Origin: Gammaproteobacteria bacterium
GTDB taxonomy: Bacteria; Pseudomonadota; Gammaproteobacteria; HK1
Reading direction: 5' to 3'
Assembly (NCBI GenBank): GCA_021773645.1
Contig: JAJFJU010000012.1
Coordinates: forward strand, 62,001 to 126,000
DNA length: 64,000 nucleotides
The first letter of the stretch is position 1. Each line of letters opens with the position of its first letter. Below the pieces are notes generated by a model. It was not told where the DNA came from. It saw only the letters and a list, made by a program, of their open reading frames with translations, and made no database searches. A program made the translations under genes and the position numbers. This document shows positions 1-64,000 of this stretch, one piece after another.

Positions 1-1008
1 GTGGTGGCGAAGGCCAATCTATTGATTTGGGAGCATGGCAATCTGGTCGTGCCTATCGCCTCGACCCTGTTAATGGTGTTGCTTCTATTCCTGTTCAACA
101 TGTCCTACGGATACTTTGTCGAATCCCGGGGCAAGCGGCAATTAGCAGGCCTGTTTGGCCAGTACATACCGCCGGAGCTGGTGGATGAGATGAGTGGTGA
201 TCCCGATGCCTTTTCGCTGGAAGGTGAAAGCCGAGAAATGAGCGTACTGTTTACCGATGTGCGGGGTTTCACCACCATTTCTGAAGGGCTAGACCCACAG
301 GAGCTTACGCAGCTTATGAGTGAGTTCCTGACGCCGATGACGCGGGTTATTCACAACCATCGGGGAACCATCGATAAATACATGGGGGATGCGGTGATGT
401 GTTTCTGGGGTGCGCCTTTGCAAGATCCGGATCATGCATTGCATGCGCTGGAAGCGGGCCTGGACATGCTGGAAACGCTGAAATCCATGGATGCGGAATT
501 CAAGTCCCGGGGTTGGCCAGAGATTCGTATCGGCGTGGGGGTCAATACGGGTTCCATGAGCGTGGGCAACATGGGCTCGGAATTCCGTATGGCCTATACC
601 GTACTGGGCGACGCCGTAAACCTCGGCTCGCGCCTAGAGGGGCTGACCAAGCAGTATGGGGTGGACATGATTGTCAACGAGACCACCCGTGCAGTTGTGC
701 CAGGCTATGCATTCCGGGAGCTGGACAAGGTTCGGGTGAAGGGCAAAGACAAGCCGGTGACTATCTATGAGCCGCTGGGGCCGAAGGAGGAGGTTTCCAA
801 AGAGCTCCGTGATGAACTAAAGCTCTACCGGCAGGCCTTGAAACTCTACCGTCAGCAAAGCTGGGATATGGCGGAGATTCAGTTCCTTAATTTGCAGCAG
901 ACCACCGAACGGGGCCTGTATCATCTCTATGCCGAACGCATCTCGCACTTCCGAGAGCAGTCGCCCGGAAGTGATTGGGATGGCGTTTTTACCCACCAGA
1001 CCAAGTGA
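1..1008 (+). CDS. Class III adenylate/guanylate cyclase, C-terminal part (5' end outside window)
   Basis: Makes cyclic AMP (or GMP) from the nucleotide triphosphate at the inner face of the membrane. The visible part starts with a hydrophobic helix (about residues 17-35), then a linker with the QYIPPELVDEM motif common in CHASE2-type cyclases, then a full class III catalytic domain (about 75-260). The metal-binding FTDVRGFT and GDAVMCFWGAP motifs and the GDAVNLGSRLE substrate-site motif are present. The reading frame is open to base 1, and the family normally has a large extracytoplasmic CHASE2 domain before the helix, so the GTG at base 1 is probably internal. It converges on the FHA gene and belongs with the kinase/phosphatase cluster that follows. 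Adenylate specificity is inferred from family, not proven. Confidence 0.9.
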   Translation: MVAKANLLIWEHGNLVVPIASTLLMVLLLFLFNMSYGYFVESRGKRQLAGLFGQYIPPELVDEMSGDPDAFSLEGESREMSVLFTDVRGFTTISEGLDPQELTQLMSEFLTPMTRVIHNHRGTIDKYMGDAVMCFWGAPLQDPDHALHALEAGLDMLETLKSMDAEFKSRGWPEIRIGVGVNTGSMSVGNMGSEFRMAYTVLGDAVNLGSRLEGLTKQYGVDMIVNETTRAVVPGYAFRELDKVRVKGKDKPVTIYEPLGPKEEVSKELRDELKLYRQALKLYRQQSWDMAEIQFLNLQQTTERGLYHLYAERISHFREQSPGSDWDGVFTHQTK

Positions 1009-1026
1009 GTAGCTAAGCTACCGCTG

Positions 1027-1044
1027 GAGCCTTGAACGAGGCTC
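1027..1044. terminator. Short hairpin between convergent genes
   Basis: GAGCCT and AGGCTC form a 6-bp stem around a 6-base loop in the 45-bp gap between the cyclase and the FHA gene. There is no clear T-run on either strand, so this is only a weak candidate bidirectional terminator. Confidence 0.3.
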
Positions 1045-1053
1045 AGAAATCAT

Positions 1054-1773
1054 TCAGTGGTTAACAGAAAATTCCATTTTAATGCCCGCCAATTCCACCA
1101 CGTCGTGGTCTTTTAAGGCATGTGCTTGGCCACCGATGGGGTCTCCATTTACCACAGGGTGGGTGCCTTCAACGTGAGTGATGAAGTAGCCCTGTGGGCG
1201 GCGAGTGATGACAGCTACCTGGATGCCGGGCCGTCCCAGGGTGATCAGCGCCTTCTTTAGTTCCAATTCTTTGCCAGCCGCCGGGCCGTTTAAAACCCGA
1301 ATCTTGCCCAGTGGCAATTCTGCTGGTGTGGATTGAGCGGGCGCATCGGCTGTCGGCGCTTGGGCGGCCATCTCGCCGGTTGTTGTTCCAGGTGCTTCTG
1401 CTGCCTTTTCTGCAGCCGCTGCATGGCCCACCATCCCTGGGCGGATGATCATGGTTTTTTCAAAATCATCCTCGGAAGAGGCTTCATCGTTGACGTATTT
1501 GAGCTCGTGCTTGCCGACACTAATGACATCGCTGTTCTTCAAGGCATGCTTTTTGATGAGCTTGCCATTAACGTAGGTGCCGTTGGTGCTATCCAGGTCC
1601 TCCAGGAAGGAGTCATTGAGGATGGTAATAATCGCGGAATGCTGGCCGCTGACCGCAAGATTATCCACCTGAATATCATTGTCGGGGCGCCGACCGATGG
1701 TTATGCGTTCCTTCTCGAGAGCAAACTCTCCGAGGACCGAGGCATTGAGGCTAAGTATGAGCTTTGCAGGCAT
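1054..1773 (-). CDS. FHA-domain protein
   Basis: Cytoplasmic phosphothreonine-binding adaptor, 239 residues. The N-terminal FHA domain (about 20-90) has the GRRPDNDI, SGQHSAI and DSTNGTYVNG signatures that form the phosphopeptide pocket. A linker rich in Ala, Pro and Glu (about 115-155) leads to a second, degenerate FHA-like fold (about 157-238) with LGRPG and VVNGDPIGG but lacking the canonical S-x-x-H and full N-G-T motifs. It lies downstream of the PP2C phosphatase and the CHASE2 kinase on the same strand, so it is a likely substrate or reader of that kinase. No type VI secretion genes, which often accompany this trio, are present in the window. Confidence 0.88.
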   Translation of the reverse strand: MPAKLILSLNASVLGEFALEKERITIGRRPDNDIQVDNLAVSGQHSAIITILNDSFLEDLDSTNGTYVNGKLIKKHALKNSDVISVGKHELKYVNDEASSEDDFEKTMIIRPGMVGHAAAAEKAAEAPGTTTGEMAAQAPTADAPAQSTPAELPLGKIRVLNGPAAGKELELKKALITLGRPGIQVAVITRRPQGYFITHVEGTHPVVNGDPIGGQAHALKDHDVVELAGIKMEFSVNH

Positions 1774-1945
1774 TGGATATCCTACCCGAACCGGGATGGG
1801 TTAACAGGTTGCCGAAAATTCCGTCTTTCGGCAGTGTTTAAGTTCAATATACCGTTTCCAGGGCACTTGAAGTGTCCTGGAAATCGGGCGTGGCGTATTT
1901 CCCCCACCCGTTGATAAATAGTATGTAATGGCCTTTGATGCATGT

Positions 1946-2767
1946 TTAGAACCAGTCAAATAATCTTGTGTACCAACCGGTTGTTACCGGAAATGGTTTC
2001 AGTACGCGCACCAGAATGATGGAGATATTGTCTTTACCACCTGCATCGTTGGCCATTTTCACCAAGGTTTCCGCTGCTTGCTGAAGGTTATCACTGTCTT
2101 TAGTCAGGGTTAAGTGGATCGCTTCATCGTTCACCAGGTCAGTAAGACCATCGGAGCAGAGCAGATAGACATCTCCCGCCAGGGCCATATCTTCCTGGAC
2201 CTCTACTTCCACCTGTACATCAATTCCTACGGCACGGGTAACCAGGTTTTTGTTCTGAGATTCCTTGGCTTCCTCCGGTGTATAAAAACCCTTATCAATT
2301 AACTCCTGCAGCAAGGAGTGATCGACCGTAATCTGTTCAAGCACTTCGCTACGCAGGCGGTAGAGGCGGGAATCCCCCACGTGAGCGATGGTGAGGCGGT
2401 TGTCGTAGAACACCGCTGCCACCAGGGTGGTGCCCATTCCCCTGCACTGCGGTTGGCTCTGGGCGGTCTGGTAGATGGTCTCATTGGCCTTTTCTGCCGC
2501 CGCTTTTAATAACAAGGTTTCCCGGCTATAACCCGTTTCCTCATCAATTTCTCCCGCACCCAAGGCCCGGGGATCCGCACGTAATTCTTCTAAAATAATA
2601 TTGACCGCAATGGCGCTGGCGACTTCTCCCGCTTTATATCCCCCCATGCCGTCGGCGAGTATCACGATACCAGTGCGGGTGTCGGAGCCGATGCTGTCTT
2701 CATTGTGGTCGCGTTTGCTCCCCACATCGGAAACACCCACTATTTCCAGTTTGCCCTCCAGGTTCAT
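1946..2767 (-). CDS. PP2C-family Ser/Thr phosphatase
   Basis: Removes phosphate from Ser/Thr residues of proteins and is the expected antagonist of the neighbouring kinase. The 273-residue protein carries the standard bacterial PP2C motifs: DHNEDS near the N-terminus, ADGMGGYKAGE with the metal-binding aspartate, GTTLVAA, AHVGDSRLYRLR, CSDGLTDLV and GGKDNISIILV. There is no membrane segment. It ends in a short extension after the catalytic core (VTTGWYTRLFDWF). It follows the kinase gene on the minus strand with a 27-bp gap, so the two are probably co-transcribed, with the FHA gene next. Confidence 0.93.
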   Translation of the reverse strand: MNLEGKLEIVGVSDVGSKRDHNEDSIGSDTRTGIVILADGMGGYKAGEVASAIAVNIILEELRADPRALGAGEIDEETGYSRETLLLKAAAEKANETIYQTAQSQPQCRGMGTTLVAAVFYDNRLTIAHVGDSRLYRLRSEVLEQITVDHSLLQELIDKGFYTPEEAKESQNKNLVTRAVGIDVQVEVEVQEDMALAGDVYLLCSDGLTDLVNDEAIHLTLTKDSDNLQQAAETLVKMANDAGGKDNISIILVRVLKPFPVTTGWYTRLFDWF

Positions 2768-2794
2768 ACTATTCTATTCAGGCGGTGGTGGCCG

Positions 2795-5488
2795 TTAGCC
2801 ACGAGGTACAAATCGCCCATCTTCTCCACGTGGTTGCTCGTCCTGAGTAGCGCCTACACGTGAGGCACACATTTTAAGATCGCGGGCCATATCGGAGCCA
2901 CGTTGGTAGCGTTTTTCCAAATCTTTCTTCAGGGCCTTATCGATAATGGCCTTGAGACATGGCGGCAGATCCGGACGTATACCAAGTACATCGGGATGGG
3001 TGTCATTGGCAATCTTGTACATCAAGGTCGCCATGGAGTCGCCGGTAAAGGGTAATTGCCCGGTAAGCATTTGAAACAGCATGACCCCGAGGGAGAAGAG
3101 GTCGGAATGGCCGCCCACCTTGGTGCCCGCCAATTGCTCTGGTGACATATAAGAGGGGGTGCCCAGTACCATTCCGGTCTTGGTCTTGCTGGAATCGGTA
3201 ATGCGGGCGATGCCGAAATCGGTAATCTTCATGACGCCCGATTCGGCGTCGTACATCAGGTTGGCGGGCTTGATGTCGCGGTGCACCACTTTCTGGGAAT
3301 GGGCGTAATCCAGTGCCTCTGCCGATTGCGCCATCAAGTCGATGACCGTGGCCACCGGTAATAGTTTGTCGGGTTTGGTGAAGGGCGCGAGATCGCCACC
3401 TTTAAGGAATTCCATGGCGATGTAGGCGAGATCGTGTTCCTCACCGGCATCGAAGATGGTGACGATGTTGGGATGGTTTAGGCGGCCAGCCGTTTCTGCC
3501 TCGCGGAAAAAGCGCTCCTTCACCTCCTGCAACTCGTCGCCCTCGAATTCCTGGGAGAGGGCCATGGTTTTGATCGCGACAACCCGGTTAATTTTTGGAT
3601 CCTTGCCGAGATACACGATGCCCATGGCGCCCTTGCCAAGTTCTTTCTCCACCTCGTAGCGGCCGAGCATGGGTTTTTGCACGCCCTCTCCGGAGAGAAT
3701 CATGGTGGCCTGGGCGCCACCACCAGCGCTGCCCAGCATCACGGTATCTTCCATTACCTTGCTGCGCGACATGCGTGATTCCAAGTCGCGGAACTTTGGA
3801 TTGAAGTCGGCCATGTACTGATACACGGAGCCTGCCTTGTTGAACTGTCGCTTGCGTTCGTAATCAAGCGCGAGGTTGTAGAGCAAATCCATCACCGAAT
3901 CGTCTAGCGGACACTTGCGGAATTTATCGAAGGCCATATCCAGCTGGCCCTGTCCCTGGAAGGCCAGCCCCAACATGCGATTGGTTTCCGCAGAATCTGC
4001 ATCCGAGGCGAGCTTGCCGCGTTCGGTAACGAGATAACGCTTGGTGGTTAACAGTAGATGACCCGCGAGTAGCAGGCTGGTGGGAACCATAAGCTGTAGC
4101 CACATGCCCTGTGTCGTCATGAGGACAAAGTGGGCCACCATCAAGGCGACAAATAGCAATGCTGTGATGGTGGCGCCCGCTGCTGCCTTTAGCCGTGGCA
4201 GCAGGGCAATGAGATAGAGGGAGATAAGCAGGAAGATACCCATCTCGGCCCAGTAACCCCAGGTCGGGACGACGAAAAAGTCCTCGTTAAGAATGCTGGA
4301 TACGGAGTGCGCCAGTGTGAGCACGGGTGCCATGGCGGGAGAGATCGGTGTGACCTGCGGGCTGCCTACTCCCGTTGCAGTGGCACCTATGAGTACCACC
4401 TTGCCACGATATCTCTCTGGCGGGATTTTGCCACTGATGACGTCGTAGAAGGAATCTACAGAGAAGGCCGGAATGCCATCCATATCGCCGTAGAAGAAGG
4501 TGTGCATCTGCAGTGCTTCGTCGGTGGAAATTTGCAGTCCACCGAGCCTTACGCCTTCACCAAGGCGGATTTCAATATCCTTGTTCTTCAAATTGAGGCT
4601 TTTGGCTGCGAGCAAAAGCGACAGCGAGGGGTAATAGCTATTGAAATAGCGTAGTACCAAGGGCTCTGAGCGGATGCCGCCGTCGACATCCACGTTGGCA
4701 TTGAGATGACCGATGGCCAAAGCGGTGGTGCCTAGTTCCTCAATGGGCGGAATGGCGGCTACCGTAGGTAGTGGTAGCAGGCCATTGATGAGGGCATCCG
4801 TACGGTCGAGTACGTTGGGGAGCCCATTGCGGGTCACGTATTCTGGTAAATCCTGGTCTGGATTGCCTAAGGGCTCACCGATAACGAAGGGCATGGCCAG
4901 GATCACATTGCCCGCATTGGCCAGTTGTTCCGCTAGCTTGCGGTCGGTGTTAAGGGCTTCCTCGGCCTCACGAATCTGGGCAGCAAGGATATCCACCTCG
5001 TCCTGCAAGTTTTTGGCCAGTGCGGATTCAGCAAAAAATTCACGGATCTGGGTGGCGGCCTCGTTATCTGCCGGTAATTCCTCCAATAAAGCCTGGAGTA
5101 ATTCAACCTCGCTAGGTGCTTCTTGGTAGAGACGGGAGTCTGCCAGGAAGGCGCCTAGCTCAGTGATATGGGCCAGGCCGGGGTCGAGCTGCGGTTCGAG
5201 GAAAAAGACGGTGTTGCCAATGACCTTGGCCTGGGCCTCGGTCAGCAGTTCGATGATGTGGGCGTGAAGGTCGCGAGGCCAGGGCCAGCGACCGAGATTG
5301 TTGATACTTTCGTCATCAATGGCGATGACGACGACCTTCTCGCTAGGCTCTGCGTTGGAGCCGCGTACACCGAAATCGTAGGCACTTCGTTCCAGGCCCT
5401 GGAGGAACTCGCCACGGGCCCCAATGAGGAAAATCAGCGTGATAATGACGCCGGCAAACCAATCCTTAGTCCAGAAGCCTTTTTTCAC
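2795..5488 (-). CDS. CHASE2-domain transmembrane Ser/Thr protein kinase
   Basis: Membrane kinase of about 897 residues. An N-terminal helix is followed by a periplasmic CHASE2 sensor, a cluster of three hydrophobic helices (coded around 4250-4040), a TPR-like stretch, and a Hanks-type kinase domain (from about residue 605). The kinase has GKGAMG, VAIK, HRDIKPANL, DFGIAR and the SPEQ equivalent of APE, so it should be active. The GTG at 5488 is preferred over upstream in-frame starts because GAGGAG lies 6 bases before it and the following residues make a normal membrane anchor. Its sensor type matches that expected for the cyclase at the window edge, so two different outputs may share one sensor class. 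The ligand is unknown. Confidence 0.9.
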   Translation of the reverse strand: MKKGFWTKDWFAGVIITLIFLIGARGEFLQGLERSAYDFGVRGSNAEPSEKVVVIAIDDESINNLGRWPWPRDLHAHIIELLTEAQAKVIGNTVFFLEPQLDPGLAHITELGAFLADSRLYQEAPSEVELLQALLEELPADNEAATQIREFFAESALAKNLQDEVDILAAQIREAEEALNTDRKLAEQLANAGNVILAMPFVIGEPLGNPDQDLPEYVTRNGLPNVLDRTDALINGLLPLPTVAAIPPIEELGTTALAIGHLNANVDVDGGIRSEPLVLRYFNSYYPSLSLLLAAKSLNLKNKDIEIRLGEGVRLGGLQISTDEALQMHTFFYGDMDGIPAFSVDSFYDVISGKIPPERYRGKVVLIGATATGVGSPQVTPISPAMAPVLTLAHSVSSILNEDFFVVPTWGYWAEMGIFLLISLYLIALLPRLKAAAGATITALLFVALMVAHFVLMTTQGMWLQLMVPTSLLLAGHLLLTTKRYLVTERGKLASDADSAETNRMLGLAFQGQGQLDMAFDKFRKCPLDDSVMDLLYNLALDYERKRQFNKAGSVYQYMADFNPKFRDLESRMSRSKVMEDTVMLGSAGGGAQATMILSGEGVQKPMLGRYEVEKELGKGAMGIVYLGKDPKINRVVAIKTMALSQEFEGDELQEVKERFFREAETAGRLNHPNIVTIFDAGEEHDLAYIAMEFLKGGDLAPFTKPDKLLPVATVIDLMAQSAEALDYAHSQKVVHRDIKPANLMYDAESGVMKITDFGIARITDSSKTKTGMVLGTPSYMSPEQLAGTKVGGHSDLFSLGVMLFQMLTGQLPFTGDSMATLMYKIANDTHPDVLGIRPDLPPCLKAIIDKALKKDLEKRYQRGSDMARDLKMCASRVGATQDEQPRGEDGRFVPRG

Positions 5489-5664
5489 CCCATGCTCCTC
5501 AGTTCTTGTAATAGGGCAACTATAGGTCATATTATTCTGAATATACAAGATAAAAATGCTTTTCCAGCCTGCCAGAATAAGCCCTGGTCGGGGTGAAAAT
5601 AATGCGGAATATCCGCTGGTGAGCGATGGTTTTGGAAGTGGCCGCAATGATGGAGTGGCGTTAG

Positions 5665-6495
5665 ATGCAGCTAAGTTTTAGCAAAATGCATGGCTTGGGA
5701 AACGATTTCGTCGTTATCGACAATCGTCCCGGGCGGTTGCAGGTCGATGTAGCACAGGTCCGTTTTTTGGCCGATCGCCGTCGTGGCGTGGGTTGTGACC
5801 AGTTGTTGCTGCTAGAGCCGGCTTCTGGCGACGTCGCCGATTTTCGCTATCGCATCTTCAATGCCGATGGTGCAGAGGTGGAGCAGTGCGGCAACGGTGC
5901 CCGTTGTATTGCACGTTTTGTCCATGAGAAGGGGCTCAGCACGCGGGATGAACTGGTGTTTGAGACGGCCAAGGGGATCATTCGCACCCGCCGGGGGGCC
6001 AATGGTGAGGTCACTGTGGATATGGGGCCGCCGCATTTTGAACCGGCGGAAATCCCCTTTATTGCCAGGGAAGAGGCATCGCAATATTCGCTAGCCGTTG
6101 CCGGTAGGCAGATAGAGATTGGGGCAGTTTCTATGGGAAATCCACACGCGGTGCTGCGGGTTGATGATCTCGATAGTGCTCCAGTCGCAGCATTGGGGAC
6201 AGCGATTCAGGCCGAGAGGTGTTTTCCTCAAGGGGTTAACGTTGGTTTTATGCAAATTCTTGGACCGAGGGCAATTCGCTTGCGGGTGTTTGAGCGGGGT
6301 GTGGGAGAGACGGCGGCTTGCGGCAGCGGTGCCTGTGCCGCGGTGGTGGTGGGTCGACGGCAGGGGTTGTTGGATGCTGTCGTTGATGTGGCCTTATCGG
6401 GGGGAGATCTGCGCATCCAATGGGAGGGAGAGCAGGCTCCGGTATTGATGACTGGAGCGGCGACTCAAGTCTATGAGGGGAGTATAGAGATATGA
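5665..6495 (+). CDS. dapF: Diaminopimelate epimerase
   Basis: Interconverts LL- and meso-diaminopimelate for lysine and peptidoglycan synthesis in the cytoplasm. The 276-residue length is standard. The two catalytic cysteines are visible at about 75 (EQCGNGARC) and 219 (TAACGSGAC), and the N-terminal MHGLGNDFVV motif is intact. It starts 176 bp from the divergent kinase gene. Its stop overlaps the next start in an ATGA, the first of a series of tight junctions running to xerC. The dapF-DUF484-xerC order is typical of gammaproteobacteria. Confidence 0.97.
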   Translation: MQLSFSKMHGLGNDFVVIDNRPGRLQVDVAQVRFLADRRRGVGCDQLLLLEPASGDVADFRYRIFNADGAEVEQCGNGARCIARFVHEKGLSTRDELVFETAKGIIRTRRGANGEVTVDMGPPHFEPAEIPFIAREEASQYSLAVAGRQIEIGAVSMGNPHAVLRVDDLDSAPVAALGTAIQAERCFPQGVNVGFMQILGPRAIRLRVFERGVGETAACGSGACAAVVVGRRQGLLDAVVDVALSGGDLRIQWEGEQAPVLMTGAATQVYEGSIEI

Positions 6496-7187
6496 AGATG
6501 AATAGTGACCAAATGGCGACAGATGCTGGGGCAACCGAGGAAATCGTACGTTTCCTGCGCAGCCACCCGGACTTTCTCTGCGAGCATCCGGAGTTGGTCG
6601 AGAAAATGCGGGTTCCACATCATTGTGGTGCAGCGGTTTCGCTGGTGGAGCATCAGGTGAGTGTGCTGCGGGATCATAATCATCGGCTGCGCCGCGACTT
6701 CCAAGCCCTGATCGAACGTGCGCGTGAAAACGAGGCGCTGTATACACGTTTGCACCGCTTGACCTTGGACTTGCTGGCTTGCAAGACGCCTACCGAGGTC
6801 TTCGAGACGGTGTCAGAGGGGCTAGTGCGGGATTTTGATGCCGAGTTTGTGGTCATCCAGTTGTTTGCACTGCAGCCCACAACACCAGGTGAGTTGCTGC
6901 CTGAGTTCGTTGGTGCTGACAGTGCGGGAGCCGCTCTTTTTGCCGCAATTTTAGAGAGTGGCAATACCGTGTGTGGCCATCTTCGACCAGAGCAATGGGA
7001 TTATTTATTCGCAGCGCAATGGGAAGACCCTGGTTCAGCCGCTTTGCAGCCCCTGGGCGGGAATTCCACCCCAGGACTACTAGCTATCGGGAGCCGTGAC
7101 CCTGGGCATTTCCACCCGGCTATGGGTAGTGCCTTTTTGCAGCAATTGGGCGGTGTGTTGACGGCGGTACTGGCCCGCTGGATTTAA
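6492..7187 (+). CDS. DUF484 family GAF-like protein
   Basis: Conserved cytoplasmic protein of 231 residues found between dapF and xerC in gammaproteobacteria; function not established. The N-terminal IVRFLRSHPDFL and the ELVEKMRVPH stretch are family signatures. A short coiled-coil region (about 55-85) precedes a GAF-like domain. Its start overlaps the dapF stop by 4 bp, and xerC begins 10 bp after its stop, so translation of the three is probably coupled. Identification rests on the sequence signatures and the conserved position. Confidence 0.88.
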   Translation: MKMNSDQMATDAGATEEIVRFLRSHPDFLCEHPELVEKMRVPHHCGAAVSLVEHQVSVLRDHNHRLRRDFQALIERARENEALYTRLHRLTLDLLACKTPTEVFETVSEGLVRDFDAEFVVIQLFALQPTTPGELLPEFVGADSAGAALFAAILESGNTVCGHLRPEQWDYLFAAQWEDPGSAALQPLGGNSTPGLLAIGSRDPGHFHPAMGSAFLQQLGGVLTAVLARWI

Positions 7188-7197
7188 AGGCCTCGTC

Positions 7198-8106
7198 ATG
7201 GATGCCGAACAGCAAAGTTGGCAGGGGGAATTTCTCCATCATCTGAGTGTGGAGCGGCGCCTCTCGCCTCACACCATCGCTGCCTACCGGCGTGATCTTG
7301 CCAGCCTGCAACGCTTTTGCGAGCAGCAGGAGATCGGCTATTGGACGGCACTTAACCCAGCTACGGTGCGGGCCTTGCTAGCTTGGCGCCATCGGCAAGG
7401 GCTGGGTGGGCGTAGCCTGCAGCGCTTGTTGTCTTCCACCCGCAGTTTCTTTGCCTATCTGCTCCGCGAGGGCCAGATCACCCGTAACCCGGCTCAAGGG
7501 GTGAGCGCCCCACGGGCTCCGGCCCGTCTGCCCGAGACTCTTGATGTGGATCGCATAACCCAATTGTTGGCCTTTCCCGGCAATGACCCGCTAGCATTAC
7601 GCGATCGCGCTATCTTTGAACTTATTTATTCCTGTGGTCTGCGTCTGGCCGAACTTATTAGCCTTGATCAGCACCATCTGGTGGCGGGAACCCGGGAACT
7701 ACGGATCCTCGGCAAAGGCAATAAGACCCGAATCCTGCCTATCGGTGGAGCAGCCGTGAGGGCGCTGGAGGCCTGGTTGAGAGTGCGCGTTAGCCTTGCC
7801 GCGATAGACGAACCCGCGCTGTTCGTGAGTCGACGGGGTACTCGCCTGAGTGCCCGGGCGTTACAGATGCGTTTACGTAAATGGGGACTGGAGACGGGTG
7901 CAGGTGGTGCCTTGCATCCACATATGTTGCGCCACTCCTTTGCCACCCATTTGCTGGAATCAAGTGGTGATCTGCGTGCTGTGCAGGAGTTGCTCGGACA
8001 CGCCAGTATCAGTACCACTCAGGTCTACACCCATCTCGATTTTCAACACCTTGCGACGGTTTACGATCGCGCTCATCCACGGGCCAGGAAGCAAGCACGA
8101 AAATAG
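7198..8106 (+). CDS. xerC: Tyrosine recombinase XerC
   Basis: Site-specific recombinase that acts with XerD at dif to resolve chromosome dimers. The 302-residue protein has the N-terminal SAM-like DNA-binding domain and the catalytic domain with Arg in CGLRLAELI, Lys in GKGNKTR, HMLRHSFATHLL (His-x-x-Arg), LGH and the nucleophile tyrosine at about 277 (TTQVYTHL). XerC is preferred over XerD because of the dapF-DUF484 linkage. The ATG lies 10 bp after the DUF484 stop. No associated mobile DNA or attachment site was seen, so it is the housekeeping enzyme rather than an integrase. Confidence 0.95.
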   Translation: MDAEQQSWQGEFLHHLSVERRLSPHTIAAYRRDLASLQRFCEQQEIGYWTALNPATVRALLAWRHRQGLGGRSLQRLLSSTRSFFAYLLREGQITRNPAQGVSAPRAPARLPETLDVDRITQLLAFPGNDPLALRDRAIFELIYSCGLRLAELISLDQHHLVAGTRELRILGKGNKTRILPIGGAAVRALEAWLRVRVSLAAIDEPALFVSRRGTRLSARALQMRLRKWGLETGAGGALHPHMLRHSFATHLLESSGDLRAVQELLGHASISTTQVYTHLDFQHLATVYDRAHPRARKQARK

Positions 8107-8180
8107 CCCTCTCGTCTGCCAAGCTGTTGGCACGATGCGGTACAATCGCCTCCCTTCCAAACTAGTGAGAGGAATTTGCT

Positions 8181-8729
8181 TTGCGGCAGTTTGATGGCAC
8201 GACGATTTTACTGGCTCGCCGGGGGGACCGGGTGGTTCTCGGAGGCGATGGTCAGGTGACTCTGGGCGATACCGTGGTCAAGGGCAATGCACGCAAGGTG
8301 CGGCGCCTATTTCACGATCAGGTGATTGCCGGTTTTGCAGGGGGTACGGCCGATGCCTTCACCCTGTTTGAGCGCTTTGAGGGCAAACTTGAAAAACACC
8401 AGGGCAATCTCACCCGCGCGGCGGTGGAGCTCGCCAAAGACTGGCGCACGGATCGCATGCTGCGCCGACTGGAGGCGCTGCTGCTAGTGGCCGATGCACA
8501 GTCCTCGCTGATTATTTCTGGCAATGGCGATGTGATCGAACCCGAGCACGATGCCGCGGCGATTGGTTCTGGCGGTTCCTATGCGTTGGCTGCGGCCCGC
8601 GCATTGCTCGAACACAGTGAGCTCGGTGCTCGCGATATCGTGGAAAAAGCCCTCTCCATTGCCGCTGATATCTGCATTTACACCAATCATCAACAGGTTA
8701 TCGAGGAGCTGGAAAGCCGCTCTTCCTGA
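8181..8729 (+). CDS. hslV: HslV protease subunit of the HslUV complex
   Basis: Peptidase subunit of the ATP-dependent HslUV protease, a double ring of N-terminal-nucleophile threonine hydrolases. The protein has 182 residues with [23 protein letters not shown]-type family sequence near the N-terminus. TTG at 8181 is chosen because GAGAGGAA lies 6 bases upstream; it adds a short propeptide ending in Gly just before the pair of threonines, one of which becomes the catalytic residue after processing. This short propeptide is seen in some other proteobacteria, while E. coli has only the initiator Met. hslU follows after 67 bp. No convincing sigma-32 promoter could be read in the 74-bp gap upstream. 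Confidence 0.96.
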
Positions 8730-8796
8730 TTTCTACCCGCCGCGCGAGTTGCTATCTGCCTGCGGCCATCACCGAATTTGAGTAAGAATAATCGTT

Positions 8797-10125
8797 ATGG
8801 AACAAATGACCCCACGAGAGATCGTCCACGAGTTGGACAAACACATCATTGGCCAGGCCGCTGCCAAGCGTGCAGTGGCTATCGCGCTCAGAAATCGCTG
8901 GCGGCGCGGCCAGGTAGACGAGAGTCTCAGAGCAGAGATCACGCCGAAGAATATCCTGATGATTGGTCCGACCGGCGTCGGCAAGACTGAGATTGCGCGA
9001 CGTTTGGCCAAACTCGCCAATGCGCCATTTATTAAGGTGGAGGCGACTAAATTCACCGAAGTGGGCTATGTTGGCCGCGATGTAGAGTCCATCGTTCGCG
9101 ATCTGGTCGATGTGGCAATCAATATGAATCGCCAGCAGGCCGTGGAGAAGGTGCGCCACCGAGCGGAGGATGCGGCGGAAGAGCGGATCCTCGATATTTT
9201 GTTGCGACCGGCCCGAGACCAGAGTGCAGAAGAGGATGCCAAGGGGGCTGATACCCGGCAGAAATTCCGCAAGATGCTGCGTGAGGGCAAGCTCGACGAG
9301 CGTGAGATTGAAATAGAGGTGAGCGCTCCTAGTGTAGGGGTGGAGATTATGGCGCCTCCGGGCATGGAGGAGATGACCAATCAGTTGCAGGGCATGTTTC
9401 AGAATCTGTCGGGCAGCGGTTCCACTAAAACTCGCAAGCTGCCCGTGGCCGATGCCTTCAAGCTGTTGAGCGAGGAGGAGGCGGGCAAGCTCATCAATGA
9501 TGAGGATTTGAAGCTGCGTGCGGTGGATGACGTGGAGCAAAACGGTATCGTCTTTCTCGACGAGATCGACAAGGTCACCAAGCGCAGCGACCAGGCCGGT
9601 TCCGATGTCTCTAGAGAGGGGGTGCAGCGGGATCTGTTGCCGTTGGTAGAAGGCTCTACCGTCAGTACTCGCTTTGGCATGGTGTGCACGGATCACATCC
9701 TGTTCATCGCCTCCGGTTCCTTTCATCTCGCCAAGCCTTCGGATCTGATCCCGGAGTTACAGGGACGGCTACCGATCCGGGTTAATCTGGATGCCCTGGA
9801 TGCAGGTGATTTCGTGCGTATTCTCACCGAACCTGATGCCTCGCTGACCGAGCAATACACTGCGCTGATCAAAACCGAGGGTCCTGAGATCCGCTACAGC
9901 GACGATGGCATTGAACGTATCGCCGAGGTGGCCTGGCAGGTCAATGAGCGCACCGAGAATATTGGTGCCCGTCGTTTGCACACGGTGATGGAGCGCTTGC
10001 TGGAGACCGTTTCCTTCGATGCCCCGGAGCTCGATAGTAGCGAGATCTTAGTGGATGCTGCCTATGTGGATGAGCATCTGGGTGAGTTGGTTGAGGATGA
10101 AGATCTGAGTAAATATATTCTTTAA
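8797..10125 (+). CDS. hslU: HslU ATPase subunit of the HslUV complex
   Basis: AAA+ unfoldase that feeds proteins into HslV. The 442-residue protein has Walker A GPTGVGKT at 57-64, Walker B with VFLDEIDKV, the inserted I-domain (about 110-240), a sensor-2 region near [17 protein letters not shown], and the C-terminal tail (ending LSKYIL) that docks into HslV. Length and motif order are typical. It is co-directional with hslV and forms a standard hslVU operon. The DUF971 gene begins 19 bp downstream. Confidence 0.97.
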
Positions 10126-10144
10126 TTATTGAGATTTACCGCCT

Positions 10145-10507
10145 ATGAACGAAATGCCCCCAACCCCTACTGAAATTCAGTACCACCAGCAAACGAAAAT
10201 GTTGGAGCTGACCTATGCCGATGGCCAGAATTTTGGCCTCAGTGCCGAATATCTGCGTGTCTATTCACCTTCGGCAGAGGTGCGTGGTCACGGCCCGGGT
10301 CAGGAGGTATTGCAACTGGACAAGCAAGCCGTGGCTATTAGCCGTATCGAGCCGGTGGGCAATTACGGTGTGACCCTGCATTTTGATGATGGTCACAACA
10401 GCGGGATCTATTCCTGGGAAACCTTCTACGACCTCGCTACTAACGGGGAACATAACTGGGCGGATTACCTGGAGCGTTTGGTGCAAGCGGGTCATCCGCG
10501 TACATGA
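10145..10507 (+). CDS. DUF971 (gamma-butyrobetaine hydroxylase-like N-terminal domain) protein
   Basis: A 120-residue cytoplasmic protein of the DUF971 family, a small beta-rich domain also found at the N-terminus of gamma-butyrobetaine hydroxylases. Recognisable features are the LRVYSPSAEVRGHG and YGVTLHFDDGHNSGIYSW stretches. Stand-alone versions are often linked to hslU or ubiE in gammaproteobacteria and to Fe-S proteins elsewhere; the function is unproven. Its stop overlaps the ubiE start by 4 bp (ATGA), suggesting translational coupling. Confidence 0.9.
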   Translation: MNEMPPTPTEIQYHQQTKMLELTYADGQNFGLSAEYLRVYSPSAEVRGHGPGQEVLQLDKQAVAISRIEPVGNYGVTLHFDDGHNSGIYSWETFYDLATNGEHNWADYLERLVQAGHPRT

Positions 10508-11250
10508 GCGAAGCACAAACCCATTTTGGTTTTGAGAACGTCTCCCTGGGGGAGAAGACCCAGCGCGTACGCGGTGTTTTTGACTCCGTGCAGGGGCGCT
10601 ACGATCTCATGAATGATCTGATGTCCATGGGTTTGCACCGTTGCTGGAAACGATTTGCCATCGACACTGGCGGTATCCGTCCCGGTCATCGGGTGTTGGA
10701 CGTGGCTACGGGTACCGGTGATCTGGCGGCCTCACTGGCGCAGCGGGTTGGTGTGACGGGCTCGGTGGTGGCCACCGACATTAACCTCGGCATGGTGGGG
10801 CGGGCGCGTTCCCGCTTGCTCGACCGTGGGCTTGCGAGCAACCTCAGTTATTTACAATCGGATGCGGAAAGCCTGCCCTTCCGGTCAAACTATTTTGATC
10901 GCATTACCATGGCTTTTGGTTTACGCAACGTCACCCGCATGGGATGGGCGCTAGCCTCTTTGCAGCGCGTGTTGCGCCCCGGTGGCAAAGTACTGATCCT
11001 GGAATTTTCTACCGTGGCTTTGCCGGTGTTGAAAGAGTTGTATGAACGCTATTCCTTTCAGTGGATTCCCTTTCTTGGCGAGCGCATCACCGGTGATGCC
11101 GATAGCTACCGCTATCTGGCGGAATCCATCCGCATGCATCCGGATCAGGAGAGCCTGAAAGCCCTCATGGAGACGGCCGGTTTCGAGCGTTGCGATTACT
11201 TTAATCTTGCCGGTGGCGTGGTCGCCCTGCACGTAGGCTACAAGTTTTGA
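10504..11250 (+). CDS. ubiE: Ubiquinone/menaquinone biosynthesis C-methyltransferase
   Basis: SAM-dependent methyltransferase for the C-methylation step of ubiquinone (and, if made, menaquinone) synthesis. The 248-residue protein has the SAM-binding motif VLDVATGTGDLA at 64-75, the UbiE signature YDLMNDLMSMGLHRCWKR, and the MAFGLRNV motif. It begins an ubiE-ubiJ-ubiB run in which every junction overlaps by 4 bp, the conserved gammaproteobacterial order. Menaquinone use cannot be judged because no men genes are in the window. Confidence 0.97.
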   Translation: MSEAQTHFGFENVSLGEKTQRVRGVFDSVQGRYDLMNDLMSMGLHRCWKRFAIDTGGIRPGHRVLDVATGTGDLAASLAQRVGVTGSVVATDINLGMVGRARSRLLDRGLASNLSYLQSDAESLPFRSNYFDRITMAFGLRNVTRMGWALASLQRVLRPGGKVLILEFSTVALPVLKELYERYSFQWIPFLGERITGDADSYRYLAESIRMHPDQESLKALMETAGFERCDYFNLAGGVVALHVGYKF

Positions 11251-11852
11251 TCTCCACGGTAGAAAGCCTGATTACCGGGGCTATCAAGCAGCTATTATCC
11301 CTCGATCCGGATAGTGGACGTTTGCTGGAAGGGCTCTCCGGCAAGTTGATTGCAGTGGCAGTTCGGGATACGGAGTTAGCGGTTTATTTGCATCCCAGTG
11401 CCCATGGTGTGGCTTTCTCTTTCACTCATTCAGACCCTGCAGATGTCACCGTGACCGGCACTCCCTTTGAATTGCTGGCGCTGTTGCGTGGTGCGCGTGG
11501 CGTTACCTCCGGGGGAGTCAGCATTGAGGGCGATGCCCACGTGCTGCATCAGCTACAGGACTTCGCCGGACGGCTCGACCTGGATTGGGAGGAGTGTCTG
11601 TCCCGGGTGATGGGGGATATTGCCGCCCATCAGGTCGGCAATGTACTGCGCTCCACCTGGCGCTGGGGTGAACGCGCTCGTGAGACGGTGCTAGCTGATT
11701 TGGGTGAGTATCTGACCGAGGAGGTGCAGATGGTCCTCGGGCCGTATGAGGTCGATGGTTTTGCTGCCGACGTGGATCGCCTGAGAGATGATGTGGCGCG
11801 CCTGGAGCAGCGTATGCACCGGCTCGGTACCAGCATCGGGAGTCTGCGGTGA
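11247..11852 (+). CDS. ubiJ: Ubiquinone biosynthesis accessory factor UbiJ (SCP2 domain)
   Basis: Lipid-binding accessory factor of aerobic ubiquinone synthesis, thought to organise the soluble Ubi complex. The 201-residue protein has an SCP2-like fold (about 15-110) followed by a charged helical C-terminus (RLRDDVARLEQRMHRLG), both typical of UbiJ. The TTG at 11247 overlaps the ubiE stop; the distance to the domain supports it and no better start is near. Its stop overlaps the ubiB GTG. Confidence 0.92.
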   Translation: MISTVESLITGAIKQLLSLDPDSGRLLEGLSGKLIAVAVRDTELAVYLHPSAHGVAFSFTHSDPADVTVTGTPFELLALLRGARGVTSGGVSIEGDAHVLHQLQDFAGRLDLDWEECLSRVMGDIAAHQVGNVLRSTWRWGERARETVLADLGEYLTEEVQMVLGPYEVDGFAADVDRLRDDVARLEQRMHRLGTSIGSLR

Positions 11853-13519
11853 ATCGTCTGCTGCAAAGCTGGCGTTTGTTACACATCAATCTGGTGTTGG
11901 TGCGCCACGGGCTGGACGAGATCATCCTCGATATCCACCTATTTCGGCCACTCCGCTTTCTGCTTTATATGCTGCCGTGGTACTGGGTGCGTGGCCCGTT
12001 ACCAACCCGTGGCGTGCGTATCCGTCGTGCCTTGGAAGAGTTGGGGCCGGTGTTCGTCAAGTTTGGTCAGGCCCTTTCCGTGCGACCGGATCTGGTGCCG
12101 GAAGACATCGCTACGGAACTGGCCGATTTGCAGGATCGGGTGCCGCCCTTTGCCGGCAAAGAGGCTATGGCTTTGGTGGCCACGGCGCTGGGATGCTCGC
12201 TGGATGAGGCATTTCTGGAATTTGATAAGGAGCCTTTTGCCTCGGCCTCCATTGCCCAAGTGCATGGGGCGCGGTTACATGGCGGTGAGGATGTGGTGGT
12301 TAAGGTGGTGCGCCCGGGGATCGAGCGCATCATCCGGCGCGATGTGGGGTTGCTTTATACCATTGCCGATCTGGCTGAGCGCTACTGGCGCGATGCCCAC
12401 CGCTTGCGCCCACGAGAGGTGGTGGCGGAATACGAGAAAATTATTCTCGATGAGCTGGATCTGATGCGCGAAGCCGCTTCGGCCTCCCAGTTACGGCGTA
12501 ATTTCGAGGATGCCAGCGAGCTCAAGGTGCCAAAGATTTATTGGGATTACACCCGTTCCAAAGTCATGGTGATGGAGCGTATCTACGGTATTCCCATCAG
12601 CGATACCAAGGCCCTGAGCAAGCAGGGCTTTGACCTTAAAGTACTGGCGCAACGGGGGGTGGACATCTTTTTCACCCAGGTCTTCACGCATAATTTTTTC
12701 CATGCTGACATGCATCCAGGCAACATTTTCATCAACCCGGATAGCGTGGGTGATCCGCAATATATCGCCGTAGATTTTGGCATCATGGGAAGCCTGATGC
12801 CCGATGATCAGCGTTATCTGGCGGAGAATTTCCTGGCCTTTTTCAATCGCGATTATCAGCGCGTAGCGGAGTTACACGTGCAATCGGAATGGGTGCCGGC
12901 GGGTACTCGCGTGGATGAGTTTGAGGCCGCTATTCGCAGTGTCTGTGAGCCCATCTTTGAGCGTCCGCTGAAGGACATCTCCTTTGGACATCTACTGGTT
13001 CGCTTGTTTCAAACTGCGCGCCGTTTTGATATGGAAGTGCAGCCACAGTTGGTGTTGCTGCAAAAGACCCTGCTGAATATCGAAGGTCTCGGTCGTCAGC
13101 TTTATCCCGATCTGGATCTTTGGCAGAGCGCCAAACCCTTTTTCGAGGACTGGATGAAGCAACAACTCGGGGGCAAGGCCTTGTTACGCGAGCTGCGCAA
13201 AAACGCACCACGCTGGGGAGAATCCCTACCCCGCCTGCCCGGGCAGATTTCCGATGTGTTGGAACAGGCTCGGGATGGGCGTCTGCGAGTGCGCCTAGGT
13301 TCTGATGAACTGAAGGCCTTGCGCCACGAAATGCGCGCGGGTAACCAACGCACCATCATGGCCATCGTCGGTGCCGCGTTGATAGTCAGTGCCGCGGTGA
13401 TCTTCGGCCTGGATGGTTACAGCCCTCTGATGTTGGCTGGGGCTCCATTGGCGAGTTGGGTGCTGGGTGGCCTGGGGATCTTCTGCATTCTCTCTGCCTG
13501 GCCGGATAGTCACGATTAG
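11849..13519 (+). CDS. ubiB: UbiB protein-kinase-like ATPase for ubiquinone synthesis
   Basis: Atypical ADCK/UbiB family kinase-like protein needed for ubiquinone production, anchored in the inner membrane. The 556-residue protein shows the family-specific KFGQ motif within VKFGQALSVRPDLVP, the Ala-rich nucleotide loop ASASIAQVHGA, the catalytic-loop ADMHPGNIFI and the AVDFG metal motif. Two hydrophobic helices occupy the last 60 residues (about 500-550). The GTG start at 11849 overlaps the ubiJ stop (GTGA). Confidence 0.96.
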   Translation: MNRLLQSWRLLHINLVLVRHGLDEIILDIHLFRPLRFLLYMLPWYWVRGPLPTRGVRIRRALEELGPVFVKFGQALSVRPDLVPEDIATELADLQDRVPPFAGKEAMALVATALGCSLDEAFLEFDKEPFASASIAQVHGARLHGGEDVVVKVVRPGIERIIRRDVGLLYTIADLAERYWRDAHRLRPREVVAEYEKIILDELDLMREAASASQLRRNFEDASELKVPKIYWDYTRSKVMVMERIYGIPISDTKALSKQGFDLKVLAQRGVDIFFTQVFTHNFFHADMHPGNIFINPDSVGDPQYIAVDFGIMGSLMPDDQRYLAENFLAFFNRDYQRVAELHVQSEWVPAGTRVDEFEAAIRSVCEPIFERPLKDISFGHLLVRLFQTARRFDMEVQPQLVLLQKTLLNIEGLGRQLYPDLDLWQSAKPFFEDWMKQQLGGKALLRELRKNAPRWGESLPRLPGQISDVLEQARDGRLRVRLGSDELKALRHEMRAGNQRTIMAIVGAALIVSAAVIFGLDGYSPLMLAGAPLASWVLGGLGIFCILSAWPDSHD

Positions 13520-13557
13520 GACGCCCGTTTCCTAGCGCCTGCCAGCGTTATTCCACG

Positions 13558-14409
13558 ATGCCTCTTTCCCCTCATTTACTCTTTCTGGTGTTGGCCGCAG
13601 CAATCTTGCACGCGGGCTGGAATGCATTGGTGAAGATGGGGGCAGATCGTGCCCTCACCTTGTCCATCGTACTGGGATTTACCGCCGTAGCAGGTCTCGT
13701 TGCGGCACCGTGGTTGCCACTGCCCGCGGTGGCGAGCTGGTCCTTTCTTATCCTCTCTGGCTTGTTACACGTGGGCTATTTCTATTTCCTGTTAAAGGCC
13801 TACCGAGTAGGGGATCTTAGCCATGTTTATCCCATTGCCCGTGGCTCGGCTCCGCTACTGGTGGCTTGCTGGGCATGGCTGTTTGCCGACGAGGCCTTGA
13901 GTGGCAACGGGCTGCTGGGTCTGTTGCTGGCCTCCGGTGCGGTTGCCAGCTTGGCCTTGGCGGGTGGGCCGCTCCGTGGTCGCGATATGCGTCCACTGGC
14001 CTATAGTTTGAGCACTGCATTGTTTATTAGTGCGTATTCAGTGGCAGCGGGTATGGGGATCCGTGTCTCCGGTAGCCCGCTGGGCTATATCGCTTGGCTG
14101 CTGATATTCGACGCCATTCCCTTGTTTGTGTATGTCGGGTGTTGGCGGCGCCGACAGTTTGGCGCCTATTTTAAGGCTTACTGGAAGCGGGGTATTGCCG
14201 GTGGTGTCATGTGTGGCCTAGCTTACGGGATGGTGGTTTGGGCCATGAGCCAGGGGGCTTTAGCCCATGTCACCGCCTTGCGGGAAACCAGTGTTTTCTT
14301 CGCCGCTATCATCGGGGCCCGCATGCTGAAAGAGCCCTTTGGTAGCTTCCGCATTGTTGCGGGTGCGGTGGTGGCCGCAGGCATCGTGATCATGAACCTG
14401 CCGATATAG
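13558..14409 (+). CDS. EamA/DMT superfamily transporter
   Basis: Inner-membrane protein of 283 residues with about ten hydrophobic helices in two EamA repeats, the architecture of drug/metabolite exporters. N-terminal AAAILHAGWNALVKMG and HVYPIARGSAPLLVACWAWLF are characteristic of this subgroup. The substrate cannot be told from sequence. The ATG lies 38 bp after ubiB; it may be transcribed with that operon or separately. It is followed by a gap holding a broken gene on the other strand. Confidence 0.87.
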   Translation: MPLSPHLLFLVLAAAILHAGWNALVKMGADRALTLSIVLGFTAVAGLVAAPWLPLPAVASWSFLILSGLLHVGYFYFLLKAYRVGDLSHVYPIARGSAPLLVACWAWLFADEALSGNGLLGLLLASGAVASLALAGGPLRGRDMRPLAYSLSTALFISAYSVAAGMGIRVSGSPLGYIAWLLIFDAIPLFVYVGCWRRRQFGAYFKAYWKRGIAGGVMCGLAYGMVVWAMSQGALAHVTALRETSVFFAAIIGARMLKEPFGSFRIVAGAVVAAGIVIMNLPI

Positions 14410-14507
14410 CGTCGTATTTCAGCGGAATTTTGTGCGGTGTGGTGGAACAAAATGCTCGATTGAAAATGCCCTGTTAGCTGCAGCTTTTTAGTACAACATG
14501 GGACATC

Positions 14508-14840
14508 TCACAGTGACCGCAATGTGTAGATGTAAGCATCAACTTCGCATCCATCCTGGAGTTTCACCTTTGTCAGCACGCGACGATAAGCGCTACCTTC
14601 AAACGCATCAAGATGTGCCCATTGGCCTGCCAGATTTTCTGAAGTGAAAAGAAACCCCTCGATTTCCTCGCCATGTTCACCAAGATCAATGCCTGGATAA
14701 CCTATTTCAGCACCCTAACCTTCTTCTCGCAGGGTCCCGGATACAATGGCGGTTTCCCATGAACCTCCAATAGCATCAAGCACGTGCTCATTTGGACGAT
14801 CCGGGCCTAGAGTCCCGTAAACAAATAGTTTTTCTATCAC
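14508..14840 (-). pseudogene. Gamma-glutamylcyclotransferase-like gene with an in-frame amber codon
   Basis: Reading the minus strand from GTG at 14840 gives a gamma-glutamylcyclotransferase (AIG2/YtfP-like) protein starting with the family signature KLFVYGTLGPDRPN. At 14715-14717 the frame meets TAG, directly after TLREEG. The same frame then continues with GAEIGYPGIDLGEHG and the catalytic-type LDAFEGSAYRR through to TGA at 14508. No frameshift is needed: 110 codons are intact apart from the TAG. Related proteins usually have Trp here (REEGWGA), so a single TGG to TAG change explains it. It is probably a recent pseudogene, but suppression or a sequencing error cannot be excluded. An ATG at 14919-14921 is a less likely start. 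Confidence 0.8.
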
Positions 14841-14935
14841 TGTTGCTCCAAGACTAGCTAACAGGGGTCTGTATCTGGAAGGTACTATGCTTTCAGCGGA
14901 GGCTACCATAGGGTCAAGCAAGCAGGAGGACGCAG

Positions 14936-16063
14936 ATGCGTATCGGTGTACCGAAGGAGATCAAAACCGAGGAATACCGGGTAGGCCTGTCACCTGCCAG
15001 TGCGCGGGAGTTGCTCCATCATGGCCATGAGGTGCTGGTAGAGCACGATGCGGGCATCGGTATCGGTGCCGATGATGCGGAGTACCGTGCCGCTGGGGCC
15101 GAGGTGGTGGAGACGGCGCACGAGGTGTTCGCAGGCGCGGATATGATCGTTAAGGTCAAGGAGCCGCAGGAATCAGAATATGCTCTGCTGCGGTCGGGTC
15201 AGGTGTTGTTTACCTATCTGCATCTTGCCCCCAATCGGATGCTTACCCAGGAGCTGATGGACAGTGGCGCGGTGTGCATTGCCTATGAAACCGTGACCTC
15301 TCCACGCGGCGGCCTGCCGCTGCTAGCCCCTATGTCCGAGGTCGCGGGGCGGATGGCCATTCAGGCCGGTGCCTACTGTCTGGAAGAACCCCACGGTGGC
15401 CTCGGGGTGCTCATCGGCGGCGTACCGGGAGTAGATCCGGCTAAGATAGTGATTCTCGGGGGTGGTGTGGTGGGCACCAGCGCCGCCCACATCGCCGTTG
15501 GCATGGGGGGCGATGTCGTTGTCATCGACCGCTCGCTGGATGTATTACGTGGTTTATGGCGACAGTTTGGCCGTACTATCAACACCGTCTATTCCACCCG
15601 AGATGCAGTGGAAACACATGTGCGTAGCGCTGATTTGGTGGTGGCCGGGGTACTCATTCCAGGAGCTGCCGCACCCAAGTTGGTTACGGCGGAAATGGTT
15701 AAGGGGATGAAGCCGGGTTCAGTCATCGTCGATGTAGCTATCGACCAGGGCGGTTGTTGCGAAACCTCTCATCCTACAACCTTCGCCGACCCCACCTATG
15801 TCGTGGACGGTGTGATTCACTACTGTGTCGCCAACATGCCGGGTGGTGTGCCTCGCACCTCTACTTTCGCCCTGAACAACGCTACCTTGCCGCATGTGTT
15901 GACCCTGGCAGACCTGGGCTATCGCGCGGCACTGGAGGCCGATCCTCATCTGCGCGCCGGCCTCAATGTCTGCGCTGGCAAGATCACCTCCCCGGAGATT
16001 GCTGCTGCTCACGGGTTTGAGTCAGTGGATCCTGTTGAGGCGCTTCGGCAGATGGGTAACTAG
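14936..16063 (+). CDS. ald: Alanine dehydrogenase
   Basis: NAD-dependent oxidative deamination of L-alanine to pyruvate, reversible. The 375-residue length and the N-terminal MRIGVPKEIKTEEYRVG signature are standard. The Rossmann motif GGGVVGTSAAH, the substrate-site region MSEVAGRMA and VANMPGGVPRTST are all present. A strong AGGAGG lies 7 bases before the ATG. A Crp/Fnr regulator gene starts 2 bp after its stop, so the two are almost certainly co-transcribed. Linking pyruvate and ammonia to alanine fits with the acs and nifJ genes elsewhere in the window. Confidence 0.96.
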   Translation: MRIGVPKEIKTEEYRVGLSPASARELLHHGHEVLVEHDAGIGIGADDAEYRAAGAEVVETAHEVFAGADMIVKVKEPQESEYALLRSGQVLFTYLHLAPNRMLTQELMDSGAVCIAYETVTSPRGGLPLLAPMSEVAGRMAIQAGAYCLEEPHGGLGVLIGGVPGVDPAKIVILGGGVVGTSAAHIAVGMGGDVVVIDRSLDVLRGLWRQFGRTINTVYSTRDAVETHVRSADLVVAGVLIPGAAAPKLVTAEMVKGMKPGSVIVDVAIDQGGCCETSHPTTFADPTYVVDGVIHYCVANMPGGVPRTSTFALNNATLPHVLTLADLGYRAALEADPHLRAGLNVCAGKITSPEIAAAHGFESVDPVEALRQMGN

Positions 16064-16065
16064 CG

Positions 16066-16743
16066 GTGAGTGCCACTGCGGCAGGGAATGCGTGGCTGGC
16101 AGAGTTTCCAGCACTTTCACAACTTTCCATCCCGGATCTTGCCCTCTTGCAGGCAGGTGCGCAGTCAATCAGCGCCCCTGCAGGCACCGTTCTTTTTCAA
16201 CCCGGCGATGCCTGCTCTGATTATCTCTTTGTGGTGGCCGGCAGCGTGCGCGTCCACCAAAACAGCGAGAGCGGCCGCGAAATTGTTCTTTACCGTGTAG
16301 GAGCTGGCCAGACCTGCATCCTCACTACTGCCTGCCTGCTGGGTAACACGGACTATGCTGCGGCAGGAATGGTTGAGGAAGAAGTCTCGGCTATTGTGCT
16401 GCGGGGAAAGAGCTTCCGGGCATTGATGGAAAGCTCTGAAGTTTTCCGCAGCTTTATCTTCAGTGTGTGGGCAACTCGGCTATCGGGCTTGATGCAGCGG
16501 GTTGAGGAAGTGGCCTTCGGGCATGTGGATACCCGCCTTGCCCAGTGCCTGTTGGAGCGCATGAACGATGCCGGGGAAGTGACGCTTAGTCACCGCGAAC
16601 TGGCGGTGGAACTAGGCACCGCCCGGGAAGTCGTGAGCCGCCAGCTCAAGGAGTTCGAACGCTCTGGTTGGCTACGCTTACGGCGCCGGCGTATCGATCT
16701 AATCGAGCCGGCACCACTCAGGGAGTTATTGCGGGCGCGCTGA
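16066..16743 (+). CDS. Crp/Fnr family transcriptional regulator
   Basis: A 225-residue DNA-binding regulator: cyclic-nucleotide-binding-like beta barrel (about 20-125), dimer helix, then a C-terminal winged helix (about 160-215). The recognition helix contains REVVSRQLKEF, with the E-x-x-S-R pattern that FNR uses to read TTGAT half-sites. The N-terminal cysteine cluster of true FNR is absent, so it is not an Fe-S oxygen sensor; two cysteines in GQTCILTTACLLG could be redox-active. GTG at 16066 is used, 2 bp after ald. It may control ald or respond to nitrosative or redox signals; the effector is unknown. Confidence 0.9.
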   Translation: MSATAAGNAWLAEFPALSQLSIPDLALLQAGAQSISAPAGTVLFQPGDACSDYLFVVAGSVRVHQNSESGREIVLYRVGAGQTCILTTACLLGNTDYAAAGMVEEEVSAIVLRGKSFRALMESSEVFRSFIFSVWATRLSGLMQRVEEVAFGHVDTRLAQCLLERMNDAGEVTLSHRELAVELGTAREVVSRQLKEFERSGWLRLRRRRIDLIEPAPLRELLRAR

Positions 16744-16803
16744 ATAACGCAGAAAAAGCACTGGAAGAATTGTGGTGCCTTATTATTTTTTCAATTGCCT
16801 GCT

Positions 16804-17178
16804 TTATTTATGCGCCGGAGCAAAGCTCTGTTCCAGATAACTGATGATATTGGATGAATCATAAATCCAGCGTATATCACCACCTTCATCTTCGATTCTA
16901 AGGCAGGGAACCTTCAATTTTCCGCCGCCCTGAACCAGTTCTTCACGGAATTGATCATTGCGCTTGGCATCCCGGGTTTCGATATTGAGCGACTGTCGCT
17001 TCATGGCACGGCGAACTTTCACGCAAAAGGGACAGGCGAGATATTGATAGAGCGTTAGCTGGGCCGTCTGGGTATCGATGGATGCCTGCTGCTCCGCTGG
17101 GCGTTTGATGCCTGTGGGAGAAAAAACGGCATCCAGAAACAGAATGATTTTTCCAAGAATCCAGCGAATTACGAACAT
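16804..17178 (-). CDS. Glutaredoxin / GST N-terminal-like membrane-anchored protein
   Basis: About 124 residues. A hydrophobic N-terminal helix (FVIRWILGKIILFLDAVF) is followed by a thioredoxin-fold domain with ACPFCVKVRRAMKR as the glutaredoxin active site, the cis-Pro region KVPCLRIED and YDSSNIISYLEQSF, a GST/glutaredoxin-like glutathione site. ATG at 17178 is preferred over the ATG 30 bp upstream because GGAG lies 7 bases before it. It is likely a glutathione-dependent disulfide reductase tethered to the inner membrane and facing the cytoplasm. It stands alone, with over 200 bp to msrAB. Confidence 0.82.
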   Translation of the reverse strand: MFVIRWILGKIILFLDAVFSPTGIKRPAEQQASIDTQTAQLTLYQYLACPFCVKVRRAMKRQSLNIETRDAKRNDQFREELVQGGGKLKVPCLRIEDEGGDIRWIYDSSNIISYLEQSFAPAHK

Positions 17179-17413
17179 AACAGAGCTCCAAAAACGAAAG
17201 CGCGGCAATATAGCATGATGACGCTATCCATGTGATTTAACCTCAGTAATCAAAGGGTTATTGTCGGGGGGAGGGAAGGGTGCGCTACCCTTTTAGGTCC
17301 CATGAGGCTTTGGGTACATATCACATTCATAGACCGGTCCAGATTGACTTGGTTCGATCGGGAGCCTTATGCATGTAGGTTGTTATTCACTCTGTTCTGC
17401 CATCAGAGCCTTC

Positions 17414-18676
17414 CTAATTAAACAGTTCGGTATATTGCGCATAACCTTGTTTTTCCAGTTCCTCTTTAGGGACAAATTTCAGTGATGCGGAGTTGAGGCA
17501 GTAGCGCAGGCCGGTGGGCTTGGGGCCGTCGTTGAATACGTGGCCGAGATGGGAATCGCCGTATTGGCTGCGTACCTCGGTGCGTTGTCCAAACAGGCTG
17601 CGATCGACCTTCTCGACTATCTTGATGCCCTCCAGCGGTTGGTAAAAACTCGGCCAGCCGGTACCGGAATCAAACTTCTCATTGGATGAAAAGAGTGGTT
17701 CGCCAGACACAATATCCACATAGATCCCCGCCCGTTTTTCATCCCAGTATTCGTTCTGATAGGGCCGTTCCGTACCTTCTTTCTGGGTTACCTGATATTG
17801 CAGCGAGGTGAGGCGCTGCTTCAGTTCGGCGTCGGTGGGCTTGCTGTATGTTTTGCTCATGGTTTTCATTTCCCCATACTTGCGGAAATCAGGGTGCAGG
17901 TCATCGCCCCAGGTTTTTTCCAGGAACTGGTCGCGGCCGGAACGGTAGCGATAGTACTTGTAACGGATGGGGCTGACCTTGTAATAGTCCTGATGATAAT
18001 CCTCGGCAACATAGAATGTTTTAAAAGGCATGATCTCTAGTGTGACCGGGCGCTGGTAGCGACCGGATTGTGCCAGTTTTTTGAGTGAGTTCTCGGCCGC
18101 CTTGCGTTCGTTATCGTTGTGGTAGAACACCGCCGGGCGATATTGCTTGCCACGATCTACAAACTGGCCGTTGGCATCCGTGGGGTCAATCTGGCGCCAC
18201 AATGCCTGCAGCAGGCCCTCATAGCTGATCACGCTGGGATCGTAGTACACCTGAATCGCCTCTGTGTGCCTGGTTTTACCCGATGACACCTGATTATAGG
18301 TGGGGTTCTCCACGCTGCCACCGCTGTAGCCGGAGATCACCCTGTGCACCCCGGGCACCTTCTCAAAATCCGATTCAGTGCACCAGAAGCAGCCGCCAGC
18401 AAAGGTGGCAATGGCTTCTTTTTTCAAGCCATCGGGATCTGCTTCGCCCATGGGGGTTTTGTGCATCATGTCCTTCTTCATGGGTGCCTTTTCCATGGGG
18501 GATTTCTCCATCATGCCCTTCTTCATGGGCATCTTTTCCATAGAAGATTTCTCCATCATGTCTTTCTTCGCAGGCATTGCTTCCTTGGCCTTCGAGGCCA
18601 TGTCGCCACTCACGGACAGTTGGGAAATGCCCAACCCGGTCAGCAGTAGCAAAATTGTTAGCAGGGATTTGTTCAT
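17414..18676 (-). CDS. msrAB: Exported peptide methionine sulfoxide reductase, MsrA-MsrB fusion with Met-rich repeat
   Basis: Reduces both epimers of methionine sulfoxide in oxidised envelope proteins. The 420-residue protein has a signal peptide (1-24), then a low-complexity segment (34-78) made of three 15-residue Met/Lys repeats. Next comes an MsrA domain with GCFWC (catalytic Cys 96) and an MsrB domain with GTGWPSF and RYCLNSASL (catalytic Cys near the end). The MsrB domain lacks the zinc-binding CxxC pair, as in the MsrB part of Neisseria PilB. No thioredoxin domain is fused, so an external reductant is needed. Its ATG overlaps the stop of the DUF1223 gene, whose product has a CSSC site and could fill that role. 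Confidence 0.95.
18443..18577 (-). repeat. Three 45-bp in-frame tandem repeats encoding a Met/Lys-rich segment
   Basis: Residues 34-78 of MsrAB read as three 15-residue units: [30 protein letters not shown] and [15 protein letters not shown]. Each carries three to five methionines. The unit length is kept at the DNA level as 45 bp, pointing to expansion by slippage or unequal exchange. Copy number may vary among strains. Confidence 0.9.
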
Positions 18677-19455
18677 AACGGCTTCCTCTTTCGGGGGATA
18701 GATATCCAGCCACCAGTGGCTTGCAGCCGTGTTTGGTCATGGATTCGGCTTACCCAGGCCGCCAGTGCGAGGCGGCGATGGGGTATTTCCTTCATCGGGG
18801 GGAGCACGGTATTCCAGCGCCCATCACTGGACTCGGTGAGGCTGTGGCCCAGCACCACGAAATCTTGATCGGCTAGCATGCCGCGATTTTCTCCAGCCTT
18901 AATACGGGTGCGCACACCGACACCCAGAATAGCCAGATTGAGGTGCAGCGGCTCCTTCGATGCCTTGTTGTACCGCGCACGGAGGCGATTGCCCTCAAGC
19001 TCAACCCGTAGCTGCCCGGCCTGCTGATTTATTGGTGATGGCAAAACCCGGTCCCTAAACCAGCGCCGCCATTCACGGCCATTGATCACGAAACCGGGAG
19101 TGTAGGACTGGGAGACAGTGCCACTTTGAACGTAGCGGGCCTGGCGCGCGCTGTAGGCGGGGCTGGCTAGGGAATCCTTCCAGCCGAGATAATCCCAGTA
19201 GTCCACATGGAAGGCGACGGGAACCCGATCTTTCCATAATCCAGGGTCATTTTTCAGGCTGCTGATCCAGGCTTCCGCAGGCGGGCAGCTGCTACATCCT
19301 TCGGAGGTATAGAGCTCGATTAGTGCGACTGGTTGGGTGCCGCTGGAAAATACCTGCGTGTCAGCAAGGGTCGCCTCAGTCGATAACAAGGCGCTCAAAC
19401 CAAGCAGCAGGGCACACAGTGCGGAGCGGGTCCCATGAGTGTCTCGTTTATTCAT
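18673..19455 (-). CDS. DUF1223 secreted thioredoxin-like protein
   Basis: Exported protein of 260 residues. A signal peptide (about 1-31, ending TLA) is followed by a thioredoxin-like domain of the DUF1223 family with [16 protein letters not shown], where CSSC is the probable redox pair, then [15 protein letters not shown] and [14 protein letters not shown]1223 function is not established. Here its stop overlaps the msrAB start by 4 bp, which argues that it reduces or assists the periplasmic Msr enzyme. The sensor kinase gene ends 53 bp upstream on the same strand. Confidence 0.88.
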
Positions 19456-19508
19456 GGGTGCAGTGTGCGGGCAGGAATTTACAGCGGGATCACGAAATCA
19501 TCACAATT

Positions 19509-20984
19509 TCATAACATCGTGTCGGCCAGTGGCAGTCGAAAACGGAAAATCGTTCCTTTCCCTACTTCGCTCGTAACTTCGATATTGCCTTGCTGCAACT
19601 CGACGATGCGTTTGGCGATGGCCAGCCCTAGACCCGCGTGGCGAGTTTGGCCAGCGCGGCTGTCAGCACGGAAAAATGGCTCGAACAGATGAGGAATCTC
19701 CTCTGCTCGGATTCCGTTCCCGCTATCGCTGACGGCGACCTCCAGACAGTTTTCCACCACAGTCAGTGCAACCCGGATATGGCCGCCCGCTGGCGTGTGT
19801 GCGATGGCATTTTCCAGCAGATTGTCCAGCACGCGCTCGGTGAGACCCACATCGCCTTGGGCAAAAGGCAGTTCGGGATCAGCGGATAATTCCAGTTCAA
19901 CAGCACCTTGCTTCGCGGCCAGCTGATGTTTTTGCACCACGTCGTGTACCAGCTCCGCGGCTGCAAAAGGCTCCGTCTGTGGTAGCTGTTCGCGAGCCTC
20001 CAGGCTGGCTAGTTCAAACAGCTCATCTACTAGGCGATTTAGATGTACCGCCTGACGCAGCGCTGTTTTAATGAACATCACACGCTCTGCTTCCGGTAGT
20101 TGCGCACCCTTGATTTGCAGGGTTTCCAGATACCCCTGCATGGAGGCTAGCGGGGTGCGCAAATCATGAGAAACCTGGGCCACCAGTTTGCGGCGTAGCC
20201 GGTCCTGCTCCTTGAGTTCTTCAATCTGCCGGTGAATGCGACGTGCCATCTCGTCAAAGGTGGCTCCCAACTGGTCGATTTCATCAGCCGAGCGTTGATC
20301 GATGGCATGCCGGGGGACGGGCAGGCTGAAGTCGCTGTCTTCAAAGGACTTCATGCGGGCCGACAGGCGTCCCAGTCGCCGGGTCAGGAGGCGAAAAATC
20401 ATCAGTCCCGCCAGCAGGCCGATGGCTAGGCTGGCCACCATTGCCCAGCTGCTGGTACGCAGAAAATAACTGCTGCGGATCAACTGCTCCACGCGATCAA
20501 ACTGTTGCCCACGTAGCACTACGTAGAGGTAGCCTTCAGGGGCTTCCGCGTTGGGCACCGGGGTCACGGAGAAGGGCTTGCGGGTGCCGTGGCTGCGAGG
20601 ATCGTCACCCAACACGGGGTAGGGCTCGCTCATATTCAGGAAGGCCTTGATGGGCCCGGTGGATACACGCCGACGCTTGACCGTGCCGGGATCGGCGGAG
20701 TAGGACAGGATGTTGCCCTGCAAATCTAGCAAATAGATCTCGATGCTCGGGTTGATCACCATGTATTGGTGAAAGGTCTCGGACAGCGCGGCTTCGTCCA
20801 GGCGTCCCGCTGCCACTAGGTTTTGGTCGGCCACCAGATCACGGGCGAGATTGCGATGTAGTTGCTCGTTAACCTGCTGAATATATCCTTGGGTGCTTAG
20901 CGCGCTAATGGAACCGTACAGAATACCGATGGCGACCAGCAGCACCGTTAGCCCTAGTGACAGTTTCGCGTACAGGGTACTCAC
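19509..20984 (-). CDS. Membrane sensor histidine kinase
   Basis: About 491 residues: N-terminal transmembrane helix, a periplasmic sensing domain (about 30-165), a second helix, HAMP, HisKA with QVSHDLRTPLASMQGYLE (phospho-accepting His), and an HATPase domain with DNLLENAIAH, DSGNGI and HAGLGLAIAKRI. GTG at 20984 overlaps the response regulator stop (GTGA), so the pair is translationally coupled and the longer frame upstream is not used. With DUF1223 and msrAB following, it may sense envelope oxidation as E. coli HprS does for msrPQ; that is inference from context. Confidence 0.92.
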   Translation of the reverse strand: MSTLYAKLSLGLTVLLVAIGILYGSISALSTQGYIQQVNEQLHRNLARDLVADQNLVAAGRLDEAALSETFHQYMVINPSIEIYLLDLQGNILSYSADPGTVKRRRVSTGPIKAFLNMSEPYPVLGDDPRSHGTRKPFSVTPVPNAEAPEGYLYVVLRGQQFDRVEQLIRSSYFLRTSSWAMVASLAIGLLAGLMIFRLLTRRLGRLSARMKSFEDSDFSLPVPRHAIDQRSADEIDQLGATFDEMARRIHRQIEELKEQDRLRRKLVAQVSHDLRTPLASMQGYLETLQIKGAQLPEAERVMFIKTALRQAVHLNRLVDELFELASLEAREQLPQTEPFAAAELVHDVVQKHQLAAKQGAVELELSADPELPFAQGDVGLTERVLDNLLENAIAHTPAGGHIRVALTVVENCLEVAVSDSGNGIRAEEIPHLFEPFFRADSRAGQTRHAGLGLAIAKRIVELQQGNIEVTSEVGKGTIFRFRLPLADTML

Positions 20985-21697
20985 GGGCTGTTGCCCTCTG
21001 TTAGCTTGTAGCCTACGCCCCACACGGTCTGGATGTAATGGGGTTTGGCGGGGTTCTGCTCCAGCTTTCGTCGTAGCCGGTTGATGTGGGTGTTGACCGT
21101 ATGTTCATAGCCTTCATGGCTGTATCCCCACACCGCATCGAGTAACTGAATCCGGTTAAACACCCGGCCGGGATGGCGGGCAAAGTGCAGCAGCAGATCG
21201 AATTCGCGTGCCGTTAGGCCGATGGCCTTTCCATCCACCGTGACCTGATGTTTTTCCACGTCGATGTGGAGTTCGTCATGGGTGATCGAGGGAGTGGCGG
21301 ACGTCGGTGGGCTTGGTGCTGCCAGTGCCTCGGCGCGGCGAAACAAGGCCTTAATGCGGGCCACCAGTTCCGCAATGCTGAAGGGCTTGGTGAGGTAGTC
21401 ATCGGCGCCCATCTCCAGCCCGAGTACGCGGTCCAACTCCGATGATTTGGAGGTGAGCATCAGGATGGGCACGTAGTTTGCAGCCTTGCGAATCTCCCGG
21501 CAGATGGCCAGCCCATCCATTCCCGGCAGCATCAAGTCAAGGATCACCAGATCGAAATGACCACTCTGGAAGGTGGCGACTCCTTCGCGTCCATCGTCGA
21601 CTATCACCGGGTCACAATCGATATCCCGCAGGTGCATCGCAACAAGGTCAGCGATTTCGGGACTGTCCTCCACGATCAGGACTTTGCGGGTAGTCAT
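20981..21697 (-). CDS. OmpR-family response regulator
   Basis: DNA-binding partner of the adjacent histidine kinase. The 238-residue protein has a receiver domain with the phospho-acceptor Asp in VILDLMLPGMDG, the conserved Thr in LMLTSKSSE and Lys in DYLTKPFSI, followed by a winged-helix effector domain (about 135-235) ending in YIQTVWGVGYKL. It is the first gene of a likely operon: regulator, kinase, DUF1223, msrAB. Confidence 0.94.
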   Translation of the reverse strand: MTTRKVLIVEDSPEIADLVAMHLRDIDCDPVIVDDGREGVATFQSGHFDLVILDLMLPGMDGLAICREIRKAANYVPILMLTSKSSELDRVLGLEMGADDYLTKPFSIAELVARIKALFRRAEALAAPSPPTSATPSITHDELHIDVEKHQVTVDGKAIGLTAREFDLLLHFARHPGRVFNRIQLLDAVWGYSHEGYEHTVNTHINRLRRKLEQNPAKPHYIQTVWGVGYKLTEGNSP

Positions 21698-21728
21698 AAG
21701 CTACTCCTGATGGAAATGCTTAAAAAAA

Positions 21729-22208
21729 TCAGGCGTCGGGATTTTTCCCCGATTCCACCACTCCAGGGTTCCCAGGCGTCACTCTCGCACATCCTTGTGC
21801 TTCGTGACATAAGGCCTTCCGTGGCCAAAATTTCCACACATCAATAATGTCCAGCACCAGTGATATGCCGATAGTGAGTGAGAGGGCCAGCAGGTAGATC
21901 CGGAAAGCCCCATCTGTTGCCGGTAGATGTGTCAGTAGCCAGGCCAGCAAGGGAATCCACAAGATGTGGCCGAGCCCGAGAATTCCGGTGAAACCAAAGC
22001 GGGCATACAGCGCCATCATCATCATTGCCGAGACCATGAAGGTGATGAAGACAAGCTGCGCCAGCGGTTTGTTCCAGAAGGCCAGACTGGCCATGTTGAT
22101 GAGCATCAGGAAAAGCACCCATGCAGAGATCCGTAGGGGCTGTTGCAAGAGGTCACGAAAAAAGTGCAAGGGGTTACGCATGGTGACTAAGTTACTGTTT
22201 GTATCCAT
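21729..22208 (-). CDS. Small inner-membrane protein, function unknown
   Basis: A 159-residue protein with four to five hydrophobic helices (about 27-45, 49-67, 73-90, 104-122) and a polar C-terminal tail containing CHEAQGC. No family was recognised with confidence. Several met-rich helix starts (MVSAMMMMALYARFG) stand out. ATG at 22208 or ATG at 22181 could be the start; the first is listed. It lies between the two-component genes and a small DUF2892 gene, without a clear functional link. Confidence 0.72.
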   Translation of the reverse strand: MDTNSNLVTMRNPLHFFRDLLQQPLRISAWVLFLMLINMASLAFWNKPLAQLVFITFMVSAMMMMALYARFGFTGILGLGHILWIPLLAWLLTHLPATDGAFRIYLLALSLTIGISLVLDIIDVWKFWPRKALCHEAQGCARVTPGNPGVVESGKNPDA

Positions 22209-22251
22209 CAGGCATGTTTTCCTGTAGCAAATTCAAAAGGAGAAAACTGTC

Positions 22252-22473
22252 ATGAAAAACGTAGGTGGTATTGATCGCATCGTGAGAATCATCGCAGGCA
22301 TTGCCCTGCTCGCCGTGGCCTTAGTGCCGTCAGAGTTTCAGACTCCCTGGGCCTGGATAGGCGTGATTCCGTTGGGCACCGCGCTGATAGGCTGGTGTCC
22401 GCTTTATACGGTGTTGGGGATTCGCACCTGCCCCGTATCAGCCGATGGCTCCGAGGCTGGGGAAAGTCTGTAA
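22252..22473 (+). CDS. DUF2892 (YgaP-like transmembrane) protein
   Basis: A 73-residue protein with two hydrophobic helices and the family start MKNVGGIDRIVRIIAGIALL, plus GWCPLYTVLGIRTCPV with two cysteines. This domain is the membrane part of YgaP rhodaneses and also occurs alone next to sulfur and thiol genes. AAGGAG lies 8-12 bases before the ATG. Its last 36 bp overlap the convergent end of the CcdA-like gene. Confidence 0.88.
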   Translation: MKNVGGIDRIVRIIAGIALLAVALVPSEFQTPWAWIGVIPLGTALIGWCPLYTVLGIRTCPVSADGSEAGESL

Positions 22474-23178
22474 CAACCAGTAGGCAAAGGTGGAGAGCTG
22501 GCCGGTGATCATGGCGATGCCCATCACCACCATGATCAGGCCAGCCCCTATTTGCAGTGGCCCACCGATGCGACGCATCAGCTTCATGCGTGCCAGAAAG
22601 CGACTGGTAAAGGCGGCGGCCAGCAGGAAGGGCAGGCCTAGGCCAAGGGAGTAGATGGCCAGCAGGGCCACGCCGGCGGAGGCCGCGGGTGAAACCGTGC
22701 TCATGGTCAGGATGGCACCCAATACCGGGCCGATGCAGGGCGTCCAGCCGAAGGCAAAGGCCAGTCCCAGCAAGTAGGCGGCCGCAGGGTGGCCACCCTT
22801 TAGGTGCGTGTGGAAGCGTGAATCCCGCTGTAGCCAAGGCAGCTTTGCCGCACCGCTCAGAAACAGCCCGAAGATGATGATGATGACGCCACCCACTATG
22901 TTGGTTTCATAGCGGTATTTCAGCAGCCAGCCGCCCAGTGCGGTGGCACTGGCTCCGAGGGCGACGAACACGGTGGAAAAACCGAGTACAAAAAACAGCC
23001 CCAATGTGACCGTGCGCAGGCGCTGGCGGGCATCGTGCTCCTGGCTGACTTGCTCAAAGGATTGGCCAGCTACGTAGGAGACGTAGGCGGGCACCAGCGG
23101 TAGTACGCAGGGGGAGAGAAAGGAAATCACCCCGGCAAGAAAAGCCGTGAAGACGCTGATTTGGGAGATGTCAGTCAC
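22438..23178 (-). CDS. CcdA-like cytochrome c biogenesis / thiol-disulfide transport protein
   Basis: Inner-membrane protein of about 246 residues with six helices in two pseudo-repeats. Redox cysteines are in SFLSPCVLPLVPAYVSYVAG and FGWTPCIGPVLGAIL, the CcdA/DsbD-core signature. Such proteins pass electrons from cytoplasmic thioredoxin to periplasmic thiol proteins for cytochrome c assembly or repair. GTG at 23178 is preferred over the ATG at 23214, because AAGAGGG lies upstream and the first helix then starts normally. It could serve the DUF1223/MsrAB system or the cytochrome at 26.5 kb; the choice is open. Confidence 0.9.
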   Translation of the reverse strand: MTDISQISVFTAFLAGVISFLSPCVLPLVPAYVSYVAGQSFEQVSQEHDARQRLRTVTLGLFFVLGFSTVFVALGASATALGGWLLKYRYETNIVGGVIIIIFGLFLSGAAKLPWLQRDSRFHTHLKGGHPAAAYLLGLAFAFGWTPCIGPVLGAILTMSTVSPAASAGVALLAIYSLGLGLPFLLAAAFTSRFLARMKLMRRIGGPLQIGAGLIMVVMGIAMITGQLSTFAYWLLQTFPSLGAIG

Positions 23179-23371
23179 GCTGGACGGCCCTCTTGTTGCC
23201 GGGCAACGGCACAAATAATTGGATTTGATTGGTACATAAGTCGCATTCTAACGCCTTTCGCTATCCGCTTGATCCGCTAGGACCGTTGCTAACGGTTAGA
23301 GTTCGCCCATGCGGACGTGCCTCGCTACAATCCCATGCCAGAATAATTCCACGAATCTGGCATTCCCAATT

Positions 23372-24214
23372 ATGGATAGTGCAAGCAAACAAGTATCCCC
23401 TCGTCCACGCCCCCCAGCCCGGGGCAGTATGGCGGCACGTGCCGATCGTCATGAACTCTATCAACAGGCGGTGCAGTGCGTGGAGAGCGAGATCGATTTT
23501 GTCGATCAGACTTATCTCGATTTACGCGGTCGCCGGGCTCGCTGGTTGCGGGAGGATTTCTGCGGCACCGGCAACACCGCCTGCGAATGGGTGCGTCGGC
23601 GACGTCTGAATCATGCGATTGGGGTGGACCTGGATGCTGAGGTCATGGCCTGGGGTAAGGAACATAATATTCCCTCCCTTGGCGGTTCCCATCGGCGTAT
23701 CCAGTTGTTACAGGGCGATGTTCTCAAGCTCAAGACGGAGCCTATGGACATCGTGTTGGCGATGAACTTCAGCTATTGGTTATTCGCCACGCGGCGGTTG
23801 ATGAAGCGCTACTTTCGCCGTGTCCGCGACAATCTTCAGCCCGACGGCATCTTCTTCCTCGATGCCTATGGCGGGCATGATTCTTACAAAGTCACCCGCG
23901 ACCGCCACGCTTGTAAAGGTTTTACCTATATCTGGGATCAGGCCACCTATGATCCTGTCACCAGCATGATGCAGTGCTATATTCACTTCTCCTTCCCCGA
24001 CGGCTCGCGTTTGCGTGAGGCCTTCAGCTATCGATGGCGAGTGTGGACCTTGCCGGAAATCCGTGAACTATTGGCGGAGTCCGGGTTCAAAAAGTCCACG
24101 GTTTACTGGCAGGGAACGGATAAGGAAAGTGGCGAACCGGATGGGCACTTTGTTCCGGTTGATGAAGGCGAGCCGGACCCGGCGTGGATTGCCTATATCG
24201 TGGCAGAGAAATAA
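23372..24214 (+). CDS. Class I SAM-dependent methyltransferase
   Basis: About 280 residues. The SAM-binding glycine motif appears as [19 protein letters not shown], followed by an acidic residue in [11 protein letters not shown] and QGDVLKL, the standard order. The C-terminal half ([19 protein letters not shown]) resembles a widespread family of uncharacterised methyltransferases. The substrate is unknown. ATG at 23372 is preferred over the frame's first ATG at 23309, since the extra residues are not conserved-looking. acs follows after 14 bp, so the two may be co-transcribed. Confidence 0.82.
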
Positions 24215-24228
24215 TTAAGGAGAGCAGG

Positions 24229-26172
24229 ATGGCGGACGAAAAGGTGTATCCGGTTCAGGCGGAGTTTGCCGCCAAGGCCAATGTGGACGTGGCAAGTTAC
24301 GATGAAATGTATGCCCGTTCTATCGCCGATCCCGAGGTCTTCTGGGCCGAGCAGGGAGAACGCTTTATCGACTGGTTCGAGCCCTGGGAAACGATTCAGG
24401 ATTGCGACCTTGGAGCTGGGCGCATTCGCTGGTTCGAGGGCGGCAAACTCAATGCCTCCTACAATTGTCTCGACCGCCATCTGGAAAAGAACGGCGACAA
24501 GCCCGCCATCCTTTGGGAAACAGATACCCCCGGAGGTGGCCGCAGCATTAGCTACCGCGAGTTACACGAAGAGGTCTGCCGCTTCGCCAATGCGCTGAAA
24601 GCGCGTGGGGTAAAAAAGGGTGACCGGGTTTGTGTCTACATGCCCATGGTGCCCGAGGTGCTGGCCGCAGTAATGGCTTGCACCCGCATCGGGGCGGTGC
24701 ATTCCATAGTCTTTGGCGGTTTTTCCCCCGAGGCACTAAAAGATCGGATTCTCGATTCTGATTGTCGTGTGGTGATCACCGCCGACGAAGGTTTGCGCGG
24801 CGGCAAAATCATTCCCCTCAAGGTCAGTACCGACAAGGCCCTTGAGGGCTGCCCCAATGTACACACGCTCGTCGTAATACGACGCACCGGCAACCGCGTG
24901 GCCTGGCAAGAAGATCGTGATTGCTGGTATCACGATCTGGTAGCAGCGGCATCTCCCGACTGCCCGCCAGAGCCCATGGACGCCGAGGACCCACTCTTTA
25001 TCCTCTACACCTCCGGCTCCACCGGCAAGCCCAAGGGCGTGCAACACACCACCGGCGGTTATCTGGTCTATGCCGCTTGCACCTTCCATTACATCTTCGA
25101 CCACAAGGACGACGACGTGTTCTGGTGTGGTGCCGATATCGGCTGGATCACGGGCCATACCTACGTCACCTATGGTCCCTTCCTCAATGGCACGACGGTG
25201 GTGATGTTCGAGGGCATTCCCACCTATCCAGATGCCAGCCGCTTCTGGGAGATCGTGGACAAATTCAAGGTCTCGGTATTTTATACCGCACCTACCGCCA
25301 TCCGTGCCGTTATGGCCCATGGTGATGAGGCAGTGACGCGCACCAGCCGCAAAAGTCTGCGCCTGCTGGGTACCGTTGGCGAGCCCATCAGTCCCGAGGC
25401 CTGGGGTTGGTATCACAGTGTGGTGGGAGATGGACGCTGCCCCATCGTGGATACTTGGTGGCAGACCGAAACCGGCGGGATCCTCATCACCCCGCTAGCT
25501 GGCGCCCATTCCCTGAAGCCGGGCGCGGCGTGCCGGCCATTCTTCGGCATTCGCCCGGCGATTCTCGATTCCGATGGCAATGAACTGGAAGGTGAGGCGG
25601 AGGGTGCGCTGTGCATGACCCATTCCTGGCCGGGCCAGATGCGCACCATTTACGGTGATCATGAGCGTTTTATCGAGACCTATCTCAGCCAGCATCCGGG
25701 CATGTACTTCACCGGCGATGGTGCCCGCCGCGATGCCGATGGCGACTACTGGATCACCGGTCGGGTGGACGATGTGATCAATGTCTCAGGCCATCGTCTC
25801 GGTACTGCCGAGGTGGAAAGTGCGCTGGCCCTGCACGAACACGTGGCTGAGGCCGCGGTGGTGGGCTTTCCACACGAAATCAAGGGTCAGGCCCTGTATG
25901 CCTACGTCACCCCCATGCAGGGTGTGGAACCCACCGACGAGATGATGAAAGAGTTGATCGCCGTAGTGCGTGCCGAGATCGGCCCCTTTGCAGCGCCGGA
26001 CTTCATCCAGTGGGCCCCCGGCCTGCCCAAGACCCGATCCGGCAAGATCATGCGCCGCATCCTGCGCTGTATCGCCGCGGATGAAATCAACGACCTTGGC
26101 GACACCTCAACCCTTGCAGAACCAGCGGTGGTGGATAATCTCATTGCCAACCGGTTACGGGCACAGAAGTAA
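24229..26172 (+). CDS. acs: Acetyl-CoA synthetase
   Basis: AMP-forming activation of acetate to acetyl-CoA. The 647-residue protein has the ATP-binding loop [15 protein letters not shown], the WWQTETGG motif, and the C-terminal [12 protein letters not shown] with the regulatory lysine that is normally acetylated. Length matches the family. ATG at 24229 follows AAGGAG at a good distance. Acetate activation complements NifJ, which produces acetyl-CoA from pyruvate. Confidence 0.97.
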
Positions 26173-26196
26173 TTATGTGATCGGCGGAGGTTTGGC

Positions 26197-26280
26197 CAGG
26201 GATGGCCTTATGCCGTGAAGCACAGGGGCCGCTCCTCGGCATCCATGCCGTCGCGGCATAAGTACATCCCTGTACAAAAT
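26197..26280. repeat. Hairpin-forming dispersed repeat, copy 1
   Basis: Arms at 26197-26215 and 26254-26272 are inverted repeats matching at 17 of 19 positions (right arm CGGCATAAGTACATCCCTG). The segment 26225-26280 recurs at 60230-60284 with about five of six bases identical. Inside are mini-hairpins GGCA-TCCA-TGCC and GTACA-TCCC-TGTAC. It sits in the 284-bp gap between acs and the cytochrome gene. Confidence 0.8.
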
Positions 26281-26313
26281 GTGCGAGAGCGGCCGGCCCT
26301 ATCCACTCTGCCT

Positions 26314-26343
26314 CGTCATTCCGGGCGGAGACCCGGAATCCAG
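26314..26343. repeat. Extragenic palindrome of the CGTCATNCCGG type, copy 1
   Basis: Begins CGTCATTCCGGG and ends CCCGGAATCCAG, forming a stem around a short loop. A diverged copy starts at 30921. It follows the other repeat in the same gap, 113 bp before the cytochrome gene. Confidence 0.75.
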
Positions 26344-26456
26344 GGAACGAAGCCATCAAACGGTGGAAATGGTTTGTCCTACGTACTCCTTCCTGACTGA
26401 GCCAGTAGCGGGTATCCATCCCCGCGCATTTATATACGGACACACAAAAGGATCCT

Positions 26457-26933
26457 ATGAAGAATTTAGTAACAGCACTCGCATTTATCCTTGGCCTAGG
26501 AGTCACCTCGGCTTTCGCAGAAAATATCGATAAACGCCAGGTGCTCATGGTGTCCGATGCCCAGCGAGAGCATGTCCTGGAAGAAATGCGGTCCTTGCTG
26601 TCAGGGATTCAGAATATTCTTGCCGCACTGTCGAGAGATGACATGGTGGCGGTAGCCCAATATGCACGTCCCTTAGGCATGGGAATGAGGGCGAAAGTCG
26701 AAGATCATCTCCATGGGGTACTGCCAAAAGAGTTCATGCACTTGGGAATGTCCATCCATAGAGATTTTGACCGCATAGCAGCCGATGCGGAATCCTTGAG
26801 AGACCCGAAACACACGCTACGTCAATTAAGTGAATCTATGAAGAAGTGCGTTGCCTGCCACGGGTCTTATCAAATCCGCACGAAATCCCTGTCCCTGGAT
26901 GGAGAAGAGAGGGCCGAGCATCATAAGCATTAA
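26457..26933 (+). CDS. Periplasmic monohaem c-type cytochrome (cytochrome c'-like)
   Basis: A 158-residue exported protein. The signal peptide (1-21) ends in AFA before ENID. Helical regions are followed by a single haem-binding CVACH at 131-135 near the C-terminus, the layout of cytochrome c'-type four-helix proteins, then a charged His-rich tail. The role may be electron transfer or binding of NO/H2O2; neither is shown by the sequence. AAAAGGA lies 6 bases before the ATG. The gene stands alone behind a repeat-filled gap. Confidence 0.85.
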   Translation: MKNLVTALAFILGLGVTSAFAENIDKRQVLMVSDAQREHVLEEMRSLLSGIQNILAALSRDDMVAVAQYARPLGMGMRAKVEDHLHGVLPKEFMHLGMSIHRDFDRIAADAESLRDPKHTLRQLSESMKKCVACHGSYQIRTKSLSLDGEERAEHHKH

Positions 26934-27042
26934 GGTTTTGATGAGAACCGGGGACGGAGCACGGTTTTGGGTATCCATAAGCTTGCTTGACCAGAAAACG
27001 TGCTCCGTTCCCGACTCTAAACTAGCGTCCGTAGCGTCCGAA

Positions 27043-27336
27043 TTATGTGCGTACATGCCAATACCCTGGCTTTCTACTGTGGTGCATGACTGCCACGACG
27101 TAGATCGTTTTGCCACTCGTTCGGTAAATTACAGAGAATGGAAATCTTGCAAGTAAAAACCTTTGAAACCTTTTTTGAAAAAAAGGCCACATGTGCGAGA
27201 ATTCCAGAATAGCCTCATAAGCAGACTCAAGCTCATCCAGAAAATCATCACCCAAACCTTCAGCGAGCTCTTGATACCAGGAGTATGAAGCGCGTATTTC
27301 TGCTGAAACATCAGGATGAAATACTAGCCTTGGCAC
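27043..27336 (-). CDS. ParE/RelE-family toxin
   Basis: A 97-residue toxin of the RelE/ParE superfamily with the family core VFHPDVSAEIRASYSWYQ at the start and FPFSVIYRTSGKTIYVVAVMHHSRKPGYW at the end. Members either cut mRNA on the ribosome or poison gyrase; which applies here is unclear. GTG at 27336 follows AGGATAA. The antitoxin gene ends 5 bp upstream, giving the usual antitoxin-first order. Confidence 0.9.
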   Translation of the reverse strand: MPRLVFHPDVSAEIRASYSWYQELAEGLGDDFLDELESAYEAILEFSHMWPFFQKRFQRFLLARFPFSVIYRTSGKTIYVVAVMHHSRKPGYWHVRT

Positions 27337-27341
27337 TTATC

Positions 27342-27557
27342 CTAGCCTTTAACTGCTTTCTTTATATCATCCCAAGATACTGATTTAACTTGGCCAGATA
27401 CCAATTCGTCGTATCTTTTTTCAGCCAAATCCGCCCAAGCTTGATCAACTCCCTCATCTTGCCTTGTTTCAAGAGACGATATTAAGCAATGTGCGACCAA
27501 GGCTCTTTCCTTAGAGCTTAAATGCCTTGTTTCTTCAAGAACTTGCCTGATACTCAT
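27342..27557 (-). CDS. Addiction-module antitoxin (TIGR02574-like)
   Basis: A 71-residue acidic protein of the putative addiction-module component family. The ARHL-like segment LSSKERALVAHCLISSLE and the C-terminal VDQAWADLAEKRYDELVSGQ are typical. The C-terminal half should wrap the toxin encoded 5 bp downstream. The promoter would lie in the 133-bp gap shared with the divergent second toxin-antitoxin pair. Confidence 0.88.
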   Translation of the reverse strand: MSIRQVLEETRHLSSKERALVAHCLISSLETRQDEGVDQAWADLAEKRYDELVSGQVKSVSWDDIKKAVKG

Positions 27558-27650
27558 GTCTCATTCACCCATAAAGATTCAAGGCCTGATATTAGCACGG
27601 CAATTTTTTACCCATCACGCCTGGTATCTCTTCCCTCATCATTCCGGCTC

Positions 27651-27687
27651 CAGCTTGAAAAGCTGCGAGTGATAGAATAGTGTCACT
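27651..27687. promoter_or_regulatory. Inverted repeats upstream of Phd-type antitoxin, candidate operator
   Basis: A perfect CAGCTT-GAA-AAGCTG palindrome (27651-27665) is followed by an imperfect one with AGTGA and TCACT ends (27668-27687), just before the antitoxin ATG at 27691. Phd antitoxins usually repress their own promoter from such sites. A TAGAAT at 27673 could be the -10. This is inferred from position only. Confidence 0.4.
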
Positions 27688-27690
27688 CCC

Positions 27691-27948
27691 ATGAAGACAG
27701 AAATTGTAACCACCCTAAAAAGACAGGCAACCAAGATCCTTGCTGATTTACACGAGTCCAGGGAGCCTGTTCTGATTACGGAGCATGGCCAGCCATCGGC
27801 CTATCTGGTTGATGTCGAAGACTATGAGTTCACGCAAAAACGCATGAATCTGCTTGAGGGAATCGTTCGAGGTGAACGAGCGCTTCTGGAAAACCGCAGC
27901 TACTCAAAGATAGAAGCGAGGGAGAAAATGAAAAAATGGCTCGGCTAG
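27691..27948 (+). CDS. Phd/YefM-family antitoxin
   Basis: An 85-residue antitoxin. The N-terminal Phd domain has LKRQATKILADLHESREPVLITEHGQPSAYLVDVEDYE-type sequence, which binds DNA and autoregulates; the C-terminal part (RGERALLENRSYSKIEAREKM) should bind the toxin. Its last 13 bp overlap the toxin start at 27936, a coupled pair. Confidence 0.92.
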   Translation: MKTEIVTTLKRQATKILADLHESREPVLITEHGQPSAYLVDVEDYEFTQKRMNLLEGIVRGERALLENRSYSKIEAREKMKKWLG

Positions 27949-28256
27949 TCTGGACCGAGCCAGCCCTACTCGACCTCGATGAAATTGCCAACTATATCGC
28001 CCTGGATGATTTTTCCGCAGCCCAAAAATTGGTACGGAAAGTCTTCGATAGCGCCGAGCGTCTTGAGCAATTCCCGCAATCCGGCCGTATCCCCCCAGAA
28101 TTACCCAGTGGACCCTACCGTGAAATCATCGTTGGGCCATGCCGGGTTTTCTATCGAGAGGATGATGACAGCGTGTACTTACTCTACGTAATGCGCTCTG
28201 AAAGACTGCTACGCGACTATTGTCTGGAAGAAAGGGCGAGAAAAGAGAATCTTTAG
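27936..28256 (+). CDS. RelE/ParE-family toxin
   Basis: A 106-residue toxin: LVWTEPALLDLDEIANYIALDD at the N-terminus and YREIIVGPCRVFYREDDDSVYLLYVMRSER near the end are characteristic of the RelE/ParE superfamily. ATG at 27936 lies inside the antitoxin gene and is preceded by GAGGGAG. It is divergent from the first toxin-antitoxin pair, so two modules stand head to head. Confidence 0.92.
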   Translation: MARLVWTEPALLDLDEIANYIALDDFSAAQKLVRKVFDSAERLEQFPQSGRIPPELPSGPYREIIVGPCRVFYREDDDSVYLLYVMRSERLLRDYCLEERARKENL

Positions 28257-28640
28257 AGGCGCGTAGTTAGGCCCGAGGATCTTATCGCGTTGAGTTTACC
28301 CAAGATGTATATCTCCCGCGTGAGATGCCTCAAATCTAGACGGGGCATTCCACTCGAATTTACCAGCCGTATCGTCGGTGGGTTAGCGTAGCGTAACCCG
28401 ACATTTCCTTTCCCTCGCCATCACTCATTGGTCAGCACACAGAAAATGCAACAATGAAAGACCTGACCCCGGATCTGCTTGTCCGATCGTATGACGCCAA
28501 GTTCCCGCAATTCAGCGACTGCGTCAAAGAACTTTCCGATTGCTGCAGGAATTGATGGGGTCATGTCGAAAGCGTATGTGTTGCGCAGCCTTGGGCCGTG
28601 ATTGGGCTGTATTGAGTCTCTTGGTTAATTAACTCTATCG
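28257..28640. other. Gene-poor gap with a palindrome and short remnant
   Basis: This 384-bp gap holds a palindrome listed separately at 28374-28402. It also has an unrecognised 33-codon frame beginning ATG near 28454 (MKDLTPDLLVRSYDAKFPQF) that ends at TGA with no homologous extension. It looks like a fragment of a decayed gene. No tRNA or mobile-element gene was seen. Confidence 0.4.
28374..28402. repeat. Palindromic extragenic repeat
   Basis: GTCGGTGGGTTAGCGTAGCG runs into TAACCCGAC, so GGGTTA and TAACCC pair around a short loop. Similar GGGTTACGC palindromes are frequent intergenic elements in proteobacteria. Only one copy was seen in this window. Confidence 0.55.
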
Positions 28641-29009
28641 TTACTCAGGTTTCCATTTCTTGAAATTACATTTTGACGCTACACCTTCTGACTTTAGCTT
28701 GGCTAACACGCAATCGGATGCTTGGGTTTGGTATTTGAATGGGACTATTCCAGCCTTCCGCGCGGGACATTTGTTTTGAGTGTGAATTGCAAGATTGATG
28801 TTTAGTATTTGGAGTTGATTATTTATATCTATATAGCGCGCTGTCTGCTGAGGGGCACTTTTGTCGTAAACATCACCCTCAGTGCGCGTCATGGCTATTT
28901 CGAAGATGCTTGCATCAATTAGGTTGTCCAGTTCGGCACATGGTGTTTGTGAGAATGCATTGGAAGAAAGTGCAATCAGTGCAATCGAGGCGAATATTCT
29001 ATTGGTCAT
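28641..29009 (-). CDS. Hypothetical exported protein
   Basis: A 122-residue protein not recognised. It has a clear signal peptide (1-20, ending SNAFSQ) and four cysteines in the mature part (TPCAELD, NKCPARK, SDCVLAK, SKCNFKK), which could form two disulfides. The codon choice looks more AT-rich than the flanking housekeeping genes, in keeping with an acquired gene in the toxin-antitoxin zone. It stands alone with long gaps on both sides. Confidence 0.65.
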   Translation of the reverse strand: MTNRIFASIALIALSSNAFSQTPCAELDNLIDASIFEIAMTRTEGDVYDKSAPQQTARYIDINNQLQILNINLAIHTQNKCPARKAGIVPFKYQTQASDCVLAKLKSEGVASKCNFKKWKPE

Positions 29010-29294
29010 AGTGGATTTGTCCTGTGGTTGGTGATTGATGGTTAACAGATTTTATATGGAAAGTTTCTTATTAAATGAGAAATACCGATTCGGCAACAAA
29101 TGGAACGGCCTACACGTTGCATGTATTCATTCTGTTGCGCACGGAAACACAACCTGTTAGTTATCAGTGCGTTATAATCCAACCGGCCTTTCTTTTCGGT
29201 AATCTGTGTTCTTTCCTATCCCGGATCATGTAGAAACTCTCCACATAATCCGATTGAAATAGCCAAGCCTCACAATAATTTTTGGAGGCATTCC
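29010..29294. other. Gap with no recognised feature
   Basis: AT-rich stretch between the exported protein and the small reading frame at 29295. A TATAAT occurs near 29172 but no matching -35 at normal spacing was found. Nothing else could be supported. Confidence 0.4.
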
Positions 29295-29429
29295 ATGAGC
29301 CGGGTAGGGCGATGCAGGATGGATATCATGAGCGGTTCATTCCGTGAGACCGTTGGCGAGATGACAGACAGCCTAGCGCATATCCTGAGGGCTGTCTTGC
29401 GGGGTGCATTCGCCGTAATACCTGGCTAG
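29295..29429 (+). CDS. Possible small protein (44 residues)
   Basis: ATG at 29295 is preceded by a strong GGAGG with a 6-base gap, unusual for a random frame. The 44-residue product contains MSGSFRETVGEMTDSLAHIL then a hydrophobic end (LRGAFAVIPG). It ends 73 bp before sdaA on the same strand. It could be a small membrane-associated protein or a leader for sdaA. No family is recognised; the case rests on the ribosome-binding site and position. Confidence 0.4.
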   Translation: MSRVGRCRMDIMSGSFRETVGEMTDSLAHILRAVLRGAFAVIPG

Positions 29430-29502
29430 ACAGGCGACGATGTATCATGCTGGTATGAAGCCGGGAAAGAGGTCTCCGTCGGCATGCTAATGTGGTTCCC
29501 TT

Positions 29503-30882
29503 ATGTTTATCAGCGCACTGGAGCTTTTCAAGATAGGGATTGGTCCCTCAAGTTCCCACACTATGGGCCCCATGGTGGCGGCGAAGACATTTCTTGATCT
29601 GACCGAGAAATATCTCTCCACACATCGCGACGCTCCCGCTCTTTCTATCCGCTGTACCCTCAAAGGCTCCTTGGCTTTTACTGGCAAGGGTCACGCTACC
29701 GACTGCGCAGTGGCGTTGGGACTGCATGGCTATAAACCGGTCGACGTTGCCGGGTTAGATGTCGATGCAGTTATCAAACAAGTCTGGGGCGAGTGCTCCC
29801 TGACGGTGAATAAAACCCACAGTATTCGGTTTTCTTCCCCCGAGGATATTGTCTTTGATCGGGGCGTATCGCTCCCGGAACACCCGAATGGAATGATCTT
29901 TGAACTGCTTGGGGAATCGGCAAAAGTCCTGTTGTCCGAAATCTATTTTTCCATCGGTGGTGGGTTTATCAGTACCCGTGCCAAAATCGGCCAACTGGTT
30001 GCGCCGCTGAAGATGGCACCTGCTGATTCATGTCCCTATGGCTTTGATTCGGCGAATTCGATGTTGCAGATGGCTGGCGATAGCGGATTGTCTATTGCGG
30101 CGATGAAACGGAAAAATGAACTGGAGTATCTATCCGATGATGTTCTGAATCAGGGCCTTGATCTGATCTGGCAATCGATGCGGCGTTGTGTCGATCAGGG
30201 CTTGGGTGCCGAAGGTATCTTATCTGGAGGGCTGAAACTTGCTCGGCGCGCAAAGGGCTTGCATGAGCAACTTCAGGCTTCCCCGGAAGATGCCAATCTC
30301 AATGACTGGCTGTGTGCCTATGCCATCGCCGTCAATGAAGAAAATGCTGGCGGACATATGGTGGTGACTGCGCCCACCAATGGTGCCGCGGGGGTGATCC
30401 CGGCAGTTCTCTATTACTTGGTCATCCACGAAGGCGGGACTATCGAGCAAGTGAGGGAGTTTTTGCTAACCGCCAGTGCTATCGGTGGAATCATCAAACA
30501 TCGCAGCTCGATTTCCGGGGCGGAGGTGGGGTGCCAGGGTGAGGTGGGCTCCGCTGCTGCGATGGCTGCGGCCGGATTGTGCGCGGTACGTGGTGGTACA
30601 CCCCAACAAATAGAAAATGCTGCGGAAATTGCCCTTGAGCATCATCTGGGGATGACCTGTGACCCGGTAAAGGGGCTGGTGCAGATTCCGTGTATTGAGC
30701 GCAATGCCTTTGGGGCCATCAAGGCTTATTCCGCTGCTTCCCTTGCGATACGTGGTAGTGGGCAGCACTACATTTTGCTGGATAACTGTATCGCGGCGAT
30801 GAAACAGACCGGTATGGAAATGTCCGAGAAGTACAAGGAAACCTCATTGGGCGGGCTTGCGGTGAGTATTACTGAATGTTGA
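29503..30882 (+). CDS. sdaA: L-serine ammonia-lyase, iron-sulfur type
   Basis: Converts L-serine to pyruvate and ammonia with a [4Fe-4S] cluster. The 459-residue single-chain form has the N-terminal beta domain ([20 protein letters not shown]) and the alpha domain with the substrate loop [21 protein letters not shown] and the cluster cysteines including [20 protein letters not shown]. Length is standard. No ribosome-binding site of note precedes the ATG. A repeat element separates it from a PLP-type dehydratase that also acts on serine or threonine. Confidence 0.96.
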
Positions 30883-30920
30883 TGACGGCATGTGGCGAGA
30901 GATGGGGTCTGCTAGAACCC

Positions 30921-31007
30921 GTCATACCGGGCTTGACCCGGTATCCAGTGAGTGGTTGTAAAAAACCTGGATTCCGGCGCAGCGAAAAACGCTGTCCGGT
31001 ATGACGG
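30921..31007. repeat. Extragenic palindrome of the CGTCATNCCGG type, copy 2 (complete)
   Basis: The element starts with CGTCATACCGG (30921-30931) and ends with CCGGTATGACG (30997-31007), perfect 11-bp terminal inverted repeats. The left end continues to CCCGGTATCCAG, resembling the copy at 26314. It lies between sdaA and the PLP-dependent dehydratase. The ends resemble small non-coding mobile repeats common in proteobacterial intergenic DNA. It could also act as a transcription stop. Confidence 0.75.
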
Positions 31008-31035
31008 AGTTTAGTTAATGGGACAGCAGTGATTT

Positions 31036-31980
31036 ATGTTTGAACAAATTATCGCCGCCAAGGAACGGTTAAAGGGCCACGCCAATCGGACACCGATAAT
31101 GACCTCCCGGACGCTGAACGGCATGCTGGGTGCAGAAATATTTTTTAAATGTGAAAACTTTCAGCGGGTCGGTGCCTTCAAGTTTCGCGGGGCGTTTAAC
31201 GGCATTTCTCAATTATCCGATGCGGCAAAGGCGCGGGGTGTGATCACCTATTCTTCAGGAAACCATGCGCAGGCGGTGGGGCTGGTGGGGCAACTGCTGC
31301 AGGTGCAGACGACCATTGTGATGCCGAATAATGCACCGGAGATAAAGCGAGAAGCGACCGCGGGATACGGAGCGACGATCATTGAATACGATCCACAAAC
31401 GTCCAGTCGCGAGGCCATTGCAGAAGATCTCCAGGCTGCCAATGGCCATACACTGATTCCTCCCTATGATCACGAGGATGTGATTGCCGGCCAGGGAACG
31501 GCAGCACTGGAAATGTTTGAAGAACTGGGTGAGCTCGATAGCCTGCTGGTGCCGTGTGGTGGTGGTGGGTTGTTAAGCGGTTCGGCCATTGCTGCCGAGG
31601 CTACGTCGCCCAACTGCCGAGTGATCGGCATCGAGCCTGAATGTGCCGACGATGCCACGAAGTCATTTCGAAGTGGGCAATTACACCGGGTCCACAATCC
31701 ACCCACCATTGCCGACGGCGTGCGGACGCCCTCTCTGGGCAAGATTACCTTCCCGCTGGTGCTGAAATATGTGGCTGCGATGGAGTTGGTGCCGGAGCAG
31801 GCCATTATGGAGGCGGTACGATTTCTGTTTTATCGCATGAAACTGGTGGTTGAACCCTCCGGGGCCTTGGGGCTTGCAGCCCTGTTAAGCGGCGCCGTAC
31901 AGCCTGAGGACAGGGTCGGCATCATCCTGAGTGGCGGAAATATCGATGCCGCGATGATGAGCCACATCCTTAGTCCCTAA
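31036..31980 (+). CDS. PLP-dependent serine/threonine dehydratase-like enzyme
   Basis: Fold-type II PLP enzyme of 314 residues. The PLP lysine lies in VGAFKFRGA, the substrate loop is SSGNHAQA, and the phosphate-binding loop is PCGGGGLLSG. It lacks the C-terminal ACT regulatory domain of biosynthetic threonine deaminase, so it is catabolic: threonine dehydratase, serine racemase/dehydratase or threo-3-hydroxyaspartate ammonia-lyase. The C-terminal FYRMKLVVEPSGALGLAALL suits the last two. Exact substrate is open. It follows sdaA after a repeat element. Confidence 0.87.
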   Translation: MFEQIIAAKERLKGHANRTPIMTSRTLNGMLGAEIFFKCENFQRVGAFKFRGAFNGISQLSDAAKARGVITYSSGNHAQAVGLVGQLLQVQTTIVMPNNAPEIKREATAGYGATIIEYDPQTSSREAIAEDLQAANGHTLIPPYDHEDVIAGQGTAALEMFEELGELDSLLVPCGGGGLLSGSAIAAEATSPNCRVIGIEPECADDATKSFRSGQLHRVHNPPTIADGVRTPSLGKITFPLVLKYVAAMELVPEQAIMEAVRFLFYRMKLVVEPSGALGLAALLSGAVQPEDRVGIILSGGNIDAAMMSHILSP

Positions 31981-31990
31981 ACCTTGCGAT

Positions 31991-32012
31991 AGCGTACGTG
32001 GGAGCGTACGCT
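31991..32012 (+). terminator. Perfect 8-bp hairpin after the dehydratase gene
   Basis: AGCGTACG and CGTACGCT pair around a 6-base loop, followed by TTTGCTTTGG. It may end the dehydratase transcript, or serve as operator for the toxin-antitoxin pair starting at 32034. Confidence 0.45.
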
Positions 32013-32033
32013 TTGCTTTGGAGGTAAGACAAG

Positions 32034-32276
32034 GTGACTATTCTCAACGCGACAGAAGCACGCTCAAAACTGTATAGCCTGATTGATGAGGCTGAGAGAA
32101 CACACGAGCCTATTATCATTACCGGGAAAAGAGGGAATGCGGTGCTGCTGTCTGAAGGGGACTGGACGGCAATTTCCGAAACACTTCATCTGCTGTCAGT
32201 GCCCGGTATGCGTGAATCGATCAAGGAAGGCCTGGAGCAGGCTGTTTCAGAATGTTCTAAGGAACTTGATTGGTGA
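32034..32276 (+). CDS. YefM/Phd-family antitoxin
   Basis: An 80-residue antitoxin with the YefM-type start MTILNATEARSKLYSLIDEA and PIIITGKRGNAVLLSEGDW. GTG at 32034 follows GGAGG at 8 bases. The C-terminal acidic helix (SIKEGLEQAVSECSKELDW) should wrap the YoeB-type toxin. Its stop overlaps the toxin start (GTGA). It should also act as autorepressor. Confidence 0.93.
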   Translation: MTILNATEARSKLYSLIDEAERTHEPIIITGKRGNAVLLSEGDWTAISETLHLLSVPGMRESIKEGLEQAVSECSKELDW

Positions 32277-32536
32277 GCTGGACGCTGGTTTTTACAAAAC
32301 AGGCACAAAAGGATGCGAAAAAGTTATCGGCATCAGGCCTGAAACCCAAGGCACAAAAGTTACTCTCACTACTTGAGAAAAACCCATTTCAGAATCCACC
32401 GCCTTATGAAAAACTAGTCGGTGATTTATCCGGGGCATTCTCACGAAGAATCAATATTCAGCATCGGCTGGTTTATCAGGTCTGTAAAGCTGAAAAGGTC
32501 GCCAAGGTAATCCGGCTGTGGACTCACTATGAGTAA
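32273..32536 (+). CDS. Txe/YoeB-family toxin
   Basis: Ribosome-dependent mRNA endonuclease of 87 residues from GTG at 32273, which overlaps the antitoxin stop. WTLVFTKQAQKDAKKL, the NPFQNPPPYEKL segment and the catalytic C-terminus RRINIQHRLVYQV...IRLWTHYE are the YoeB signature, with Arg and His of the active site present. A TTG three bases earlier is the alternative start. The stop codon adjoins a repeat element at 32536. Confidence 0.93.
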   Translation: MSWTLVFTKQAQKDAKKLSASGLKPKAQKLLSLLEKNPFQNPPPYEKLVGDLSGAFSRRINIQHRLVYQVCKAEKVAKVIRLWTHYE

Positions 32537-32694
32537 GGACTCGGGCGGAAATAATGTTGCTATTTCAGGTGCCTGGACGCCCGGCTGGCTAGGCGCGAGA
32601 AGGGCGAATAGTCAATCTATTCAACTGACGAGCAACGCTGCCAGGCGGGATGTATCGGCTCTCTAGATGGTTATATTATTGCCGTTCGAGTTCT
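32536..32694. mobile_element. MITE-like nested inverted-repeat element
   Basis: The ends (32536-32562 and 32668-32694) are inverted repeats matching at about 19 of 27 positions. The centre has a tight hairpin GAATAG-TCAAT-CTATTC, and the middle arms CCCGGCTGGC and CTGCCAGGCGGG also pair roughly. No protein is coded. The left end begins at the last base of the YoeB stop codon. The size of 159 bp and nested symmetry suit a non-autonomous mobile element. No parent transposase is in the window. Confidence 0.6.
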
Positions 32695-32737
32695 AAGATA
32701 GCCTGCGGACTAATCCATAATCACATCGGGAAGGCAT

Positions 32738-32974
32738 ATGTCTTATACGCAAGACTTATTTGAAGAAGTGGAAATTCTTGCTCTTTATAATCTGGATACC
32801 ACGCAGGCTGGCATAAAGGTGCACAAGGCTGCGGGGGCCCATGCCGTTGCCGCGGCGGAGCGTTTGTACAAAAAGGACCTGGTGACTCAGGTGGATGGCG
32901 GTTTGCTCACCAACCTTGGTCTTGAAGCTGCTGAGCATGCTCAGGCGTTGCTTAGAATTCTGGAAACTCCCTAG
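32738..32974 (+). CDS. TIGR02647-family small protein
   Basis: A 78-residue protein starting MSYTQDLFEEVEILALYNLDTTQAGIKVHK-like sequence, which matches a small conserved gammaproteobacterial family of unknown function. It is helical, soluble and without cysteines. GGAAGGC lies 5 bases before the ATG. The yaaA gene starts 26 bp downstream. Confidence 0.78.
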   Translation: MSYTQDLFEEVEILALYNLDTTQAGIKVHKAAGAHAVAAAERLYKKDLVTQVDGGLLTNLGLEAAEHAQALLRILETP

Positions 32975-32999
32975 CAGCCTGCCAGTAGGTCGATTCCAT

Positions 33000-33773
33000 A
33001 TGCTCGCCATCATCTCACCTGCCAAGACCCTGGACTTTGAAACCCCGCCCCAAAGTGAAGAACATTCCACAGGCGAATTTCTGCAGGATTCCAATCACCT
33101 GATTGACGTGCTGAGAGCGTTTTCTGCTCCAGAAATATCAGCGTTGATGAAGATCAGCAGCAAGTTGGGCGATCTTAATTTCCAGAGATATGCCAACTGG
33201 CATTTACCCTTTGACCGTGCAAATGCCAAGCAAGCTTTGCTGGCCTTTAAGGGCGATGTGTATCTCGGCCTGGAGGCGGAGACCCTGAATCAACGGGATC
33301 TTAGCTGGCTGCAGAATCATCTACGCATCCTGTCCGGGCTATATGGCGTGCTACGGCCATTGGATCTGATCCAGCCCTATCGTCTGGAGATGGGTACGGC
33401 GCTGAAAACATCATCGGGAAAAAATCTTTATCAGTTCTGGGGCGACAAGCTGACAGCGTCAATCAATGCCGCTCTGGATGGGCAACGCGCTCGTGTGCTG
33501 GTCAATCTGGCGTCGAAGGAATATAGCCAGGCCCTCAAGCTGGATGCCGTTGACGGGCGTGTCATTACCCCGGCCTTCAAAGACCTGAAAAACGGGCGCT
33601 ACAAACTCATCAGTTTTTATGCCAAAAAGGCCCGTGGTGCAATGGTGAGATACATGGTGAAAAATCGTGTTAGCTCAATAAAGGCGCTGCAGAATTTTGA
33701 CGGTCTTGGCTATTGTTATTCCGAGGACCTCTCGGCGGGTGATGACTGGGTGTTTCTGCGCGACCCTTCATAA
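33000..33773 (+). CDS. yaaA: Peroxide stress protein YaaA
   Basis: DUF328/YaaA family, which lowers free iron and DNA damage under peroxide stress. The 257-residue protein begins MLAIISPAKTLDFETP, the family hallmark, and has WLQNHLRILSGLYGVLRPLDLIQPYRLEMGT and LVNLASKEY. ATG at 33000 is preferred because the conserved start coincides with it; the open frame extends upstream into the preceding gene. Length is normal. Confidence 0.95.
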   Translation: MLAIISPAKTLDFETPPQSEEHSTGEFLQDSNHLIDVLRAFSAPEISALMKISSKLGDLNFQRYANWHLPFDRANAKQALLAFKGDVYLGLEAETLNQRDLSWLQNHLRILSGLYGVLRPLDLIQPYRLEMGTALKTSSGKNLYQFWGDKLTASINAALDGQRARVLVNLASKEYSQALKLDAVDGRVITPAFKDLKNGRYKLISFYAKKARGAMVRYMVKNRVSSIKALQNFDGLGYCYSEDLSAGDDWVFLRDPS

Positions 33774-33798
33774 CCGACTCAACTAGGAATAAATATTG

Positions 33799-34932
33799 AT
33801 GCCCGATCTACAAGGCAGACCTGATTTCCAATGGATTGACGATGACGCGGGTATCGCGATAGTCGCAGCGGCCATGGCGGCAGCCAGTTGGATTGCGCTG
33901 GATAGTGAGTCCAACTCCATGTTCGTGTATCAGGAGCGGGTTTGCCTGGTGCAATTGAATGTGGACGGGAAACTGTATGTCATCGATCCGCTGGTGTCCG
34001 ATGACCCCAAGGCTTTTCTCGCGCCACTAAAGGTTGTGCTGGAGGATGCTGATAAACCCTGCTTTTTACATGGCGGTGAGTACGATGTGGCGTGCTTCAA
34101 GCGCGAATTCGACATCTCGCTACGCGGCGTTTTCGATAGCCAGCAGGCCGCCAGCTTTCTCGGCTGGGAGCGTAGCGGTTATGGCAGTGTGGTGGAGGTG
34201 GTGTGTGGGGTGAGGCTTGCCAAGGCGCATTCCCAGTACAACTGGGCAACCCGACCACTGGCCCAGGATGCCTTGGGTTATGCCCTGGATGATGTGGTGT
34301 ATCTACCGCGGGTGGCGGAACAGCTCGAAGCTGAAATTGCTACAGCTGATCTGGAAGACGAACTGGCCGAGGCCAACCGGGCGGTGATGGACGCTCCCAT
34401 TCATGTGGGCGGATTTACAGCAGAGAAAATCTATCGGGTAAAGGGCATGCGTACCTTGGCCAGTGACGGCCAACGTCGTCTTTTTGCTGTCTATAAATGG
34501 CGGGATGAATGTGCCCGCGAGCTCGATTTTCCGCCGGGTCGATTGTTTAACGATCGGGCCATGGTGAAGTTGATCCAGGTGGATCCAAAAAACAGTAATG
34601 AATTGCGGCGTCTGGGAGTGAACGGGCGCCTGAGCCGCTTCGCCGATAGCCTGCTCGCGACCTTGCGGCAAGCGCGCCAAAATCCGCCTGCGATGCCCTC
34701 GGTGCCGCAAAACCCGCCGCCCAGTCCTGCCGAGAAGGCTTGTGGTGAGCGCCTGAAAAAATGGCGGCGCAAGGAGGCGGAAAGACGTGATGTACCGCTC
34801 CAAGTGGTATTGCCGGCTCGTGCGCTGGTTACCCTACAGTCTGAAGGGGCTGGTGAGTTGGAAAAAATTCCGCAATTGGGCAAGAAGCGCATAACGCTTT
34901 ATGGCGACGAGCTTCGACGCCTCTGCGGCTAA
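33799..34932 (+). CDS. rnd: Ribonuclease D
   Basis: 3'-5' exoribonuclease for tRNA and stable RNA maturation, 377 residues. The DEDD nuclease domain has IALDSESNSM (Asp, Glu), HGGEYDVACF and the Tyr/Asp of ALDDVVYLPRV. Two HRDC domains follow (about 210-290 and the region ending IPQLGKKRITLYGDELRRL). ATG at 33799 or the TTG three bases earlier could be used; AGGA lies upstream. The next gene begins at or inside its end. Confidence 0.94.
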   Translation: MPDLQGRPDFQWIDDDAGIAIVAAAMAAASWIALDSESNSMFVYQERVCLVQLNVDGKLYVIDPLVSDDPKAFLAPLKVVLEDADKPCFLHGGEYDVACFKREFDISLRGVFDSQQAASFLGWERSGYGSVVEVVCGVRLAKAHSQYNWATRPLAQDALGYALDDVVYLPRVAEQLEAEIATADLEDELAEANRAVMDAPIHVGGFTAEKIYRVKGMRTLASDGQRRLFAVYKWRDECARELDFPPGRLFNDRAMVKLIQVDPKNSNELRRLGVNGRLSRFADSLLATLRQARQNPPAMPSVPQNPPPSPAEKACGERLKKWRRKEAERRDVPLQVVLPARALVTLQSEGAGELEKIPQLGKKRITLYGDELRRLCG

Positions 34933-34939
34933 CACGAAG

Positions 34940-35431
34940 ATGTCACCCCCCGGAGATGCCCAGGAAGCAGCCGCAGACCGTGCCGCTGTCCGGGTGCTGC
35001 CACCGCTCGTTTATCTTTTGTCCGTGCTGGTGGGGGTGGCGGCCAAGTATTTCTTTGGCGTTGAAATTGTGTTGAGAAACAATTTCTGGTTGATCTCGGG
35101 ATGGATACTGATTGGCGCAGGTTTCATCACTGGATTTGCCTTCATCCGCTCCTTCTGGAAGACCGGCCAGGACCCGGACCCGAGAACGCCCACCCCAACC
35201 CTGCTCATTACCGGGCTCTACCGATTTTCCCGCAACCCGGCCTATCTTGGGCTGACGGCTATTCAACTGGGTCTCGGTCTGGTGCTCGGCAATATCTGGG
35301 TCATCCTCATGCTTATTCCTACCGTGGCCATCATCTGCTATGGCGTGATTCTGCCGGAAGAGATGTACCTGGAACGCAAATTCGGTAGTGAATACCGAGA
35401 CTACAAGGCCAAGGTCCGGCGGTGGATATAG
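34940..35431 (+). CDS. Isoprenylcysteine/phospholipid methyltransferase family membrane protein
   Basis: Membrane protein with about four helices. The C-terminal TGLYRFSRNPAYLGLTAIQLG and PEEMYLERKFGSEYRDYK are the ICMT/PEMT family signature, with SAM bound near the NP and the E-R-F-G segment. The substrate is unknown in bacteria. ATG at 34940, 7 bp after the rnd stop, is chosen; ATG at 34901 inside rnd gives 13 more residues and cannot be ruled out, as neither has a strong ribosome-binding site. Confidence 0.82.
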   Translation: MSPPGDAQEAAADRAAVRVLPPLVYLLSVLVGVAAKYFFGVEIVLRNNFWLISGWILIGAGFITGFAFIRSFWKTGQDPDPRTPTPTLLITGLYRFSRNPAYLGLTAIQLGLGLVLGNIWVILMLIPTVAIICYGVILPEEMYLERKFGSEYRDYKAKVRRWI

Positions 35432-35589
35432 GGAAGCTCTAATCTATTCGTGGACTCGTATCTTGCGTCCAAAAGGTCCATCTTGATCGTTGCTGTTCTT
35501 TGCAATAGAACGACTCACGTGCGAGCAGCGCCTCAAAGCTGAACATTTTGAATCAAAATTTATTTTTCCCAGAATAAATAAGAACTTCC

Positions 35590-36171
35590 TTAGCCTGTTG
35601 TTTGGTTGGCCAGCAATTCCTGCTCACTGGCGATGAAGTTGCGGGTCAGTTCCGCTAAGGCGCGATAGAAGGGGAGTTCGGTTTCCTCGCAAACCTGTTC
35701 GCAAAAAGCAGGAATCCAGCGTCCAAGATGTTGCTTAAGAAACTCGCTTTGCAGCGTTTTTGTGCCCTCCCGGGCACAAAGATCGGCCATGAAATCCAGC
35801 TCTACGCTGAGGTGATCGGGTAAGTAAACGCTGTTGACGGGTAGAAAAAGATCCGCCGATTCCATGAAGCGGCGTACTTGATGGGTGGTGCTGCCGATCA
35901 ATTCGCTCCCATCGGACAGATACACCGACTCATGGGGAGAGATGTGTTTTCCGGGCCCGGCAAAGAGACGGGTATGCTCGACTGCAAGCGTCTCCAGGCG
36001 ATGTTCTCGTGGCAACCCGCTGAGCGTCTCCTGCAGGTCCATCCCGACGAGCGCCAATGCCTTGCTAAGGGGTGGTGTCTCCAGCTGTTGCAGGAAGGTG
36101 GCATCGGGTGCCTCGCGGTAACACCTTGCCAGCAGGCGGTATAGATTCCCCCGGGCTTCAGTCGCATCCAT
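35590..36171 (-). CDS. TorD/DmsD-family chaperone for the molybdoenzyme
   Basis: Cytoplasmic chaperone of 193 residues that protects the Tat signal of the catalytic subunit and helps cofactor loading. The all-helical fold shows ARGNLYRLLARCYREAP, LAVEHTRLFAGPGKHISPHESVYL (family motif) and DHLSVELDFMADLC. It is the last gene of the operon, 3 bp after the catalytic subunit. Its dedicated presence confirms that the upstream molybdoenzyme is folded before Tat export. Confidence 0.9.
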   Translation of the reverse strand: MDATEARGNLYRLLARCYREAPDATFLQQLETPPLSKALALVGMDLQETLSGLPREHRLETLAVEHTRLFAGPGKHISPHESVYLSDGSELIGSTTHQVRRFMESADLFLPVNSVYLPDHLSVELDFMADLCAREGTKTLQSEFLKQHLGRWIPAFCEQVCEETELPFYRALAELTRNFIASEQELLANQTTG

Positions 36172-36174
36172 AAG

Positions 36175-38691
36175 CTAGCGCTTACTCACTTGGACAACCG
36201 TATCCATCCAGCGTTGCTGGCCATTAATGGGATCGGCGCGATTGGGGATGATCCAGTTGGGGTGAGCGCCATTGTCAGTCCACCATTTCACCTCATCGGG
36301 AACTTCAGCGCTGCCAGTGGCCGCATGTTTTCCAGAGGCGTAGCGACCGTATTCCCAGTGCCCGCAGTGGAACGAGATGGCAATCACTCCGGGGGCCACC
36401 GCCGGGGTAACCTGTGCGCGGGTTTCCAGAACACCACGTTCCGAAGTGACGCGAATGGGATCGCCGTCGGAGACCCCTAAGCTGCGTGCACTTTCCGGGT
36501 TCAGCCAGGCTGGATTCTGGTGGTAGATCTCGCTTAGCCACTTGCAGTTCTGGGTGCGCGAGTGAACCTGTACGGCGACCTTGTAAGTGGTGAGCACCAG
36601 TTCATTATCTTTCATGGCCTGATGTTCCGGGATGGGTACATAGGTGGGCAGGGCTGGCAGTCCTTTTTCCTCCATGATCGTGGAGTAGAGCTCGAAGTAT
36701 CCAGACTTGTTTACCTTGTCGGGCTTGAAGCCAGAGTACACGGTATCTCCGATCTGCTGTCCCACGTAACCCTTGTAGGCGTTTTTGGTGTGGGTGTAGC
36801 CCTTGGAGCGGGCTTCATCCGCGCTCTTCGCCTTGGTTTTTTTCCAGTTCCAGTAGACCCCGGTTGCTGCATCGGAAACTACGCCATCGGCGCTTAGAGC
36901 CTCCGGTTTTACGACTTTCCGGTAAGAGTAGTACTTGGGTTTGGCTGCAGGGTCATGCCATACGCCGTGGGACTTCATGTACGCGAAGCCGCCCGCCTCC
37001 TTAACGCCGTGGGTCAGTTCGCAGGACTTGCGGACGAACTCTTCCTTGGAGTCGACGCCAAGCGGAAAGCCGAGCCGTTTGGCCAAGTCACAGCAGACAT
37101 CAGCGAAATCCCGTACTTCACCTGGTGGTGGTGTGACTGGCTGGCGAATGTAGTACTCGGCCACCTGATTGGGGGACACCATATCCTCCCAATCCCAGCG
37201 TTCCAAATAGGTGGCATCGGGCAGGATGAGATCGGCAAGTGCCGCCGATTCATCGTAAAAGGGCGTGATGCATACACTGTAGGGAATGAGCTTCTCATCC
37301 TTGAGGATCTCGATATTCTCCGCCACATCGCCGTTGGAATAGACCGGCTGGTAGCAGTACCACATGTAGATATCCGGTCGGCCATTTCGTCCATCCTTGA
37401 TCATCTTCAGGACCTGATGACTCAAGTGATGGGTGGGCAGTTTGGCCTGTCCAGGGAAGCCGTCGACGATCTTTAGCTTCTTTGCCTTGGGTTTTTTGCC
37501 CGGGAACTTCGGATATTTCCATTTCGGGCCTACCGCCTTGCAGCGGCCGCCCGGGTTGTCGATGTTGCCGGTCAGTGCCGCGAGCATCTGGATTGCCCGT
37601 TCCGTATCGTTGCCGTTGTAATGGGCAACGGCACCACGATAGCTGATGACCACTGCGGGATAGCTGCTGGCAAACTCTATGGCGATGGAGCGGATGGTCT
37701 CAGCGGGCACGCCGCTTATCTTTTCTGCCCACTCTGGCGTGTAGCTGGCGAGGTGGGTCTTAAGGGCGTCGAGTTTCTCTTTCTGGCTGGCCTGTGGTGC
37801 TGCAGTAAATTTGCAGAACTTCAGGAACTCTTCACCCTTGCCTCGATAGAGACCCTGTTCCACCACCACCTGACACATGGCCAGTGCCACCGCACCATCG
37901 GTGCCTGAGCGTACCGGTACCCATTGGTCCGATTTGGCCGCGGTGTTGGAGAGCCGCACATCGAAGGTGACCATTTTTACCCGCCGATCAGCGAGCGCAC
38001 GCACCAGACGATGGGCCACCGAGGTGTGATTGGTATGGGCTTCCAGGCAGTTGCTGCCAAAGTTCAGTACGTAACGGGTGTGGTCAAAATCCCAGTTGTC
38101 ATAGTGGCTGCCCCAGGTGAGCTCCTGGGCGGTCCACTTGCCGCCTTCACAAATACTGGTGTGGTTGCCGATGGTCTTGGTGCCGTAGCCGGCGAGGAAC
38201 ACGCTTTTGATGAGCTTGCTGGAACTTGCCTTCATGCGCCCGTAATGGAACATGAATTTTTCCGGATGGCCCGCTTCCCGCAATTTTCCGAGGCGGCCAG
38301 CGAGCTCGGTGAGGGCTTCATCCCAGCTGATGCGCTTCCATTGGCCGCTGCCGCGTTCTCCCACCCGCTTGAACGGGTAGAGGAGGCGATCCGGATCGTG
38401 AATCTGATTCACCCCACCCTGTGCTTTGGCGCAAAGCAGGCCTTCGGTACGGATAGAAGCGGGTTGGCCTCCGATCTTGGCCAGGCGGCCATTTTCCACA
38501 TAGCCAATGACTGGGCAGCGGGAGACGCACTGCCAGCAGGTGGTGGGTACTGCGGTGCGCTCGGCGCCGCTTAGTGGTGAAAAATCTTCACCACCCTTTT
38601 TCAATTCTGCCGCCGAGACCAGGGCGCCGCCAGTTAGGGAGGCCCCTGCTGCTGCCGCTCCGAGTTTGAGGAAATCTCGTCTCTGGGTCAT
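36175..38691 (-). CDS. Tat-exported molybdopterin oxidoreductase, catalytic subunit
   Basis: 838-residue enzyme of the DMSO-reductase superfamily. The Tat signal RRDFLKLG is followed by a [4Fe-4S] site at Cys 52, 55, 59 and 87 (C-x2-C-x3-C-x27-C). Cys 181 in HTSICEGGK is the probable molybdenum ligand, as in the polysulfide, thiosulfate, tetrathionate and arsenate reductase branch (Ser or Asp would mark other branches). The gene order, Fe-S, NrfD, catalytic, TorD, is less usual than catalytic-first. The substrate could be a sulfur oxyanion, polysulfide, arsenic or selenium compound; sequence does not decide. GGAGAAGG lies before the ATG. An FNR-type box heads the operon. Confidence 0.92.
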   Translation of the reverse strand: MTQRRDFLKLGAAAAGASLTGGALVSAAELKKGGEDFSPLSGAERTAVPTTCWQCVSRCPVIGYVENGRLAKIGGQPASIRTEGLLCAKAQGGVNQIHDPDRLLYPFKRVGERGSGQWKRISWDEALTELAGRLGKLREAGHPEKFMFHYGRMKASSSKLIKSVFLAGYGTKTIGNHTSICEGGKWTAQELTWGSHYDNWDFDHTRYVLNFGSNCLEAHTNHTSVAHRLVRALADRRVKMVTFDVRLSNTAAKSDQWVPVRSGTDGAVALAMCQVVVEQGLYRGKGEEFLKFCKFTAAPQASQKEKLDALKTHLASYTPEWAEKISGVPAETIRSIAIEFASSYPAVVISYRGAVAHYNGNDTERAIQMLAALTGNIDNPGGRCKAVGPKWKYPKFPGKKPKAKKLKIVDGFPGQAKLPTHHLSHQVLKMIKDGRNGRPDIYMWYCYQPVYSNGDVAENIEILKDEKLIPYSVCITPFYDESAALADLILPDATYLERWDWEDMVSPNQVAEYYIRQPVTPPPGEVRDFADVCCDLAKRLGFPLGVDSKEEFVRKSCELTHGVKEAGGFAYMKSHGVWHDPAAKPKYYSYRKVVKPEALSADGVVSDAATGVYWNWKKTKAKSADEARSKGYTHTKNAYKGYVGQQIGDTVYSGFKPDKVNKSGYFELYSTIMEEKGLPALPTYVPIPEHQAMKDNELVLTTYKVAVQVHSRTQNCKWLSEIYHQNPAWLNPESARSLGVSDGDPIRVTSERGVLETRAQVTPAVAPGVIAISFHCGHWEYGRYASGKHAATGSAEVPDEVKWWTDNGAHPNWIIPNRADPINGQQRWMDTVVQVSKR

Positions 38692-38700
38692 GACCTTCTC

Positions 38701-39714
38701 CTATATGCCCACGGGGCCGGTAATCTGGCCCGCCACTACCACCACGTAGCGCAACATGAAACCGCCTATCAGCACGATTACCGGTACCGCAAATTCAACT
38801 CCCAGCGGTACTGAAAAGTTCTGATGGAGGAGCAGCCTCTGTACCACGTAATAGAGTTCGATCAGGGCGGGCAACATTAGGCCGAGAAAGATCACCCAGA
38901 ACCAGAAAGCTCCCGCCAGGCTACCGCCGAATAGGATGACCGAAACCGCGTAGCGGACATCACCTACGGTCAGATAGGCGAATATCAGAAACAGGAAGAT
39001 GGCCGTCAGTTCCAGGCCGATGAGCAGGGTGTCGGAGGCGGCGAGTATGTAGCCGCTCTGGTGATACTGCCCTTCCACATCGAGATCGCTTGTGCGGCGG
39101 CTGCTTCCGGATGCTGCTGTTGCCTCCAGCTTGCGGATCTGAAATTTTCTGAACAGGGTGCGGGCAAGCATGATGGCGGCAACGCCGGTGGAGAGGGCGG
39201 AAAACAGGAAGATCATCGCCAGCACCGGAGAGTTCCAGAAGGGGCGCGAGGGCATCGCGCCGAGCAGTACACCGGTGTACATCGCCACACTAATTCCCAT
39301 GGGCACCCCGACCCAGGCACACGCCCTCCGCAGCACATCCCATCGATCCCCGGGGGCAACATCCGGCACCATGAAGGTATAGGCATAGACCAGGCTAAGT
39401 CCGATGAAGGCGCTCAGTAGCCAAGTGCCGACGGACATAGGCGACAGGTTGATGACGGTGTAGAGATTGAGAAATCTAAACCAGTGTCCAGCGTGGAAGG
39501 ACCCGAGTTCAAGGATAAGCAGGCCGCTGCCAAGCATGACGGGCAGCGGTGCGATGAGTGCACCATAGCGCGCCATGTCAAAGTGGCTGCCACCGAAATT
39601 TCCGCCACCACCACGCAGCAGTATCGATGCACTGACGGTAAGCGCGCCTGCGCCGACCCCGGCAAGAAACAGATAGGCAATGACGGGGAGGCCCCAGTTG
39701 AGTTCCATGATCAT
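38701..39714 (-). CDS. NrfD/PsrC-type membrane subunit
   Basis: Integral quinone-reactive subunit of 337 residues with eight or nine hydrophobic helices, starting WGLPVIAYLFLAGVGAGALTVSA, the NrfD family signature. It should anchor the Fe-S and molybdenum subunits on the periplasmic side and exchange electrons with the quinone pool. A polar loop of about 25 residues (EATAASGSSRRTSDLDVEG) lies in the middle. ATG at 39714 follows GGAG, and starts 3 bp after the Fe-S subunit stop. Confidence 0.93.
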   Translation of the reverse strand: MIMELNWGLPVIAYLFLAGVGAGALTVSASILLRGGGGNFGGSHFDMARYGALIAPLPVMLGSGLLILELGSFHAGHWFRFLNLYTVINLSPMSVGTWLLSAFIGLSLVYAYTFMVPDVAPGDRWDVLRRACAWVGVPMGISVAMYTGVLLGAMPSRPFWNSPVLAMIFLFSALSTGVAAIMLARTLFRKFQIRKLEATAASGSSRRTSDLDVEGQYHQSGYILAASDTLLIGLELTAIFLFLIFAYLTVGDVRYAVSVILFGGSLAGAFWFWVIFLGLMLPALIELYYVVQRLLLHQNFSVPLGVEFAVPVIVLIGGFMLRYVVVVAGQITGPVGI

Positions 39715-39716
39715 GG

Positions 39717-40457
39717 CTATCTCCGTTCTTTCTCTTTGCGGTGAGTGGTTACCCGTACATAGCTGCCCCGGCGGCGCTCATGTTCGTCGCTGTGATCCGC
39801 GGCGATGTAGTAGACATTGGGCTCGGTGCCCATACCGGGACGGAGTACGGAGACTGGATTGGTGGCAATTTTTTTCGAGATTTCGCTGTTCGGATCGTTG
39901 AGATCGCCAAAGATGCGTGCACGCCCGATGCAGGTCTCGACGCATGCTGGGGCGATACCCCGGCTGACCCGATGCAGGCAGAAGTCGCACTTGTCGGCAG
40001 CACCGGTGACCGGATTGATAAAGCGGGCATCGTAGGGGCAGGCCTGGACGCAGTATTTGCAGCCGATGCAGCGATCTGGATCGACCACCACAATGCCATC
40101 CTCTTCACGTTTGTAGGTGGCGCCGGTGGGGCACACGTCCACGCAGTTGGGATGGCGGCAGTGATTGCAAAGGCGGGGCAGGAAATTACGGCTGACGTTG
40201 GGATATTCGCCCTTTTCCACGTATTCCACCCAGGAACGGGTGTTACCGAGGGGAACGTCGAATTCCGCTTTGCAGGCAACGCTGCAGGCATGACAGCCGA
40301 TGCAGCGGCGGGTATCAATGAGCATGCCGTATTGCACTGGGCGGGTGGCCGCTGAGGCGGGTCTGACGGCTGCAGCAGCAGCCAACGTGGCGCTGGCACC
40401 AAGCCCTTTCAGGAAGGCTCGTCGGCTGTTTTGAGAGGGTGCTTTTGATTTGTCCAT
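39717..40457 (-). CDS. Four-cluster ferredoxin-like electron-transfer subunit
   Basis: 246-residue PsrB/DmsB-type subunit with four [4Fe-4S] sites: CIGCHACSVACK, CNHCRHPNCVDVCP, CIGCKYCVQACP and CDFC...CVETC. Unusually for this subunit, it has its own Tat signal, SRRAFLKGLGA, also seen in some PhsB/TtrB-like proteins. ATG at 40457 is preferred over the GTG at 40475 because GAGGAAGGA lies directly before it. It is the first gene of the operon and sits 68 bp from the FNR-type box. Confidence 0.94.
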   Translation of the reverse strand: MDKSKAPSQNSRRAFLKGLGASATLAAAAAVRPASAATRPVQYGMLIDTRRCIGCHACSVACKAEFDVPLGNTRSWVEYVEKGEYPNVSRNFLPRLCNHCRHPNCVDVCPTGATYKREEDGIVVVDPDRCIGCKYCVQACPYDARFINPVTGAADKCDFCLHRVSRGIAPACVETCIGRARIFGDLNDPNSEISKKIATNPVSVLRPGMGTEPNVYYIAADHSDEHERRRGSYVRVTTHRKEKERR

Positions 40458-40497
40458 CAGTCCTTCCTCATCCACTTCTTCTCCACGCTTATTCGTA

Positions 40498-40538
40498 ATC
40501 CTAGTTGGGCGTCAGCGAAAAAAGTTGATCTGGATCAA
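40498..40538 (-). promoter_or_regulatory. FNR/ANR-activated class II promoter of the molybdoenzyme operon
   Basis: TTGATCTGGATCAA at 40525-40538 is a perfect match to the FNR consensus TTGAT-N4-ATCAA. On the minus strand a -10-like TAGGAT lies at 40503-40498, implying a start near 40490. The box centre is then about 41 bases upstream, the spacing of a class II FNR-activated promoter. The Fe-S subunit ATG is about 33 bases further on. Anaerobic induction of the whole operon is the direct prediction. Confidence 0.85.
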
Positions 40539-40686
40539 CTAACGGTAAATTCTCCTTAAAAGAGCGTATTTACATGCGGTTAAGTTGTTTCGTCGGTGGG
40601 ATTTTCTGCATCGTTGGCAGCCGTTCTCATTTAACCTGTTCCCACTACGCGCTAAGCTGCTGCCGGATAACTGAAAGGAACCCGTG

Positions 40687-41994
40687 ATGGACGATTTTGG
40701 CTTGTTAACTTTGCTCGATAATCTGCGTGGTACGGCCACGACATGGTTGCGCGAAGACGTGCTGGTAATGGGCAATTTGCTGCAGGTGGGTTACTTGCTG
40801 GTGAGCGCCGTATTAGCGATACCCTTAGGCAAACGGCTGGGCACTTTTTTGGAAGGCATCTGTGCCCGCTATCCCATGTCCGGTCGCATGGCGGTGTTGC
40901 GTGCACGCCTGCGGGGCTTGTCCTGGGCACTGGTGGTGCTGGTTTTCCTGTGGTCGGCAGCGGCCATTGCCGCGCGCGTCGGCTGGCCCTATCCCTTGCT
41001 GCGTATGGCCATGAGTCTGACCAATGCCTGGGTGATTATTCAACTAGCCTCGGCGCTTATCATGAGTCCGCTGTGGTCGCGCAGTATTGCCTGGATTGCG
41101 TGGAGCGCTGCTGCCATAGCGACCCTGGGATTAATGGACGCTACGCTGGGTTTGCTTGACGGCCTTGCCATTACTTATGGCGAGACCCGCATCACCATGC
41201 TGGGCGCGCTGAAGGCCACGCTCGCTATCGGCCTGTTCTTGTGGATAGCCACGGTGCTCGCACAGTTGTTGGAAAAACGCATCGAGCGCTCTCCCCATCT
41301 CTCGCCCTCGCTACGTGTGCTCTACGGAAAACTCACGCGCATTTTGTTGATTGCGATAGCGGTGGTGGTGGCGCTGGAGAGTGTTGGCATCGACCTCACT
41401 GCCTTCGCGGTCTTTGGTGGGGCACTGGGTGTTGGTATTGGTTTTGGTCTGCAGAAGATCATTGCCAACTTCATTAGCGGCATTATTTTGCTGCTGGATC
41501 GCTCCATCAAACCGGGCGATGTCATCAGCCTTGATCAGACCTATGGTTGGGTGGAACGCCTTGCTGCTCGTTACACCACGGTACGTACCCGCGACGGCAT
41601 TGAACATCTGATTCCCAATGAGGAGCTGATCACCCAGCGGGTAGAAAACTGGACTCATTCGGACATGAACGTGCGCCTGCGGGTCCCGTTGGAGGTGGCC
41701 TACAAGACCGATGTGCCTCTGGCCATGGAGCTTTGCCAAGCGGCGGCATCCAGCGTAGAGCGAGTGCTTAAGACCCCGGGTCCGCAATGCCTGATGGCGG
41801 GCTTTGCTGAGAATGGAGTAAAGCTTGAGCTTCGCCTATGGATCAAGGATCCGGACGCAGGCCGGGGCAGCCTGCGTAGCGCCGTCTATCTGGCTATCTG
41901 GGAGCGCTTTCGTGAGGCCGAAATCGAGATCCCCTATCCGCAACGGGATCTGCATATCCGCACTACGGATCTGCCGCTGGTGGACAGTCCCTAG
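40687..41994 (+). CDS. MscS-family mechanosensitive channel
   Basis: Inner-membrane channel of 435 residues. Five or more hydrophobic helices precede the pore helix and MscS core: AFAVFGGALGVGIGFGLQKIIANFISGIILLLDRSIKPGD is the conserved pore-lining and beta-domain entry. A cytoplasmic cage domain follows (VRTRDGIEHLIPNEELI). ATG at 40687 has AAGGA 7 bases upstream. It opens on membrane tension to release solutes. Its TAG stop overlaps the TAG of the convergent MFS gene within CTAG. Confidence 0.92.
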   Translation: MDDFGLLTLLDNLRGTATTWLREDVLVMGNLLQVGYLLVSAVLAIPLGKRLGTFLEGICARYPMSGRMAVLRARLRGLSWALVVLVFLWSAAAIAARVGWPYPLLRMAMSLTNAWVIIQLASALIMSPLWSRSIAWIAWSAAAIATLGLMDATLGLLDGLAITYGETRITMLGALKATLAIGLFLWIATVLAQLLEKRIERSPHLSPSLRVLYGKLTRILLIAIAVVVALESVGIDLTAFAVFGGALGVGIGFGLQKIIANFISGIILLLDRSIKPGDVISLDQTYGWVERLAARYTTVRTRDGIEHLIPNEELITQRVENWTHSDMNVRLRVPLEVAYKTDVPLAMELCQAAASSVERVLKTPGPQCLMAGFAENGVKLELRLWIKDPDAGRGSLRSAVYLAIWERFREAEIEIPYPQRDLHIRTTDLPLVDSP

Positions 41995-43256
41995 GAATCT
42001 GCCTTTTGCTGGGCCGCAGGCAGTGTTTCGTACATGCGTACGGCAACGATGAGGCCAGACACAAAGGTCAGTATGCCAATGGCACCCACCGCCGAAAGCA
42101 GGCCAAAGGCATCGGCCAGCAGCCCAGCCATCAGTCCGCCCACCGCATAGCCACCATCACGCCAGAGCCGGTAAACACCAATGGCAGAGCCACGCCATTC
42201 CGGGTGAGCGACGTCACCGATGGTGGCGAGCAGAGTTGGATAGACCATGGCGGTGCCCAAACCAAGCAACACCGAGCCCAATAGCCAGATACTAAAGCTG
42301 CTGCCGACGACAAAGCAGGCGATACCCCCGGCCTGCACCCACATCCCCCAGGCAATGAGCCATTTGCGTCCCCAACGATCGCTTAGCGCGCCGGTAGCCA
42401 GCTGGCCGAGTCCCCAGACTCCGGGATAGGTGGCGGCGATAATGGCGATGCGGTTAAGTGGCAATCCCCCCGATGCCAGCAGGATCGGTATGATTCCCCA
42501 CACGGTGGCGTCATTGAGATTATTCACTAGCCCTGCCTGGCTAGCGGAGGACAATGCGCGGTCCTTGAAGCTGGTCAGCACGAAGATCTTCTTGAAGGGC
42601 ATTTCCGCCTCGTGCGCGTGGTTTTCCGTATTCGCCGCCTCGTGCTTTACGTGCGCATGGGTATCGCGTACGAAAAAGATCGACATCAGCAGACCGAGGG
42701 AGACGAAGGCCACGCCAGGATAGAAGGGCACCGGGCGCATGCCATAGTGGGTGGCAAGATAGCCGGTGGCGAGTGCTGCGAGGGAGACCGCCAGATAGCC
42801 GGAGGCCTCGTTAAGCCCCATGGCCGTACCGCGTTGTTTCGGTCCCACCAGATCTACCTTCATGATCACTGTGGTGGACCAGCACAGACCCTGATTTACC
42901 CCGAGTAACACGTTAGCGAATACCACCCAGCTCCAGGTTGGTGCAAACATCAGCAAAAAGGGCACGGGCAGGCCAAACAGCCAGCCGACGATGAGTATGC
43001 GCTTGCGCCCCAAGCGATCCGAGAGCTGGCCGGCGAACAGATTGGCAATGGCCTTGACGATGCCAAAGCTGATGAGAAAGGACAGTATTACCGACTTGCT
43101 GATGACGCCAAACTCAGATTCTGCCAGCAGCGGAAGTATGGTGCGTTCGAGCCCGATGGTGGCACCAACAAAGCCATTGATCAGTACCAGCAGTGCAAAT
43201 TGCCGCCAGTTGGCTTTTAGCCCCAGGGTAACGGTTTCGGTGGGTTGATTGGCCAT
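41991..43256 (-). CDS. Major facilitator superfamily transporter
   Basis: About 421 residues, twelve predicted helices, with the MFS loop motif GQLSDRLGRKRILIVGWLFG between helices 2 and 3 and its repeat GALSDRWGRKWLIAWG. A His-rich cytoplasmic loop (HAHVKHEAANTENHAHEAEM) could bind metal. ATG at 43256 is preferred over upstream in-frame starts, because it lies 2 bp after the regulator stop. Its partnership with an ArsR-rhodanese regulator suggests export of a sulfur or metal compound; the substrate is unknown. Confidence 0.88.
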   Translation of the reverse strand: MANQPTETVTLGLKANWRQFALLVLINGFVGATIGLERTILPLLAESEFGVISKSVILSFLISFGIVKAIANLFAGQLSDRLGRKRILIVGWLFGLPVPFLLMFAPTWSWVVFANVLLGVNQGLCWSTTVIMKVDLVGPKQRGTAMGLNEASGYLAVSLAALATGYLATHYGMRPVPFYPGVAFVSLGLLMSIFFVRDTHAHVKHEAANTENHAHEAEMPFKKIFVLTSFKDRALSSASQAGLVNNLNDATVWGIIPILLASGGLPLNRIAIIAATYPGVWGLGQLATGALSDRWGRKWLIAWGMWVQAGGIACFVVGSSFSIWLLGSVLLGLGTAMVYPTLLATIGDVAHPEWRGSAIGVYRLWRDGGYAVGGLMAGLLADAFGLLSAVGAIGILTFVSGLIVAVRMYETLPAAQQKADS

Positions 43257-43258
43257 GG

Positions 43259-43984
43259 TCAGGCGTCCTCGTAATGAGTGTTTGGATAGATGCTCGCGGT
43301 TGCCAAAAGGTGTTCCACAGATTTGGGTTTGGCCACCGGAAAGCCTTTCGCCCGCCAATCGGGCAGGCCGAGGGCAAGGCGTCGGGCGCGGTAACCCGCG
43401 TGGCGTAACTGGCGCACGGCATCGGTGGCGAACAGACAGTAGGGTCCCCGGCAGTAGGCAATGATTTCTTGATTGCGGGGCAATTCGTCGAGGTGCTGCT
43501 GTAACTCGTCTGGTGGCACCGACAGGGCGCCGGGTATATGTCCTGCGGCGTATTCTGCTGACGGGCGGACATCCAGCAGAATGACTTCATTGTCGCGCAG
43601 TCTGGTTTGCAACTCCTGGGCAGAGATTCCCTCCAGATTTTCCGGGGATTCATGGTAGCTGCGGGTGATCTGCTCGATTTCGGTGAGGCGTTTTTGTGCC
43701 AGTGCCTCGAGATCACGGAACAGCCGGAATACATCCTGATCGGCAAGGCGATAATAAACCTGCTGGCCATCCTTGCGGCTATCCACCAGGCGCGCACGCC
43801 GCAGCACTTGCAGATGGGCACTGGCATTGCCAATGGTGAGCTCGGTTTCCCGTGCTACCGCCTCTACCGGCCGTTCGCCCTGAGCAAGCAGGTCGAGAAT
43901 TTCCAGACGCTTGGCGCTGGCAAAGGCCTTGCCGACGCGGGCAAATTGCTGGTACAGAGAATCTTTGTATGAGCGATGATCCAT
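43259..43984 (-). CDS. ArsR-family regulator fused to a rhodanese domain
   Basis: 241 residues: an N-terminal ArsR-type winged helix (about 10-100, LTIGNASAHLQVLRRARLV as recognition region) and a C-terminal rhodanese domain (about 120-220) with active-site Cys in YCRGPYCLFATDAV. The DNA-binding part has no cysteine, so sensing may rest on persulfidation or thiol chemistry in the rhodanese domain. It is followed immediately by the MFS gene, so it probably regulates both genes through the operator upstream. Confidence 0.92.
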   Translation of the reverse strand: MDHRSYKDSLYQQFARVGKAFASAKRLEILDLLAQGERPVEAVARETELTIGNASAHLQVLRRARLVDSRKDGQQVYYRLADQDVFRLFRDLEALAQKRLTEIEQITRSYHESPENLEGISAQELQTRLRDNEVILLDVRPSAEYAAGHIPGALSVPPDELQQHLDELPRNQEIIAYCRGPYCLFATDAVRQLRHAGYRARRLALGLPDWRAKGFPVAKPKSVEHLLATASIYPNTHYEDA

Positions 43985-43995
43985 GGTTATCTACT

Positions 43996-44015
43996 ATTCT
44001 ATAGAGTATTAGAAT
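43996..44015. promoter_or_regulatory. Candidate ArsR operator
   Basis: ATTCTA and TAGAAT are a perfect 6-bp inverted repeat with an 8-base AT-rich spacer, 12 bases upstream of the regulator ATG. ArsR proteins usually bind such AT-rich palindromes over their own promoter. Assignment is by position and symmetry. Confidence 0.5.
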
Positions 44016-44078
44016 GTGCAAGTCATCTTGATGGGTGTCGTATAATCCAGAGTTCTGTTGGGATGGATAAATGAGCCT

Positions 44079-44585
44079 ATGAACACAGAAAAACGCAGTA
44101 ATATCGTACTTATTGGCATGCCGGGGGCGGGCAAGAGCACGGTGGGCATCATTCTGGCCAAGCGGCTTTCCCTGAATTTCGTCGATACCGATGTGCTTCT
44201 TCAGACCATCCAGGGTCGTGCACTACAGGATATTGTCGATAGCGATGGCCATATCGCTTTGCGGGCTATCGAGGAGGCCGTATTGCTCGATTTGCAGCTA
44301 AGCCGACACGTCATTGCTACCGGCGGCAGCGCGGTCTATAGCGAAAAGGCCATGCGTCGGCTAAGCGCTAAGGGTGTCATTGTCTTCCTGGATCTGCCGC
44401 TGAAGGCACTGAAAACTCGCATCCATGATTTTGCTACCCGTGGTCTAGCCAAACGTGCCGATCAGAGCCTTGCCGATTTGTATGCCGAGCGGCGAGCCTT
44501 GTATGAGCGTTATGCCGAAATCAGTATTGATTGCCGAAATCTGGATCAGGAGAAGGTATGCACAAGGATTGTTAATAGCTTGTGA
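44079..44585 (+). CDS. Shikimate kinase-like protein
   Basis: A 168-residue P-loop kinase. Walker A is GMPGAGKS, followed by FVDTDVLLQ with the shikimate-site aspartate, and lid-type RGLAKRADQSLADLYAERRALY. The usual GGG motif reads ATGGSAVYS, and the usual F-R-x-x-E is LRAIEE, so substrate binding may be altered. It is therefore either a second, diverged shikimate kinase or a relative acting on a similar polyol. ATG at 44079 is used, 21 bp inside the longest open frame. The true aroK, normally next to aroB, is not in the window. Confidence 0.8.
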   Translation: MNTEKRSNIVLIGMPGAGKSTVGIILAKRLSLNFVDTDVLLQTIQGRALQDIVDSDGHIALRAIEEAVLLDLQLSRHVIATGGSAVYSEKAMRRLSAKGVIVFLDLPLKALKTRIHDFATRGLAKRADQSLADLYAERRALYERYAEISIDCRNLDQEKVCTRIVNSL

Positions 44586-44764
44586 CAATGAGAACGAATC
44601 TTATTTGGTTCGTCCCCCCAACAGACCCCGTCCTGCTGTTACAATGATCCGGATCGGAATGCGCGCCCTCGCAGTTGGCGGCATCGAAGCACCCGGATTT
44701 TCCACCGAGACAACCCGATTTATCCTAATTCGTTTAGATGAAAGTTGAACTACAGGAGCAGCAA

Positions 44765-45373
44765 ATGAGCACAACACTAGTAACCAAACAGGCCCCCGAT
44801 TTCACTGCAGCAGCAGTAACCGGTAGTGGCGAAATCGTAGACGCATTAACGTTTTCAGAAGCGCGTAAGGGCAAATACGCCGTGCTGGTCTTCTATCCCC
44901 TGGACTTCACTTTCGTCTGCCCCTCCGAGCTCATCGCCCTGAATCATCGCGTGGAGGCCTTCAAGAAGCGCAACGTGGAAGTTTTCGCAGTGTCCGTAGA
45001 CTCCCAGTTCACTCATAACGCATGGCGCAACACCACAGAGAAAAATGGAGGTATTGGGCCCTTGGCTTACACCTTGGTCGCTGACACCAGCCACACTATC
45101 TGTCAGTCCTACGGCGTTGAGCTGGAAGGCGCCGGCATCGCACTGCGCGGTACTTTCCTCATCGATCTCAATGGTGTGGTTCGCCATCAGGTAGTCAATG
45201 ACCTGCCTTTGGGTCGTGACATGGACGAGCTGCTGCGCATGGTTGATGCCCTGCAGTTCCACGAAGAGCACGGCGAAGTCTGCCCGGCAGGCTGGACCGA
45301 GGGTAAAGCCGGCATGCAGGCCAACCCGAACGGCGTCGCCAGCTACCTGGAAGATCACGCCAAAGAGCTGTAA
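44765..45373 (+). CDS. Typical 2-Cys peroxiredoxin
   Basis: Thiol peroxidase of 202 residues that reduces H2O2, organic peroxides and peroxynitrite. The peroxidatic cysteine is at 52 (DFTFVCPSE) and the resolving cysteine at about 173 (GEVCPAGW). The C-terminal tail is intact, suggesting a eukaryote-like sensitive form. ATG at 44765 follows AGGAGCA. It lies alone, without ahpF or a thioredoxin gene next to it. Confidence 0.94.
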   Translation: MSTTLVTKQAPDFTAAAVTGSGEIVDALTFSEARKGKYAVLVFYPLDFTFVCPSELIALNHRVEAFKKRNVEVFAVSVDSQFTHNAWRNTTEKNGGIGPLAYTLVADTSHTICQSYGVELEGAGIALRGTFLIDLNGVVRHQVVNDLPLGRDMDELLRMVDALQFHEEHGEVCPAGWTEGKAGMQANPNGVASYLEDHAKEL

Positions 45374-45386
45374 GTCTTAAGGAATC

Positions 45387-45421
45387 CACATGGCTCGCTG
45401 CCCGAGGCGGCGAGCCATGTG
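45387..45421. terminator. Strong hairpin between convergent peroxiredoxin and DMT genes
   Basis: CACATGGCTCGC and GCGAGCCATGTG form a perfect 12-bp stem, with an extra GCC-CGA-GGC stem at the tip. It begins 14 bp after the peroxiredoxin stop. No T-run follows on either strand, so it may act as an mRNA 3' stabiliser or Rho-linked end as well as a terminator. Confidence 0.55.
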
Positions 45422-45498
45422 TGCTTCCGTTATTGCCAGTAATCCTGGGAAAATATTCTGCCCATCCTTCTACCAGCCTGACTCCAGGCCAACCAGGA

Positions 45499-46374
45499 TT
45501 AGCATTGGCGATGTAGTCGATGCACATACTCGAATAACACAAGCCCCGACAAAATCATCGCTGTTCCAGCCCAAATTTCCGCTGTTACCAGTTCTCCGTT
45601 TAACCCGTTTCCAAGCAACAAGGCAGCAACCGGAGTCAGCAGCGTAATCAACGCTACGCGCGTTGCCTCGACGTGGCGCAGTACGTAAAAGTAGAGGGCA
45701 AATCCCAACACTGAACCGACTATCCCCAGATAGAGAATGGATACCAGTGCCCGCTGGGGAATCGTGGTTGGCACCGGCTCTTCCATCAACAAAAACAAGC
45801 CGAGATAAAGTGGTACCGCCACCATCAAGGCACCAGTGGTCACGACCAGTCCGGGTAGCTGGGCATCAATCCGCTTCACTGCTACGGCACTGGCCGAGTG
45901 AACGATGGCAGACAGCAACACCCCGGCAATGCCGAGAGCCGCCTGTGGCCCGAGGGCTTGGCCACTGCTAAAGATCAGTGCCAGTCCACCTAGGCCCAGT
46001 AGCATGCCTGCCAGCCGGCCCGGCGTGAGCGCCTGCTCCGTGAGCCAGACCGTAGCCATTATCCCCGTCAGGATCGGTGACAATCCAAAAATTACCGAGA
46101 TCCAGCCGGATGGAATGAACTGCGCAGACCAGTACACCGAGAGCATAGCCAGAAACAGTCCCAGGCCTGCAGCTAGATAGGTCCGGCGAGCTTGCTGATG
46201 CCATGGCAGCCGGATGCGAAACAGCGTTAAAAGAAGCAGGCAAGCACTGACGCCAAGCACCATGCGCCCGGTTAATCCAAACAGATAACCCACCCCATCG
46301 GCGCTCCATTTAATGGCGAGCGGTGTGGTAGACCAGATAATGATTATCCCGATATAGGCTGTGGGGATAGACAC
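45499..46374 (-). CDS. EamA/DMT superfamily transporter with leader-controlled expression
   Basis: Inner-membrane exporter of 291 residues with ten hydrophobic helices in two EamA repeats (YIGIIIIWSTTPLAIKWS at the N-terminus is typical). The substrate is unknown; relatives export amino acids or small metabolites. GTG at 46374 follows GAGGAAAT. Upstream on the same strand are a small reading frame and an intrinsic terminator, so transcription into this gene may be attenuated. It is not closely related to the DMT protein at 13.6 kb. Confidence 0.88.
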   Translation of the reverse strand: MSIPTAYIGIIIIWSTTPLAIKWSADGVGYLFGLTGRMVLGVSACLLLLTLFRIRLPWHQQARRTYLAAGLGLFLAMLSVYWSAQFIPSGWISVIFGLSPILTGIMATVWLTEQALTPGRLAGMLLGLGGLALIFSSGQALGPQAALGIAGVLLSAIVHSASAVAVKRIDAQLPGLVVTTGALMVAVPLYLGLFLLMEEPVPTTIPQRALVSILYLGIVGSVLGFALYFYVLRHVEATRVALITLLTPVAALLLGNGLNGELVTAEIWAGTAMILSGLVLFEYVHRLHRQC

Positions 46375-46411
46375 GATGATTTCCTCTATTTATTTACAAA
46401 ACGCCAAAACG

Positions 46412-46445
46412 AAAAAAGGCCGCAAGGCAAATGCCGTGCGGCCTT
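46412..46445 (-). terminator. Intrinsic terminator in the leader of the DMT gene (candidate attenuator)
   Basis: On the minus strand, AAGGCCGCA and TGCGGCCTT form a 9-bp stem with an inner GGC-ATTT-GCC stem, followed directly by TTTTTTCG. It stands 38 bp upstream of the DMT start codon and 27 bp after the leader frame stop. A full-strength terminator before the gene rather than after one points to attenuation. Confidence 0.8.
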
Positions 46446-46471
46446 CTCGGAAAAGTTGAAGCTGGACTAAA

Positions 46472-46549
46472 TTACAACATCAATCTCCCGTAGCCACACG
46501 TGCAGGTGTCTGCGCGCCATGCCAGGGGCAGGCGTACAGGGCTTTTCAT
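46472..46549 (-). CDS. Candidate leader peptide (25 residues)
   Basis: ATG at 46549 to TAA at 46472 encodes 25 residues, with SPVRLPLAWRAD in the middle and TCTCGYGRLML at the C-terminus. An in-frame ATG at 46573 would add 8 residues. Two Cys, two Thr, one Trp and one Tyr lie close to the stop and to the terminator at 46412-46445, as expected if ribosome stalling controls the hairpin. No clear ribosome-binding site was seen before either ATG, which lowers confidence. Confidence 0.5.
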   Translation of the reverse strand: MKSPVRLPLAWRADTCTCGYGRLML

Positions 46550-46610
46550 GTGGCGCTGAAATAGGGTGTTCATGGCGGCGGAGTCTCGCTTGCAGCGCAG
46601 AGGCCTGTCA

Positions 46611-46635
46611 AGAAAAAATGCCAGGCACAAGCCTG
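46611..46635 (-). terminator. Intrinsic terminator of the sigma-54 regulator gene
   Basis: On the minus strand, CAGGC-TTGT-GCCTG forms a compact hairpin followed by GCATTTTTTCT, 34 bp after the regulator stop codon. It separates that gene from the leader region of the DMT transporter. Confidence 0.75.
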
Positions 46636-46668
46636 TCCGGAACTGAGGTGATCCTGATGGCTTGTTCG

Positions 46669-48555
46669 CTATTTTGGTTTATCCACGTGCAGGGCCTTCA
46701 TCCGTGATGCCAATGTAGTCGGTTTGATGCCGAGCAATTCAGCGGCTCCATCCTCGCCTGATACTTTACCGTTGGTAAGTCGTAAGGCCATCAGAATGTT
46801 GGCGCGGTCACGGGCCAGTCGCTCTGCCTCGGTCAGGGGAAGGCTTCCCACTATTTCTCCCGCGGGATCAGTGTAAATTCGATCTGACTTGGAGCCTTCA
46901 CTCTCTAATCGGAATTGCAAACGATTACCTTTGCTTACGATGATTGCCCGCTCAATTACATTTTGTAGCTCACGTATATTGCCGGGCCAGTGGTAAGCCT
47001 GCAGTTGTTTCAGATTTGCCTGTGTGAGCTTTGGTTGTGGACGATTAAGACGGTGGCAGATCAGCGTGATGAAGTGTGTCGCGAGCAGAGGCATATCATC
47101 AATCCGCCCCCTCAGTGGTACCGCTTCAACGGGAAACACATTAAGCCGGAAGAACAGGTCCTCCCGGAAGCGTCTGGCCTTGATATCATCCTTCAGATCA
47201 CGGTTGGACGCTGCGATAATGCGTACATCAACCGTACGGGTTCTTTCTTCTCCCACCCGTTCGAATTGTCCTTCCTGCAAGACGCGCAGCAGCTTGCTTT
47301 GAAGTTCCATGGGTATTTCGCCAACCTCATCTAGAAAGATGGTGCCCCCATCGGCTAGTTCGAAGCGGCCAATACGGTTTCTGAGTGCGCCGGTAAAGGC
47401 GCCTCTGACGTGCCCAAAAAATTCACTCTCAAACAGCTCGCGGGGTATCGCTGCACAATTTACCCGGATTAATGGATGTTCATGCCGACTGCTCCGCTCA
47501 TGAATGGCCGAGGCGATCAATTCCTTGCCGGTACCTGATTCGCCGCTAATTAATACACTGGCATTGGTGGGAGCGACCAGCTCGACTTGGTGCAATACCT
47601 GCGTGATAGCATGGCTCTGTCCGACGATCCCCGCAAAGTTCCGTTCAACCTTGATTTCTTCTTGCAAATAGACATTCTCGGCCTCAAGCCGCTCTTTCAT
47701 CAGCTCGATCTCAGCATACGCCTGGCGCAATTTATGCTCAGTCTGTTTACGTTCTGTGATGTCCTTGAACACCACTACCGCGCCGGCTAGCTCACCATTT
47801 TCGATAATAGGGGTGCTGGTATATTCGACCGGAAAACTGCTTCCGTCCTTACGCCAGAATACCTCGTCCTCACAGTGATGAATCCTGCCATCTTGAATGG
47901 CTGCGTAGATTGGACATTCTTCACGGGGATAGGGGCTTCCATCAGTCCGCGTGTGATGATGCAGATCATGGACTGGTTTTCCGATGATGTCCTCGGGAGT
48001 CCATCCCGTCATTTCCACGGACGATGGGTTTACAAAAGTAGCAAGCCCGTTAATGTCGATACCATAAATACCCTCGCCAGCAGCAGATAGTATGCGTTCA
48101 TTCTGTCGCATCAATTGCTCGAATTCAGCCAGTGATTTTTTTCGTTCTGTGATGTCTTTAAATACCACGACCGCGCCCGCAAGTTCGCTATTTTTGTATA
48201 TTGGGGTGCTTGTGTATTCGACCGGGAAGCTGCTCCCATCCTTACGCCAAAAAACCTCGTTCTCTACGTGTCGCACAGCGCCATCTTTGAAGGCGGCGTA
48301 GATAGGACATTCCTTGCTGTGAAATCGTGAGCCGTCAGCCTTGGTGTGGTGAAGTGCTGGATGCATGGGTTGACCAATCAGTGCGCTTACTTGCCAGCCC
48401 AGCATGCGTGCAGCAGCAGGATTGAGGAAGGTGGTTTTCCCCTCACAATCGAGGCCATAGATGCCTTCACCGGCCGCCTCAAGGATTAGATCGTGTTGCT
48501 GCCTGATTTGTTCCAGCTCGCTCTGTGTTTGCGTCGACTGATCTTCTGCTGCCAT
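46669..48555 (-). CDS. Sigma-54-dependent activator with tandem PAS domains
   Basis: Enhancer-binding protein of 628 residues. PAS 1 (about 22-136) and PAS 2 (about 152-267) are near copies with a constant offset of 131 residues. A coiled coil (about 270-303) leads to an AAA+ domain with GESGTGKE at 338-345 and GAFTGA at 385-390, the motif that contacts sigma-54. A Fis-type helix-turn-helix ends the protein (AAELLGIKPTTLASRMKAL). There is no receiver domain, so the PAS pair is the sensor, possibly of a ligand or redox change. It is divergent from a hydrolase gene whose upstream region has a sigma-54-like promoter. Confidence 0.93.
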   Translation of the reverse strand: MAAEDQSTQTQSELEQIRQQHDLILEAAGEGIYGLDCEGKTTFLNPAAARMLGWQVSALIGQPMHPALHHTKADGSRFHSKECPIYAAFKDGAVRHVENEVFWRKDGSSFPVEYTSTPIYKNSELAGAVVVFKDITERKKSLAEFEQLMRQNERILSAAGEGIYGIDINGLATFVNPSSVEMTGWTPEDIIGKPVHDLHHHTRTDGSPYPREECPIYAAIQDGRIHHCEDEVFWRKDGSSFPVEYTSTPIIENGELAGAVVVFKDITERKQTEHKLRQAYAEIELMKERLEAENVYLQEEIKVERNFAGIVGQSHAITQVLHQVELVAPTNASVLISGESGTGKELIASAIHERSSRHEHPLIRVNCAAIPRELFESEFFGHVRGAFTGALRNRIGRFELADGGTIFLDEVGEIPMELQSKLLRVLQEGQFERVGEERTRTVDVRIIAASNRDLKDDIKARRFREDLFFRLNVFPVEAVPLRGRIDDMPLLATHFITLICHRLNRPQPKLTQANLKQLQAYHWPGNIRELQNVIERAIIVSKGNRLQFRLESEGSKSDRIYTDPAGEIVGSLPLTEAERLARDRANILMALRLTNGKVSGEDGAAELLGIKPTTLASRMKALHVDKPK

Positions 48556-48640
48556 GTTTCGGATGCCTCCTGGTCACTCGATTACACTCTGATTTCGCTC
48601 GGTGGAGCGTAGTTTAATCTCGTGAATAGAACAACGGGAT

Positions 48641-48665
48641 ATCGTTAGTAACGATTAATCGTAAC
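48641..48665. promoter_or_regulatory. Candidate enhancer site for the sigma-54 activator
   Basis: ATCGTTAGTAACGAT (48641-48655) is a palindrome with 7-bp arms, followed by a further half-site ATCGTAAC (48658-48665). It lies about 85 bp upstream of the -24 element of the hydrolase promoter. The same TCGTTA core recurs three times before the AhpD-like gene at 50.6 kb. Distance and symmetry fit an enhancer of the divergently coded activator. Confidence 0.6.
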
Positions 48666-48729
48666 AGGCTTCATGCTAGAGATAAAATAAAACATATTAA
48701 AATACAAGCAGTTACATCCTATTTTAGTA

Positions 48730-48746
48730 TTGGCACGCTTAGTGAA
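48730..48746 (+). promoter_or_regulatory. Sigma-54-like promoter before the hydrolase gene
   Basis: TTGGCACG at 48730-48737 matches the -24 element perfectly. Ten bases after the GG comes GA instead of the usual GC of the -12 element, so the match is partial. Transcription would start near 48756, about 40 bases before the hydrolase ATG. Confidence 0.5.
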
Positions 48747-48794
48747 GGGGTAGGAGGGAAAGTGAGGCATTCCCATCCAATAGGAGAAACGACA

Positions 48795-49766
48795 ATGAAG
48801 ACATGCAAATTATTTTCCACGGCGCTGTTGGCCGTAGCTCTGATTAGCGCGGGGTCTGTTTATGCGGAAAGTCAAACGACTGTGCCGTTACCCCGGAATC
48901 TCGAGGCCCCCACCACACAGACTCTTCATAAAACGATCAATATTGATGGCCTGGAGATCTTTTATCGAGAGGCCGGCCCGGTGAATGCTCCAACGATACT
49001 GTTATTGCACGGGTTTCCGACCTCATCCCACATGTTTCGTAACCTGATTCCAGCGCTGTCAGATCGCTTTCACGTGGTTGCACTGGACTATCCTGGGTTC
49101 GGAAACAGTAGCCAGCCGAGTATCGATAAGTTTGATTACACTTTCGATAATTTGGCTGAGGTAACACAGAAATTTATTGATGCACTGGGGCTAAAACATT
49201 ACAGCCTGTATTTGATGGATTATGGTGCACCCATCGGTTTTCGTTTGGCGGTGAGGCATCCGGAACGGATCGATTCCCTGGTGGTACAAAATGGAAACGC
49301 TTACGCTGAGGGCTTGCGCGAGTTTTGGGATCCCATCCGAAAATACTGGAAAGATCGGACGCCGGAAAATGCTGCCCCTCTAGCTGGGTTCATCTCACCA
49401 GATGGAGTGAAGTGGCAATACACTCACGGTGCCAGGAATGCAGCGACCATTAGCCCGGATAATTGGAATGTCGACCTACGTCATCTAACAAAGGAAGGTA
49501 ACCCTGAGATACAGCTTGCCTTGTTCTATGACTACCAGAATAACATTCCGCATTATTCGGCATGGCAGGCTTACTTGCGCGAATACCAGCCGCCGACCCT
49601 GATCGTTTGGGGCAAGAATGACTACATCTTTCCGGCTGAAGGCGCCTTTCCCTACAAACGGGACCTTAAAAATATTGAATTCCACTTGCTCGATACGGGG
49701 CACTTTGCGCTGGAGGAGGATGGGCAGGTGATCGCCAATGCCATACGCCGATTCCTAAGTAAGTAG
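48795..49766 (+). CDS. Periplasmic alpha/beta hydrolase of the haloalkane dehalogenase/epoxide hydrolase type
   Basis: 323 residues with a signal peptide (1-24, ending VYA). The oxyanion region is [10 protein letters not shown]. The nucleophile is Asp 142 in LMDYGAPIG, the acid lies in [10 protein letters not shown] and the base His in [10 protein letters not shown], giving an Asp-Asp-His triad as in dehalogenases and epoxide hydrolases rather than a serine esterase. Export to the periplasm is unusual for dehalogenases. The substrate is unknown. AGGAG lies before ATG 48795. A sigma-54-like promoter and a PAS-type activator suggest induction by a specific signal. Confidence 0.88.
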
Positions 49767-49792
49767 GTTGTCGTTAGCCTTGGTGACCAAGG

Positions 49793-49842
49793 CAGATGAT
49801 GAGGCAGGACACCTGCGGTTGCCTGCAGGTGTCCTTCATCTG
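49793..49842 (+). terminator. Two-part hairpin after the hydrolase gene
   Basis: GGACACCTGC and GCAGGTGTCC form a perfect 10-bp stem (49807-49834). An outer CAGATGA and TCATCTG pair adds 7 bp, and TTTGTTGCTTC follows. It probably ends or dampens transcription between the hydrolase and the membrane protein gene. Confidence 0.65.
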
Positions 49843-49879
49843 AGTTTGTTGCTTCAATTTATTCTTGGTGAGGAAAACT

Positions 49880-50359
49880 ATGGAGACGCTATCGATTTTT
49901 GGACTTCAGTTTTCGATTAGCCTGTTGGTTACCGGTCTGTTGGCAAAGTGGATTCTGTCTCCGTGGCTGGACCGCCAATCATTGCATCAGGCGCTTTTCT
50001 GGCTAGCGCTGCCGCACGCATTTCGTCACATTGGCATGGTATTCCTGGTGCCCGGTGTGGTTGCTCAACCGTTGCCGGAATATTTTTCCATAACAGCGGC
50101 CTACGGTGATTTGGCGGCAGGGCTGCTTGCGTTACTGGCAATGGCAGCGTTACGGGGTGGCTGGGCAGCTGCGTTGGCACTGGTCTGGGTATTTAACATT
50201 GTTGGTACGATAGATCTGTTTAACGCTTTACGTCACACAGATGTTGCATCTGCCTTCGGTGCAGCCTGGTATATACCAACTTTTCTGGTGCCATTATTGC
50301 TGGTGACACACTTCATGAGCTTTTTGCGACTGCTCAGGCCCGTACATCAACGGCGCTAG
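49880..50359 (+). CDS. Small inner-membrane protein, function unknown
   Basis: 159 residues with four or five hydrophobic helices: FGLQFSISLLVTGLLAKWIL, FWLALPHAFRHIGMVFLVPG, AAGLLALLAMAALRGGW, AALALVWVFNIVGTIDLF and FLVPLLLVTHFMSFL. A conserved-looking His pair (PHAFRH) lies in the second helix. No family was identified. ATG at 49880 has GAGGA at 6 bases. It sits within the sigma-54-linked cluster, after a hairpin. Confidence 0.75.
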   Translation: METLSIFGLQFSISLLVTGLLAKWILSPWLDRQSLHQALFWLALPHAFRHIGMVFLVPGVVAQPLPEYFSITAAYGDLAAGLLALLAMAALRGGWAAALALVWVFNIVGTIDLFNALRHTDVASAFGAAWYIPTFLVPLLLVTHFMSFLRLLRPVHQRR

Positions 50360-50606
50360 CGTTAGTCATCGACCCGGATGGTGCGGGGGAATGATCTATA
50401 TATAAGCACCAGTAACTTGCAGGCGAGTCACAAGATGACTCTCAAGCTCATGGACTATCCCTCGCAGCAACGGCTCATGAGTGCTAAACATCGCGGCCCC
50501 TGGCTCGCTTGCTTGGCAGTTAGCTGACTCGTATCAGTTCCCTTTCCCAACGTACTTCCCTGAGCCCTAAACAGCCTGACCACAGAATTAACGAGATCTC
50601 GCTATC

Positions 50607-50645
50607 ATCGTTACGGATATTCGTTATTCATGAATTATCGTTATT
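50607..50645. promoter_or_regulatory. Repeated TCGTTA motif, candidate enhancer sites
   Basis: TCGTTA occurs at 50608, 50621 and 50638, once in ATCGTTAC and twice in CGTTATT contexts. A 10-bp palindrome ATTCATGAAT lies between the last two. The group is 65-105 bp upstream of the sigma-54 promoter and shares its core with the palindrome at 48641. Confidence 0.55.
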
Positions 50646-50708
50646 TTGAAAATTCTATTGGATTGAAAAGTAGCCTTATAAAACAGTTGCTTACGCTTAT
50701 GTCAGAAG

Positions 50709-50725
50709 TTGGCACAGGAGATGCA
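50709..50725 (+). promoter_or_regulatory. Sigma-54 promoter of the AhpD-like operon
   Basis: TTGGCACAGGAGATGCA fits the -24/-12 consensus: the GG (50711-50712) and GC (50723-50724) are separated by exactly 10 bases. Transcription would begin near 50736, about 49 bases before the ATG at 50785. Confidence 0.75.
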
Positions 50726-50784
50726 ATATGAAGAGAGAGAATACTTTGCCCCTGTAAACATAAATAAACTGAGGAGATCAGACT

Positions 50785-51339
50785 ATGAGTAACTATCTGC
50801 TACATGACGAAAATTCTGCCCCCGAAAAAGCTCAAGAAACTTTGAGACAGGTTAAGGAGAAATATGGGTTTATACCTAACTTGATGGCGGTTATGGCTGC
50901 ATCACCAGCGTTGGTGAAAACCTATACAACCATCGGAAAGATCTTTGAAGAGACTTCCTTTTCTGATACCGAAAAGCAACTACTGCTGCTAGAAGTCAGT
51001 CACGAAAACAGTTGTGACTACTGTGTGGCAGCACACAGCTCGATAGCAAAAATGCTGAAGATTTCCGATCCCATCATTGATGCATTGCGAGATGGCCATC
51101 CGTTATCAGATCCGCAGCTCGAAGCATTGCGACAATTTGTGCGCGCGGTGGTGAAAAGTCGTGGCCATGCGACAGAAACGGAGGTCAAGGATTTTCTTGA
51201 TGCGGGTTATACGCGCGCCCAGATTCTCGACGTACTCGTTGGTGTTGGGATGAAGACGCTGTCGAATTATACCAATCACATCACCGATACACCGCTAGAC
51301 ACAGCATTTCAGCCGCAAGTGTGGAAAAAAGCGAGTTGA
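50785..51339 (+). CDS. AhpD/carboxymuconolactone decarboxylase-family protein
   Basis: 184-residue all-helical protein. The AhpD-type redox site is SCDYCVAAHSS, a C-x2-C-x3-H motif, so it is likely a peroxidase-like or alkylhydroperoxidase-like reductant rather than a decarboxylase. EKYGFIPNLMAVMAASPALVKTY at the start is typical for the uncharacterised peroxidase-related subgroup. GAGGAG lies 9 bases before the ATG. It begins the second transcription unit of the sigma-54-linked cluster. Confidence 0.9.
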   Translation: MSNYLLHDENSAPEKAQETLRQVKEKYGFIPNLMAVMAASPALVKTYTTIGKIFEETSFSDTEKQLLLLEVSHENSCDYCVAAHSSIAKMLKISDPIIDALRDGHPLSDPQLEALRQFVRAVVKSRGHATETEVKDFLDAGYTRAQILDVLVGVGMKTLSNYTNHITDTPLDTAFQPQVWKKAS

Positions 51340-51377
51340 GGCCAAGGGCTGTGAGGAACCATACGGTTCCTTTGGCC
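51340..51377. terminator. Two-step hairpin between AhpD-like gene and SDR
   Basis: GGCCAA and TTGGCC pair on the outside and AGGAACC-ATAC-GGTTCCT inside. It starts at the base after the AhpD-like stop codon. There is no T-run, so it may be a processing or stability element rather than a full terminator. Confidence 0.5.
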
Positions 51378-51434
51378 TGAAGTCGGCGCTTACTTTTGCG
51401 TAATTATCGTGAGTAAAAACAGAGGAACAGCATC

Positions 51435-52211
51435 ATGGAATTCGAAAACAAAGTAGTGGTTATCACAGGTGGTGGTACTGGCATCGGCAGGGAAACTGCG
51501 AACGCGTTTTTGCAGCGTGGCGCCAATGTTGTGTTAAATGGTCGGCGTGAGGTGAAACTGCAGGAGGCCATCACGGAGCTCGATCAGAGCGGTAAACGCG
51601 TGGCTTATTTTGCGGGCGATATCGGTAAACCGGAAACTGCCCGGCAGTTGATCCGAACGGCAGTACAACGGTTTGGTGGTATCGATATCCTCGTGAACAA
51701 TGCCGGAATTTTCAAGCCTACGCCATTCCTGGAACATACCGAAGAAGACTACAGCGCTTATATAAATACCATTCTTGGGGGCACCTTCCACGCATCGCAA
51801 GCGGCTATTCCGGAAATACAAAAACGCGGTGGTGGTGCCATCGTCAATACGGGCTCCATGTGGGCTAGCCTGGCAATTGGTGCAACGCCATCCAGTGCAT
51901 ATTCGGCTGCCAAGGCGGGTGTCCATGCCTTGACCAGAAATCTGGCTATCGAATTTGCAGCAGACCATATCCGTGTAAATGCGGTCGCTCCGGCTGTGGT
52001 CGAAACACCGGTCTACAACACCTTTCTGAGTGAGGATGAAGTCAGGGAAGTGTTGCCAACATTCAACGGCTTCCATCCACTGGGGCGTAATGGGCAACCT
52101 CAGGATGTTACGTCGGCCATTCTGTTCCTGGCAGGTTCACAAGCGGACTGGATAACTGGCGTGGTGCTGCCGGTGGATGGTGGTGTGACCGCGGGACAAC
52201 ACGTCCATTAA
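51435..52211 (+). CDS. Short-chain dehydrogenase/reductase
   Basis: NAD(P)-dependent oxidoreductase of 258 residues. The cofactor motif is TGGGTGIG, followed by NNAG, the catalytic Ser in NTGSMW, and YSAAK for Tyr and Lys. The C-terminal GVVLPVDGG is typical. The residue NGRRE after the second strand suggests NADP preference. The substrate is unknown. It follows the AhpD-like gene and may use a carbonyl or alcohol made by the hydrolase of this cluster. Confidence 0.9.
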   Translation: MEFENKVVVITGGGTGIGRETANAFLQRGANVVLNGRREVKLQEAITELDQSGKRVAYFAGDIGKPETARQLIRTAVQRFGGIDILVNNAGIFKPTPFLEHTEEDYSAYINTILGGTFHASQAAIPEIQKRGGGAIVNTGSMWASLAIGATPSSAYSAAKAGVHALTRNLAIEFAADHIRVNAVAPAVVETPVYNTFLSEDEVREVLPTFNGFHPLGRNGQPQDVTSAILFLAGSQADWITGVVLPVDGGVTAGQHVH

Positions 52212-52236
52212 CGGAAAAACTCAGAATAAAGATGAG

Positions 52237-52283
52237 CGGTATTACGTTCTGGTTCACCGGAGTAAAACCTGAACGTAATACCG
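52237..52283. repeat. Long perfect hairpin between SDR and HPP genes
   Basis: CGGTATTACGTTC and GAACGTAATACCG form a perfect 13-bp stem. After a T-T mismatch, GGTT and AACC add 4 bp around an 11-base loop. No T-run follows, so it is not a plain intrinsic terminator. It could be an RNA processing site, a regulator site, or a lone palindromic repeat. Confidence 0.8.
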
Positions 52284-52318
52284 GTCACGCTGCTGATATA
52301 ACTAAGAGCACAAGTATT

Positions 52319-52837
52319 ATGAATATCAGGTTGTTTTCAGCCCTTCGTAGTTTGACGCTTCGCCAGCAGTCTGAACAAAGGCCTGCAGCTGTGATGAAGG
52401 CTGGGGTGGGAGGACTGTTGGCGATTGCCGTGGTGGCGTGGTTAAGCCATATCGTCGGAATCCCATTGCTCATGGCACCGTTTGGTGCCACCTGCGTACT
52501 GCTATTTTCCATACCGGGCAGTCCACTATCGCAACCCGCCAATGTTGTGGGTGGTCACGTTGTCTCAACTGTTATCGGGTTATTGCTGCATGCGCTGCTA
52601 CCGGTTGAATGGTGGAGTCTGGGGCTGGCGGTGGGCTTGGCGATAGCCGTAATGATGGCCCTGAGAGTGACACACCCACCGGCGGGGGCAGATCCGCTGG
52701 TCGTATTCCTGGATAACCCGGGTTGGAGTTACCTTGGATTGCCTGTGGCATTTGGGAGTTTGGTTCTCATCTTGATTGCCTGGCTATTCCATCGGTTGCC
52801 GCCACGAGTTGTCTATCCGACATCCAGTGAAGATTAA
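52319..52837 (+). CDS. HPP-family membrane protein
   Basis: 172 residues with four hydrophobic helices. The family motif appears as VTHPPAGADPL, and the second conserved block is PFGATCVLLFSIPGSPLSQPANVVGGH. HPP proteins are thought to transport nitrite or related anions in plastids and cyanobacteria; bacterial roles vary. ATG at 52319 is chosen because the open frame before it runs through the hairpin at 52237-52283. No strong ribosome-binding site precedes it. Confidence 0.88.
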   Translation: MNIRLFSALRSLTLRQQSEQRPAAVMKAGVGGLLAIAVVAWLSHIVGIPLLMAPFGATCVLLFSIPGSPLSQPANVVGGHVVSTVIGLLLHALLPVEWWSLGLAVGLAIAVMMALRVTHPPAGADPLVVFLDNPGWSYLGLPVAFGSLVLILIAWLFHRLPPRVVYPTSSED

Positions 52838-52889
52838 TAAATCTACCAAACAGTCACATACAAAGAGTAAATAACAGGAGAATAAAACC

Positions 52890-53225
52890 ATGGCCAGGAT
52901 TGAAGTGTATTCAAAGGAATGGTGTCCCTACTGCATCAGGGCCAAGGCGCTATTGCGTAGCAAGAATCTTGAATACCTGGATCACGATGTGAACTCGGAT
53001 GCTGAGAGGGAACAGGAAATGAGAATGCGCTCTCAGCGCCACACTGTGCCTCAGATCTTCATCGACGGGAAATCGGTTGGTGGTTACGCTGACTTGGTAC
53101 AGTTAAATGCAACTGGAGAGCTCGATCGGTTTTTTAATATCGGGTCATCGACCGATCTGGCCATAGTCCGCGACGTGGCTACTATTGATGCTGATTGTTC
53201 CTTTCATGCCCCAGGCACCGGATAG
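52890..53225 (+). CDS. Glutaredoxin (GrxC-like) with C-terminal extension
   Basis: Glutathione-dependent thiol reductase of 111 residues. The active site is WCPYCIRAK, with HTVPQIFIDGKSVGGYADL as cis-Pro and glutathione-binding region. GrxC is normally about 85 residues; the last 25 here (STDLAIVRDVATIDADC) are extra. The final 22 bp overlap the convergent dehydrogenase-like gene. It closes the cluster that includes the AhpD-like protein, to which it could supply electrons. Confidence 0.92.
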   Translation: MARIEVYSKEWCPYCIRAKALLRSKNLEYLDHDVNSDAEREQEMRMRSQRHTVPQIFIDGKSVGGYADLVQLNATGELDRFFNIGSSTDLAIVRDVATIDADCSFHAPGTG

Positions 53226-54205
53226 CTGTTAAGGATTTCGATGTAGTTGGCACGTTCAAATGCCGCTGGGTCCGGAGAATTTTTCTGGCTGACACTGCCT
53301 TTTAGCTGCTCCACGGAATCATATTCCTTGGCTTCCATCCATTCTTCCACTTCCGTCAGCATGCCCTTGATGTGTTCTGGGCCGTTTTTCAGCAGTACGC
53401 TACACAGGTAGGTGACATCTGCGCCGGCGAGCAGCATGCGCAGGGCGTCGGCACCGCTGTGCACTCCGCCGGTGGCGGCGAGCGAGAGTTTTACGCGGCC
53501 GTGTAGGATGGCGATCCAGCGCATGGCGAGTAGCGATTCGGCGGGGGTGGAGAGATGCAGGTCGCGGGTGACTTCCAAGGTGTCCAGATCGATGCTGGGC
53601 TGGTAGAAGCGGTTGAAGAGCACCACGCCGTCGGCACCGTTGGTCTCCAGCATGCGCACCATATTGCCCACCGAACTGAACTGTGGTGAAAGCTTGAGGG
53701 TGATAGGCAGAATGACTTGTTCTTGTAGCTGGGAAAGTAGCTGCAGGTAGCGTGCCTCCACATCGGCTGCGGTTTCCTCAATGTGCGCTGCGACGTAGTA
53801 AACGTTGAGCTCCAGCGCATCGGCCCCGGCGGCTTCCAGTTCTTTGGCATTTTCAACCCAGCCGCTGGGGGATATGCCGTTTAGGCTGGCAATGACCGGA
53901 ATCTCCAGAGACGCTTTGAGGGCGGTCAATTGTTCTAGGTAGCTATCGAGCCCGGTGCGGTAATCATCCATTGCTGGCAGGAAGCTGGAGGCCTCTCCAT
54001 GGCCCAAGTCTTGGTGATTTTGCAAATGGTCAAGTGCCTCTCCTTCGGCACTGATTTCTTCCTCAAATAAGGAATACATCACCAAAGCGGCGGCACCGGC
54101 GTCTTCGAGTTTTTTTGCTGAGTCCAGATCGCGTGACAGTGGCGAGGAGGAGGGCACCAGCGGGTTTTTGAGTTCTAGCCCGAGATAGTGAGTGCGAAGA
54201 TCCAT
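53204..54205 (-). CDS. Dihydroorotate dehydrogenase-like FMN protein
   Basis: 333-residue TIM-barrel flavoprotein of the DHOD-like group (N-terminal LRTHYLGLELKNPLVPSSSPLS). It has SLNGISPSGWVENAKELEAAGADALELN and ATGGVHSGADALRMLLAGADV for FMN phosphate binding. This subgroup is often coded next to NifJ, and is not the pyrimidine enzyme PyrD. Its reaction is unknown. It starts 3 bp after the NifJ stop, so the two are co-transcribed. Confidence 0.88.
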   Translation of the reverse strand: MDLRTHYLGLELKNPLVPSSSPLSRDLDSAKKLEDAGAAALVMYSLFEEEISAEGEALDHLQNHQDLGHGEASSFLPAMDDYRTGLDSYLEQLTALKASLEIPVIASLNGISPSGWVENAKELEAAGADALELNVYYVAAHIEETAADVEARYLQLLSQLQEQVILPITLKLSPQFSSVGNMVRMLETNGADGVVLFNRFYQPSIDLDTLEVTRDLHLSTPAESLLAMRWIAILHGRVKLSLAATGGVHSGADALRMLLAGADVTYLCSVLLKNGPEHIKGMLTEVEEWMEAKEYDSVEQLKGSVSQKNSPDPAAFERANYIEILNSYPVPGA

Positions 54206-54208
54206 GGA

Positions 54209-57808
<3,600 letters not shown>

Positions 57809-57971
57809 GGTGCTCCTCCGATGCCGTTTATTTCCGTGGATAGAAAATACCCTGTGAGCGCGAGATGCTCAATGGGGGCTGGCAATATGCTTGCGATAGC
57901 GATGCTTTAGCGCCACCCTGCGCTGTAATCAGCCAACAAACCTTTATGCATCTATTCCGCCATTGTTATCT

Positions 57972-59033
57972 ATGAAAGTGATGAGCTTTCTCCAGCGTAG
58001 TGCGATTGCCGCATTGCTGTTTGGCGCGGTACTTTTGTTGAGTGCATGCGCCGAGCTCAGTTACTACGGTCAGTCGGTGAGTGGTCACTTAGGCGTCATG
58101 GTACGTCAGGTGGCCATTCCCGAATTATTGGAGCAGCCGGGCACCCCGGAAAAGCTGCGTGCAGAATTGCGCGAGGCGCTTGAGATTCGAGAATTTGCCA
58201 GCCGCAAGCTGGGGCTGCCGGATAATGCTAGCTACCGTAGCTATGCTGATCTGAAACGGCCTTATGTGGTATGGAGCGTGGTGGCGACCCCCGAGTTTTC
58301 TCTGCGCCCACAGACATGGTGTTTTCCCTTTGCCGGTTGTGTGAGCTATCGCGGCTATTTTTCGCGTGATAGGGCGGAGCACTTTGCCGGGGGTCTCCAA
58401 AATGCAGGGTTAGATGTGCACGTTGCCGGGGTACGCGCCTACTCCACCCTGGGATGGTTTTCGGACCCGGTGCTTAACACCATGCTGGGGTCCCGCCCGG
58501 AATTACTCGCGGGCACTGTTTTTCATGAGCTTGCACATCAGTTGATCTATGTTCGGGATGACTCAGATTTCAACGAGGCCTTTGCCACCGTCGTGGCGCG
58601 AGAGGGGCTACGGCGCTGGTTGCGAAGCCAGGGGGATGAGGTGGCTTTATCAAGTTTTGAAACTCGTCTGGGTGCTCAGTCAGTATTTATAGCGCTGGTT
58701 ATGAGTACGCGGGAAGTGCTGCATGCGCTATACCAGAGCAACACATCGAAGGAGCTAAAGAGGGCGGAGAAAAAGCGGATGTTCGCCGCTTTGCAGCGTC
58801 GCTTTGAGCAAAAGAAAAAGGAAATGAAAGGGCTGGCCGCCTACGCACCTTGGTTTTCGGGTGAAATCAACAATGCGAGACTCGCTACGGTCGCTACTTA
58901 TCATCATCAGGTGCCCGCCTTTGAGCGTCTGCTCCGACGTAAGAATAGGGATCTGGGTGCCTTTTACGAGGCGGTTTCCGTGCTCTCACATTTGCCTCGG
59001 GCTGAACGTCGGCAGGCGCTCGATATCCCGTGA
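57972..59033 (+). CDS. Predicted aminopeptidase, lipoprotein
   Basis: 353-residue predicted metallopeptidase (COG4324 type). The N-terminal signal ends in the lipobox LLSAC, so it should be lipid-anchored. The zinc motif HELAH lies in AGTVFHELAHQLIYV, with the third ligand Glu in FNEAFATVVAREGL. The C-terminal part is charged and helical. ATG at 57972 gives a normal signal peptide; TTG at 57963 would add three residues. The gene stands alone, divergent from nifJ. Confidence 0.88.
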   Translation: MKVMSFLQRSAIAALLFGAVLLLSACAELSYYGQSVSGHLGVMVRQVAIPELLEQPGTPEKLRAELREALEIREFASRKLGLPDNASYRSYADLKRPYVVWSVVATPEFSLRPQTWCFPFAGCVSYRGYFSRDRAEHFAGGLQNAGLDVHVAGVRAYSTLGWFSDPVLNTMLGSRPELLAGTVFHELAHQLIYVRDDSDFNEAFATVVAREGLRRWLRSQGDEVALSSFETRLGAQSVFIALVMSTREVLHALYQSNTSKELKRAEKKRMFAALQRRFEQKKKEMKGLAAYAPWFSGEINNARLATVATYHHQVPAFERLLRRKNRDLGAFYEAVSVLSHLPRAERRQALDIP

Positions 59034-59115
59034 TTGTGCTGGAAAAGCATGGGCTCTTTGTTATTCTTTAGGGCAACATCTATTCATTATTTCGTGCCTA
59101 GCAAAGGGAGTAGCC

Positions 59116-59700
59116 ATGGATCTTTATAAAGAAGCGGTGGAAAAATTTCAGGTGCTGTACCAGCGTGTGCAGGAAACCGATCTGCCGGAACCCACCGCCG
59201 GGGTGCTCGCTACCGCCAGCAAGGACGGACTACCCTTTGCGCGTACCGTATTGTTGAAAGGTGTCGATGAGCGGGGTTTCGTCTTCTTCACTAACACCAG
59301 TTCGCGTAAGGCGCGGCAGATGAAGGAAAACCCCCAGGTTGCCATGTGTTTTTTCTGGCAGCCGTTGATGGAGCAGGTGAAGGTGGAGGGGCTTGCGGAG
59401 AAGGTGTCCAATCGTGAGTCCGAGGCCTACTGGGGTACCCGCCTGCGCGACAGCCAAATCGGTGCCTGGGCCTCCTATCAGTCCGAGCCGCTGGATAGCC
59501 GCGAGACTCTGGAGCGACGTATCACAGAATTTACCCTCAAATTCTCGGGTAAGCCGGTACCTCGCCCCGGTTTTTGGTCAGGTTATCGCATTGTTCCCGA
59601 GCGCATCGAATTTTGGGACAGTCGCCCCAATCGCCTACACGAACGCATTAGCTATCAACGTACAGATGAGGGCTGGACTGTGGGTTTGTTAAACCCGTAA
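59116..59700 (+). CDS. pdxH: Pyridoxamine/pyridoxine 5'-phosphate oxidase
   Basis: FMN enzyme for the last step of pyridoxal phosphate supply, 194 residues. Motifs: FARTVLLKGVDERGFVFFTN, SSRKARQMKENPQVAMCFFW, and the C-terminal RPGFWSGYRIVPERIEFWDSRPNRLHERI. ATG at 59116 follows GGGAG and gives the family start; a longer open frame upstream overlaps the peptidase gene and is not used. It is slightly shorter than E. coli PdxH, lacking some N-terminal residues. Confidence 0.95.
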   Translation: MDLYKEAVEKFQVLYQRVQETDLPEPTAGVLATASKDGLPFARTVLLKGVDERGFVFFTNTSSRKARQMKENPQVAMCFFWQPLMEQVKVEGLAEKVSNRESEAYWGTRLRDSQIGAWASYQSEPLDSRETLERRITEFTLKFSGKPVPRPGFWSGYRIVPERIEFWDSRPNRLHERISYQRTDEGWTVGLLNP

Positions 59701-59716
59701 GCACAGGAGCCTGATA

Positions 59717-60133
59717 ATGATTAGCCAAGACAGCTTCAGCGTCGACACCCGCGGACGCAGCACTCGGGAGGTGAGCCGTGAGGTGCAGCGCATCGTGGCG
59801 GAATCAGGGATTCAAACCGGTCTTTGCCACGTCTTTCTGCACCATACCAGTGCCTCGTTAATGCTCTGCGAAAATGCAGATCCGGATGTGCGCACGGACC
59901 TTGAAACCTTCATGAACCATCTGGTGCCCGACGGCGACCCTATGTTTATTCATACCATGGAGGGGCCGGATGATATGTCTGCCCACGTACGTACCGTGTT
60001 GACCCAGAATGGCCTCAGTATTCCCGTGAGCAACGGCCGCTGTAGCCTGGGTACCTGGCAGGGGATTTATGTCTGGGAGCACCGCTATCGGAACCATCGC
60101 CGTGAGCTGACTATCACTGTTCAGGGTGAGTAG
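59717..60133 (+). CDS. YjbQ/UPF0047-family protein (secondary thiamine-phosphate synthase type)
   Basis: 138-residue small enzyme-like protein. The family motif HHTSASLMLCENADPDVRTDLE contains the conserved His, and the second motif GTWQGIYVWEHR is intact. Some members have weak thiamine-phosphate synthase activity, but the physiological role is open. It starts 16 bp after pdxH with AGGAGCC, so is probably co-transcribed, and both genes concern cofactor metabolism. Confidence 0.9.
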   Translation: MISQDSFSVDTRGRSTREVSREVQRIVAESGIQTGLCHVFLHHTSASLMLCENADPDVRTDLETFMNHLVPDGDPMFIHTMEGPDDMSAHVRTVLTQNGLSIPVSNGRCSLGTWQGIYVWEHRYRNHRRELTITVQGE

Positions 60134-60149
60134 GACGGAAGGTGGGTTG

Positions 60150-60218
60150 GCGGACATGGTCCGCCCTACACATAATGTCATTTAGGATGCCGCGCCGTAG
60201 GGCGGACCGTGTCCGCCG
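60150..60218. repeat. Inverted repeat with 21-bp arms
   Basis: Arms at 60150-60170 and 60198-60218 match at 20 of 21 positions (GGCGGACA and GTAGGGCGGACC at the starts), around a 27-base loop. It begins 16 bp after the YjbQ stop, so may end that transcript. It borders directly on the repeat at 60230. Confidence 0.75.
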
Positions 60219-60229
60219 TGCCGCCATCG

Positions 60230-60284
60230 GGGCCGCTCCTTGGCATCCGTGCCACTGCGGCATAAATGCATCCCTGCATAAAAC
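60230..60284. repeat. Hairpin-forming dispersed repeat, copy 2
   Basis: Aligns to 26225-26280 with about five of six bases identical. The mini-hairpin ATGCA-TCCC-TGCAT (60266-60279) replaces GTACA-TCCC-TGTAC of copy 1, with both sides of the stem changed together. The frame of the following SDR gene opens with the ATG of this hairpin. Confidence 0.8.
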
Positions 60285-60307
60285 TCAAAGTTTATCGGAG
60301 TCCCCCC

Positions 60308-61156
60308 ATCGCCCCTTCTTCCCACAACACCATCCTCATCACCGGTTGTTCCTCCGGCATTGGCCGCTGCGTGGCAGAAGGCCTTAAGACGCGTGGCTAC
60401 CGGGTCTTTGCCAGCGCTCGCAAAGCGAAGGATGTTGAGGCACTGGCTGCCGCTGGCTTCGAAGCGCTTTCGCTCGATCTCGCCGACTCGGAATCTATTG
60501 ATGCAGCGGTGGCAGAGGTCAAAAAACTCACGGATGGCTCCCTCTATGCACTTTTTAACAACGGTGCCTACGGTCAGCCTGGCGCGGTGGAGGATCTCTG
60601 TCGTGAGGTGTTGCGCGAGCAATTCGAGAGCAATTTTTTCGGCACCCACCAACTAACTCGGGCGGTGTTGCCAATGATGTTGGCCCAAGGTCGTGGGCGG
60701 ATCATTCAGAACAGCTCGGTACTTGGCTTCGTAGCACTCGCTTATCGTGGCGCTTACACTGCGACCAAATATGCCCTGGAAGGCCTAAGCGACACCCTGC
60801 GCCTGGAACTGGCGGGTACGGGAGTACATGTTTCCCTCATAGAGCCTGGCCCCATCGACAGCCGCTTTCGGGAAAATGCCTTTGCTGCTTACAAGCGCAA
60901 TATCGATGCTCAGAGTAGCCGTCACCACACACGTTACGCGGCCATGGAGCGCCGTCTCGGCGCCAGCGAGGCCCCGACGCCTTTTACCTTGCCACCGGAG
61001 GCGGTATTAAAACGGGTCATCCACGCTCTGGAGAGTCGTCGCCCGCGTCCGCGTTATTACGTCACCTTCCCCACCTATTTGTTTGCTGTGCTCAAGCGGC
61101 TATTGCCTCATCGGCTTATGGACCGCGTGCTGCGTGGTGCTGAAGGTGAGCGTTAG
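60308..61156 (+). CDS. Short-chain dehydrogenase/reductase with a possible ATC start
   Basis: NAD(P)-dependent oxidoreductase of about 282 residues, with the cofactor motif TGCSSGIGR, NNGAYG, the catalytic Ser in QNSSVLG and YTATK, and a long C-terminal part. The only ATG in frame (60266) lies in the repeat hairpin. A GGAG at 60297-60300 is placed 7 bases before ATC at 60308, and starting there gives IAPSSHNTILITGCSSGIG, the normal length for the family. I infer that ATC is the real start, or that a former ATG has mutated. Expression may be low. Confidence 0.85.
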   Translation: MAPSSHNTILITGCSSGIGRCVAEGLKTRGYRVFASARKAKDVEALAAAGFEALSLDLADSESIDAAVAEVKKLTDGSLYALFNNGAYGQPGAVEDLCREVLREQFESNFFGTHQLTRAVLPMMLAQGRGRIIQNSSVLGFVALAYRGAYTATKYALEGLSDTLRLELAGTGVHVSLIEPGPIDSRFRENAFAAYKRNIDAQSSRHHTRYAAMERRLGASEAPTPFTLPPEAVLKRVIHALESRRPRPRYYVTFPTYLFAVLKRLLPHRLMDRVLRGAEGER

Positions 61157-61207
61157 CGCAAAAGTGCATTAAACTGTTGTATCACTGATCAAGGAACAGA
61201 GTTTTTC

Positions 61208-61750
61208 ATGGGTAATTCATTACAGGACCAGCTGCTCAAGGCAGGGCTGGCCAAACCGGGCGATGCACGCAATGTACGAGCCGGAAAACGTCGCCAGCGC
61301 AAGCGTGCAGGCAATAAGCGCACGGAACCGAATGCGGAGATCAGCCTTGCTGCGGCAGAGATGGCACGCAAGCGTGAGGCTGATCGCGAGCGTAATCGGA
61401 AAATCGAGGAAAAGCGCCAGCGCAAGGCCTTGTACCAGCGCCTTAGCAAGCAGGTGGAAGCAGCCAAACTCAACCTCGATGAGGCGGAGCTTCCTTATTA
61501 CTTTGAGCGTCGCAAGCGCATCAAATCTATCTATGTCACCAGTGAGCAACAAAGCGAGCTGAATGAGCGCAAACTTGCGGTGGTGGGCGTTGGCCCGCGG
61601 CATTATCTGGTGCCCGCTGAATTGGCCCTAGAGATCCGTTCACTCACCGATAACATCTTTGTACATATTGACGATGGCACTACCAAAGAGGTATCTGCCG
61701 AAGATGACCCCTATGCCGCTTATGCGGTGCCGGATGATCTGCGCTGGTAG
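61208..61750 (+). CDS. DUF2058 family protein
   Basis: 180-residue protein starting MGNSLQDQLLKAGL, the DUF2058 hallmark. The N-terminal half is strongly basic (AGKRRQRKRAGNKR) and coiled-coil-like (about 45-95), suggesting nucleic-acid binding. The C-terminal half has YYFERRKRIKSIYVT and HYLVPAELALEI. Function is unknown; it is widespread in gammaproteobacteria. A ribosome-binding site is only weakly visible. Confidence 0.9.
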   Translation: MGNSLQDQLLKAGLAKPGDARNVRAGKRRQRKRAGNKRTEPNAEISLAAAEMARKREADRERNRKIEEKRQRKALYQRLSKQVEAAKLNLDEAELPYYFERRKRIKSIYVTSEQQSELNERKLAVVGVGPRHYLVPAELALEIRSLTDNIFVHIDDGTTKEVSAEDDPYAAYAVPDDLRW

Positions 61751-61830
61751 GGCCCCGGGTAACTGCTCTGAGCTGGACTAGCTCATAGGGTGTAATCTTT
61801 CGCCAAGGCATTTCCAGAGGGAGACGGCGT

Positions 61831-62979
61831 GTGGAGAACCACCAGGATATTCGCGACGGTATCAGCGCACTCTGCGCCGATTTCCCCGGAAAATATTGGC
61901 GGGAATTAGATGCCAATCAGGGCTATCCCGATCGCTTTGTAGCCGCACTCACCGAGTCGGGCTATCTCGCGGCACTCATCCCCGAGGAATTTGGCGGTTC
62001 TGGCTTGGGGCTCGGTGCGGCCGGGGCAATTCTTGAAGAAATCTCGCGTTCCGGCGGGCACCCGGGTGCCTGTCATGCGCAGATGTACACCATGGGCACG
62101 TTGCTGCGCTATGGTTCCGATGCCCAAAAGCAACACTATCTGCCGCAGATAGCCGAGGGTAGCCTGCGCCTCCAGGCCTTCGGCGTCACCGAGCCCGCTG
62201 CGGGTACCGACACCACCTCCATCCGTACCTTCGCCAAGCGCGATGGCGATCGCTACATCGTCAATGGCCAAAAGGTGTGGATCAGTCGTGCCGAGCACTC
62301 GGATCTCTTGCTGTTGCTGGCGCGTACGACACCAAAAGAAGAGGCTTCTCACAAGACCGAGGGGCTGAGTGCTTTTCTGGTGGATTTACGTGAAGCTGTG
62401 GGCAATGGGCTCAGCATTCAGCCCATCGAGACCATGATGAATCACCACACCACCGAATTGTTTTTTGATGATTTGGAAATTCCCGCTGATGCCCTTATCG
62501 GTGAGGAGGGCAAGGGTTTTCGCTACATCCTTGATGGCATGAATGCCGAGCGTATCCTCATCGCCTTCGAGTGCATCGGTGATGCTAAGTTCTTTATCGA
62601 ACGGGCAACGGATTATGCCTGTGACCGCAACGTCTTCCAGCGCCCCATCGGACAGAATCAGGGGGTGCAATTCCCCATCGCCCGCGCCTATGCCGATATG
62701 CGAGCGGCGGAATTGATGGTGCATGAGGCAGCGGATCTGTTTGATGCCGGCAGCCACTGCGGTGCTGAGGCCAACATGGCTAAGTTGCTCGCTGCCGATG
62801 TTTCCTGGCAGGCGGGGGATGTGTGTTTGCAGACTCATGGCGGCTACGGCTTTGCACGGGAATACGACATCGAGCGCAAACTGCGCGAGACCCGGCTCTA
62901 TCAGGTAGCACCGATCTCTACCAATCTCATTCTTTCTTATCTTGGCGAGCATGTGCTCGGCATGCCGCGTTCTTTCTGA
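61831..62979 (+). CDS. Acyl-CoA dehydrogenase
   Basis: FAD enzyme of 382 residues that introduces a double bond into an acyl-CoA thioester. The N-terminal helical domain is followed by AFGVTEPAAGTDT and VNGQKVWISRAEHSD, and the C-terminal domain by QTHGGYGFAREYDIERKLRETRLYQVAPISTNL. The substrate chain is unknown. GTG at 61831 follows GAGGGAGA. A CoA transferase starts 4 bp after its stop, so they form one operon. Confidence 0.94.
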   Translation: MENHQDIRDGISALCADFPGKYWRELDANQGYPDRFVAALTESGYLAALIPEEFGGSGLGLGAAGAILEEISRSGGHPGACHAQMYTMGTLLRYGSDAQKQHYLPQIAEGSLRLQAFGVTEPAAGTDTTSIRTFAKRDGDRYIVNGQKVWISRAEHSDLLLLLARTTPKEEASHKTEGLSAFLVDLREAVGNGLSIQPIETMMNHHTTELFFDDLEIPADALIGEEGKGFRYILDGMNAERILIAFECIGDAKFFIERATDYACDRNVFQRPIGQNQGVQFPIARAYADMRAAELMVHEAADLFDAGSHCGAEANMAKLLAADVSWQAGDVCLQTHGGYGFAREYDIERKLRETRLYQVAPISTNLILSYLGEHVLGMPRSF

Positions 62980-62983
62980 TGCC

Positions 62984-64000
62984 ATGAGTGACACCTCAAA
63001 ACCCCTCGACGGCATCCTTGTGGTTTCCTTGGAGCAGGCGGTAGCGGCTCCCACCTGCAGCGCACGCTTGGCCGATGCCGGCGCACGGGTGATTAAGGTG
63101 GAGCGCAAGGAGGGCGATTTTGCCCGCGGCTACGACAGCTATGTAAAGGGCGAGGCCACCTACTTTGTCTGGGCTAACCGTGGCAAGGAATCCATCTGTC
63201 TGGATCTCAAAGCCGAGGATGACCGTGCGGTGCTGGAGCGTTTGCTGGCGCAAGCAGACGTCTTCATCCAGAACCTTTCCGTGGGTGCGGCGGAACGCCT
63301 CGATCTTGGCGCCACGGCCCTGCATCAGCGCTATCCACGGCTTATTACCTGTTCTATTTCCGGCTACGGGGAAGACGGGCCTTATCGCCACATGCGTGCC
63401 TACGACATGCTATTGCAGGCGGAAAGCGGCTTTTCCTCCATTAGCGGTGATGGCCGCGCCGGGGTCTCCATTGCCGATATTATTACCGGTATCAATGCCC
63501 ATGGCGCCGTGCTGGAGGCCCTGTTTCAGCGCCAGCAAACCGGCGAGGGCAGCCACATCAGCCTTTCATTATTTGACAGCATGACCGACCTGATGGCGGT
63601 GCCGCTGCTGCAGACTCGCTACTCGGGTGAGCCACCGCGTTATATCGGCATGCGCCACCCTGCCATCGTGCCCTACGGCAACTTTCCTACCGCCAACGGT
63701 GGCGAGGTGGTGTTCTCAGTGCAGAACGAGCGCGAATGGGCTCGGCTCTGCGCGCAGATCCTGGAGCGCCCCGATCTCATCACTGACCCCCGCACTTGTG
63801 ATAACAAGGTACGCACCGCCAACCGTGAATTTGTCGAGGATATTGTTACGGCGGTGACACGTAACCGAAGCCAAGGGTGTGTGACCGAACAGCTCCTTAA
63901 GGCCGGCATCGCCCACGGTCGCTTCAATCACCTGCCAGAGGTGCTTGATCATCCACAATTGCGCGACTGCTCCGTGCCATTACCGAGTGGTGAGGTAGCC
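62984..64000 (+). CDS. Family III (CaiB/BaiF) CoA transferase, 3' end outside window
   Basis: Moves CoA between carboxylic acids. ATG at 62984 opens a frame that stays open to base 64000 (339 codons), so the C-terminus is missing. N-terminal LDGILVVSLEQAVAAPTCSARLADAGARVIKVER is the family entry; the catalytic Asp lies in RAYDMLLQAESGF, followed by SIADIITGINAHGAVLEAL. Close relatives act on mesaconyl-, succinyl- or benzylsuccinyl-type acids. Together with the acyl-CoA dehydrogenase 4 bp upstream, it suggests degradation of a dicarboxylic or branched acid. Confidence 0.93.
   Translation, partial: MSDTSKPLDGILVVSLEQAVAAPTCSARLADAGARVIKVERKEGDFARGYDSYVKGEATYFVWANRGKESICLDLKAEDDRAVLERLLAQADVFIQNLSVGAAERLDLGATALHQRYPRLITCSISGYGEDGPYRHMRAYDMLLQAESGFSSISGDGRAGVSIADIITGINAHGAVLEALFQRQQTGEGSHISLSLFDSMTDLMAVPLLQTRYSGEPPRYIGMRHPAIVPYGNFPTANGGEVVFSVQNEREWARLCAQILERPDLITDPRTCDNKVRTANREFVEDIVTAVTRNRSQGCVTEQLLKAGIAHGRFNHLPEVLDHPQLRDCSVPLPSGEVA

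Follow-up and report, generated by a model that had tools for sequence, protein, structure and literature searches.

A probable leaderless tryptophan-codon attenuator upstream of an EamA/DMT transporter gene in Gammaproteobacteria and Zetaproteobacteria

Results

The gene of an EamA/DMT transporter located in the window (the whole stretch of 64,000 nt of DNA that was analyzed) is probably governed by ribosome-mediated transcription attenuation, which would rely on a leaderless leader ORF containing a single Trp control codon. The parts of this attenuator, their conservation, the alternative pairing of the RNA and the placement of the Trp codon were established by computation, first for the locus in the window and then for orthologous loci.

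Organization of the leader region

The transporter gene (45499..46374; GTG start; Pfam EamA, 106.4 bits) and the elements that precede it are located on the minus strand. Conservation with the congener G001 begins at a -35 element, TTGACA (46606..46611), and TTGAC is held at fixed spacing in 102 of 146 upstream regions. The element is followed, after an 18-nt spacer, by a -10-like element GAGACT (46582..46587), a weak match that is the same in three congeners. The leader ORF consists of 33 codons and a stop codon (46472..46573) and is also present in the congeners. It is apparently leaderless: only 8 nt separate the -10-like box from its ATG, so that the 5' end of the transcript is predicted to coincide with the ATG or to adjoin it. 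The encoded peptide ends with DTCTCGYGRLML, and translation could start at 46573 (33 codons) or at an internal ATG (25 codons). The former is favoured as the probable start because that ATG is held at a fixed distance from the promoter. A frame of 25 or 33 residues ending near the terminator, as given in the preliminary description of this region, is indeed present; its stop codon (46472-46474) is separated from the GGCC stem by 28 nt, not by 27 nt as stated there, and from the longer stem as drawn by 24 nt.

Segment 1 (GCCACATG; 46547..46554) has the 3' half of segment 2 as its partner, both in the minimum free energy structure (MFE) and in the locus-specific pairing of 91 loci. The Trp codon UGG (W19; 46517..46519), the proposed control codon, ends 12 nt 5' of segment 2. 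Segment 2 (46492..46504) is the antiterminator strand; it lies within the codons for CTCGYG and can form a 12-bp duplex with the 5' arm of the terminator. This arm constitutes segment 3 (46432..46443), the partner of which is either segment 2 or segment 4. A further hairpin between segments 2 and 3 (46448..46490) is predicted for the antitermination state, based on the MFE of the window sequence alone with a ribosome on the Trp codon. The intrinsic terminator (GGCCGCACGGC-ATTT-GCCTTGCGGCC and a T6 tract; 46412..46443) has its stem at 46418-46443 and its six Ts at 46412-46417, in line with the stronger terminator that had been noticed just before the DMT gene.

The leader RNA folds more stably than shuffled sequences (z = -4.4). 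Leader identity to two sampled congeneric genomes was 91% and 79%, and in all three congeners (window genome included) the ORF has 33 codons, the terminator matches and 18 nt separate TTGACA from GAGACT. Because of the folding z, the conservation in both sampled congeners and the family-wide statistics given below, the observation made in the window is genuine and beyond chance. Comparison of the window region with Rfam yielded five matches, all far below gathering scores, and 20 relatives yielded no match at gathering score. A simple scan of 4 kb for terminator-like sites returned 3, compared to 3.6 expected from shuffles; the real terminator of the DMT gene was missed by the same scan, probably because its stem carries a mismatch. 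The terminator previously ascribed to the upstream regulator gene is a 5-bp stem at 46622-46635; this ascription is weak, and the scan is at shuffle level (3 vs 3.6).

Further upstream, a domain search identified a PAS/sigma-54 activator gene (46669-48555). Its product combines a sigma-54 activator domain with two PAS stretches and has a weak HTH of the Fis type. This regulator adjoins the leader in two of the three congeners and is absent there in G001, and therefore seems to be unlinked to the DMT gene. In G001, a genome of the same genus, an alpha/beta-hydrolase-like ORF (named by eye) and not the sigma-54 regulator is found upstream of the leader, and the conserved block starts at TTGACA. 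The leader thus belongs with the DMT gene and not with the regulator. With a sigma-54 activator as neighbour, a sigma-54 promoter was also considered; it was rejected, as the spacing is off by one, GC is lacking at -12 and the upstream half is missing in G001 (by eye).

Conservation of the leader upstream of orthologous transporter genes

Orthologues were collected in two surveys. The first was carried out with a profile of three DMT proteins over named genome records and relied on two N-terminal peptide patterns, so that its yield of at least 49 orthologue loci is not exhaustive. These loci belong to Gammaproteobacteria, Mariprofundus and other Zetaproteobacteria, Thiotrichaceae, Hydrogenophilus and others, and two of the 49 are interrupted by contig ends. 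A hairpin-plus-T terminator was located within 400 nt upstream of the gene in 40 of the 49 loci, with arms mostly like GGCCACAG...CTGTGGCC and, in Mariprofundus, CGGCCAYGGG...CCRTGGCCG. Reading the upstream regions by eye revealed a promoter with an ATG some 7 nt past its -10-like box, from which an ORF of roughly 30 codons extends. Four orthologues (L046, L065, L066 and L074) lacked a leader by eye, which suggests that control was lost or replaced in some lineages.

In the second survey, a 29-row profile was applied to 369 Gammaproteobacteria genomes (E ≤ 1e-50; up to six candidates scored per genome). An orthologue was detected in 109 of these sampled genomes (∼30 percent), with one match each and two in one genome. 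After removal of 4 upstream regions under 230 nt and 9 identical ones, 146 distinct regions were left from 159. A promoter-ATG pattern was defined as TTGAC, 17-19 nt, nAnnnT, 6-8 nt and an ATG opening an ORF of 20-50 codons. It occurred in 102 of the 146 regions, compared to a mean of 0.15 in shuffles (maximum 1, 20 rounds) and to one occurrence on the reverse strand. The distance between the -10-like box and the ATG was 6, 7 and 8 nt in 40, 51 and 12 loci, respectively, while any other spacing from 0 to 39 nt was found at no more than 7 loci. Transcription by sigma-70 polymerase usually starts about 7 nt past the -10 box. Taken with the spacing of 6-8 nt, this predicts that the ATG lies at or next to the 5' end. 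We therefore predict a leaderless leader ORF, the transcript of which would start at or next to the AUG.

The family promoters combine a TTGACA-like -35 element with a poor -10 element (GAGACT, CAGACT, CACACT); the scan itself required A at position 2 and T at position 6. The poor -10 elements may reflect an activator or an unusual discriminator.

A scan for the full layout, with slightly looser promoter rules and the terminator required, was applied to the 146 upstream regions of Gamma- and Zetaproteobacteria. All parts were present in 98 regions, the ORF only in 8, and 40 gave no hit; since the loci are related, these and the other counts are not independent. Inspection by eye of 15 of the 40 regions without hit showed an ORF and a terminator with an off-consensus promoter in about ten, but not in the other five. 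ORF length was counted for ATGs located 100-420 nt before the gene, without a length filter, and all 103 ORFs opened by such ATGs comprised 23-49 codons. In 89 of 98 loci, the distance from the first stop codon in frame 0 to the terminator stem was 18-35 nt, compared to 2/96 and 23/87 in the other frames. Selection acts on the reading frame of the leader. The stop codon precedes the terminator stem by a median of 25 nt (98 loci), and the predicted length of the terminated leader is nearly constant (median 158 nt).

The full layout was found exclusively before DMT genes in 608,251 bases (window and loci, overlaps counted repeatedly, both strands). In the 2.49-Mb genome of the window, the promoter-ATG pattern occurred 25 times, compared to 18 in the control, and the DMT locus is the only one of these 25 matches in which a terminator follows a short ORF. 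One DNA match to the window leader, of 21 bases and with E = 0.18, was located at L013 (G052:C115) beside another family's orthologous leader, the ORF of which is the same as that of L152. This weak match proved genuine.

Two competing RNA helices covary

In the window, the leader ORF has an MFE of -31.2 kcal/mol, in which segment 1 pairs with the 3' half of segment 2. The 12-bp duplex of segment 2 with the terminator 5' arm amounts to -21.1 kcal/mol, and the downstream RNA including the terminator folds with -24.1 kcal/mol. Pairing was tested in 91 loci, left from the 98 after 7 near-duplicates had been dropped. The pairing of each sequence with the partner from its own locus was compared to that with partners from other loci by 10000 permutations, the main effects of each sequence being removed. 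For the 3' part of the ORF and its own terminator arm the sum was -199 (permutation sd 20.6), and for segment 1 and its own segment 2 region it was -464 (permutation sd 36.9); neither value was reached in any of the 10000 permutations. Segment 1 and the terminator arm, which are not partners in the model, served as a control pair and gave a null result in the 91 loci (6029 of 10000 permutations). Hence, the two competing helices covary locus by locus. Segment 2 was defined as the best duplex of each locus, a choice that favours pairing and was handled alike in shuffles and permutations. The permutation test is probably stricter under relatedness, because relatives can pair with one another. 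A comparison of the 2:3 duplex with single-sequence shuffles gave a weaker signal (mean z -1.29), with no more than 30 of the 91 loci falling below the 5th percentile.

When the RNA ahead of a ribosome on the Trp codon was folded without segment 4, the 2:3 antiterminator was part of the MFE in 62 of 63 loci. The ribosome-controlled attenuation layout suggested in the preliminary description is strongly supported by the covariation of the two competing helices and by the presence of all parts in 98 of the 146 upstream regions.

In many loci the antiterminator helix contains one bulged base between CUGYG and GCC (46492-46504 in the window, and relatives). Segment 2 resembles the terminator 3' arm with one inserted base, and 2:3 may thereby be kept weaker than 3:4.

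A Trp codon is conserved just upstream of segment 2

Between clades, the leader peptides cannot be aligned. The frame in which segment 2 is read differs, CGTGTGG encoding T-C-G in the genus of the window and V-W in L033, which shows that CTCGYG is the coding of an RNA segment and not a peptide motif. Conservation of LPLAWR and CTCGYG in relatives had been named as a check of the initial proposal; beyond the genus only the Trp is kept. A search of the 369 genomes of the class with the 33-aa peptide gave 11 matches, strong only in the three congeners, and the other 8 (E 0.0015-0.0084) were without the full layout in a scan of L083-L090. The leader peptide is too divergent to be used as a search query. 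In close pairs, changes by codon position display only a mild third-position excess. The peptides of the Mariprofundus loci L038, L040, L048, L049 and L051 are mutually alike (A.FGWL...R...LC), unlike those of other clades when compared with each other, and a constraint at the peptide level may exist in these leaders.

Trp is present in 86 of 91 leader ORFs and missing in 5. TGG occurs 113, 72 and 21 times in frames 0, 1 and 2 of these ORFs, respectively; the 113 Trp codons mostly come one to an ORF, unlike the classical run of control codons. The Trp stands at a variable distance from the end of the peptide (8 to 27 residues) and is the only near-constant residue.

The position of the codon relative to segment 2 was analyzed in the 73 of 91 loci in which segment 2 ends 7-30 nt before the end of the ORF (subsets of 64 and 63 loci in further computations, the latter for the ribosome-placed folds). 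In 37 of the 73 loci, the end of a Trp codon is located 8-16 nt before segment 2, compared to 8.8 with codons permuted (z = 10.2), and the next-best residue at this position is Met (z 2.1). The remaining 36 loci have no Trp codon in this 8-16 nt range. Distances of 10-13 nt are the most frequent (27 loci), and the window, with 12 nt, falls among them. Counted by frame, a TGG starting 5-21 nt before segment 2 was found in 48, 17 and 2 loci. In the MFE, 43 loci have the Trp codon in a 3' arm and 12 have it in a 5' arm, while 2 leave it unpaired; these differing arms indicate that one fixed structure does not explain the conservation. As the codon is paired in the MFE of most loci, UGG conservation may nevertheless be partly structural. 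A ribosome-masked stretch of about 26 nt is given in the accessible text of a published study (PMC13236596). According to our own estimate of the footprint, a ribosome with UGG in the A site at a distance of 10-13 nt would just free segment 2.

Proposed mechanism and alternative explanations

In the mechanism that we propose, the start at the AUG, translation of the leader and the polarity of the switch are deduced from sequence. Transcription would start at or next to the leader AUG, and a ribosome would load on the 5' end of the RNA. When the ribosome reads through, it would cover segment 2, 1:2 would then re-form behind it, 3:4 would form, and RNA polymerase would stop about 160 nt from the start. 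In an untranslated leader 1:2 would form too, and transcription would terminate. A ribosome waiting at the Trp codon, due to low Trp-tRNA or slow elongation, would break 1:2 and leave segment 2, about 12 nt ahead, free. The 2:3 helix would form before segment 4 is made, the terminator would be pre-empted and the transporter gene would be transcribed. On the best reading, Trp-tRNA shortage or slow translation at the Trp codon would turn the transporter on, a polarity known from uptake or biosynthesis genes rather than from substrate-induced export. The earlier suggestion that the exported metabolite could be the signal is not supported in this form; the anatomy of the leader indicates Trp-tRNA supply as the signal, and a shortage would switch the gene on.

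The leader might also act as a general sensor of translation stress. Any slowing of the ribosome early in the ORF, by ribosome-targeting antibiotics or low ribosome supply, would then suffice, with Trp as a convenient slow step, and the DMT protein would export drugs, like the systems of whiB7 or Listeria lmo0919. Sub-cut-off matches of the transporter to the exporter models YedA and YddG are in line with this view, and antibiotic-sensing uORFs are known from the accessible parts of two reports (PMC12121999, PMC11550727). The only amino acid at the critical position is, however, Trp (z 10.2; next 2.1), with a clear frame bias of TGG (48/17/2), and for a general sensor a particular fixed amino acid would be unnecessary. 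On the other hand, low amino-acid specificity is what a lone control codon would be suited to, and the one-codon case is treated as giving only a hyperbolic response in the part of PMC1183508 at hand; for this reason the general-slowdown reading is retained, as an unlikely one.

Far less probable is an arrest peptide, that is, a nascent leader peptide that would respond to a metabolite, perhaps the one exported, by stalling the ribosome at the stop codon or close to it, in the way TnaC responds to tryptophan. The leader peptides are basic, poor in Asp and Glu and carry one near-constant Trp, and those of Mariprofundus resemble each other. Against this, the Trp-to-end distance varies from 8 to 27 residues with no other near-constant residue, and a ribosome held at the stop codon, at a median of 25 nt before the terminator stem, is not expected to block the stem, which makes a stop-codon arrest peptide unlikely. 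The small-molecule-sensing stalling peptide put forward in the preliminary description is likewise not supported, in view of this distance, of the persistence of Trp alone beyond the genus and of the identification of CTCGYG as the coding of segment 2. It is also highly improbable that the terminated transcript of about 160 nt is itself the main product, acting either as an sRNA or as a small mRNA that encodes a trans-acting peptide, with control of the DMT gene being secondary. Its constant length (median 158 nt) and the precedent of Sinorhizobium meliloti rnTrpL/peTrpL, as proposed in the accessible text of PMC7298713, would suit such a role, which does not exclude the attenuator as the main reading. 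Yet the clades retain the antiterminator pairing although their peptides differ freely, and the leader was found only before the DMT gene in the 608,251 bases of window and loci. Finally, short ORFs are common and the simple terminator scan was at chance level here, but a fortuitous ORF between a promoter and an ordinary terminator has almost no probability left: it is already contradicted by the promoter-ATG pattern (102/146 vs 0.15), the conserved ORF length and stop position, and the permutation tests.

Properties of the transporter

The AlphaFold model of the transporter displays a DMT fold (pLDDT 93.3). The nearest solved structure is 5i20 (TM 0.80), which we take to be YddG, and the choline importer LicB (7paf) follows with a TM of 0.79. 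With both being close, import and export cannot be told apart by the fold. Searching the sequences of solved structures with the transporter gave no match. NCBIfam yielded only sub-cut-off matches, to the exporter models YedA and YddG, with the aromatic exporter model reaching 33 bits at a cut-off of 300. Neighbouring genes are not shared across clades; the largest family besides DMT was present at 10 of 49 loci (3-kb flanks, ORFs ≥90 aa).

Of 109 orthologue carriers, 106 are trpA-positive (by eye; the exceptions are G194, G304 and G350), so auxotrophy offers no explanation for a need of Trp uptake. Upstream of the three trpE homologues in the genome of the window, no ORF of 8-45 codons with at least two Trp was found within 400 nt, and none of the three passes the trpE_proteo cut-off. 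Because the control codon is Trp, we infer that the transporter serves Trp economy, either by uptake of Trp or a precursor or by export of something that accumulates when Trp is short.

Discussion

Trp-type attenuators are represented by trpL, hisL, leuL, ilvL and thrL of enterobacteria, and the classical form uses runs of control codons. The leader analyzed here shares with them the leader ORF, the 1:2, 2:3 and 3:4 helices, the intrinsic terminator, the control codon just upstream of segment 2 and the predicted read-through at charged-tRNA shortage. In contrast to them, it usually has a single Trp codon, its ORF has no Shine-Dalgarno sequence and is predicted to begin at the 5' end or directly beside it, its target is a transporter gene and not a biosynthetic operon, and a considerable distance separates segment 1 from the control codon downstream. 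A leader peptide linked to tryptophan is also known in TnaC, according to the accessible part of PMC12218461. Both peptides are short and contain a Trp residue. When Trp is high, TnaC stalls at its final codon and thereby occludes a Rho site; the leader described here has an intrinsic terminator, a variable Trp-to-end distance and the opposite predicted polarity.

Leaderless attenuators have been reported in other bacteria, and the following comparisons refer to the accessible parts of the cited papers. In S. meliloti trpL (rnTrpL/peTrpL), the AUG is located at the RNA 5' end (PMC7298713), as predicted here, and both leader ORFs contain Trp codons. The S. meliloti leader, from Alphaproteobacteria, precedes trpE(G) and encodes a peptide of 14 residues in which several Trp codons follow one another (PMC7298713), while the ORF described here has about 31 codons with one Trp and precedes a DMT gene in Gamma- and Zetaproteobacteria. 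The mycobacterial cysteine-codon attenuators (Canestrari 2020, as described in PMC9031893) likewise have a leaderless short ORF with codons that sense amino-acid supply for downstream genes; they differ in having contiguous Cys codons, in regulating downstream translation and in belonging to Actinobacteria (PMC9031893). In whiB7/wblC and lmo0919, too, translation of a uORF sets terminator or antiterminator, with resistance or export functions encoded downstream (PMC11550727, PMC12121999). These systems answer ribosome-targeting drugs, whereas the one precisely placed and conserved Trp codon found here points to an amino-acid signal.

The mechanism is hence of a known kind, trp-type attenuation, while the target gene, the lone Trp codon, the predicted leaderless start and the wide spread look new. 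A literature search found no report of such a leader before an EamA/DMT gene; as subscription papers were mostly beyond reach, an earlier report is possible. The older name of EamA is DUF6. Neither DUF6 nor a metabolite transporter is mentioned in the main text of a 2010 survey of premature terminators, as far as this was accessible (PMC2965389).

Tentatively, and with considerable doubt, we suggest that a leaderless Trp-codon attenuator devoted to one EamA/DMT gene is common in Gamma- and Zetaproteobacteria and that its transporter serves Trp economy by taking up Trp, indole or a precursor when Trp-tRNA is short. Such a function would, as far as we know, be a new substrate role for a bacterial DMT protein. 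The comparison of relatives decoded an intergenic stretch in which the peptide drifts while the helices, the reading frame and one codon persist. The results suggest that leaderless leader ORFs, reported in rhizobia and mycobacteria, act as attenuators in Gamma- and Zetaproteobacteria too. For a transporter about which sequence similarity and neighbours say little, the attenuator provides a testable lead to its job, namely Trp supply.
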